Source: a virus
Length of the DNA stretch: 27,173 nucleotides
Strand: one strand, 5' to 3'
IMG/VR virus record: IMGVR_UViG_3300036045_000055
Location: 1 to 27,173 of that record
Shown: positions 1 to 27,173 of the stretch, in pieces
How positions within the stretch are numbered: the first letter of the stretch is position 1
How the letters are laid out: each line of letters opens with the position of its first letter
The notes under the pieces: model-generated
What the model was told of the DNA's origin: nothing
The model's input: only the letters and a program-made list of their open reading frames with translations
The model's database searches: none
Program-made: the position numbers and the translations under genes

Positions 1-5
1 GTGCT

Positions 6-25
6 GCTGTGCAGGATTGCACAGC
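6..25. other. Perfect 8-bp hairpin at left edge
   Basis: GCTGTGCA (6-13) and TGCACAGC (18-25) are perfect inverted repeats around a GGAT loop. The hairpin lies just beyond the 3' end of the leftward gene 49-459 and could help end its transcript. No T-run is visible before the window edge, so calling it an intrinsic terminator would be inference. Nothing else is visible in bases 1-48. Confidence 0.4.
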
Positions 26-42
26 GTTATGGTTCAGAATCC

Positions 43-63
43 CCGGAGTCAACGAGACTCCGG
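43..63 (-). terminator. Hairpin overlapping the stop codon of the leftward gene
   Basis: CCGGAGTC (43-50) pairs perfectly with GACTCCGG (56-63) around a 5-nt loop. The stem overlaps the stop codon (49-51) of the leftward gene. Its GC-rich stem and position fit a 3'-end or transcript-stabilising hairpin. The leftward downstream sequence has only a weak T content, so intrinsic termination is uncertain. The second hairpin at 6-25 may act together with it. Confidence 0.4.
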
Positions 64-459
64 TTCAAGCAGACCGAGCGTACGCATCAGCGCCTCGGGA
101 AGAAAAGTGAACCGATGTTTGTGAGCGAACGCCTGTTGTGCATCGAGCGTGCCGAGAGCTTGGGGCACGACGTGCGGTCGTAGCGTGGCAATCACCCGGT
201 CGAATCCGTCAGGGGTCACAACGACAAGGTCCCCCGTGCGGTAAGGTTCTTCGCCCGGTTCAGAATGGGCCTCGTCGATGCTGAATACAATGATACCGGC
301 TTTCATGAAGTCAGCGCACCGGGCACAGGGCTCCCGGTCGATTATTTTTCCGTGGCAGTCTTGAACAGATACCCCGGCTTTGGTGGGCAGGAGTATCTTG
401 TCGGGCTGGCCGCAGAAATAACAGTGAGTGAGGGCGGGTTGGAAATCAGCGGGAGTCAT
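49..459 (-). CDS. Small phage protein with two CxxC pairs (putative zinc ribbon)
   Basis: This 136-residue product carries CYFC (C13, C16) and CARC (C45, C48), which together could form a four-cysteine zinc site. After the second pair come a hydrophobic IIVFSID strand and an EPYRTGDLVVV segment. This order (CxxCG, ILLP, DG/GKxxD, PCxxC, GIIxxSIDE, NPYRTG-like) matches a conserved small protein I have seen in many phages and prophages, whose function is unknown to me. The start ATG overlaps the stop of a candidate upstream ORF (456-608) in an ATGA arrangement, suggesting translational coupling; its own Shine-Dalgarno is weak (GAAAG). It is the last leftward gene before the window edge. The zinc binding is inferred from cysteine spacing only. 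Confidence 0.8.
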   Translation of the reverse strand: MTPADFQPALTHCYFCGQPDKILLPTKAGVSVQDCHGKIIDREPCARCADFMKAGIIVFSIDEAHSEPGEEPYRTGDLVVVTPDGFDRVIATLRPHVVPQALGTLDAQQAFAHKHRFTFLPEALMRTLGLLEPESR

Positions 460-608
460 GGCTTGGTGCTTTCGTTGTTGGGGGTGATCAGTTCCCAGAC
501 CTCGCCGACGAGCGACGAGCTGGCGGGGTCACGAGGCGGGAGTCCTTTCCTGCGGGTGCCGCAGGCTGTGGGGCGCGGGATTGCGGCCCGGATGCTCCCC
601 TGGTTCAC
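456..608 (-). CDS. Candidate 50-residue ORF coupled to the CxxC protein gene
   Basis: Reading leftward from GTG at 608, an open frame of 50 codons ends in a TGA that overlaps the ATG of the next gene as ATGA. The product starts basic (TRRKGLPPRDP) and ends with VGEVWELITPN. A TTG eight codons upstream (632) would give 58 residues and bring the start closer to a GGAGGA at the end of the preceding gene. The overlap with the downstream start and the lack of any other explanation for this 175-nt gap support a real gene. The absence of a good start signal and two internal hairpins argue against it. No family is recognised. Confidence 0.42.
   Translation of the reverse strand: MNQGSIRAAIPRPTACGTRRKGLPPRDPASSSLVGEVWELITPNNESTKP
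549..565. other. 7-bp hairpin, GTG loop
   Basis: CCTGCGG (549-555) and CCGCAGG (559-565) form a perfect tight stem. It sits between the two confidently called leftward genes, inside the candidate ORF 456-608. It could be RNA structure around the coupled start or simply GC-rich coding sequence. Confidence 0.3.
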
Positions 609-618
609 GCCAGGGGAG
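595..618. other. 9-bp perfect hairpin downstream of the small membrane protein gene
   Basis: CTCCCCTGG (595-603) pairs with CCAGGGGAG (610-618) around TTCACG. It lies 17 bases past the stop of the leftward gene 635-883. No T-run follows in the leftward direction, so it is not a textbook intrinsic terminator. It also covers the possible GTG start of ORF 456-608 and could modulate its translation. Confidence 0.4.
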
Positions 619-634
619 ACACCGGGAGGCAAGG

Positions 635-883
635 TCAGCGGGATTCCTCCAGGTCCTCCAGGGCGGTGATCATGGCGTTGGCGATGCGCAGCAGGGAGTA
701 GGCTACGCTGCCGGTGAAGACACCGCCGGCCAAGATCACCGTGATTGCGAGGACCGGAGACAGGGGGGTAATGAGAGTCACCAGGACGGGGGTGGCCGCG
801 GGCACAGCGACCAGGGACAGCACGTGGTAGAGTAGTAACGAGCGGAGTCGCAGGTCCGCGAAGGAAGGGGCGGGAGAGGGCAT
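635..883 (-). CDS. Small membrane protein with two hydrophobic segments
   Basis: I chose ATG at 883 because AAGGAG lies 5-6 bases upstream in the leftward direction. A longer frame back to 997 lacks such a site and would add an unconvincing N-terminus. The resulting 82-residue protein has two hydrophobic stretches (about 14-37 and 43-66) separated by a short Pro-containing turn, and an acidic tail (LEDLEESR). Two transmembrane helices in about 80 residues is the size and layout of many phage holins. Plain small inner-membrane proteins of unknown role look the same, and it lies outside any visible lysis cassette. I therefore name it only as a membrane protein. Confidence 0.68.
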   Translation of the reverse strand: MPSPAPSFADLRLRSLLLYHVLSLVAVPAATPVLVTLITPLSPVLAITVILAGGVFTGSVAYSLLRIANAMITALEDLEESR

Positions 884-990
884 GGGGGCTCCTTGACTTA
901 CGTCAAAAAGAGGGGTGGGTAGGTGAGAATGGTTCGCAGAAAATTGCAAAACTAGTTGGGCGGACAATAGCCAGAGAGAATTCATTACAA

Positions 991-1008
991 GCTCCATATA
1001 TATGGAGC
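991..1008. promoter_or_regulatory. 18-bp perfect palindrome, operator candidate
   Basis: GCTCCATATATATGGAGC is a perfect 18-bp palindrome with an AT-rich centre flanked by GC ends, typical of a homodimeric repressor site. The half-site CTCCATAT recurs at 1822-1829 in the second control region, and ATATGGA recurs at 1031-1037. No repressor gene is visible in the window, so the binding partner is unknown. Confidence 0.5.
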
Positions 1009-1104
1009 ATGACCCCGAATTGCTCAGGTAATATGGAAAAGGAGGGGAGAATTTTTTTGGCGGTTTACGTCAAATCTGCTAACGTTCGCTAACTTATTTT
1101 TATG

Positions 1105-1163
1105 GGTCAAAACGTGGGTCAATCGCCCGCCCGCGCCGGGCCGGGCGATTGACCGTTTTGACC
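1105..1163 (-). terminator. Long near-perfect inverted repeat downstream of gene 1183-1617
   Basis: The left arm GGTCAAAACG plus GTCAATCGCCCG pairs with CGGGCGATTGAC plus CGTTTTGACC on the right, with a 3-nt bulge on the left side. The inner part (CCCG-CGC-CGGG) extends the stem nearly to the centre. The element begins about 20 bases beyond the stop of the leftward gene 1183-1617. The stem is far longer than needed for termination and no clear T-run follows leftward, so it may be a terminator, a protein-binding site or a replication-related hairpin. Confidence 0.45.
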
Positions 1164-1182
1164 GATTTTCGTTGTAAGTCGC

Positions 1183-1617
1183 TCAGACGAGGCCCAAACC
1201 GGCCAGGATTTCAGGGCGGTTTTTCCGCACCCACGCCTCGCTCGCCCGCCACTCCTTCGCCACCGGGGACCACCCAAACACTTTGCCGTCCCCCAGCACC
1301 GCTTTTTCGGCGAGATACGCCTGTTTGTCCGGCCATGTGACCACGATCAGGCCTCCCCGCCGCGTCGCGGTGAACCGCCGGGTCTGCGGCGCTGGTGCTG
1401 ACTGTTTCGCGCGTTCAAGCTCGTGGAGCGCGGTGTGGTTCACTCGCGTGGCGGAGGGCTTCGCGCGGGACCCCTCGGCCCGCCGCTTCGCGTGAACATC
1501 CAGAATCGCGTTCAGTGCGTCGCGGGTCTGTGCCAGGGCGAGCATGCGGTTTTCCGGTCCGTCGATCTTGTCGATCACGGTGAGCAAAGCGGCCAAGGTG
1601 TCGTGAACGGTAGACAT
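1183..1617 (-). CDS. Hypothetical 144-residue phage protein
   Basis: ATG at 1617 is preceded by CAGGAG with a 6-base spacer, so the start is well supported. The N-terminal half (1-65) is helical and charged. A Pro-rich linker follows, and then a compact C-terminal part (about 85-144) with the pattern GLIVVTWPDKQAYLAEK, W-SP-AKEW and a final helix. The spacing of strand, helix and WxPxxKEW is faintly like the small HARP-type modules found beside helicases, but I cannot assign it. It is the first gene of the leftward group and reads from the divergent control region at 1618-1895. A hairpin (GGGAAA-AAC-TTTCCC, 1631-1645) lies directly upstream of its ribosome site and could affect translation. 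Confidence 0.72.
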   Translation of the reverse strand: MSTVHDTLAALLTVIDKIDGPENRMLALAQTRDALNAILDVHAKRRAEGSRAKPSATRVNHTALHELERAKQSAPAPQTRRFTATRRGGLIVVTWPDKQAYLAEKAVLGDGKVFGWSPVAKEWRASEAWVRKNRPEILAGLGLV

Positions 1618-1895
1618 GGGATACTCCTGTGGGAAAAACTTTCCCGGTTTTCATCCTGAACCGTTCAAGAAATAAACCACACGGTTTGTTTCCGACGGCT
1701 CGTTACATACCAGGACAGCCCCGCAGCTTGAATTGAACGCGTCGGTAATCGAACGACCCCCGGGGAGGGGTGGGGGTTGGGGGACTACCTCGGAAAAATA
1801 TGGCGGTTTTCCCAGTTTAGCCTCCATATCATTCCATACTCAAGCCTTCCCGCCCCATACTTGAAGCCGCCCCTCCGGGGCGGTAGCCTGGCCGC
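1618..1895. promoter_or_regulatory. Divergent intergenic control region (278 bp)
   Basis: This gap separates the leftward group from the rightward virion operon, so promoters for both directions are expected here. Visible elements are the hairpin GGGAAA-AAC-TTTCCC (1631-1645), the palindrome TGAAC-C-GTTCA (1657-1667), the dyad AAACC-ACAC-GGTTT (about 1674-1687), several CCATAT/ATATGG cores (1798-1803, 1822-1829) and a CCGCCCC-TCC-GGGGCGG hairpin (1867-1883) just before the small terminase start. No convincing -35/-10 consensus was found by eye, so the promoters are inferred from gene orientation. Confidence 0.5.
1867..1883 (+). promoter_or_regulatory. GC hairpin just upstream of the small terminase start
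   Basis: CCGCCCC and GGGGCGG form a perfect 7-bp stem with a TCC loop, ending 12 bases before the ATG at 1896. Because this start lacks a strong Shine-Dalgarno site, the stem may matter for translation. No T-run follows, which argues against a terminator. Confidence 0.35.
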
Positions 1896-2333
1896 ATGCG
1901 GTACAGCACCAAGGTCACCCGGCGGTACCTGGGCCAGGCCGCCCGTGAACGCGCCCAGCAGATCGAAGCCGCCCGCCAGGGCATCCCGGTCAACGCCTAC
2001 CTGCGCATGCTGCATGTCGCCGCCTGCACCGGCGAGCTGCCGCACTACGACCCCGATACCGGGGCGCTGCGAGGCACGGCCGACCACATCGATCCGAAGG
2101 AACGCACGAACATTCTGCTGTACCTGGTCGACAAGGCGCTGCCGAACCTCCAGCGCGTCGCCCCGCCGCCGGAGGAAAACGTCACGCCGCAGGACCTTGA
2201 TACCCTCGCTCCCGCGGACGTGGCCGCCATGACCACTGACCAACTGACCGCTCTTGTGGTGGCCGGAAAGGACATCCGTGACGCTGCCTACTCCAGCTCA
2301 GCTGCTGATCCAAAGCGAGCTGGCCCGGCGTGA
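1896..2333 (+). CDS. Probable terminase small subunit
   Basis: This 145-residue acidic/helical protein ends inside the large terminase gene (56-nt overlap). Position, size and overlap are what is expected of the DNA-recognition subunit, which binds the packaging start and hands DNA to the large subunit. The N-terminus is basic (KVTRRYLGQAARERAQQIEAARQG) and resembles a helical DNA-binding segment, but no classic helix-turn-helix is obvious. A middle helix (NILLYLVDKALPNLQRV) could mediate oligomer formation. The start ATG has only a weak ribosome site and is preceded by a GC hairpin. The assignment rests mostly on position; an unrelated small regulatory protein is possible. Confidence 0.6.
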   Translation: MRYSTKVTRRYLGQAARERAQQIEAARQGIPVNAYLRMLHVAACTGELPHYDPDTGALRGTADHIDPKERTNILLYLVDKALPNLQRVAPPPEENVTPQDLDTLAPADVAAMTTDQLTALVVAGKDIRDAAYSSSAADPKRAGPA

Positions 2334-3918
2334 GCTGGCCCGGCGGGAGTACCTGCCGTTCGTCAGGCTGATGCACGAACACCTGACCGGCGGGGCACAG
2401 GAGCTGGTGGTCACGTCGTTTCAGCAGCACCTCGCCGCGGTGTGCGAATACGCCATCCGCGAGTTGCTGGCGGGCCGGGAGCCGCGGATCATCGTTGAAG
2501 CCCCGCCGCGGCACGGGAAGTCCATGTTCGTCAGCAACTACCTGGCGCCGTGGCTGTACCTGCAAGACCCGAGCCTGTTCGTCATCCACACCACCTACAA
2601 CCAGGCGTACGCGAACGACCTCGGCAAGCTCGTGCGCGAGGTGATGTTCAGCCCGCTCTACGCGCAGTTGAACCCGAAAGCGGCCCCCGATCCCAACACC
2701 GCCGCCGTCAACCGCATCGACACGGTGTCGCGCGGTGAGTACCATTCGACCGGCATGGCCGGTCCGCTGACCGGTCTCGGCGGTCATCTGATGATTCTCG
2801 ATGACCCGGTGAAAAACGCCGACGAAGCCGATTCCCCCGCTGAAATGGAGCGGCAGTGGGAGTGGTACACACGTGTGTTCCGGCAGCGTGCGATGCCGCG
2901 CAGCGGCATCTTCATCGTGCTCACCCGGTGGGGCTCCAACGACGTGGCTGGACGGGTGCTCGAAACCGCAGCCGCCAATCCGAACGCCGATCAATGGCAG
3001 GTATTCAAGTACGAGGCCATTTGCACCGACCCCGCCAATGACCCCTTGCGTCGGCCGGAGGGGGCGGCGCTCGATCCGGTGCGGTATCCGCTTCCGGCGC
3101 TGCAACGGCTGAAAGCCAGCATCAGCCCGCGGGCGTGGAGCGCGCAGTTCCAGCAGAATCCCATCCCTGAGTCGGGCGGATTCTTCGACATGAAAGAGCT
3201 GGATGCGGTCATCAAGCCCGTCGCCAGCATTCCGCCGACGGACAAGCTCACCATCTACATCACCGTCGACTTCGCTATCGGCGAAAAAGAGCACAACGAC
3301 TACACGGTCGTGTGGGCGTTCGGTGTGGACGAGGACGACAACGTGTGGTTCCTGCCGGACGCCAAGCGTTTCCGCAAGGCGGACGGAACGGTGATCGACG
3401 TGATGCTCGACATGGCAGGGGCCCTCAACGCCCGCGAGTTGATCGTCGAGGACGGCCACATTTTCCGTGCTTTGCGGGACCTGCTGAAACAACGCATGCG
3501 GGAGCGGAAACGGTACTTCTCGCTCACCAGCCCATACCCGACGAAGGACAAGACCAGTCGAGCGGTCCCATTACGTGCCAGAATCCAGCAGAAAAAAGTT
3601 TTCTTTCCCGACTGTCCGTTCGTGCGCGACGTGTTCGTTCACGAAGCGGCGAGTTTCGGCGGCCGGAAGACCACGGTTCACGACGACACCATAGACGCTG
3701 CGGCGCTCGGTGTTGGCCAGTTGACACGGCTCATGCGCGGAAGCCCTGACGCCGGCCCCGCGTCACACAGCCCGTTCAAGTCAGCGGAGCCGGGGGCCGA
3801 GGGGTTGACCTGGGACGAGTTGAAAGCCCGGACCCGGCCGGCCGCCCGCGCGTCGATCCGCAAGTCCGCCGGGACGCTGGTGCGATGCCCTCGCCACTTG
3901 AACGGCCGGGCGAGATAG
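2278..3918 (+). CDS. terL: Terminase large subunit (packaging ATPase/nuclease)
   Basis: This is the motor that pumps phage DNA into the procapsid through the portal and cuts it. With the GTG start at 2278 (GAAAGGA site 5-6 bases upstream, preferred over a TTG at 2254) it has 546 residues, normal for the family. The N-terminal ATPase has Walker A APPRHGKS (75-82), Walker B LMILDD (171-176) and the coupling motif LTRW (215-218). The C-terminal RNase H-like nuclease shows the acidic residues expected: VDFAIGEKEHND (D331), VEDGHIF (E391/D392) and HDDTIDAAALG (D469, D470, D473). All catalytic motifs look intact. It overlaps the probable small subunit by 56 nt. Confidence 0.97.
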   Translation: MTLPTPAQLLIQSELARRELARREYLPFVRLMHEHLTGGAQELVVTSFQQHLAAVCEYAIRELLAGREPRIIVEAPPRHGKSMFVSNYLAPWLYLQDPSLFVIHTTYNQAYANDLGKLVREVMFSPLYAQLNPKAAPDPNTAAVNRIDTVSRGEYHSTGMAGPLTGLGGHLMILDDPVKNADEADSPAEMERQWEWYTRVFRQRAMPRSGIFIVLTRWGSNDVAGRVLETAAANPNADQWQVFKYEAICTDPANDPLRRPEGAALDPVRYPLPALQRLKASISPRAWSAQFQQNPIPESGGFFDMKELDAVIKPVASIPPTDKLTIYITVDFAIGEKEHNDYTVVWAFGVDEDDNVWFLPDAKRFRKADGTVIDVMLDMAGALNARELIVEDGHIFRALRDLLKQRMRERKRYFSLTSPYPTKDKTSRAVPLRARIQQKKVFFPDCPFVRDVFVHEAASFGGRKTTVHDDTIDAAALGVGQLTRLMRGSPDAGPASHSPFKSAEPGAEGLTWDELKARTRPAARASIRKSAGTLVRCPRHLNGRAR

Positions 3919-3978
3919 CCTAGTCTCACGCCGTCCGTCCACCACCCCCCGCGTTCTCAGGAACCGAAAGGACTAGCT

Positions 3979-4584
3979 ATGCGGAATGTCCCCCTCTACG
4001 GCAGCCGGCCGACCGTGCTTGCCCTCCCCGCCACCACCGACGTGCTCGCCAACGCCAGCCCGTTCAGCGCCCTCAACAAAGTGAAGATCCTGTCGCCCGC
4101 GGCAGCGACGCTGTACGGCGTCAACCGTGCGACGGACATCGCGCGGGCGATCACCGTGCCGACCGAGACGGGCGTGCTGAACAGCCGCTATAAGTACCTC
4201 CGGATCATCGCCGACGGCGTCGCCACGTCGTGGGCCGCCGCGAATTACCCGGAGCTGAACAACGGCCACAACGACGCCGGCGCGTTGACGGCGGCGAACC
4301 GCCTGCGCACGTGTGTCGTGGCGAATGGCGTCATCCTCCAGCGCAAGCAGAGCGACGTGGCGTTGACCGGCGGTGACTTCCGTCTGGTCGCGTCCGGCAC
4401 CACGCTGGAGGCGCAGAAAGCCGGCGGCGGCGCGTTCGGCGCCGGCACCGTGCTCGAAGTGTTCATGCACGAGGCCAGCGAAATCGTGACCCAGGGTCCG
4501 ACCGTCGGCGGCGTCATGCAGGAAGTCACCTGCTACGACTTCATGCATGCCACGACCGCCGCGGCATTGTTCGCCGAGCTGTAA
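3979..4584 (+). CDS. Unidentified probable virion protein, possibly abundant
   Basis: ATG at 3979 follows GAAAGGA with a 6-base spacer. The 201-residue product is rich in Ala, Thr and Val with no cysteine pairs, signal peptide or membrane segment. It looks like an all-beta/mixed soluble domain. It is not a family I recognise. It is transcribed with the terminase genes and closed by a strong intrinsic terminator (4594-4631), an arrangement shared in this window only by the major capsid gene. From that context I infer an abundant structural or decoration protein; this is not shown by any motif. Confidence 0.75.
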   Translation: MRNVPLYGSRPTVLALPATTDVLANASPFSALNKVKILSPAAATLYGVNRATDIARAITVPTETGVLNSRYKYLRIIADGVATSWAAANYPELNNGHNDAGALTAANRLRTCVVANGVILQRKQSDVALTGGDFRLVASGTTLEAQKAGGGAFGAGTVLEVFMHEASEIVTQGPTVGGVMQEVTCYDFMHATTAAALFAEL

Positions 4585-4593
4585 GCCACCACT

Positions 4594-4631
4594 GCCCACC
4601 TGCGGCACCGTCCGTAGGTGGGCGTTTTCTT
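4594..4631 (+). terminator. Rho-independent terminator
   Basis: GCCCACCT (4594-4601) pairs with AGGTGGGC (4616-4623), extended inward by CGG/CCG across a mismatch, and GTTTTCTT follows directly. The next gene's ribosome site (GGAGG) starts at once after the T-run, so reading into the membrane pair needs read-through or a nearby promoter. Confidence 0.85.
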
Positions 4632-4640
4632 GGAGGCTCT

Positions 4641-5027
4641 ATGGACTTGGCACAACAGGTCGGCTATCTCCAAGGGATGCAGGAAGCGACCCAGCGAGAA
4701 CTTGTCTCCATCCGCGGCGAGCTGTCTGAGGTCAAGGCCGATGTGGCCGATCTCAAAGGCGATGTCGCGGAGGTGAAGACCGACGTTGCCGACCTGAACA
4801 GGAAACTCGACGAGGTCCTGGCCACGCTGCGCTCCGGCAGCGGCGGGCATCCGACGCTGAAAGACCCGGGCGTTGTAAACACCATTCTGCGGAATCCGGC
4901 GACGCCCGTCTTCGCGGCGCTGTTGCTGGTGGTGGTGATGGCGATCGTGATGGTGTCGGCGTTGTCCGGCCGCAGCGCAAACGACCTGGTTCCGGCCATG
5001 CCTTCGGCCCCGGGAGTAGCCCCATGA
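4641..5027 (+). CDS. Coiled-coil protein with one C-terminal membrane anchor
   Basis: ATG at 4641 is preceded by GGAGG with a 4-base spacer. The 128-residue protein has a long N-terminal coiled coil (about 1-65) with repeating VKADVADLKGDVAEVK-type heptads, then a short linker and one strongly hydrophobic helix (about 88-108, FAALLLVVVMAIVMVSAL), ending in a Pro/Ala tail. Coiled coil plus one transmembrane helix is the layout of XhlA/haemolysin-like and other phage lysis accessory proteins, but also of generic membrane-tethered proteins. Its stop overlaps the next start (ATGA, 5024-5027), so the two are probably made together. A lysis or host-envelope role is inferred. Confidence 0.82.
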   Translation: MDLAQQVGYLQGMQEATQRELVSIRGELSEVKADVADLKGDVAEVKTDVADLNRKLDEVLATLRSGSGGHPTLKDPGVVNTILRNPATPVFAALLLVVVMAIVMVSALSGRSANDLVPAMPSAPGVAP

Positions 5028-5605
5028 GACTGATCACTCTCGCTCTGTTCTGCTGGCTTTGCCTCGGCTGCGGCGACGCCCGATCGGTCGGAGTCGTGCC
5101 CGCCGCGAAGGCCCCCGACGCGCCGTTGTCGGACGACATCGACGGGTTGCGCCAGGAACTGCGCGACCTTGAACAACGCAAGCGCATCGTTCAGGACGCG
5201 CTCGACCAGGCACGGCTCGAATCGGTCCAGACCAAACTCTGGCTTGCTTCTGGAACGTTCACGTTCGCCGGCCTCGTGCTCATCGCTCTTGGCGTCTGGA
5301 CGACTCGTCGGATACTCGTGAGCGCCGGCGTAGCTGCGCTCGGTGCTGCCGGACTGTGCGTCGTTGCGGTGCACCTGGTACCCTACCTGTTGTGGATCGG
5401 CCTCGCTGTTCTTGCCGGGGTCATCGCCTTCACTGTGTGGATGCTACGCAATCGCGAAACGGCACTCACGCAAGTCTCCGCCGCCGTTGATGAAGCGAAG
5501 GCCAGGCTGCCTGAGTTCCGCGACAAGTACCGCGATATTTTCCGCGCCAACATCGATACGTCAGCGGATCACGTGCTGAACAGCATTCGCGGTGTGAAGG
5601 GCTGA
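5024..5605 (+). CDS. Putative lipoprotein/membrane protein with coiled coil and three membrane helices
   Basis: This 193-residue product starts with a short hydrophobic segment ending in LCLGC (C16), a weak lipobox. A charged coiled coil (about 38-68) follows, then three hydrophobic segments (about 72-92, 96-118, 120-141) and an amphipathic C-terminal helix (142-193). It is translationally coupled to the preceding coiled-coil membrane protein. A signal-like N-terminus followed by three membrane spans is unusual for a spanin and more like a holin or a superinfection-exclusion protein. The function is not recognised. If C16 is not lipidated, the N-terminus would be a fourth membrane helix. Confidence 0.8.
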   Translation: MRLITLALFCWLCLGCGDARSVGVVPAAKAPDAPLSDDIDGLRQELRDLEQRKRIVQDALDQARLESVQTKLWLASGTFTFAGLVLIALGVWTTRRILVSAGVAALGAAGLCVVAVHLVPYLLWIGLAVLAGVIAFTVWMLRNRETALTQVSAAVDEAKARLPEFRDKYRDIFRANIDTSADHVLNSIRGVKG

Positions 5606-5608
5606 ACC

Positions 5609-7906
5609 ATGCCGAACCGGAAACTCTCGTCGCTCGCCCTGGCAACCGGCCCCGTTCAGCTGGCAGATCAGTTCCTCGTCACCCGCGCCGGAGAGTCTCG
5701 GCGGGTGACGGGGGCCGAGTTCCGGCTCGACAATCTGCTGTCGGCTGCCGGGGCCAACACCACGACGCGCGACCTGAAAACCAGGTTCGATGAGGTCTAC
5801 AACGTCATGGACTTCGGCGCCGCAGGCACGGGCCTGTCGACGCCGCTGTCCGCCGGCGAAGCCGCCGCGTTCAACACGGCGTACAGCGCCTACGGTGCCC
5901 AGGGTGCATACGCGATCGTGGCAGGTGATGAGCGCGACTACGCGGCAATTCAGTGCGCGTTGTGGAAGGCGGCGAACACGGGGAAGCCGGTGTATATCCC
6001 GGCGGGAAGTTACCGGATCAACAAGCCGCTGGTGCTGACGTGGACGGCGACGCCGATCACGGGGCAGCCGACCTACCCGAAGATTTCTCGCATCTTCGGC
6101 GACGGCCACACCACGTTGATGGAGTTCTACGGCATCGCCGCCGGTCGCGGATGTTTGGAACTGCTGGGGACCGACAACGGCAACGCGGTCAATATGGGCA
6201 TCGACAATTTCACCATCCGCCAGGATGCCACGTGCAGCGTGGCGTCGTGGTGTATGCGCTTGGGTGATGCCAAGGAGGTGTTCAGCGCCAAGCGCGTCCG
6301 CTTCGAGGGCGCGAATGGGGTACGGTTGAAAACCGGATCGATCACGAGTTACGCCAACCTCTGCACCAGTTTCGAGATCTGTACCTTCACACCAAACTAC
6401 GGTCTTCGGTGGGGGCCAAACTCTACGACTTCGGTCAGCGCGGTCGACCATGAGACGGTCGCGCCGCCGAATGATACGTGGTGCGATGCGGTGAAGTTCA
6501 CTTCGTGCCTGTTCGGTGGTCGGGTTCGCAATCGCGCCTATTCGTCGCACTTCGACCAATGTCTGTTCTACTGTGCGGCCGATCGTCCAGCGCCGTACAA
6601 TGTGGCACTGCATCACACCTACGGCGCGCTGGCGATGACCTCGTGCTACTTCGAGGACTACCATACCGCTGTCTTCGTCGACCCCGAGTGGTACTGCCAG
6701 ACGATCACACTGAACAACGTGCTGATCGGCGGTTCGCCGATCTATGGTGCGACGTACGGAATCCGTGCGCGCGGGAACGGCTCTCTGTTAAATGGTGGAA
6801 TCAGTCACTTGACGCTCATTGGCTGCCCCTTGGCCACAGTAGCGCACAGCGCGCACACCCTTCAATTCGACGGCACCCACGGAACGGTAATAGACTGTTT
6901 CAACAAAGACGGCGCCGGAAACCCGATCACCATCAACGCAATAAACGGCGCGTTGGTGCTACAGATCGACAAGGGAAATATCACTTATCATGGTGGCGTC
7001 ACGACACGTGCCGGGATCGAGCGCCTTCCATCTGTTGCGGGGTCGATTTATGACAACTTCGGAAATTTCAGCAACGCCATCAATGCGACCTACTCCATCA
7101 ACTTCCTCAGCGATGGCGCTGTCGGAACCATCACCGCGTACTCATCGACGTTTGCTGGCGACGCTACCATCAGAAACGGTGTCTACCTTGGCAACGGGGC
7201 GGCTAATGCCGACTTGATGCTCGGTCAGGGTGGTGGTTTCAACGTCAGAATAAAAAACGGGCGTGTGCGCGTCGGCAGTGTCGCGCCGGCAGATGATGGC
7301 GTCGGTGCGCTTCAGCTTGAAGGGTTGATGACGCTCCGGCCTAACACTCCCGGCGGAACGGTAGACGGATCGTTGTGGCACGATTCTTTGACCGCAGCCC
7401 TACGCGTTCAGATGAATGGGTTCACGCAGGCGATGAGTGCGTCGCCAGTGGATCAGAATAGTATCTTCACTCTCACGGTGACCAACACGACGACTGAAAC
7501 TCTGGTTGCGGGGAGTTACTACCCAGCGAACTTTTTCAAGGCCCGCAAGACAGTCCGTGTTCGGATTCGTGGATCAATGAACTCCAATGGCTCCGGAACG
7601 CTCAGACTCCGTGTCAAAATCGCTGGCGTGACGCGGTTGGACAAGACCATCCCCGCTGTAGATGTATCAACAAACGCCGGATGGTTGGTCGATGTCGACG
7701 TGTGTTGCCGCACCGCCGGAGTTACTGGCACCCTCGCTATCGCTGGGATGTGCTTCTACGACGACAAGACACTAGCACTCGGAGCCTCGGTCCCAACGGT
7801 TGATACCACTGTTCTGGTTGGTGTGGAATTGACAGCGGAGTGGAGTGTGGCGTCCGGCAACCTCTCGTTCAGCGCGACCAACCACCATCCGGAGGTCTTG
7901 CACTAA
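5609..7906 (+). CDS. Tailspike/tail fibre with pectate-lyase-like beta-helix
   Basis: ATG follows GAAGGG. The N-terminus (1-60; LADQFLVTRAGESRRVTGAEF) resembles phage particle-binding segments. The hallmark of the pectate lyase 3/tailspike fold follows: VYNVMDFGAAG (63-73) and AAIQCALWKAANTGKPVYIPAG (112-133), leading into a right-handed beta-helix of roughly 450 residues. About 35 residues separate the two hallmark parts, longer than the usual tight GDGxxDDT turn. The last ~150 residues (starting near DQNSIFTLTV) look like a beta-sandwich tip. The product likely binds and perhaps cleaves surface polysaccharide; catalytic residues cannot be assigned by eye. GC content falls to about 54 % over 6901-7140 by hand count, below its neighbours, hinting at horizontal origin of the tip. 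Confidence 0.88.
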   Translation: MPNRKLSSLALATGPVQLADQFLVTRAGESRRVTGAEFRLDNLLSAAGANTTTRDLKTRFDEVYNVMDFGAAGTGLSTPLSAGEAAAFNTAYSAYGAQGAYAIVAGDERDYAAIQCALWKAANTGKPVYIPAGSYRINKPLVLTWTATPITGQPTYPKISRIFGDGHTTLMEFYGIAAGRGCLELLGTDNGNAVNMGIDNFTIRQDATCSVASWCMRLGDAKEVFSAKRVRFEGANGVRLKTGSITSYANLCTSFEICTFTPNYGLRWGPNSTTSVSAVDHETVAPPNDTWCDAVKFTSCLFGGRVRNRAYSSHFDQCLFYCAADRPAPYNVALHHTYGALAMTSCYFEDYHTAVFVDPEWYCQTITLNNVLIGGSPIYGATYGIRARGNGSLLNGGISHLTLIGCPLATVAHSAHTLQFDGTHGTVIDCFNKDGAGNPITINAINGALVLQIDKGNITYHGGVTTRAGIERLPSVAGSIYDNFGNFSNAINATYSINFLSDGAVGTITAYSSTFAGDATIRNGVYLGNGAANADLMLGQGGGFNVRIKNGRVRVGSVAPADDGVGALQLEGLMTLRPNTPGGTVDGSLWHDSLTAALRVQMNGFTQAMSASPVDQNSIFTLTVTNTTTETLVAGSYYPANFFKARKTVRVRIRGSMNSNGSGTLRLRVKIAGVTRLDKTIPAVDVSTNAGWLVDVDVCCRTAGVTGTLAIAGMCFYDDKTLALGASVPTVDTTVLVGVELTAEWSVASGNLSFSATNHHPEVLH

Positions 7907-8676
7907 TGCGCGGCCTCGACCTCGGTCTTGGGTTGACGCCGCGCGGACTGTTGTCGGGCGGGGGCGTCCTGCCGCAGACCTCCACGTACTCAGACCAGCA
8001 GGCGATCGCCGCGCCGCATGCGAGCCTGTTCCCCGGTGGCGCGGCCACGGATTTTTCGTTCGGTGCGTGGTTCAAGATCATCGAGCGACTGGACCAGTAC
8101 GTGACGTTTTTCTGTATGCAGAAAACGTCGAATATCGGCGAAAACGGCAGCTATTTCTGGTTCGGTTACGACAGCGCCGCTGGCGGCGGATCGCGCGGTC
8201 TCGCGGTCTACGGCAACAACGGCACGCACTCGTACGACCTGCTGCCCGCCACCGGCACCTGGTTCCATGCGTCTGTGACCAAGCAGGGGAACACCGTTCG
8301 CGCGTACCTGAACGGCATTCTCTGCGACTGGGATGGCGCCGCGCCTGACACCAATTTCACGGCGGACATCGGAAACGCTGCGTACGACGAAATCAACCGC
8401 GCGACCATCGCGCGGGAACTGGACGTTGGCGACGGGGACAAGACGCGGATCGCCGTGCGCGCAGCGTGGTTCACCGAAGGTCGGTTGCTCGACGCGCAGA
8501 TCGCAGCGATCATGCAGTACAGCGACCCGTGGAACTACGATTTTGGGGCACGCACGTTTGCGTGGCCGCTGGTCGGCGGCAACCTATCTGGCCGCGACCC
8601 AAACGGGGCCGCATCGAACCTGACCGGCACGGTGTCGTCTCACGCCTCGTCGCCGGCCGGCATAATCTTGCCCTAG
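7906..8676 (+). CDS. LamG/concanavalin-like domain virion protein
   Basis: The ATG at 7906 shares one base with the tailspike stop (TAATG), and GGAGGT lies 9 bases upstream. The 256-residue protein starts with a Gly/Leu-rich segment (RGLDLGLGLTPRGLL) and then has a LamG-type jelly roll: FSFGAWFKI (50-58), GLAVYGN, TWFHASVTKQGNTVRAYLNGIL (the W-H...yvNG hallmark, about 118-139) and a closing AAWFTEGRLLDAQIAAIM. Such folds bind glycans. Tight coupling to the tailspike suggests it is a second receptor-binding or decoration component. A second LamG protein lies at 18556-20418. Confidence 0.83.
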   Translation: MRGLDLGLGLTPRGLLSGGGVLPQTSTYSDQQAIAAPHASLFPGGAATDFSFGAWFKIIERLDQYVTFFCMQKTSNIGENGSYFWFGYDSAAGGGSRGLAVYGNNGTHSYDLLPATGTWFHASVTKQGNTVRAYLNGILCDWDGAAPDTNFTADIGNAAYDEINRATIARELDVGDGDKTRIAVRAAWFTEGRLLDAQIAAIMQYSDPWNYDFGARTFAWPLVGGNLSGRDPNGAASNLTGTVSSHASSPAGIILP

Positions 8677-8702
8677 CCCCCTGAACACGGTAAAGGACTG
8701 TC

Positions 8703-9209
8703 ATGGACCCCGCGCTCAACCAACACATCAACGCCGCCCGCAAGCTGCGACCGGTGATCCAGTCCGTCAGCGCGTTGCTTGCGTTGGCTGATCAGCTCGA
8801 AGACTTCGATCGCAAACTCTCGGTGGCGAGGGCACAGTTGGCCGAGGTCGAGACGGCGCGCGCCGCTGCGGAGGCCGCAGCCCATGCGGCTCGTGTCGCA
8901 GCCGATGAGGTGCGCACCGCCGCTGCCGAAGAAGCCAAGGCTACCGTCGCGGCCGGCAAGGCCGCGGCCGGCATCGTGCAGAACGATGCAGCACGGTATC
9001 TGGCCGAGGCCGAGGCGAAGGCCGGGGCGTTGGTCGCCGACGCGGTGAACAAGCGGCGGGAGCTGGAGGCCCTCAATGCGAAGCTGGCGAACACGGCGAC
9101 CGAGTTGACTGAGGGGCTGAGGGCCAAGCGGACCGAAGCCGTTGCGCTCGACAAGCGCATCGCCGACGCCCGCGCGACGCTGCGCCGCTTTGCCGAAGGA
9201 CAGCTATGA
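8703..9209 (+). CDS. Ala-rich coiled-coil protein
   Basis: AAAGGA sits 5 bases before the ATG. Nearly all of the 168 residues (about 15-165) are predicted helical with Ala/Glu/Lys heptads and no membrane segment, signal peptide or cysteine. The composition would suit a fibrous virion part, a chaperone for the neighbouring adhesins, or a trimerisation stalk. It overlaps the next gene by 4 nt (ATGA). The function is unknown. Confidence 0.78.
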   Translation: MDPALNQHINAARKLRPVIQSVSALLALADQLEDFDRKLSVARAQLAEVETARAAAEAAAHAARVAADEVRTAAAEEAKATVAAGKAAAGIVQNDAARYLAEAEAKAGALVADAVNKRRELEALNAKLANTATELTEGLRAKRTEAVALDKRIADARATLRRFAEGQL

Positions 9210-9625
9210 GCAAGGGCAACACCACTGAGAACGACCTGGTGCGGCACCTGTTCAATGCTGTGGCGATGCCCTCCTACGGTGCGATCCTGTACTTGTCGCT
9301 GCACACCGCCGATCCCGGCGAGGCGGGCGCGCAGAACACTAGCGAGGCCGCGTATCCGGACTACGCCCGCGTGGCGATCACGCGCGACGGAACCGGATGG
9401 TCCGTTGTCGGCCCCACGGCGACGTTGAACACCGAGGCGACGTTCCCCGAGTGCAATGCGAGTTTCGGCCTGGGCACTGAAATCCTCACGCACATCGCCA
9501 TCGGCACAGCCGCCAGCGGCGCCGGGCAAATCCTGTACAGCGGTGCCCTGACCGCTCCGGTCATCGTGTCGGCGCTCGACACCCCGCGCATTCCGGTCGG
9601 CGCTCTCACGGTCACGGAGGACTGA
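9206..9625 (+). CDS. Conserved phage virion protein of the LHTADPGE type
   Basis: The 139-residue product carries LSLHTADPGEAG (30-41) followed by YARVAITRDGTGW, and ends with a TALxxPxxV-like strand. This combination is a pattern I recognise from many phage structural regions, where it is usually annotated as a tail-fibre-like or unnamed virion protein; no enzymatic role is known to me. Its start overlaps the coiled-coil gene stop (ATGA). Cluster position among adhesins supports a virion-surface role. Confidence 0.82.
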   Translation: MSKGNTTENDLVRHLFNAVAMPSYGAILYLSLHTADPGEAGAQNTSEAAYPDYARVAITRDGTGWSVVGPTATLNTEATFPECNASFGLGTEILTHIAIGTAASGAGQILYSGALTAPVIVSALDTPRIPVGALTVTED

Positions 9626-9628
9626 TCC

Positions 9629-10255
9629 ATGGCCCTGACCAACACGCAGATTCCGCCCGATTCGACCGGTGACAAACTCGACATGCGGTCGCTGGTACGC
9701 GGTGCGGATACGCTGCTGCAACAGGGGGTTTATTTTCCGGGTCTGCCGACGTACTGGGCGCTGTCGGCAGCGATCACGCCGGCAGCGAACAAGTACCACA
9801 TCCTCATTCGCAACGACAGCGGCAGCGCGCAGTCGCTCTATCTGCTCGGACTGTACTATTACAACGGCCTGACCGCTGTCACCGGCGTGGTCAACGAATA
9901 CCGCTTCCAGCGTCAGGGATATGGAACGCCCGCCGGCGGCGCGGCGATCACCGCTGACCCCAACAACAGCGCCGATCCGGCGCTGGCGAACGTCAGCATC
10001 TACGGCGGCGCGACCTCTGGCGTTGGAACCGACGGCGCCATCCGCCGCTACCTCAACGTCAGCACCGAGGAACACACCGCCGCCGTCGGCAACCTGGACC
10101 GCCTGCTTGAAGACACGAACAAGCTGAGTCTTCCGGGTCCGTGGTCGCGTCCGTTTGTCTTGCGTCCCGGTGAAGCTGCCGCGGTCAAACAGATCGGCTC
10201 TGGTACGGTCGGCTCCTTGCGTTGGGCGATCGAGTTCGCCGTCGAACCGGATTGA
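9629..10255 (+). CDS. Unidentified virion-region protein
   Basis: GGAGG lies upstream of ATG 9629. The 208-residue protein is rich in aromatic beta segments (SLYLLGLYYYNGL, NEYRFQRQGYG) and has no signal peptide or membrane helix. It sits in a tightly packed run of small surface-type proteins, three bases after the LHTADPGE protein. I do not recognise the family. The high Gly/Ala/Tyr content and context fit a virion structural role. Confidence 0.75.
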   Translation: MALTNTQIPPDSTGDKLDMRSLVRGADTLLQQGVYFPGLPTYWALSAAITPAANKYHILIRNDSGSAQSLYLLGLYYYNGLTAVTGVVNEYRFQRQGYGTPAGGAAITADPNNSADPALANVSIYGGATSGVGTDGAIRRYLNVSTEEHTAAVGNLDRLLEDTNKLSLPGPWSRPFVLRPGEAAAVKQIGSGTVGSLRWAIEFAVEPD

Positions 10256-10257
10256 TC

Positions 10258-10737
10258 ATGCCCCTCGCGTCGTGGATTTGGCACGCGCACTATGGTCCAG
10301 TAATGATGGCCGCGACTCTCAATGGGTCCGGCGCCATCGGCGCGGCGCAGCCGCGTGGCAGCATTCGCATGGGCGCCACACTGGGCGGCGGTGTGGCCAC
10401 GTACGCCCGCCTGAGCCGCCTGGTGTCGGGGTATGCCAACCTCACCGGCACCGGAGTCATCGCGTCGGCACAGCCTCGTAGTCGTTTGCGCCTGAGCGCG
10501 TCCATCAAGGTCAACGAGCTGTCACAGGACGACGTGACCGGGGCGGTGCTCGAAGCGCCCGTTGAGGGAGGGCTATCGCTCAAGGCAGCCATCCGGCTCC
10601 TGCTCGCCGTCGCCCAGGGCAACGCAACTGGCCTAGACGGCAACCCGGTGTTCCGCTCACTCGATGGAACCAAGACCCGTGTCGCTGGCACGCGCAGCGG
10701 TGGCACCCGTACCATCACCACGCGGGACGCCACATGA
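10258..10737 (+). CDS. Phage virion-type protein with internal repeat
   Basis: I prefer ATG 10258 (159 residues), two bases after the preceding stop, over a frame extending back to 10222. The N-terminal half contains a 41-residue-spaced duplication: LNGSGAIGAAQPRGSIRMGA (about 21-40) resembles LTGTGVIASAQPRSRLRLSA (about 62-81). The C-terminus (about 109-155) has AAIRLLLAVAQGNATG followed by VFRSLDGTKTRVAGT and a TRTITTRDAT end. I recognise this as a recurring C-terminal module in phage structural regions, of unknown function. The stop overlaps the start of the next small ORF (ATGA). Confidence 0.75.
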   Translation: MPLASWIWHAHYGPVMMAATLNGSGAIGAAQPRGSIRMGATLGGGVATYARLSRLVSGYANLTGTGVIASAQPRSRLRLSASIKVNELSQDDVTGAVLEAPVEGGLSLKAAIRLLLAVAQGNATGLDGNPVFRSLDGTKTRVAGTRSGGTRTITTRDAT

Positions 10738-10886
10738 GCTGGGATGGAGCTTGGAATGGAATCTGGTACGGAGTATGGTACGCTGACGAAGGATCGGTCG
10801 TTACCGTCATTCGGCGGCGCCGGCGCAGAGGCCTTGGACTAGGCGCTGGACTTCGACGTTACACCCACCTACGGAGCCCCCCATGA
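10734..10886 (+). CDS. 50-residue Trp/Arg-rich microprotein
   Basis: This small frame starts at an ATG overlapping the preceding stop (ATGA) and ends in a TGA overlapping the next start (ATGA at 10883), so all three genes look translationally coupled. The product begins MSWDGAWNGIWYGVWYADEG and continues with six consecutive arginines and a Gly/Leu segment. Short phage proteins with repeated G-x-W-x-G-x-W at the N-terminus are familiar from virion clusters, but their role is unknown to me. It fills what would otherwise be a 145-nt gap. Confidence 0.65.
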   Translation: MSWDGAWNGIWYGVWYADEGSVVTVIRRRRRRGLGLGAGLRRYTHLRSPP

Positions 10887-11218
10887 CGGTGAACAAGCTG
10901 ACCCTCGCAGACCGCATTTTCGCCGGAGTCATCCCGGCAGCGAGTATCGGATCGCTCGTCTTGTTGCCACGTCCACCCGGATTCCCGGCGGAATCGATGG
11001 ACATCCTCGAATACGAGCTGTGGAGCGCGGGGGCGATCACGATTTCACACCAGAACAGCGGCGGTGCGGTTTTCGCGGCCGACGAACACGTGGTGCTGAA
11101 ACTCCGGTTCGTTACCGGGTCCGCTGGCGGTGATCCGATCGCGGCGTTCTTCATCACCTGCGCCAGTGACGTGAACGTGCTCGTTCACGCCCGCCAGTCC
11201 AGCTACGCGGACAAGTAA
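10883..11218 (+). CDS. Hypothetical 111-residue virion-region protein
   Basis: ATG 10883 overlaps the stop of the Trp-rich ORF, with CGGAG upstream. The 111-residue protein begins with a short helical segment (NKLTLADRIFAGVIPAA), followed by a beta-rich body with no signal peptide or membrane helix. It is not a recognised family. It is the last gene of the surface cassette before the portal, which starts 4 bases after its stop. Confidence 0.7.
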   Translation: MTVNKLTLADRIFAGVIPAASIGSLVLLPRPPGFPAESMDILEYELWSAGAITISHQNSGGAVFAADEHVVLKLRFVTGSAGGDPIAAFFITCASDVNVLVHARQSSYADK

Positions 11219-11221
11219 TCC

Positions 11222-13336
11222 ATGACCGATCCGGTCGGAAATGATCCGGTGCCACAGGCCCCGACGAGTGACGGCGCTGCTCCGCAGCCTTCGGCCGCGG
11301 AGAAAATCCGTGACTTTGAACAGTGGCTCATCACGCCCGATCCCATCACAGGGATTCTTGAACGTGCGCAGATGCTGCGGGATTGGATGAACGATGTGTT
11401 GATGCAAGACGACGAGGATACCGTCGTCACGCACCACACGTTGCGGTACATGCAGGCGGACTTGGCCATGCTCACCGCCACCGATCCGCGGGCGAACTTC
11501 AAGCCCAAGCCGAAATACTGGGCGCCGCCGGGACAGCCGAACATCGCGCCCCCGACGTACATCCGATTCGCCGAAACCACCGAGCTACTGGTCAATTTCT
11601 TTGTTCAGAATGGAAATCTGCGCGACTCGGCAAACGCCGCGGCTCGGGCGGCTAAGACCACCCGGGCGGGGTGGGTCAAGCTGATTTGGCGCGACGACCC
11701 GGAGCGCACGCCTACTGGCGCACAGATTCACGATGAGAAATTGAACGCCATGTTCAAGTTCCGGTACCTACGGGACCGGTTCAAGGCGGGCGAGTTCGGC
11801 GAGGACAGCGCAGACTACACCAGCATGCAGGAGTTGGACCGATACCTGCGGGGTGAGTTGGTGACGCAGTATCGTCAGCAGAAAACCCCTGCGAGCGCCG
11901 TGGTGGTGGAGGGGCCGGAGGGGGTTGATGTTGTCGCGTCCATCGACCCCATCGATAAGCGAGTGATGGAACTGTTGCAGGGGGCCGAATTCACCGATGC
12001 CGAGCTGGACGACGTTCCCCGGTACCTGGGTTTCGACTTCGACCCCATCAACATCGAAGACATCCGCGTGGATTGGGGGTCGATCAACAATCCCGAGTTC
12101 TACCATCTGAGTTCCCGCATCGCCCACCGGACCCGCAAGACAAAAGCCGAGGTGATCGGAGCCTACAAGCTGACGCCGGAACAGCAGGCCATGTTGCCTG
12201 CGACAGACGACGAGCCTCACCAGGACCGGGTGCTGGATGAACAGCGCCAGGCTGAACAGGCCGGCGATCAGATCGAACGCCCGCAGATCAACGATGGAAA
12301 GTTCGACGTGTGGGAGCTGTGGGACCGCGCCGACCGCACGGTGTACGTGTTCATTCCGGGCACGGATTTCTGGCTGACCACGTTCACTCCGCGAAACACC
12401 GGACCCCAGTGGTATCCGTTTTTCTACCTGTGGTTCAATGAACTGGACGGATGGTTCTACGCGCCGTCGGACGCGGAACTGTTGATGCCGCTGCAAGACG
12501 AGTTCAACTCGACGCGCTCGCATGCCCGCGAGTATCGCAAAGCGGCGCTGCCTCGGCTGCTCATCGCCAAGGGGGTGATGTCGGGGCCGGAAATCGACAA
12601 GTTCGAGAACTCGCATCCGTATCAGGTGATCGAAGTCGAAAAACCAGACGAAATCCAGTCGTCGCTGTTCAAGTTCGACGGTGTTGATTACAATCCGGCG
12701 CTGGTGAGCACCGCTGACGTGCTGATGGAGATGCAGATGATGGCCGGCATGCCGGCGTCGGGGCTCGGGGGCGTGGGCAGCGCGAAGCTGGCGACCGAGG
12801 TGTCGTTCGCCGGCCAGCAACTCAAGTCACAGCAGGATCGGAAAATGTATTTGTTCCGCCGGTTCTTGTCGAGAATCGTAGTGGAAATGGCCCATATCAT
12901 TGTTCGTGCCTTGCCGCGCGAGAACGCTGTTCAGATCGCAGGCCCGGGGATCGTGTTCCCGCAGTCGCTCGAAGAACGTGAGGGATTGTTGGCGGAGCTG
13001 GTGCTGGACGTGTCGGTCAGCCCGGCCGGCAAACCGGACGTGGATTCCGAGCTGAACCACCTGATGATGGTGTCGCAGATCATGCGAGAACACGGCATGT
13101 TGATGCCCCCGCAGTTCCTGGCCTCCATGCTCGGAGACATAACCGGACAGGTGCTCGATTTCAGCGGCATCCAGCAGGACCCGGCGCTGGCGGCGGGCGG
13201 CGGGCCGCGACCGCCACGGCCGAGCGAAGGGCTGCGCACCGGCGGGCCGAGTGGCCCGGCTCCGGGGACCCCCAACGGAGGGCTGCCAGGAATGCCCCGA
13301 CCATCGTCACTCCCAGGAGGCGCACCGCGCCGTTGA
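11222..13336 (+). CDS. Portal protein (P22/podovirus type)
   Basis: The 704-residue product fits P22-type portals, which form a dodecameric ring at the capsid vertex through which DNA is packed and ejected. Visible signs are the N-terminal helical wing (ERAQMLRDWMNDV, 47-59), KTTRAGWVKLIWRDDPER (145-162), the DVWELWDRADRTVYVF segment (362-377), the conserved YPFFYLWFNELDGWFYAPSDAELLMPLQDEFN block (398-429; typical YP...G.s...ll..Q.e.N) and a long Met/Gln-rich stem helix region (500-560). Residues 657-704 form a Gly/Pro-rich disordered tail. It is followed by scaffold and capsid genes, the usual order. The ribosome site before 11222 is weak. Confidence 0.88.
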   Translation: MTDPVGNDPVPQAPTSDGAAPQPSAAEKIRDFEQWLITPDPITGILERAQMLRDWMNDVLMQDDEDTVVTHHTLRYMQADLAMLTATDPRANFKPKPKYWAPPGQPNIAPPTYIRFAETTELLVNFFVQNGNLRDSANAAARAAKTTRAGWVKLIWRDDPERTPTGAQIHDEKLNAMFKFRYLRDRFKAGEFGEDSADYTSMQELDRYLRGELVTQYRQQKTPASAVVVEGPEGVDVVASIDPIDKRVMELLQGAEFTDAELDDVPRYLGFDFDPINIEDIRVDWGSINNPEFYHLSSRIAHRTRKTKAEVIGAYKLTPEQQAMLPATDDEPHQDRVLDEQRQAEQAGDQIERPQINDGKFDVWELWDRADRTVYVFIPGTDFWLTTFTPRNTGPQWYPFFYLWFNELDGWFYAPSDAELLMPLQDEFNSTRSHAREYRKAALPRLLIAKGVMSGPEIDKFENSHPYQVIEVEKPDEIQSSLFKFDGVDYNPALVSTADVLMEMQMMAGMPASGLGGVGSAKLATEVSFAGQQLKSQQDRKMYLFRRFLSRIVVEMAHIIVRALPRENAVQIAGPGIVFPQSLEEREGLLAELVLDVSVSPAGKPDVDSELNHLMMVSQIMREHGMLMPPQFLASMLGDITGQVLDFSGIQQDPALAAGGGPRPPRPSEGLRTGGPSGPAPGTPNGGLPGMPRPSSLPGGAPRR

Positions 13337-13358
13337 ACTCCAACCCCCAGGATGTATC

Positions 13359-14513
13359 ATGCCACCAGACGTAAACGAAGACTCCGCGTCGTCAGCGGAG
13401 GATCAGCGCATCGAGTCCGAGTCGCTGGCGGACGACACCGCAAACCTGTCTCCAGAGCACGAGGCCTACCTCAAGAACCCGAGGATGGCGGAGGCCTTGA
13501 AGACGCTGACCGGCGGAGGCACCAAAGACGACACGTCGTCCGAGGGTGCGAAACAGGATCAGCCTGACAACCAGACCGAAGACGAGAAGACGGATCAGAC
13601 GACGGGCCAGGAATCGGAATCTTCCGAGGACGAGGCGGCGACAGCCGACGAGGACTCTGAACCCGGTGTGGCAGCTGAACGTGCTCCCGCCGCGAAGGCC
13701 ACGGCGAAAGCCGGGACCGATGCGGACGACGAGGATGACAGTTACCCCGACGAAGCGGAAACGGCGGCGTTCTCGCCCAATGCGCAACGGCGAATCAGAC
13801 AACTGGTCGCCCAGCGCAAGAGAGCCGAGTCCCAGTTGGCCGAAGCCCTCGAAGATGCGCAGTACCGGAGAGGCCTCAAGACGACGTTGAAAAACGTCGG
13901 AATCACCCCCGAAGCGTTCGACGAATGGACGCAGCTCGGGATTGTGGTTCAGACCGATCCGGCGGCAGCAGCAAAGGTACTCGGTCGTTTGGCCGAAACC
14001 TTGGGCTACACCCCGGCGAAAGCGGAGCCGGATAGGCTCGACGATGACCTCAAGGCGCTGGTTGATGATGACCAGATGACTGAGGCCGCGGCGAAGCGAA
14101 TCCAGGCCACCCGCAAACAGCCCTCCCGGGCTGCTGATCCGACACAACAACCTCGTACGGCCGTCGCGCCGGCGGAGGTTCCGTCACTCGTCAAGAAACC
14201 AGAGTCCGGAGCACAAATCATGGCGCGGCTCGATGCCGAGTTCGCCACGAAGTTCGGGACGGACTGGGAGGGCCTGGCCAAGGAGGTGAACGCGGAACTC
14301 GCCAACTATCGCGGCACGCCGCTCCACTTGTGGGAGCGCACGATCCGTGATGCCGTGGCCCGCGTCGCTCAGCGCAAGCCGAGCACTGTGTCGAAGACGC
14401 CAGACCCGGTATCACGAGGCTCCGGAGGTCGGAGTGTCGTGGCCAAGCCGGGAAACAAACCGCCGACCCGCGAAAGCATCGTGAGCAATCTGAGCTTCGT
14501 GAAGGGTCGGTAA
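13359..14513 (+). CDS. Probable scaffolding protein
   Basis: Start ATG 13359 follows AGGA; an in-frame extension upstream overlaps the portal and is not convincing. The 384-residue protein has a very acidic, disordered N-terminal third (1-135, runs of Glu/Asp), a central coiled coil (about 143-175, RRIRQLVAQRKRAESQLAEALEDAQ), an Ala-rich middle and a basic C-terminus (KPGNKPPTRESIVSNLSFVKGR region). An acidic helical protein of this size between portal and major capsid gene is characteristic of scaffolds, which guide capsid assembly and then leave. Assignment is by position and composition. Confidence 0.78.
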   Translation: MPPDVNEDSASSAEDQRIESESLADDTANLSPEHEAYLKNPRMAEALKTLTGGGTKDDTSSEGAKQDQPDNQTEDEKTDQTTGQESESSEDEAATADEDSEPGVAAERAPAAKATAKAGTDADDEDDSYPDEAETAAFSPNAQRRIRQLVAQRKRAESQLAEALEDAQYRRGLKTTLKNVGITPEAFDEWTQLGIVVQTDPAAAAKVLGRLAETLGYTPAKAEPDRLDDDLKALVDDDQMTEAAAKRIQATRKQPSRAADPTQQPRTAVAPAEVPSLVKKPESGAQIMARLDAEFATKFGTDWEGLAKEVNAELANYRGTPLHLWERTIRDAVARVAQRKPSTVSKTPDPVSRGSGGRSVVAKPGNKPPTRESIVSNLSFVKGR

Positions 14514-14531
14514 CATCCTCCAAGGACTCTC

Positions 14532-15632
14532 ATGCCATACCCCACCTACCTCTCCCAGGAACAGCTCGCCGAGACGCTGTTCGGTGTCCGCGACTACGTG
14601 GACAATCCCAAGAAACCCCACGTCATTGACCGCGTGCAGATGCCTTTCATGGGCGTCTTGAGCAAAGCGAAGAAAGTTGTGCCGTTCATCCGCAACCAGG
14701 TCGCGGTGAAGTACAAATCCGAAGCCGACGAACTGGAAATGCAAATCTGGTACAACAAGGACCGTCTGCGCTTCCTCGAAATCCGCGAGGGGTTCGACCT
14801 GATCCACAACGGCGTCCAGGTCCACATGGGTGTCGAAGTGTGGCACCAGGAGTTGAAAGACGCTGGCTATGTTGTGAAGCCGAACCAGAGCCGCAGCGCC
14901 AACTTCGCCAAGCGCATGTCGGTCGCCGAAGGCTTGGCGCTGTTCGACACGCTCAAGGAGAAGATGGAATCGGCGATGGACCGCTGGGACATCCTGCTGG
15001 AACAGAAGTTCTTGCACAATGTCTCGGGCAACGCGAACGAACCCGTGGCCTTGACCGACATCGTGACCAAGACCCCGCTGGTCGGTACCTACGGCGGCCG
15101 TAGTCGTGCGAACGAGGACATGCGCAACGGCGCCTTCCTTACCAGCACGGCCGCGACCTTCGAGCGCGATATGACCCGGCTGTTCCGCAATGCGATGCTC
15201 TACAACCGCGGGTTCGAGGGCCTTGGCATCAACGTGATCCTCGCCGCCGGCGGCTGGATCGACCGGTACAACGACAGCGTGCGCGGTTCCGGTGCCGCCT
15301 ACGGCAACAACATGAATCAGCAGCTCAAGGGCAACGGCCCCGTGGACATCGGAATCCCCGATACCGACTGGTCGTTCCTCAAGACGCCGATCGTGCACGT
15401 GCCGCTGATGGACAAGATGGCGCAGCTCACCGGCGATGCGACCTGGAACCGTCGCGCCTACGGCCTCAACACCAAGACCCTGCGCTTCGGCCACGGCCAA
15501 GGCGAGGACAAGGAGCTGACCATCCCGCTCGATTCGATTGATCAGCGCGTGACCCGCATGTCGTTTGACGGGCGGTACATGCTCTACACGAAGAACCCGC
15601 GGGCGCACTTCGTTCACGAGTTCAATTCGTAA
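14532..15632 (+). CDS. Major capsid protein
   Basis: AAGGA precedes the ATG by 5-6 bases. The 366-residue protein follows the scaffold and is closed by a strong terminator, as expected for the most abundant product. It has a helical N-terminus (QEQLAETLFGVRDYVDN), a central helix (AEGLALFDTLKEKMESAMDRWDILLEQKFLH, about 136-166) resembling an HK97-fold spine helix, and a C-terminal beta-rich region (TRMSFDGRYMLYTKNPRAHFVHEF). Length and position support the call; the specific capsid family cannot be told by eye. A minor head protein is the unlikely alternative. Confidence 0.83.
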   Translation: MPYPTYLSQEQLAETLFGVRDYVDNPKKPHVIDRVQMPFMGVLSKAKKVVPFIRNQVAVKYKSEADELEMQIWYNKDRLRFLEIREGFDLIHNGVQVHMGVEVWHQELKDAGYVVKPNQSRSANFAKRMSVAEGLALFDTLKEKMESAMDRWDILLEQKFLHNVSGNANEPVALTDIVTKTPLVGTYGGRSRANEDMRNGAFLTSTAATFERDMTRLFRNAMLYNRGFEGLGINVILAAGGWIDRYNDSVRGSGAAYGNNMNQQLKGNGPVDIGIPDTDWSFLKTPIVHVPLMDKMAQLTGDATWNRRAYGLNTKTLRFGHGQGEDKELTIPLDSIDQRVTRMSFDGRYMLYTKNPRAHFVHEFNS

Positions 15633-15638
15633 TCCCCC

Positions 15639-15678
15639 GCCCCCGCGCGTACGTGCCTGCGCGCGGGGGCGTTCTTTT
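15639..15678 (+). terminator. Strong Rho-independent terminator after the capsid gene
   Basis: GCCCCCGCGCG (15639-15649) and CGCGCGGGGGC (15660-15670) form an 11-bp perfect GC stem with a 10-nt loop, followed by GTTCTTTT. It begins 6 bases after the capsid stop and would raise capsid transcript over downstream genes. Confidence 0.9.
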
Positions 15679-15700
15679 CGGCACGCCAAGGAACGTGACC

Positions 15701-16291
15701 ATGTCAAAGCTCCGCAAGGTGCTGGTCGAGTTCGTCCGCTCGACTTCCCACGTGCGCCCCGCCGCGCGCTACGAAATCCCCCTCCTGAAACTGGAGGCCG
15801 CTTCGTCTGGCGTTCAGATGAAGATCCACGAAATCCCCAATCCGCGCGAAGACGACTTCGTGACGGTCGACTCGGCGGAGGCCGCCTACCAGCAGCTGAT
15901 TGCCACCTACGGCGCCCAGTCGGTGCACGCCGTCTATCCTTCCATCGTCGGGTTCAAAGCCGACTTCGAAGCTGCCGCTCGCCGTGACGGCGGTTTCCAG
16001 GCAGCCGTTCACACCGCCGAAGGGCCGGGGGACCAGGAAGTCCGCATCCTGGCGCTGCTCGAAACCGTTCCGGGGGTCGGGCCGGAGCTGGCGAAGGCGT
16101 TGCTCGCCGCGGGGTTCGATTCGATCGAAGCCGTGGCCGCCTCCACGCTGAACGAACTCGAAGCCGTGCCGGGCATCGGCCCGGCCACCAGTGAAACCAT
16201 CAAAGCCGGGGCAACACAGCTCGTCTTGTCGTTCACGCGGCCCGCGGCACAGTCGGAACCCACCCAGGTATCGCCGTTCAACGAAGGCTAA
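15701..16291 (+). CDS. Helix-hairpin-helix protein in the head module
   Basis: Start ATG 15701 is preceded by AAGGA. The 196-residue product has an unrecognised N-terminal part (1-100) and, at about 112-172, two tandem helix-hairpin-helix motifs: VPGVGPELAKALLAAGF (123-139) and VPGIGPATSETIKAGA (156-171), joined by SIEAVAASTLNELEA. The h-P-G-h/V-G-P hairpins are classical non-specific DNA-backbone binding elements, as in DNA repair and polymerase subunits. Its place between the capsid and adaptor genes is unexpected for a DNA-repair factor and suggests a head-completion or DNA-contact role. It follows the capsid terminator and is close to the next gene (3 bp). Confidence 0.82.
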   Translation: MSKLRKVLVEFVRSTSHVRPAARYEIPLLKLEAASSGVQMKIHEIPNPREDDFVTVDSAEAAYQQLIATYGAQSVHAVYPSIVGFKADFEAAARRDGGFQAAVHTAEGPGDQEVRILALLETVPGVGPELAKALLAAGFDSIEAVAASTLNELEAVPGIGPATSETIKAGATQLVLSFTRPAAQSEPTQVSPFNEG

Positions 16292-16294
16292 CCC

Positions 16295-17044
16295 ATGCCG
16301 ATCAGTGACCCCGTGTCCGTGAACGACGCGATAACCGACGTGTTGCAACGGGCGGGGTTCACTTCGCAGGGGACCGCCACGTTGACGGCGCAGCCACGCG
16401 CCCGGACCTATCTTCGCCAGGCCATGCGCGAGCTGGTTGGCGAAGCCACCTGGGACGATTTGAAAGCAGACGTTCGCATCCCACTGACGGAGGGCCAGGA
16501 TCGGTACGAGTACCCGGAAGAAACGTACGTTGGCGGCATTCTGGAGGTGAGCGTCGAAGATGATCGGGGGCGCTTCTGGCCAATAGACGGCGGAATCCGC
16601 CGGCACGATCGTATGCCGACGCCCCAGGATACCACTCACCGCGTCGCCACCGGGCGCCCCAACCGGTGGCGGGTCGTCGACAAGGAAATCGAAGTGCTGC
16701 CCGCGCCCACTGCGCAGTACGTGAACCTGGTGATCACGTTCAAACGGAAGCTGCCATCGCTGAACGACGGCGAAGACTTCCTGCCCTTCGAGCCGGAGCT
16801 GTTGATCCAGCGTGCGACGATTCTGATGAAACTGCACTATCAAAAGCCCGGCGGGTCCGATGATGAGCGCTCCTATCGGCGCTACCTGTTGCAGCGTAAG
16901 CGGGCACAGGGAGAGGGCCGGGTCTTCAACGTTGGTGGGCGCAAATCCCACTATGTCACTCGGGACAAGCGGGTACCACGATCGGGAGCCTACGGCGAAG
17001 TCGGCCGTGGGGTGTCGTTCACCGACGGCTGGAACCCGTGGTAG
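16295..17044 (+). CDS. Probable head-tail adaptor (P22 gp4-like)
   Basis: GAAGG lies 7 bases before ATG 16295. The 249-residue protein starts with helical segments (VNDAITDVLQRAGFT; TYLRQAMRELVGEATWDDLKADV), followed by a beta-rich middle and a helical, basic C-terminus (ERSYRRYLLQRKRAQGEG). In P22-type phages the adaptor binds the portal ring and begins the short tail; length, fold impression and place directly before a gp10-like gene fit this. I see no diagnostic motif, so confidence is moderate. The alternative is another head-completion factor. Confidence 0.68.
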   Translation: MPISDPVSVNDAITDVLQRAGFTSQGTATLTAQPRARTYLRQAMRELVGEATWDDLKADVRIPLTEGQDRYEYPEETYVGGILEVSVEDDRGRFWPIDGGIRRHDRMPTPQDTTHRVATGRPNRWRVVDKEIEVLPAPTAQYVNLVITFKRKLPSLNDGEDFLPFEPELLIQRATILMKLHYQKPGGSDDERSYRRYLLQRKRAQGEGRVFNVGGRKSHYVTRDKRVPRSGAYGEVGRGVSFTDGWNPW

Positions 17045-17047
17045 CCC

Positions 17048-18559
17048 ATGCCGGGTACTCCTCTCTACATCCCAAGCAGGGGCGGTGCCCCGGCGCCGTG
17101 CCGCGGAATCGACCAGCGCAGTTTGCAGGCGGGGTCTGATCCGTCGTCAGTGTGGGATGCCGTTGATTGCGATCTGACCGATGCCGGCGACCTCCGCGCG
17201 CGAGACGGATTGGTGCTGCACGCTCAGCTCCCTGCTGGAACACATGGGTTGTACGCCTTGGGCGGTCGACTGCGGGTGGCGGTCCCCGCGGGGCACGGTA
17301 TCCAGGCGGTTCTCCCACCGAACGTTACCGGCGATGTCATCGGAGACACTCCGAACGAGCCGACGGCGCTCAATCGGTACGTCCGGGTGTCTTCGGTCAC
17401 TTCGTGGGGGGCGGGGCCGAGCGGCCGAGGGGCTTTGCCGTACCTGGTTCTTCGGACCGAGGCCGGGCAGTACGTTCATCACTGGGTCCGTGATACTCCG
17501 GCGCTGGTCACTGATCCGATCAAGACGAAAATCGAAACCGGATTCGTCCCGGGGCCCGGTGTCGCCAAGATCGGCCAGAAGCTGTACGCTGTGAATCTGC
17601 TGGATCGAGTCATCCAATATAGCTCAACCGAGTTTGGCCCGGGGGTGTGGTCCGAAACCGCGGCGCCGGACGACGCCGGGTTCCTGAACGTAAACGAACA
17701 CGCGCTGTCCGACACGGAAATAACGGGGCTCACGCTGCACCAGGGGAAACTAGCCGTGGTGTTCGCTCAGTCGATGCAGTTCTGGAACGTTTTCGCCGAT
17801 CCGGCACGGAATTCTTTCGGCTTTGCCCTGAACGGCCCGGGTACGAATGTGTTCGGGTCCTTGAAACCGGTCGTCGGCGACGTGTTTTATTTCTCCGAGG
17901 GCGGATTCCAGTCGTTGGTAACGCAGACGCAGACCGGTGAGCTGCGCGAACAGGGGTTCGGCGCCCCGGTCCGGGGGCTGTCGCAGCCATTCATCACTTT
18001 TCCGAGTGAGGATGTCACTTCCATCTGGTCGCAGGCCCGCGCGCAGTACCTGTGCGCCTTCAACTCCGGCTCCACGTCAACGGTTTTCGCCTACAAATGG
18101 CTGCCTTCGATGGGGATCACAGGATTCACTCGGTGGAATCTGCCAATTCGAGTGGATTATTGGGCGGAATTGGACGGGGTCCTCTACATTCGTTCTGGGG
18201 ATGACGTGTATCGCTTCGCTCCGTCGGCCGAGCACGATGATTCGCCAGAGGGTCCGCGCATTTTCGTGCCATACTTCGAGTCGCAGTTCGTCGACGGCGG
18301 CATCGGCGCCGTCGAGAAGCAGTGGCTCACGTTCGACGCCGAGGCCGAGGGCACCTATGACGTGTTTATGCTGCCAGACCGGCGAAATCGAGCGGTTCGG
18401 GTGCCTGTGGCGTACCGAGTTTCAGGGTCGACCTATGACACGGACACCGTACCCTTCGATGCGCTGCTGCATGCGGTTGCTGTGCGCGTCGAGTTGCGCC
18501 CGCGGGCGGTGATTGGCGGGATTCGCCTGACGTGTTCTGTATTGCCGGGGACTGCATGA
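17048..18559 (+). CDS. Probable DNA stabilisation/tail hub protein (P22 gp10-like propeller)
   Basis: The 503-residue protein is almost entirely short beta blades separated by turns, with repeated propeller-like cues such as HGLYALGGRLRVAVPAG, KIGQKLYAVNLLDRVIQYSSTE, TGLTLHQGKLAVVFAQSMQFWNV and WAELDGVLYIRSGDDVYRF. An N-terminal LQAGSDPSSVWDAVDCDLTDAGDLRARDGL segment looks like the usual start of gp10-type stabilisation proteins, which sit below the gp4 adaptor and keep packaged DNA inside. Its place after the adaptor candidate supports that role. Its stop overlaps the next start (ATGA), indicating coupling. Confidence 0.75.
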   Translation: MPGTPLYIPSRGGAPAPCRGIDQRSLQAGSDPSSVWDAVDCDLTDAGDLRARDGLVLHAQLPAGTHGLYALGGRLRVAVPAGHGIQAVLPPNVTGDVIGDTPNEPTALNRYVRVSSVTSWGAGPSGRGALPYLVLRTEAGQYVHHWVRDTPALVTDPIKTKIETGFVPGPGVAKIGQKLYAVNLLDRVIQYSSTEFGPGVWSETAAPDDAGFLNVNEHALSDTEITGLTLHQGKLAVVFAQSMQFWNVFADPARNSFGFALNGPGTNVFGSLKPVVGDVFYFSEGGFQSLVTQTQTGELREQGFGAPVRGLSQPFITFPSEDVTSIWSQARAQYLCAFNSGSTSTVFAYKWLPSMGITGFTRWNLPIRVDYWAELDGVLYIRSGDDVYRFAPSAEHDDSPEGPRIFVPYFESQFVDGGIGAVEKQWLTFDAEAEGTYDVFMLPDRRNRAVRVPVAYRVSGSTYDTDTVPFDALLHAVAVRVELRPRAVIGGIRLTCSVLPGTA

Positions 18560-20418
18560 CCGAGACCGAGAAACATTCTTTCTCATCTGAGGCGGTCGGC
18601 GCGTCTCGGATGACCCCGTTCGTGAATGCCGCTGCGCCGGAACCGTTCGATGCTGACCAGGTGCTGGTATTCAATCCGAACGCCGGTCGTGTGTTGACAC
18701 TGGCTAGAAACCAAACGACGGGGGCCTTCCAGACGGTTCGGAATCAGCGGTTCTGGGCACCGGCTCCCGCGAACGGAGCGCAATTCGATTCGACGCAATC
18801 GGTGGTGTTCGTCGCACCACGGACCCCCGTAGCCGATGGCCGACTGACGTTGGCATACCCGAGGTCTCTCGCCACCCCGTACGCCGAAGCCACCGATCAA
18901 GCTCTCGGAGCCGCAGCAGCGACGCAGTGGTGCAAAACGGCCCCGCCTCCGCTGACCACCGGGGCCGAGTATCTGTTCCATGCCCGAGCCACCAGCCTGG
19001 TGGTCCGTACCACGGACCTCACCGAAGTCGCCAGCATCAAAACCCCCGATGAGCCGGCGCTCATTTTGCGTGGACAGCCCTATGACCCCCTCCAGCCACA
19101 GAGTGTCGGCGGGGATGTGTGGGTATTCTACCGCAACAAATCCTTCGTCGATTATTACACGTGGACGCCGTATCTGAACGAGCTTCGCTTGGTCGAACGC
19201 CACGACATCCCGCGGTGCAATACGTTCCTTGCGGCTGTCTATGACGGCACGCGCCTGTGCATCGTCTCCCGTACGCGCGTGATCGTCTATGACCCCTCGG
19301 AGGGGGCGGTGGTGTGGCAGCACCATGACCCGAATGGCCGGTTCAGCGGGGTGACGCGGTTCCTGGCCTCGCGGGCGCTCAGTTACGAAGACGGAGCGGA
19401 CGACGATGAGTACCGCGACGCTGTTCAGCGTGCTCGGTTCAACCCGGGCAAAGACCGGATGGTCCGCGACCACTATGTTCTGGCCGATCACTTTTCTCAG
19501 CTGATCCACCTCATCGGATCGGCCGGACCGCCCCACGACCCCGTGACGCGCGGACCGACGCAGCCCTTGATAGCCTACGTCGGTCGCCGGTGGCTGGTGC
19601 TCGACCCCGTGACAGGCCGCCTGGTCACTTCGGGGGACCTGGTGTTCCGGTTCAGAGGGCACGATGTGGCCGAAGGGCTGCACGTAGCCGAGCACATCGA
19701 CGGCGGCGTTGCCGTCGGCGACGTGATCAGCCGTGAGACATCTGCTGGAACCCCGATGCGGTGGGCCGGGACTCCCGCCTGGCGGGAGGACGCGGACAAA
19801 CAGCGTTTCGCGTTCTTCGACGGCTCAACGTTCGCCGACATCAGCCTGCGCAAGCAGGTGTTCCTCACTGGGGCGTTCACGTTCACGGCGTGGGTCCGGT
19901 GCCCGGCTGATACGCCGGACGGCTTCTACCCGATCATCGGCGGGTGGCGTTTCCAGGGGGTGTCGGTCTTTGCGATCAAACGGCAGGGCGGTGCATCGAG
20001 TGCCGGCTGGGCGGACCTGGTGGGCCAATTCGCCTGCCCCGATCTGTTCGATGATCAGTGGCACCACGTAGCCCTTGTACGGTCGGCGTCGGGGGCCGGG
20101 GCTGTCTATGTCGACTCGGTACTCGTCGGGTCGGGGGTGGTCCCAACCTTCGACGCCGAAAACTCCAGCGACTTTCCTACGCTCGGCGGCCCCATGCGCT
20201 TGGGCAGAGGTGGTCCGGGTATCGACTCGCTCTACTTCCGTGGGTGGCTCGGTGATGTGCGAATTTATCAGCTCGAAGCCTCCGCCGGATTCCTCGCTGA
20301 TCTGTTCGCCGCGGGACCCGTGGGCGGTGGTAGCCCGGCTATCACCGATGACGCCCTGCTGCTCGAAGATGGCTTTTTCTTGCTGCTCGAAGACGATTCC
20401 CTCCTTGGCCTGGAGTGA
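18556..20418 (+). CDS. Virion adhesin with C-terminal LamG domain
   Basis: The ATG at 18556 overlaps the preceding stop, with GGGGA upstream. The 620-residue protein has an N-terminal beta-rich region (about 30-400) with propeller-like strands (VWVFYRNKSFVDYYTW, TRLCIVSRTRVIVYDPSEGAVVWQ) and a clear LamG jelly roll (about 417-585): FAFFDGSTFADI, FTFTAWVRCP, QWHHVALVRS (501-510), AVYVDSVLVGS and GWLGDVRIYQLEAS. The last 20 residues are a Leu-Glu-Asp repeat (LLLEDG, LLLEDD). LamG folds bind carbohydrates, so a receptor-binding role is likely; a tail-hub role for the N-terminal part is possible. Confidence 0.83.
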   Translation: MTETEKHSFSSEAVGASRMTPFVNAAAPEPFDADQVLVFNPNAGRVLTLARNQTTGAFQTVRNQRFWAPAPANGAQFDSTQSVVFVAPRTPVADGRLTLAYPRSLATPYAEATDQALGAAAATQWCKTAPPPLTTGAEYLFHARATSLVVRTTDLTEVASIKTPDEPALILRGQPYDPLQPQSVGGDVWVFYRNKSFVDYYTWTPYLNELRLVERHDIPRCNTFLAAVYDGTRLCIVSRTRVIVYDPSEGAVVWQHHDPNGRFSGVTRFLASRALSYEDGADDDEYRDAVQRARFNPGKDRMVRDHYVLADHFSQLIHLIGSAGPPHDPVTRGPTQPLIAYVGRRWLVLDPVTGRLVTSGDLVFRFRGHDVAEGLHVAEHIDGGVAVGDVISRETSAGTPMRWAGTPAWREDADKQRFAFFDGSTFADISLRKQVFLTGAFTFTAWVRCPADTPDGFYPIIGGWRFQGVSVFAIKRQGGASSAGWADLVGQFACPDLFDDQWHHVALVRSASGAGAVYVDSVLVGSGVVPTFDAENSSDFPTLGGPMRLGRGGPGIDSLYFRGWLGDVRIYQLEASAGFLADLFAAGPVGGGSPAITDDALLLEDGFFLLLEDDSLLGLE

Positions 20419-20420
20419 CC

Positions 20421-23117
20421 ATGTACCCTCTCCGTTACACCCCCCTCACGGACTTTGTACGTAACGAACAGTCCGGGAATGAAATCTCCGCCGCGGCGGT
20501 GCAGGCTGAGCTGTCACGGATTTCCGAGTGTGCGTCACAAATAATCACGTTGCTCAAGCGCACGCACACGAGCGACGGCAAGCTCAAGCTCGATCAAGCA
20601 GTCCGGCTGAATGACGTGATCACCGACCAGGACCTTGGCATCGGCAACGGCGTTCAGACGGTGTTCAATTTTCTCCAGCCCATCGATGCGGCTGTCGATC
20701 TGGTTCGGGTGTTCGCCAACGGGGTGATCACCACTCCGCTGTCCATCACTGATACCAGCGTCACCTTCGCTGTCGCCCCCGCCGGCGGCGTGGCCATCAC
20801 CTGCAAGATTTACACCAACCTCGCCGGAGTGATCGACCGCTTACAATCGGTGGTTCAAGACGAAGGCGCGTCGATGATTGGCATCGCCGACCTCGCTGCG
20901 AATTTCACGGGGGCCGACGTTGAGTCGGCGTTGGCTGAGCTGGCTACGACGTTGACGAACCTGGAGACTGCGCTCGGCGACGTGGCGGGATTTGTGCTAC
21001 GTGACGGCACCCGCCCGCTCACCGGGCAGTGGGAGCTGAACGAGCGGTCGGGGGTGACGGTCTCGCCGGCTGCGGCGGTCGGGTCGATGGTTATCGCCGT
21101 TCCGTCAGAGGCGAGCGTTCTCACCCTCAGCGACGGCGCCCTCACACTGAATTTCGAGTTCGACACCGATTCGTCTGTCGGCATCACGCACATCCCGGTG
21201 GCCATCGGCGCCACCCCCGCCGACACCGCAGCGAATCTGGTGACAGCCATCAATGCGTCGCCCCTCGCCGTTCAGGCCGAAGCCGCGGGGCCGAACGTAA
21301 CGCTCACGCACGAAATACCCTACGCCCTCGGCAATCAGCCCATCGGGTTCTCTGGTTCTGGAGTATCGAGCCTCGTCGGCATGGCCGGCGGCGTCGATGG
21401 GCTGTTCAGTGGCGCCATGTATCGGACGCATTTCCGGATTCGGAACTGTCCGCCTTCGCTGCGCGAGGGTGACGTGGTGGTACACCAGCAGTTGGCCACG
21501 GTGTTGGCGCAGGTCACGTCGGCGCTGCAAGCCTTCCTGCGACTCGACGGTTCAAACGAAATGGTCAACGACCTGGACCTCGGTGGCAATCAGGTCATCG
21601 ATATGGCCCCCGGAACTGCGGACGCGCACGGGGCCACTCTCGGCCAGGTTGAAGATTTGATCGAAGCAGCTCAGCCCGGCAAGCTGTCGGTGAACGGGTT
21701 GAAGGATACGGCCCCCGAGGGCACGCTCACCGGGCCGGTGACTCTCGGACAGACGGCAACGGCCACGGCGGATGTCGATCAGACGACAACTCCGGGGAGT
21801 GTCGCCGTTCACACGCTGTCTGGAGTTCCGAAGCCCGGGGCCAATGACCACGCGGTGAACAAGAAATACGTCGACGACGCCATCGCGGCGGCACTGCCGG
21901 TGGCCGGAACGGGTTTGCCAGACTTCGACCTGGAAGGCGACGGTTTGCCGGCGGGGCCGATCGTCAGTCTGAACAGCGGCGGTGAGTTCTACTTTGAGGA
22001 CCTGACGATTGCTGCCGGTCAGAATCTGACGATCCCGACGAGGATTTTCTGCGAGGGCAACTTCAACCTACAGAACACCGCGTCGATCACTTCGACGGCT
22101 CCGATCGAGCTGGTGGTGACGGGCACTGTGACGATTGCTGCTGCCATCACGTGCCCGCACCTGTCTATCCGGGCCGGTGGCGCTGTGTCGATCACGGCGG
22201 CCATCACTGCTCACACGGATGGGACCCACCATCGCGCCTATCCGGCGTGGCTGGACAAGCCCTACGGGGGTCCGTCGGGCGTGTACTCTCCGGCCCCGGA
22301 ACGGATCGCGCGGTGGCGGGCCATCATCATCGATACGTTGTCGACGATGAGCATCACGGCGGCGCTGACGGCAGACGACATTTTCCTCAAGGCTGTCGGC
22401 ACCATCACCGTCACTTCAACCCTTCGCGCCTTCTGGTTCCTGCATTCGTCCATCAATACTGAAACTTCCGGCGACGGCGTGGGCTGGAACGACGGGTTTC
22501 GCGACTACGCCGTGCTGAGCAACGCCACCGGCAGTGGCCCCGGCGCCGCGGGAGGCACCGCGGGCGGGGCGGGAACCTCCGCGAACGGCGCGGCCGCAGC
22601 GGCTCCCGCGTCGATCTACCAGGGGTCGAATCGGCCCTACCTGTTCCCGACCTACCGGCTCGCTCGCGGGTCGTTCGGATGTCGCAACGGCACGTACACG
22701 CCGGCGGGCGACGCTCTGCGCGGTCGTGGCGGTGGACGGATTTCCATCTACTCTGGTGCCAACTTGGTGCTCACCGGGGCACTGCTCAACGTCAAGGGGG
22801 GCGATGCAGACGACATCGGCGGCGGGGCAAATGATGGTGGCGGAGGTGGCGGCGGGTCGGCGCGGGCGGTGGCCGCAGGCACGATCACTGACGGCACGAT
22901 CAACGCCAACGGGGGCGACACGGTGGACAACAACAGCAGCGGCGGTGGCGGACTGGCGGCGTTCGTGGCCAGTGCGTTCTCGGGCACACAGACCACCACG
23001 GCGGTCGGTCCAGACGGCGCCACGGACGGAACAACCGTTGCAGCGGCGCTGACTTCTGCTCAGATTCAGGCTCTCGAACAACGTGGTATCTTTGAGGTAT
23101 TCCCTGATGCCGCTTGA
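20421..23117 (+). CDS. Large tail fibre with repeat domains and glycine-rich beta-helix tip
   Basis: I chose ATG 20421 (GGAG 5 bases upstream, two bases after the LamG stop); a GTG at 20415 is the alternative. The 898-residue protein has an N-terminal particle-attachment type region (1-140), including GIGNGVQTVFNFLQP (73-87) as in many phage fibres. A repeat domain follows (about 215-325) with IGATPADTAANLVTAINAS, then fibre shaft motifs (LDLGGNQVIDMAPGTADAHGA, 385-405; AVNKKYVDDAIAA, 478-490), a beta-helix-like part (about 510-680) and a Gly/Ser-rich distal part (about 703-845). The tip resembles glycine-rich beta-helix adhesins. It should contact the host surface. Confidence 0.85.
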   Translation: MYPLRYTPLTDFVRNEQSGNEISAAAVQAELSRISECASQIITLLKRTHTSDGKLKLDQAVRLNDVITDQDLGIGNGVQTVFNFLQPIDAAVDLVRVFANGVITTPLSITDTSVTFAVAPAGGVAITCKIYTNLAGVIDRLQSVVQDEGASMIGIADLAANFTGADVESALAELATTLTNLETALGDVAGFVLRDGTRPLTGQWELNERSGVTVSPAAAVGSMVIAVPSEASVLTLSDGALTLNFEFDTDSSVGITHIPVAIGATPADTAANLVTAINASPLAVQAEAAGPNVTLTHEIPYALGNQPIGFSGSGVSSLVGMAGGVDGLFSGAMYRTHFRIRNCPPSLREGDVVVHQQLATVLAQVTSALQAFLRLDGSNEMVNDLDLGGNQVIDMAPGTADAHGATLGQVEDLIEAAQPGKLSVNGLKDTAPEGTLTGPVTLGQTATATADVDQTTTPGSVAVHTLSGVPKPGANDHAVNKKYVDDAIAAALPVAGTGLPDFDLEGDGLPAGPIVSLNSGGEFYFEDLTIAAGQNLTIPTRIFCEGNFNLQNTASITSTAPIELVVTGTVTIAAAITCPHLSIRAGGAVSITAAITAHTDGTHHRAYPAWLDKPYGGPSGVYSPAPERIARWRAIIIDTLSTMSITAALTADDIFLKAVGTITVTSTLRAFWFLHSSINTETSGDGVGWNDGFRDYAVLSNATGSGPGAAGGTAGGAGTSANGAAAAAPASIYQGSNRPYLFPTYRLARGSFGCRNGTYTPAGDALRGRGGGRISIYSGANLVLTGALLNVKGGDADDIGGGANDGGGGGGGSARAVAAGTITDGTINANGGDTVDNNSSGGGGLAAFVASAFSGTQTTTAVGPDGATDGTTVAAALTSAQIQALEQRGIFEVFPDAA

Positions 23118-23844
23118 TTACTACGCCATGCGTGACCAGCAGCAGCTCGGGGCTGAACAGCCCGCGCTGTCGAACGATCTGGCGATCCGTCGAATCGCGC
23201 TGACGCCGGGAGCCACGTTCCGGCCGGGAGAGTTCGAGTCGCTGATGCTGCTCGCGCGGAACGCGCAGATGCAGCAGGGGAACCGCGACGCCATCAATCA
23301 GTTCTACGACAGTCCGGAGCGTCAGCGCGAAATCGACATGGCGATCCGGCCGGTGCAGGAGGCGGCTTTCCTGAACCTGCTGAACCAGCTGCGTTCCCGG
23401 TCACGCCAGGAAGCATTCGCTCGCGCGGAATCCGGCAACATCGGCGGTTCGGTTCAGGCTAGCCAGGAAGCCGGGCTGTCCGGCGACGCCTCGCGCGCCG
23501 GTAGCCAGCTGGCCAACCAGTTCGCAGGTGAACGGGATCGGCTCATGCAGGCACTCGAAGCAGCGCGCGTGAACGAGATTCTATCCAGCTATGACCTTGA
23601 TCCACAGTTGATGGCGTCGCTGAAACAACGCGCGCATACCTATGGAGTGCAGGACCAGGGCAACGCGTTGCTCGATCAGCTCCGGCGCAACCGAGACGAG
23701 TTGCAACGGGGCCACGATGACGAGTTCAGCCGGGCGTGGGGCAACCTGCTGAACGTCGGCAATCAGCAGTACCAGATATACAACCGCAATCAGCAGGCCC
23801 AGGAGTACCAGGACCACGTGAACCGCGCCAGGGGCGGCCAATGA
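23107..23844 (+). CDS. Helical Gln-rich virion protein (ejection protein candidate)
   Basis: ATG 23107 lies inside the end of the fibre gene (11-nt overlap) with GAGGT 8 bases upstream. The 245-residue protein is mostly helical, rich in Gln, Arg and Ala, with no membrane helix or signal peptide. A Gly-containing stretch (GNIGGSVQASQEAGLSG, about 112-128) interrupts the helices. In short-tailed phages, such helical proteins after the tail genes are often internal proteins released with DNA. The call rests on composition and position; no motif proves it. Its stop overlaps the next start. Confidence 0.7.
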   Translation: MPLDYYAMRDQQQLGAEQPALSNDLAIRRIALTPGATFRPGEFESLMLLARNAQMQQGNRDAINQFYDSPERQREIDMAIRPVQEAAFLNLLNQLRSRSRQEAFARAESGNIGGSVQASQEAGLSGDASRAGSQLANQFAGERDRLMQALEAARVNEILSSYDLDPQLMASLKQRAHTYGVQDQGNALLDQLRRNRDELQRGHDDEFSRAWGNLLNVGNQQYQIYNRNQQAQEYQDHVNRARGGQ

Positions 23845-24728
23845 TTCAGGGGTGGATCGGCGGCGGCATCGCGGGCACTGGCGCCGCCATGCAGTTCATG
23901 GCGCAGCGCAAACGCGAGAAGGCGACGAATCGCGTTGCTGGACAGATGCGCGCTGCCGGCGAGGCGGTGGCGGCCGAAAATTTTCAGATCAGCGACAACC
24001 TGCGCAAAGCCTTGGAGTCGATCGCCACGGAACGCGGCGGTCTGCTACGGGACTATTTCCAGCGTCGGGTATCGCCCGAGCGCGTGCAGGCAGCGGAACA
24101 GGCGCGGGCGGCGCGCAGTGGCACCGCTCAAGGAGGACTCGACCGTGCATTGGCTGCTCTACGCGGGCCGGAAGGGGCCTACGAACCCCAGGCTCGGCCC
24201 TACCAGCAGTCGCAGGAAGGCTTCATGGAGAACCGGGAACAGCCGATGCTCCAGGCGGTGCTCGACCAGATCGCCGCCGAAGGGTACCTGACGGGAGGGC
24301 GGAATTACGACACGCAGAACCAGCAGACGCTGGCGCTCGCTCAGCGTCCGCTCGACAACGAAGCTGAGCTGCGGAGCCTGCTCACCGGTGTGCGGCAGGC
24401 GGAAACGCAATACGACTTCAACCGGCTCATGTACGACCTGGGGCTGGCGATGGAGGAAGCGCAGAAGAAAGGCGCGAAAGAGGCCTTCTGGGGCAGCATC
24501 CTCCAGAACATCGGCACAGGCGTTGCCGGTGGCACGAACTTCACGTACGCCTCTGACACGACCGGCCGGACTGGAACCACCGGCGGTCTGCCGGCGACAG
24601 GGGGCAGCTGGAGCGGCCAGCCGGGGGGTATGCGTAATCCGTCGGAACCCGGCGGTGGGTACGATCCATACCTCGACCCCGGCGCGATGGATCTTCCCGG
24701 TGTCGACCCACAACGCCCTGCGGTGTAA
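23841..24728 (+). CDS. Helical virion protein with glycine-rich hydrophobic N-terminus
   Basis: ATG 23841 overlaps the preceding stop (ATGA). The 295-residue product begins IQGWIGGGIAGTGAAMQF (2-19), a hydrophobic GxxxG-type segment, then a basic/helical region and long helices (to about 235), ending in a Gly/Pro/Thr-rich tail (about 236-295). A glycine-zipper-like N-terminus plus helical body is typical of internal virion proteins (T7 gp14- or P22 gp7-like) that enter the host membrane during DNA delivery. The homology is not proven; the alternative is a scaffold-like structural protein. Confidence 0.7.
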   Translation: MIQGWIGGGIAGTGAAMQFMAQRKREKATNRVAGQMRAAGEAVAAENFQISDNLRKALESIATERGGLLRDYFQRRVSPERVQAAEQARAARSGTAQGGLDRALAALRGPEGAYEPQARPYQQSQEGFMENREQPMLQAVLDQIAAEGYLTGGRNYDTQNQQTLALAQRPLDNEAELRSLLTGVRQAETQYDFNRLMYDLGLAMEEAQKKGAKEAFWGSILQNIGTGVAGGTNFTYASDTTGRTGTTGGLPATGGSWSGQPGGMRNPSEPGGGYDPYLDPGAMDLPGVDPQRPAV

Positions 24729-24730
24729 CT

Positions 24731-26128
24731 ATGCCACGCCTCACACTCGAAGCTCTCATGGCCCCCGGCGGTCTGCTCGACGCAGGTTCGCGTTTGACGC
24801 AGACGCTGATCACTGTGCCCTACGAGCGCGAGCAATTCCGTACGGCTCTGCGCGAAAAAGAACAGGCACATGCCCGCGCCGTCGAACGGCAGTCGAAGGA
24901 GGATCGCGTCGGGTACCTGAAAGACCGCTTGGCTACCAACTCACAGCGCATTCAGCAGCTCCGCGGTGCGTTGGCGTCGGGTGATCAGAACGAGTTGCGG
25001 TTTGCGATGTCGCAACTTCGGCAGGGGCGTGGCGCCATTCAGTCCGCCTGGACTGATCAGAAAGCGTACGAATCTTTCCTTACGCGGCGTGAGAACTACG
25101 AGAAAGAATTGCTCGGCCAGGTCAGCGACCAAGTGAACGCTGGCATGGCCCGCATCCCGGCGGACCAGATTCCGGCCGAAATGCAGCGGTTCACGGAACA
25201 GCTCTTGAAAGAATCCGCAGCGGCGGGGCAGTACACTCCGGTGAAAGACCCCGCGGTGGACCTCAAGCTCGATGCGACGAGTCTGTTCAAGAAAGACCCG
25301 AAGCTACAAGACGAACTCGATCAGCGGCTGAACGAGGAACAGCAACTGCTGGACCAGTATCGCCGGCTCGTTGGCCATTCGGAAGACATCGTTCGCGCCC
25401 AGGCGGCGGCAGAACAAGCCATGGAGTTTGAACCGAAGACCATGCGGCTGAGTCCGTCCGTCATGCAGGGGCCGCAGCCCTCGGAAAACCGGCTCACTCC
25501 GGTTCTCGGTCAGGCGGCGGCAGAACAAGCCATGGAGTTTGAACCGAAGACCATGCGGCTGAGTCCGTCCGTCATGCAGGGGCCGCAGCCCTCGGAAAAC
25601 CGGCTCACTCCGGTTCTCGGTCAGGCACAACGGCCGGTGGCGTCGGCTCCGTCCCCTGACCCGCGGCAGGATTTCGCGGCGGCGTTGGCAGGACTGACGA
25701 ACCCTTCGGCTCGACCGGGCTTGAACGAACAGCTGGCCCGTGTTCAGCGCCCTGGACTGAACCCGTTGGCGTTGGACCTGGCGAATCGGTTCGCCGTGCA
25801 GAACCAGCAAGTCGAGCCGGACCCGGGGGCGGCGCAGCAGGCGTTGAGCCGGCTTGATCCCAATCAGCTCACACAGATCGAACAGCGATTGGCGCAGGAG
25901 CTGTCCCAGGCGAACACGCCCCGGCTGTCGTTCAGTTCGTCGGCTCCGGGCGTAATCGTGACGTACGAAGGTGCGGCCCCCCGGCCCGTCACGGCGCCGC
26001 CGGTGCCCTACGACCGGCTGCTCCAGCTCATGGCGCAGATCATCAACGCTCAGGGGGCGCCACCGCCGCGGGTCGGCGGCAAAGGATTGCCCCAGCGTTT
26101 GGATGCTGCCATGCTCGCCGGCCAGTGA
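24731..26128 (+). CDS. Coiled-coil virion protein carrying a 37-residue tandem duplication
   Basis: The 465-residue protein begins with a helical region (1-215) containing a probable coiled coil (about 35-100). A Pro-rich section holds two identical 37-residue units (224-260 and 261-297: AAAEQAMEFEPKTMRLSPSV and onward). A helical Gln/Ala-rich C-terminus follows. The duplication comes from a perfect 111-bp direct repeat in the DNA. It stands in the ejection-protein cluster, two bases after the preceding stop. I recognise no catalytic motif. Its ribosome site is weak, so coupling to the upstream gene is likely. Confidence 0.75.
   Translation: MPRLTLEALMAPGGLLDAGSRLTQTLITVPYEREQFRTALREKEQAHARAVERQSKEDRVGYLKDRLATNSQRIQQLRGALASGDQNELRFAMSQLRQGRGAIQSAWTDQKAYESFLTRRENYEKELLGQVSDQVNAGMARIPADQIPAEMQRFTEQLLKESAAAGQYTPVKDPAVDLKLDATSLFKKDPKLQDELDQRLNEEQQLLDQYRRLVGHSEDIVRAQAAAEQAMEFEPKTMRLSPSVMQGPQPSENRLTPVLGQAAAEQAMEFEPKTMRLSPSVMQGPQPSENRLTPVLGQAQRPVASAPSPDPRQDFAAALAGLTNPSARPGLNEQLARVQRPGLNPLALDLANRFAVQNQQVEPDPGAAQQALSRLDPNQLTQIEQRLAQELSQANTPRLSFSSSAPGVIVTYEGAAPRPVTAPPVPYDRLLQLMAQIINAQGAPPPRVGGKGLPQRLDAAMLAGQ
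25400..25626. repeat. Perfect in-frame tandem duplication, 111-bp unit
   Basis: Bases 25400-25510 are identical to 25511-25621, and the match continues five more bases (CAGGC). The flanks diverge at 25399/25510 and at 25516/25627. The unit is a multiple of three and encodes 37 residues. CAGGC bordering the units is a plausible slippage or microhomology site. Confidence 0.97.
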
Positions 26129-26134
26129 GGCGCT

Positions 26135-27173
26135 ATGCCGACGTTCGATGAAGTCGTGGCCGATGTCCAGGCCAACGGTGAACGCAGCCCGTACTTTGCC
26201 GTTCTCGAACAAGACGCGGAAGCCGCCGCGAAAGAGGCGTTGCAGAGTTTTCTCCGGTTCCAGCGCGAAACGTCAGGCGTCGATGCGGGAGTCGAGCAGC
26301 CCGAACAGACGGCGATCGCCTACCAGGACTTCCTGGCCAGGGCCCGTGTGGCGCGCGGGCTGCCAGCGGCGAATCGTTCCCAGTACGTTGCTCAGATCGC
26401 TCGGCCCGAAGGCCAGGAACCGACCTCCGGGCTGGGGGCGCTGAAACGCGGCGTCGACGCGGGGACCTTGCGCCTGGCTGGCATGTTCCAGGCCTTGACG
26501 GGCGCCCCGGAAGACGACGTGATGGCGACGTTCGGTTCGGCGCAGCAGCGCACGGGGCCAGACTCCATCAAGCCGGGCTTGATGAATGAAGCCCTGGCGA
26601 TGATCGGTCAGACGGGTGCTGAGCTGCTGCCGACGGCGGCGCTCGGTCCGGCACTCGGGTTGGCGGCTCGCGCAGGGGCGCCGGCGGCCGCAGCCCGTAT
26701 GGCCACCCCTCTCGCAGCCGGTACGGGAGGCGCCCAGTCCGGCGTGCCGGAATACTATGACCGCCGCGGCCAAGGGTTCGACCCGGACAAGGCGTTGCAG
26801 TTGGCGGTGTCGAAAGGGCTATCGACTGCCGCCATCACGTCTGTGTTCGGCGCCACGGGCATCGAAGCCCTCGCACGCCCCCACCGGGCGCTGGCGCTGC
26901 GCGCGGGGGTGCGGGACTATTTGCGGGCTTTCGGCGTAGGGGCGCTGAAAGAGGCCCCCGAAGAAACCCTCGACGAAGCCGTCCAGTCCTACATCGACGT
27001 GGTGCAGGCGGGTGACGACGTGAGCTTCGCCGAGTTCGCCGAACGCATGGGGTGGGCGGCGTCGCTCGGGGCGGGCTTCGGCGGCGCCGCGGAGGTGACG
27101 GCGACCGCGCGGGACCGACTGGCTTCGCCACCCGCACCCGCACCTGCACCTGCACCTGCACCTGCACCTGCAC
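26135..27173 (+). CDS. Large virion protein, 3' end outside the window (ejection/polyvalent type)
   Basis: ATG 26135 follows GAGG with a short spacer, six bases after the preceding stop. At least 346 codons are open to the right edge. The N-terminus (1-95) is helical and acidic. Hydrophobic Ala/Gly-rich stretches (about 175-205 and 305-325) look membrane-active or like packed helices. KEAPEETLDEAVQSYID (about 270-286) resembles the ExxxE..QE-type motif seen in very large phage virion/polyvalent proteins. A PA-repeat linker at the very end suggests more domains follow. It is the fourth of the helical cluster and may be the large internal protein that carries an enzyme domain downstream; none is visible here. 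Confidence 0.72.
   Translation, partial: MPTFDEVVADVQANGERSPYFAVLEQDAEAAAKEALQSFLRFQRETSGVDAGVEQPEQTAIAYQDFLARARVARGLPAANRSQYVAQIARPEGQEPTSGLGALKRGVDAGTLRLAGMFQALTGAPEDDVMATFGSAQQRTGPDSIKPGLMNEALAMIGQTGAELLPTAALGPALGLAARAGAPAAAARMATPLAAGTGGAQSGVPEYYDRRGQGFDPDKALQLAVSKGLSTAAITSVFGATGIEALARPHRALALRAGVRDYLRAFGVGALKEAPEETLDEAVQSYIDVVQAGDDVSFAEFAERMGWAASLGAGFGGAAEVTATARDRLASPPAPAPAPAPAPAPA
27126..27173. repeat. Hexanucleotide tandem repeat (Pro-Ala linker) at right edge
   Basis: CCCGCA units turn into repeated CCTGCA units that run to the last base. In frame they encode alternating Pro-Ala, a stiff extended linker. The repeat coincides exactly with the end of the sequence, so the true number of units is unknown. 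Confidence 0.9.

Follow-up and report, generated by a model that had tools for sequence, protein, structure and literature searches.

The protein with helix-hairpin-helix (HhH) motifs that is encoded between the capsid and the adaptor gene of an uncultured short-tailed phage is most likely an accessory protein of the head module whose C-terminal module has been swapped. The window, i.e. the whole stretch of DNA analysed here, comprises the 27,173 bases of the virus record with 152 open reading frames (ORFs); the genes around the HhH gene make up the head module of what looks like a podovirus.

The HhH gene in the head module of the window

The features of the head module are compiled in Table 1. 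The capsid protein has homologues in Microcystis phage Mae-Yong1326-1, where the protein is annotated as capsid, and at the corresponding place in Rhizobium phage RHph_N65, and the gene downstream of the HhH gene matches PF24175; thus, the position between capsid and adaptor genes given in the preliminary description was borne out. An AAGGA stretch is found immediately 5' of the ATG of the HhH gene and the adaptor ATG begins 4 nt past its stop codon. A GTG further upstream (15653) is not needed as start, since the orthologue of contig L171 starts with M-S-x-x-R-K at the aligned place. The true start of the putative scaffold ORF is probably near 13359.

Table 1 Features of the head module. Positions are those of the window.
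Feature	Position	Strand	Basis or remarks
Terminase RNaseH-like domain (PF17289)	ORF 2254-3918		
Portal protein	11222..13336	+	tblastn to RHph_N65, E 1e-17; alignment with annotated Mae-Yong1326-1 portal
Putative scaffold ORF	13251..14513	+	Position between portal and capsid
Major capsid protein	14532..15632	+	Alignment with Mae-Yong1326-1 capsid and RHph_N65 counterpart; phrog_9953, E 3.5e-4
HhH-domain protein gene	15701..16291	+	196 aa and stop; ATG start
HhH protein, N-terminal region, aa 1-106	15701..16018	+	aa 1-31 best conserved; without Pfam family
Segment aa 58-84 (AEAAYQQLIATYGAQSVHAVYPS)	15872..15952	+	Collinear with 'ERxRLxxxYGxxxVxxLFPG' stretch of the slot family
(HhH)2 domain, aa 117-178	16049..16234	+	PF14520; AF2/Foldseek/VIA
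HhH motif 1, aa 123-138, hairpin GVG	16067..16114	+	VPGVGPELAKALLAAG over aa 123-139
HhH motif 2, aa 156-171, hairpin GIG	16166..16213	+	VPGIGPATSETIKAGA
SU10-type adaptor	16295..17044	+	PF24175 SU10_adaptor, E 1.6e-8
Putative nozzle/tail-tube protein	17048..18559	+	Named by position after adaptor; conserved in L171 and L242

Outside of this region, the terminase and portal genes are set apart by a group of genes resembling those for tail spikes or fibres (pectate-lyase-like, 5609-7906; LamG, 7840-8676; Gp80 fibre, 9206-9625), unlike in RHph_N65, Mae-Yong1326-1 and phiR18, in which both genes are adjacent. Concanavalin A-like LamG domains were found in two ORFs, the one within the fibre block (E 4.5e-8) and one after the putative nozzle (18532-20418, E 1.4e-12).

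Scans of viral contigs with the HhH protein alone did not reveal a relative, and among phage records none covering at least 80% of the protein was found. Likewise, a profile of the pair of HhH proteins against genome contigs, the window capsid and adaptor against phage records, and single-sequence scans of viral contigs with capsid, portal and terminase gave no relatives. Two IMG/VR contigs, L171 and L242, were reached through portal and capsid scans. They encode full-length orthologues of the HhH protein at the same place (L171:10632-11273, 42% identity; L242:7162-7698, 34% identity). The portal and capsid of L171 are 57 and 64% identical to those of the window, the capsid of L242 is 60% identical, and the order capsid, HhH gene, adaptor and putative nozzle is common to all three. 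The best conserved part of the protein is aa 1-31, with 71% identity to L171, followed by the HhH domain with 49%. The HhH genes of the window and L171 differ at 89, 69 and 117 sites of codon positions 1, 2 and 3, respectively; since the differences are mostly at position 3, the frame is under protein-level constraint.

A small-protein family in the capsid-adaptor slot

Loci of the RHph_N65/Mae-Yong1326-1 group were gathered by scans of IMG/VR with capsid and portal alignments, in three of the four scans as the best 80 of each larger set. The 242 loci obtained were scanned with home-made HMMs, and capsid and adaptor matches on one strand were found in 163. The loci are not independent of each other, and it was by their similarity to two seed phages that most of them had been reached. 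A gene of one small-protein family was located strictly between capsid and adaptor in 149 of these 163 loci and, with looser ORF bounds, in 10 more (159/163). The remaining four are exactly the loci carrying the HhH gene: the window, L242, L171 and L241, the last two being one and the same contig. The family alignment left out 18 loci and the window because the picked ORF was in the wrong frame or absent; L118 was put back with its other ORF and the correct frames of the loci left out were later located by HMM.

The N-terminal domain of the family has the consensus GGD..NTV....T.PEI..LR.IHG.DAV..I......ER.RL...YG...V..LFPG and is followed by a variable tail. AlphaFold2 modelled one member (L102, alignment of 60 rows) with a mean pLDDT of 86: an N-domain of the order strand-strand-helix-strand-helix (pLDDT 94-98 over residues 1-100), a linker of low confidence, and a C-domain (pLDDT 88-97 over aa 131-170) that resembles Rho-N, SAP and endonuclease VII C-domains with Z of 5-6. 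Foldseek gave no convincing match of the N-domain in the PDB, which leaves room for a known fold, and four matches with E <= 0.001 in a viral structure library, three of them to uncharacterised phage proteins and one to a nameless entry. With its confident N-domain model and variable C-terminal modules, this widespread family (L003:1914-2525 and relatives) has so far been unnamed. In RHph_N65, the gene after the adaptor (L003:3251-5014) is annotated as '6-phosphogluconate dehydrogenase'; a nozzle is expected there and, judged by position, the label looks like a misannotation.

The tails were then compared. Among 62 family representatives, Pfam matches (E up to 0.1) were to Rho_N in 6 and to SAP in 3; phrog_3281 and phrog_10541 were matched by 12 of the 62 each, both via the C-domain where the matched stretch was visible. 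The name 'endonuclease VII' of phrog_3281 was rejected for the family, because it rests on the SAP-like C-domain. None of the other 34 representatives matched a nucleic-acid-binding Pfam family, and an HHH family was matched by none of 96 representatives. At least 7 Lys/Arg in 15 residues were present in 22 of 128 unique tails by a simple count; a SAP regular expression flagged 13 of the 128, at least one of which (L164) is Lys-rich and not SAP. The C-terminal module of the family is, therefore, optional and variable, and its HhH form is found only in the clade of the window. A recognised C-domain is missing from most members, and the core role of the family can, therefore, not be to bind DNA.

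Is the HhH protein itself a member? With the family HMM it ranked first of the 152 ORFs of the window (E 0.037), and its score was reached by 10 of 20,000 shuffles of its N-terminus; of the 20,002 sequences in this test (shuffles plus the whole and the N-terminal HhH protein) 17,133 were scored and the rest fell below reporting. The L242 orthologue, with 9.7 bits, scored slightly better than the window protein, and the L171 orthologue reached only 0.2 bits. A profile-profile comparison of the whole alignments of HhH proteins and family gave a P of 0.0012 (probability 19%). When the N-terminal regions of the three HhH proteins were compared with the family by hhalign, P was 3e-4 (probability 40%, score 25.8) over 27 columns only, and the match was collinear, with residues 58-84 of the HhH protein against 52-87 of the family. 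A score of 25.8 was reached neither by 400 column shuffles (maximum 21.3) nor by 56 control segments, for which alignments of four other proteins of these phages (scaffold, capsid, adaptor and nozzle) had been cut up (maximum 13.4). The family signatures GGD...NTV and IHG(D/E)xAV, taken from the family consensus, are absent from the window protein, L171 and L242.

Like the hypothetical protein EVC08_003 of RHph_N65 (QIG74315.1; UUJ74523.1 in Mae-Yong1326-1) and its relatives, the HhH protein occupies the slot between the capsid and an SU10-type adaptor and has an N-domain, a linker and a variable C-terminal region, with the collinear YG...V...(F/Y)P segment in common. It differs from them by the missing GGD/NTV and IHG signatures and by its C-terminus, which is (HhH)2 instead of a SAP/HeH, Lys-rich or undomained tail. 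Taken together, the HhH protein is the positional counterpart and probably a divergent homolog of the slot family, at the edge of what sequence comparison can detect.

The HhH domain and its possible ligands

HHH_5 (PF14520) matched residues 119-170 of the HhH protein with an E of 8.6e-15 and 55.4 bits (cut-off 27) and was above the cut-off in both orthologues, too (38.4 and 37.4 bits); PF00633 (HHH) matched two stretches. The motif coordinates proposed earlier, 123-139 and 156-171, agree with these matches and are correct. AlphaFold2, run with the alignment of the three sequences, modelled residues 121-170 with block means of pLDDT of 85-92 and residues 1-55 with low confidence (pLDDT below 50). 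A prediction with the GxG hairpins outside of an HhH fold would have refuted the proposal; AlphaFold2, Foldseek and VIA place them in such a fold. The two tandem motifs are both real, but according to the model they form a single (HhH)2 domain of about aa 114-178 and not two separate domains. VIA aligned it with RadA, Hel308/Pol-theta and NusA acidic-repeat (AR) domains at Z of about 9-11 (up to 10.9), mostly over 60-77 residues and with an rmsd of about 1.2-2.5 for the leading rows. The (HhH)2 fold is common to the window protein, the NusA AR domains, the N-terminal domain of RadA/RAD51 and the C-terminal domain of Hel308, whereas the full-length proteins and their contexts are wholly different.

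Such matches could point to a protein of DNA replication, repair or recombination that is merely located in a late operon. By sequence, most matches of the HhH domain are indeed to proteins of repair, recombination and transcription; in the PDB, chains of archaeal eL32 head the list, with Rad51/RadA also among the nearest. Phage records, too, gave other HhH matches, for the most part to UvrC, DnaE-type polymerase, RadA or ERCC4 proteins. However, no nuclease, polymerase or ATPase domain scored above the Pfam cut-off in the 196 residues, all three phages have the gene between those of capsid and adaptor, and the protein fills an occupied head-module slot with a collinear N-terminal similarity to the family found there. 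On position, slot-family replacement and lack of a catalytic domain, we rejected a replication/repair protein, which we consider very improbable. A relation to ERCC4/XPF, found by tblastn in Methanobacterium virus Drs3, was dropped (24% identity, E 0.2); in the stretch of Drs3 examined there is no annotated capsid gene beside the matching gene. Because the HhH module stands where relatives carry another optional tail, the protein is most likely a modular head-assembly accessory and not a repair enzyme. The earlier interpretation is thus supported in part: the idea of a captured domain with a structural job fits in that the HhH fold is real, each of the three phages has the gene within its head module, and the protein replaces the slot family, some members of which have another nucleic-acid-binding fold (SAP/Rho-N/HeH).

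In many proteins, the HhH fold serves to bind nucleic acids. However, the conserved GhG hairpins expected of DNA-binding HhH proteins are not kept among the window (GVG/GIG), L171 (GVT/GIG) and L242 (GVN/GMT); a hairpin glycine is lost in one of the two hairpins of L171 and in both of L242. The domain is also acidic, with 2 K+R against 7 D+E in its 63 residues in the window, and 4/6 and 5/7 in L171 and L242, respectively. Loss of hairpin glycines and acidity, like the lack of a recognised C-terminal domain in most relatives, thus speak against DNA as ligand. It is quite possible that place and assembly role are as proposed but that (HhH)2 is a module for binding proteins, by which terminase, scaffold or a host factor would be recruited and no contact with DNA would ever be made. 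This would fit the top match in Foldseek, the complex of NusA AR1 and lambda N (1u9l), with an E of 0.011 and a TMt of 0.83, and several NusA AR entries in VIA at Z of about 9-10. In passages of PMC6614801, the dual HhH of NusA AR2 is described as binding SuhB with a Kd of 94 nM; as the NusA AR domains show, a dual HhH that is acidic can serve to bind proteins. On the other hand, RadA and Hel308/Pol-theta fit the structure equally well, and the SAP/HeH or Lys-rich tails of some relatives in the same slot suit nucleic acid better and speak for DNA. Many DNA-binding HhH proteins are acidic overall and, therefore, net charge is weak evidence on the ligand.

Among the papers listed by full-text searches of the open PMC literature, none dealt with an HhH protein in a phage head module as judged by title and beginning of the abstract, and the HhH passages in the excerpts of PMC9206674 and PMC3025963 concern other genes.

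Other proteins encoded after capsid genes and the proposed role

Other phages encode small proteins at a similar place, and the HhH protein may be likened to JBD30 gp39, Mu gp35, lambda gpFI and the SU10 slot protein by position or role, and not as proven homologues. FluMu gp35 of Mu-like phages (HI1506 type, PDB 2out; Mu gp35) and JBD30 gp39 (PDB 8rkc) are small and encoded in the capsid-adaptor position, in JBD30 with one more small gene between gp39 and the adaptor. The C-terminus of gp35 is, as we take it, a HeH-like helical module. FluMu_N is common to JBD30 gp39, whose structure is solved, and Mu gp35 (L248:3591-3932, L247:2623-3033), which suggests that the N-domain of Mu gp35 may also bind the capsid. 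In passages of PMC11915804, a relation of Mu gp35 to the connector is considered possible; the protein is not seen in the virion structure.

The capsid of JBD30 is decorated by gp39, the product of the gene that immediately follows the capsid gene (PMC11445458), and the HhH protein could be a decoration protein as well, with a decorative C-module. The JBD30 gp39 PDB record bears the name FluMu_N, and Mu gp35 in the same slot has this domain. Moreover, no separate gene is present between the capsid and the HhH gene in the window, L171 and L242; RHph_N65 has one. Nevertheless, a decoration protein is unlikely, as the slot family has no sequence or profile link to FluMu_N. The N-domains look alike by eye (hairpin, helix, strand), but membership was rejected on the results of hhalign (P 0.28 and 0.45) and HMMs: FluMu_N (PF17891) was not among the Pfam matches of the HhH protein up to E 1 and gave no match in the L171 and L242 records and seven family-type records. 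The likeness is therefore kept as a positional analogy only.

Lambda gpFI, another small accessory protein, is set beside the HhH protein by description, not by sequence. Its gene presumably follows the capsid gene and precedes that of the head-tail joining protein, and gpFI is not known to contain an HhH. It is described in part of PMC4493119 (citing Popovic 2012) as a chaperone that helps the terminase-DNA complex to meet procapsids. SU10 has a gene for an Ig-like protein in the corresponding slot, flanked by those of capsid gp9 and adaptor gp11; where passages of PMC9509320 name the parts of the SU10 virion, this protein is not included. Small nucleic-acid-type helical modules adjoin the capsid gene in Streptococcus phage vB_Sags-UPM1, whose ORF12 is listed in a published table as a HeH/LEM-SAP protein between capsid and connector, and in Halorubrum tailed virus OP630574 (ORF13; HeH/LEM-SAP-Rho_N); they differ from the HhH protein by having SAP/HeH instead of HhH and a different N-terminus. 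The Halorubrum tailed virus locus L010:10347-10667 encodes a Rho_N/HeH-type protein (Rho_N, E 1.1e-6) directly after the capsid gene, and thus the theme of a helical module after the capsid gene extends to archaeal viruses.

In sum, we consider it moderately probable that the HhH protein assists in head assembly, as an accessory protein with an add-on module on a linker, in a podovirus with an adaptor of the SU10 type. Speaking against it are the extent of the N-terminal relation, which is 27 columns, the poor score of L171 alone and the missing GGD and IHG signatures. The N-terminal domain would be the conserved functional part and, because it is the constant part, we place the core function there. 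Given the late head-module place and the analogy with other proteins of the same slot, the protein may dock on the capsid shell or on the portal/adaptor vertex while DNA is being packaged or the head completed. Hanging on a flexible linker, (HhH)2 at the C-terminus would make a second contact, in replacement of the SAP/HeH or Lys-rich tail of some relatives. As its ligand we slightly prefer DNA, either on its way through the portal vertex or located there, to a protein partner. A more specific version, which we put forward tentatively, is that the capsid-adaptor slot of this large podovirus group encodes a modular 'vertex tether', in which a constant domain docking to capsid or portal would be combined with interchangeable DNA-gripping modules. 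By these, the genome would be held or guided at the portal while it is packaged; the modules would be SAP/HeH, a Lys-rich tail or, in the clade of the window, a captured (HhH)2 repair domain.

The slot directly after the capsid gene is, in our general judgement, among the commonest unexplained positions in head modules of tailed phages. A constant domain with exchangeable C-terminal modules in a widespread family makes the role of this slot testable: the constant domain should reveal the docking site, and the swap from SAP/HeH to (HhH)2 should reveal the ligand of the tail. If the ligand is DNA, a repair-type fold would have been reused in head assembly; if it is a protein, the HhH protein would be a phage parallel to the NusA AR domains.
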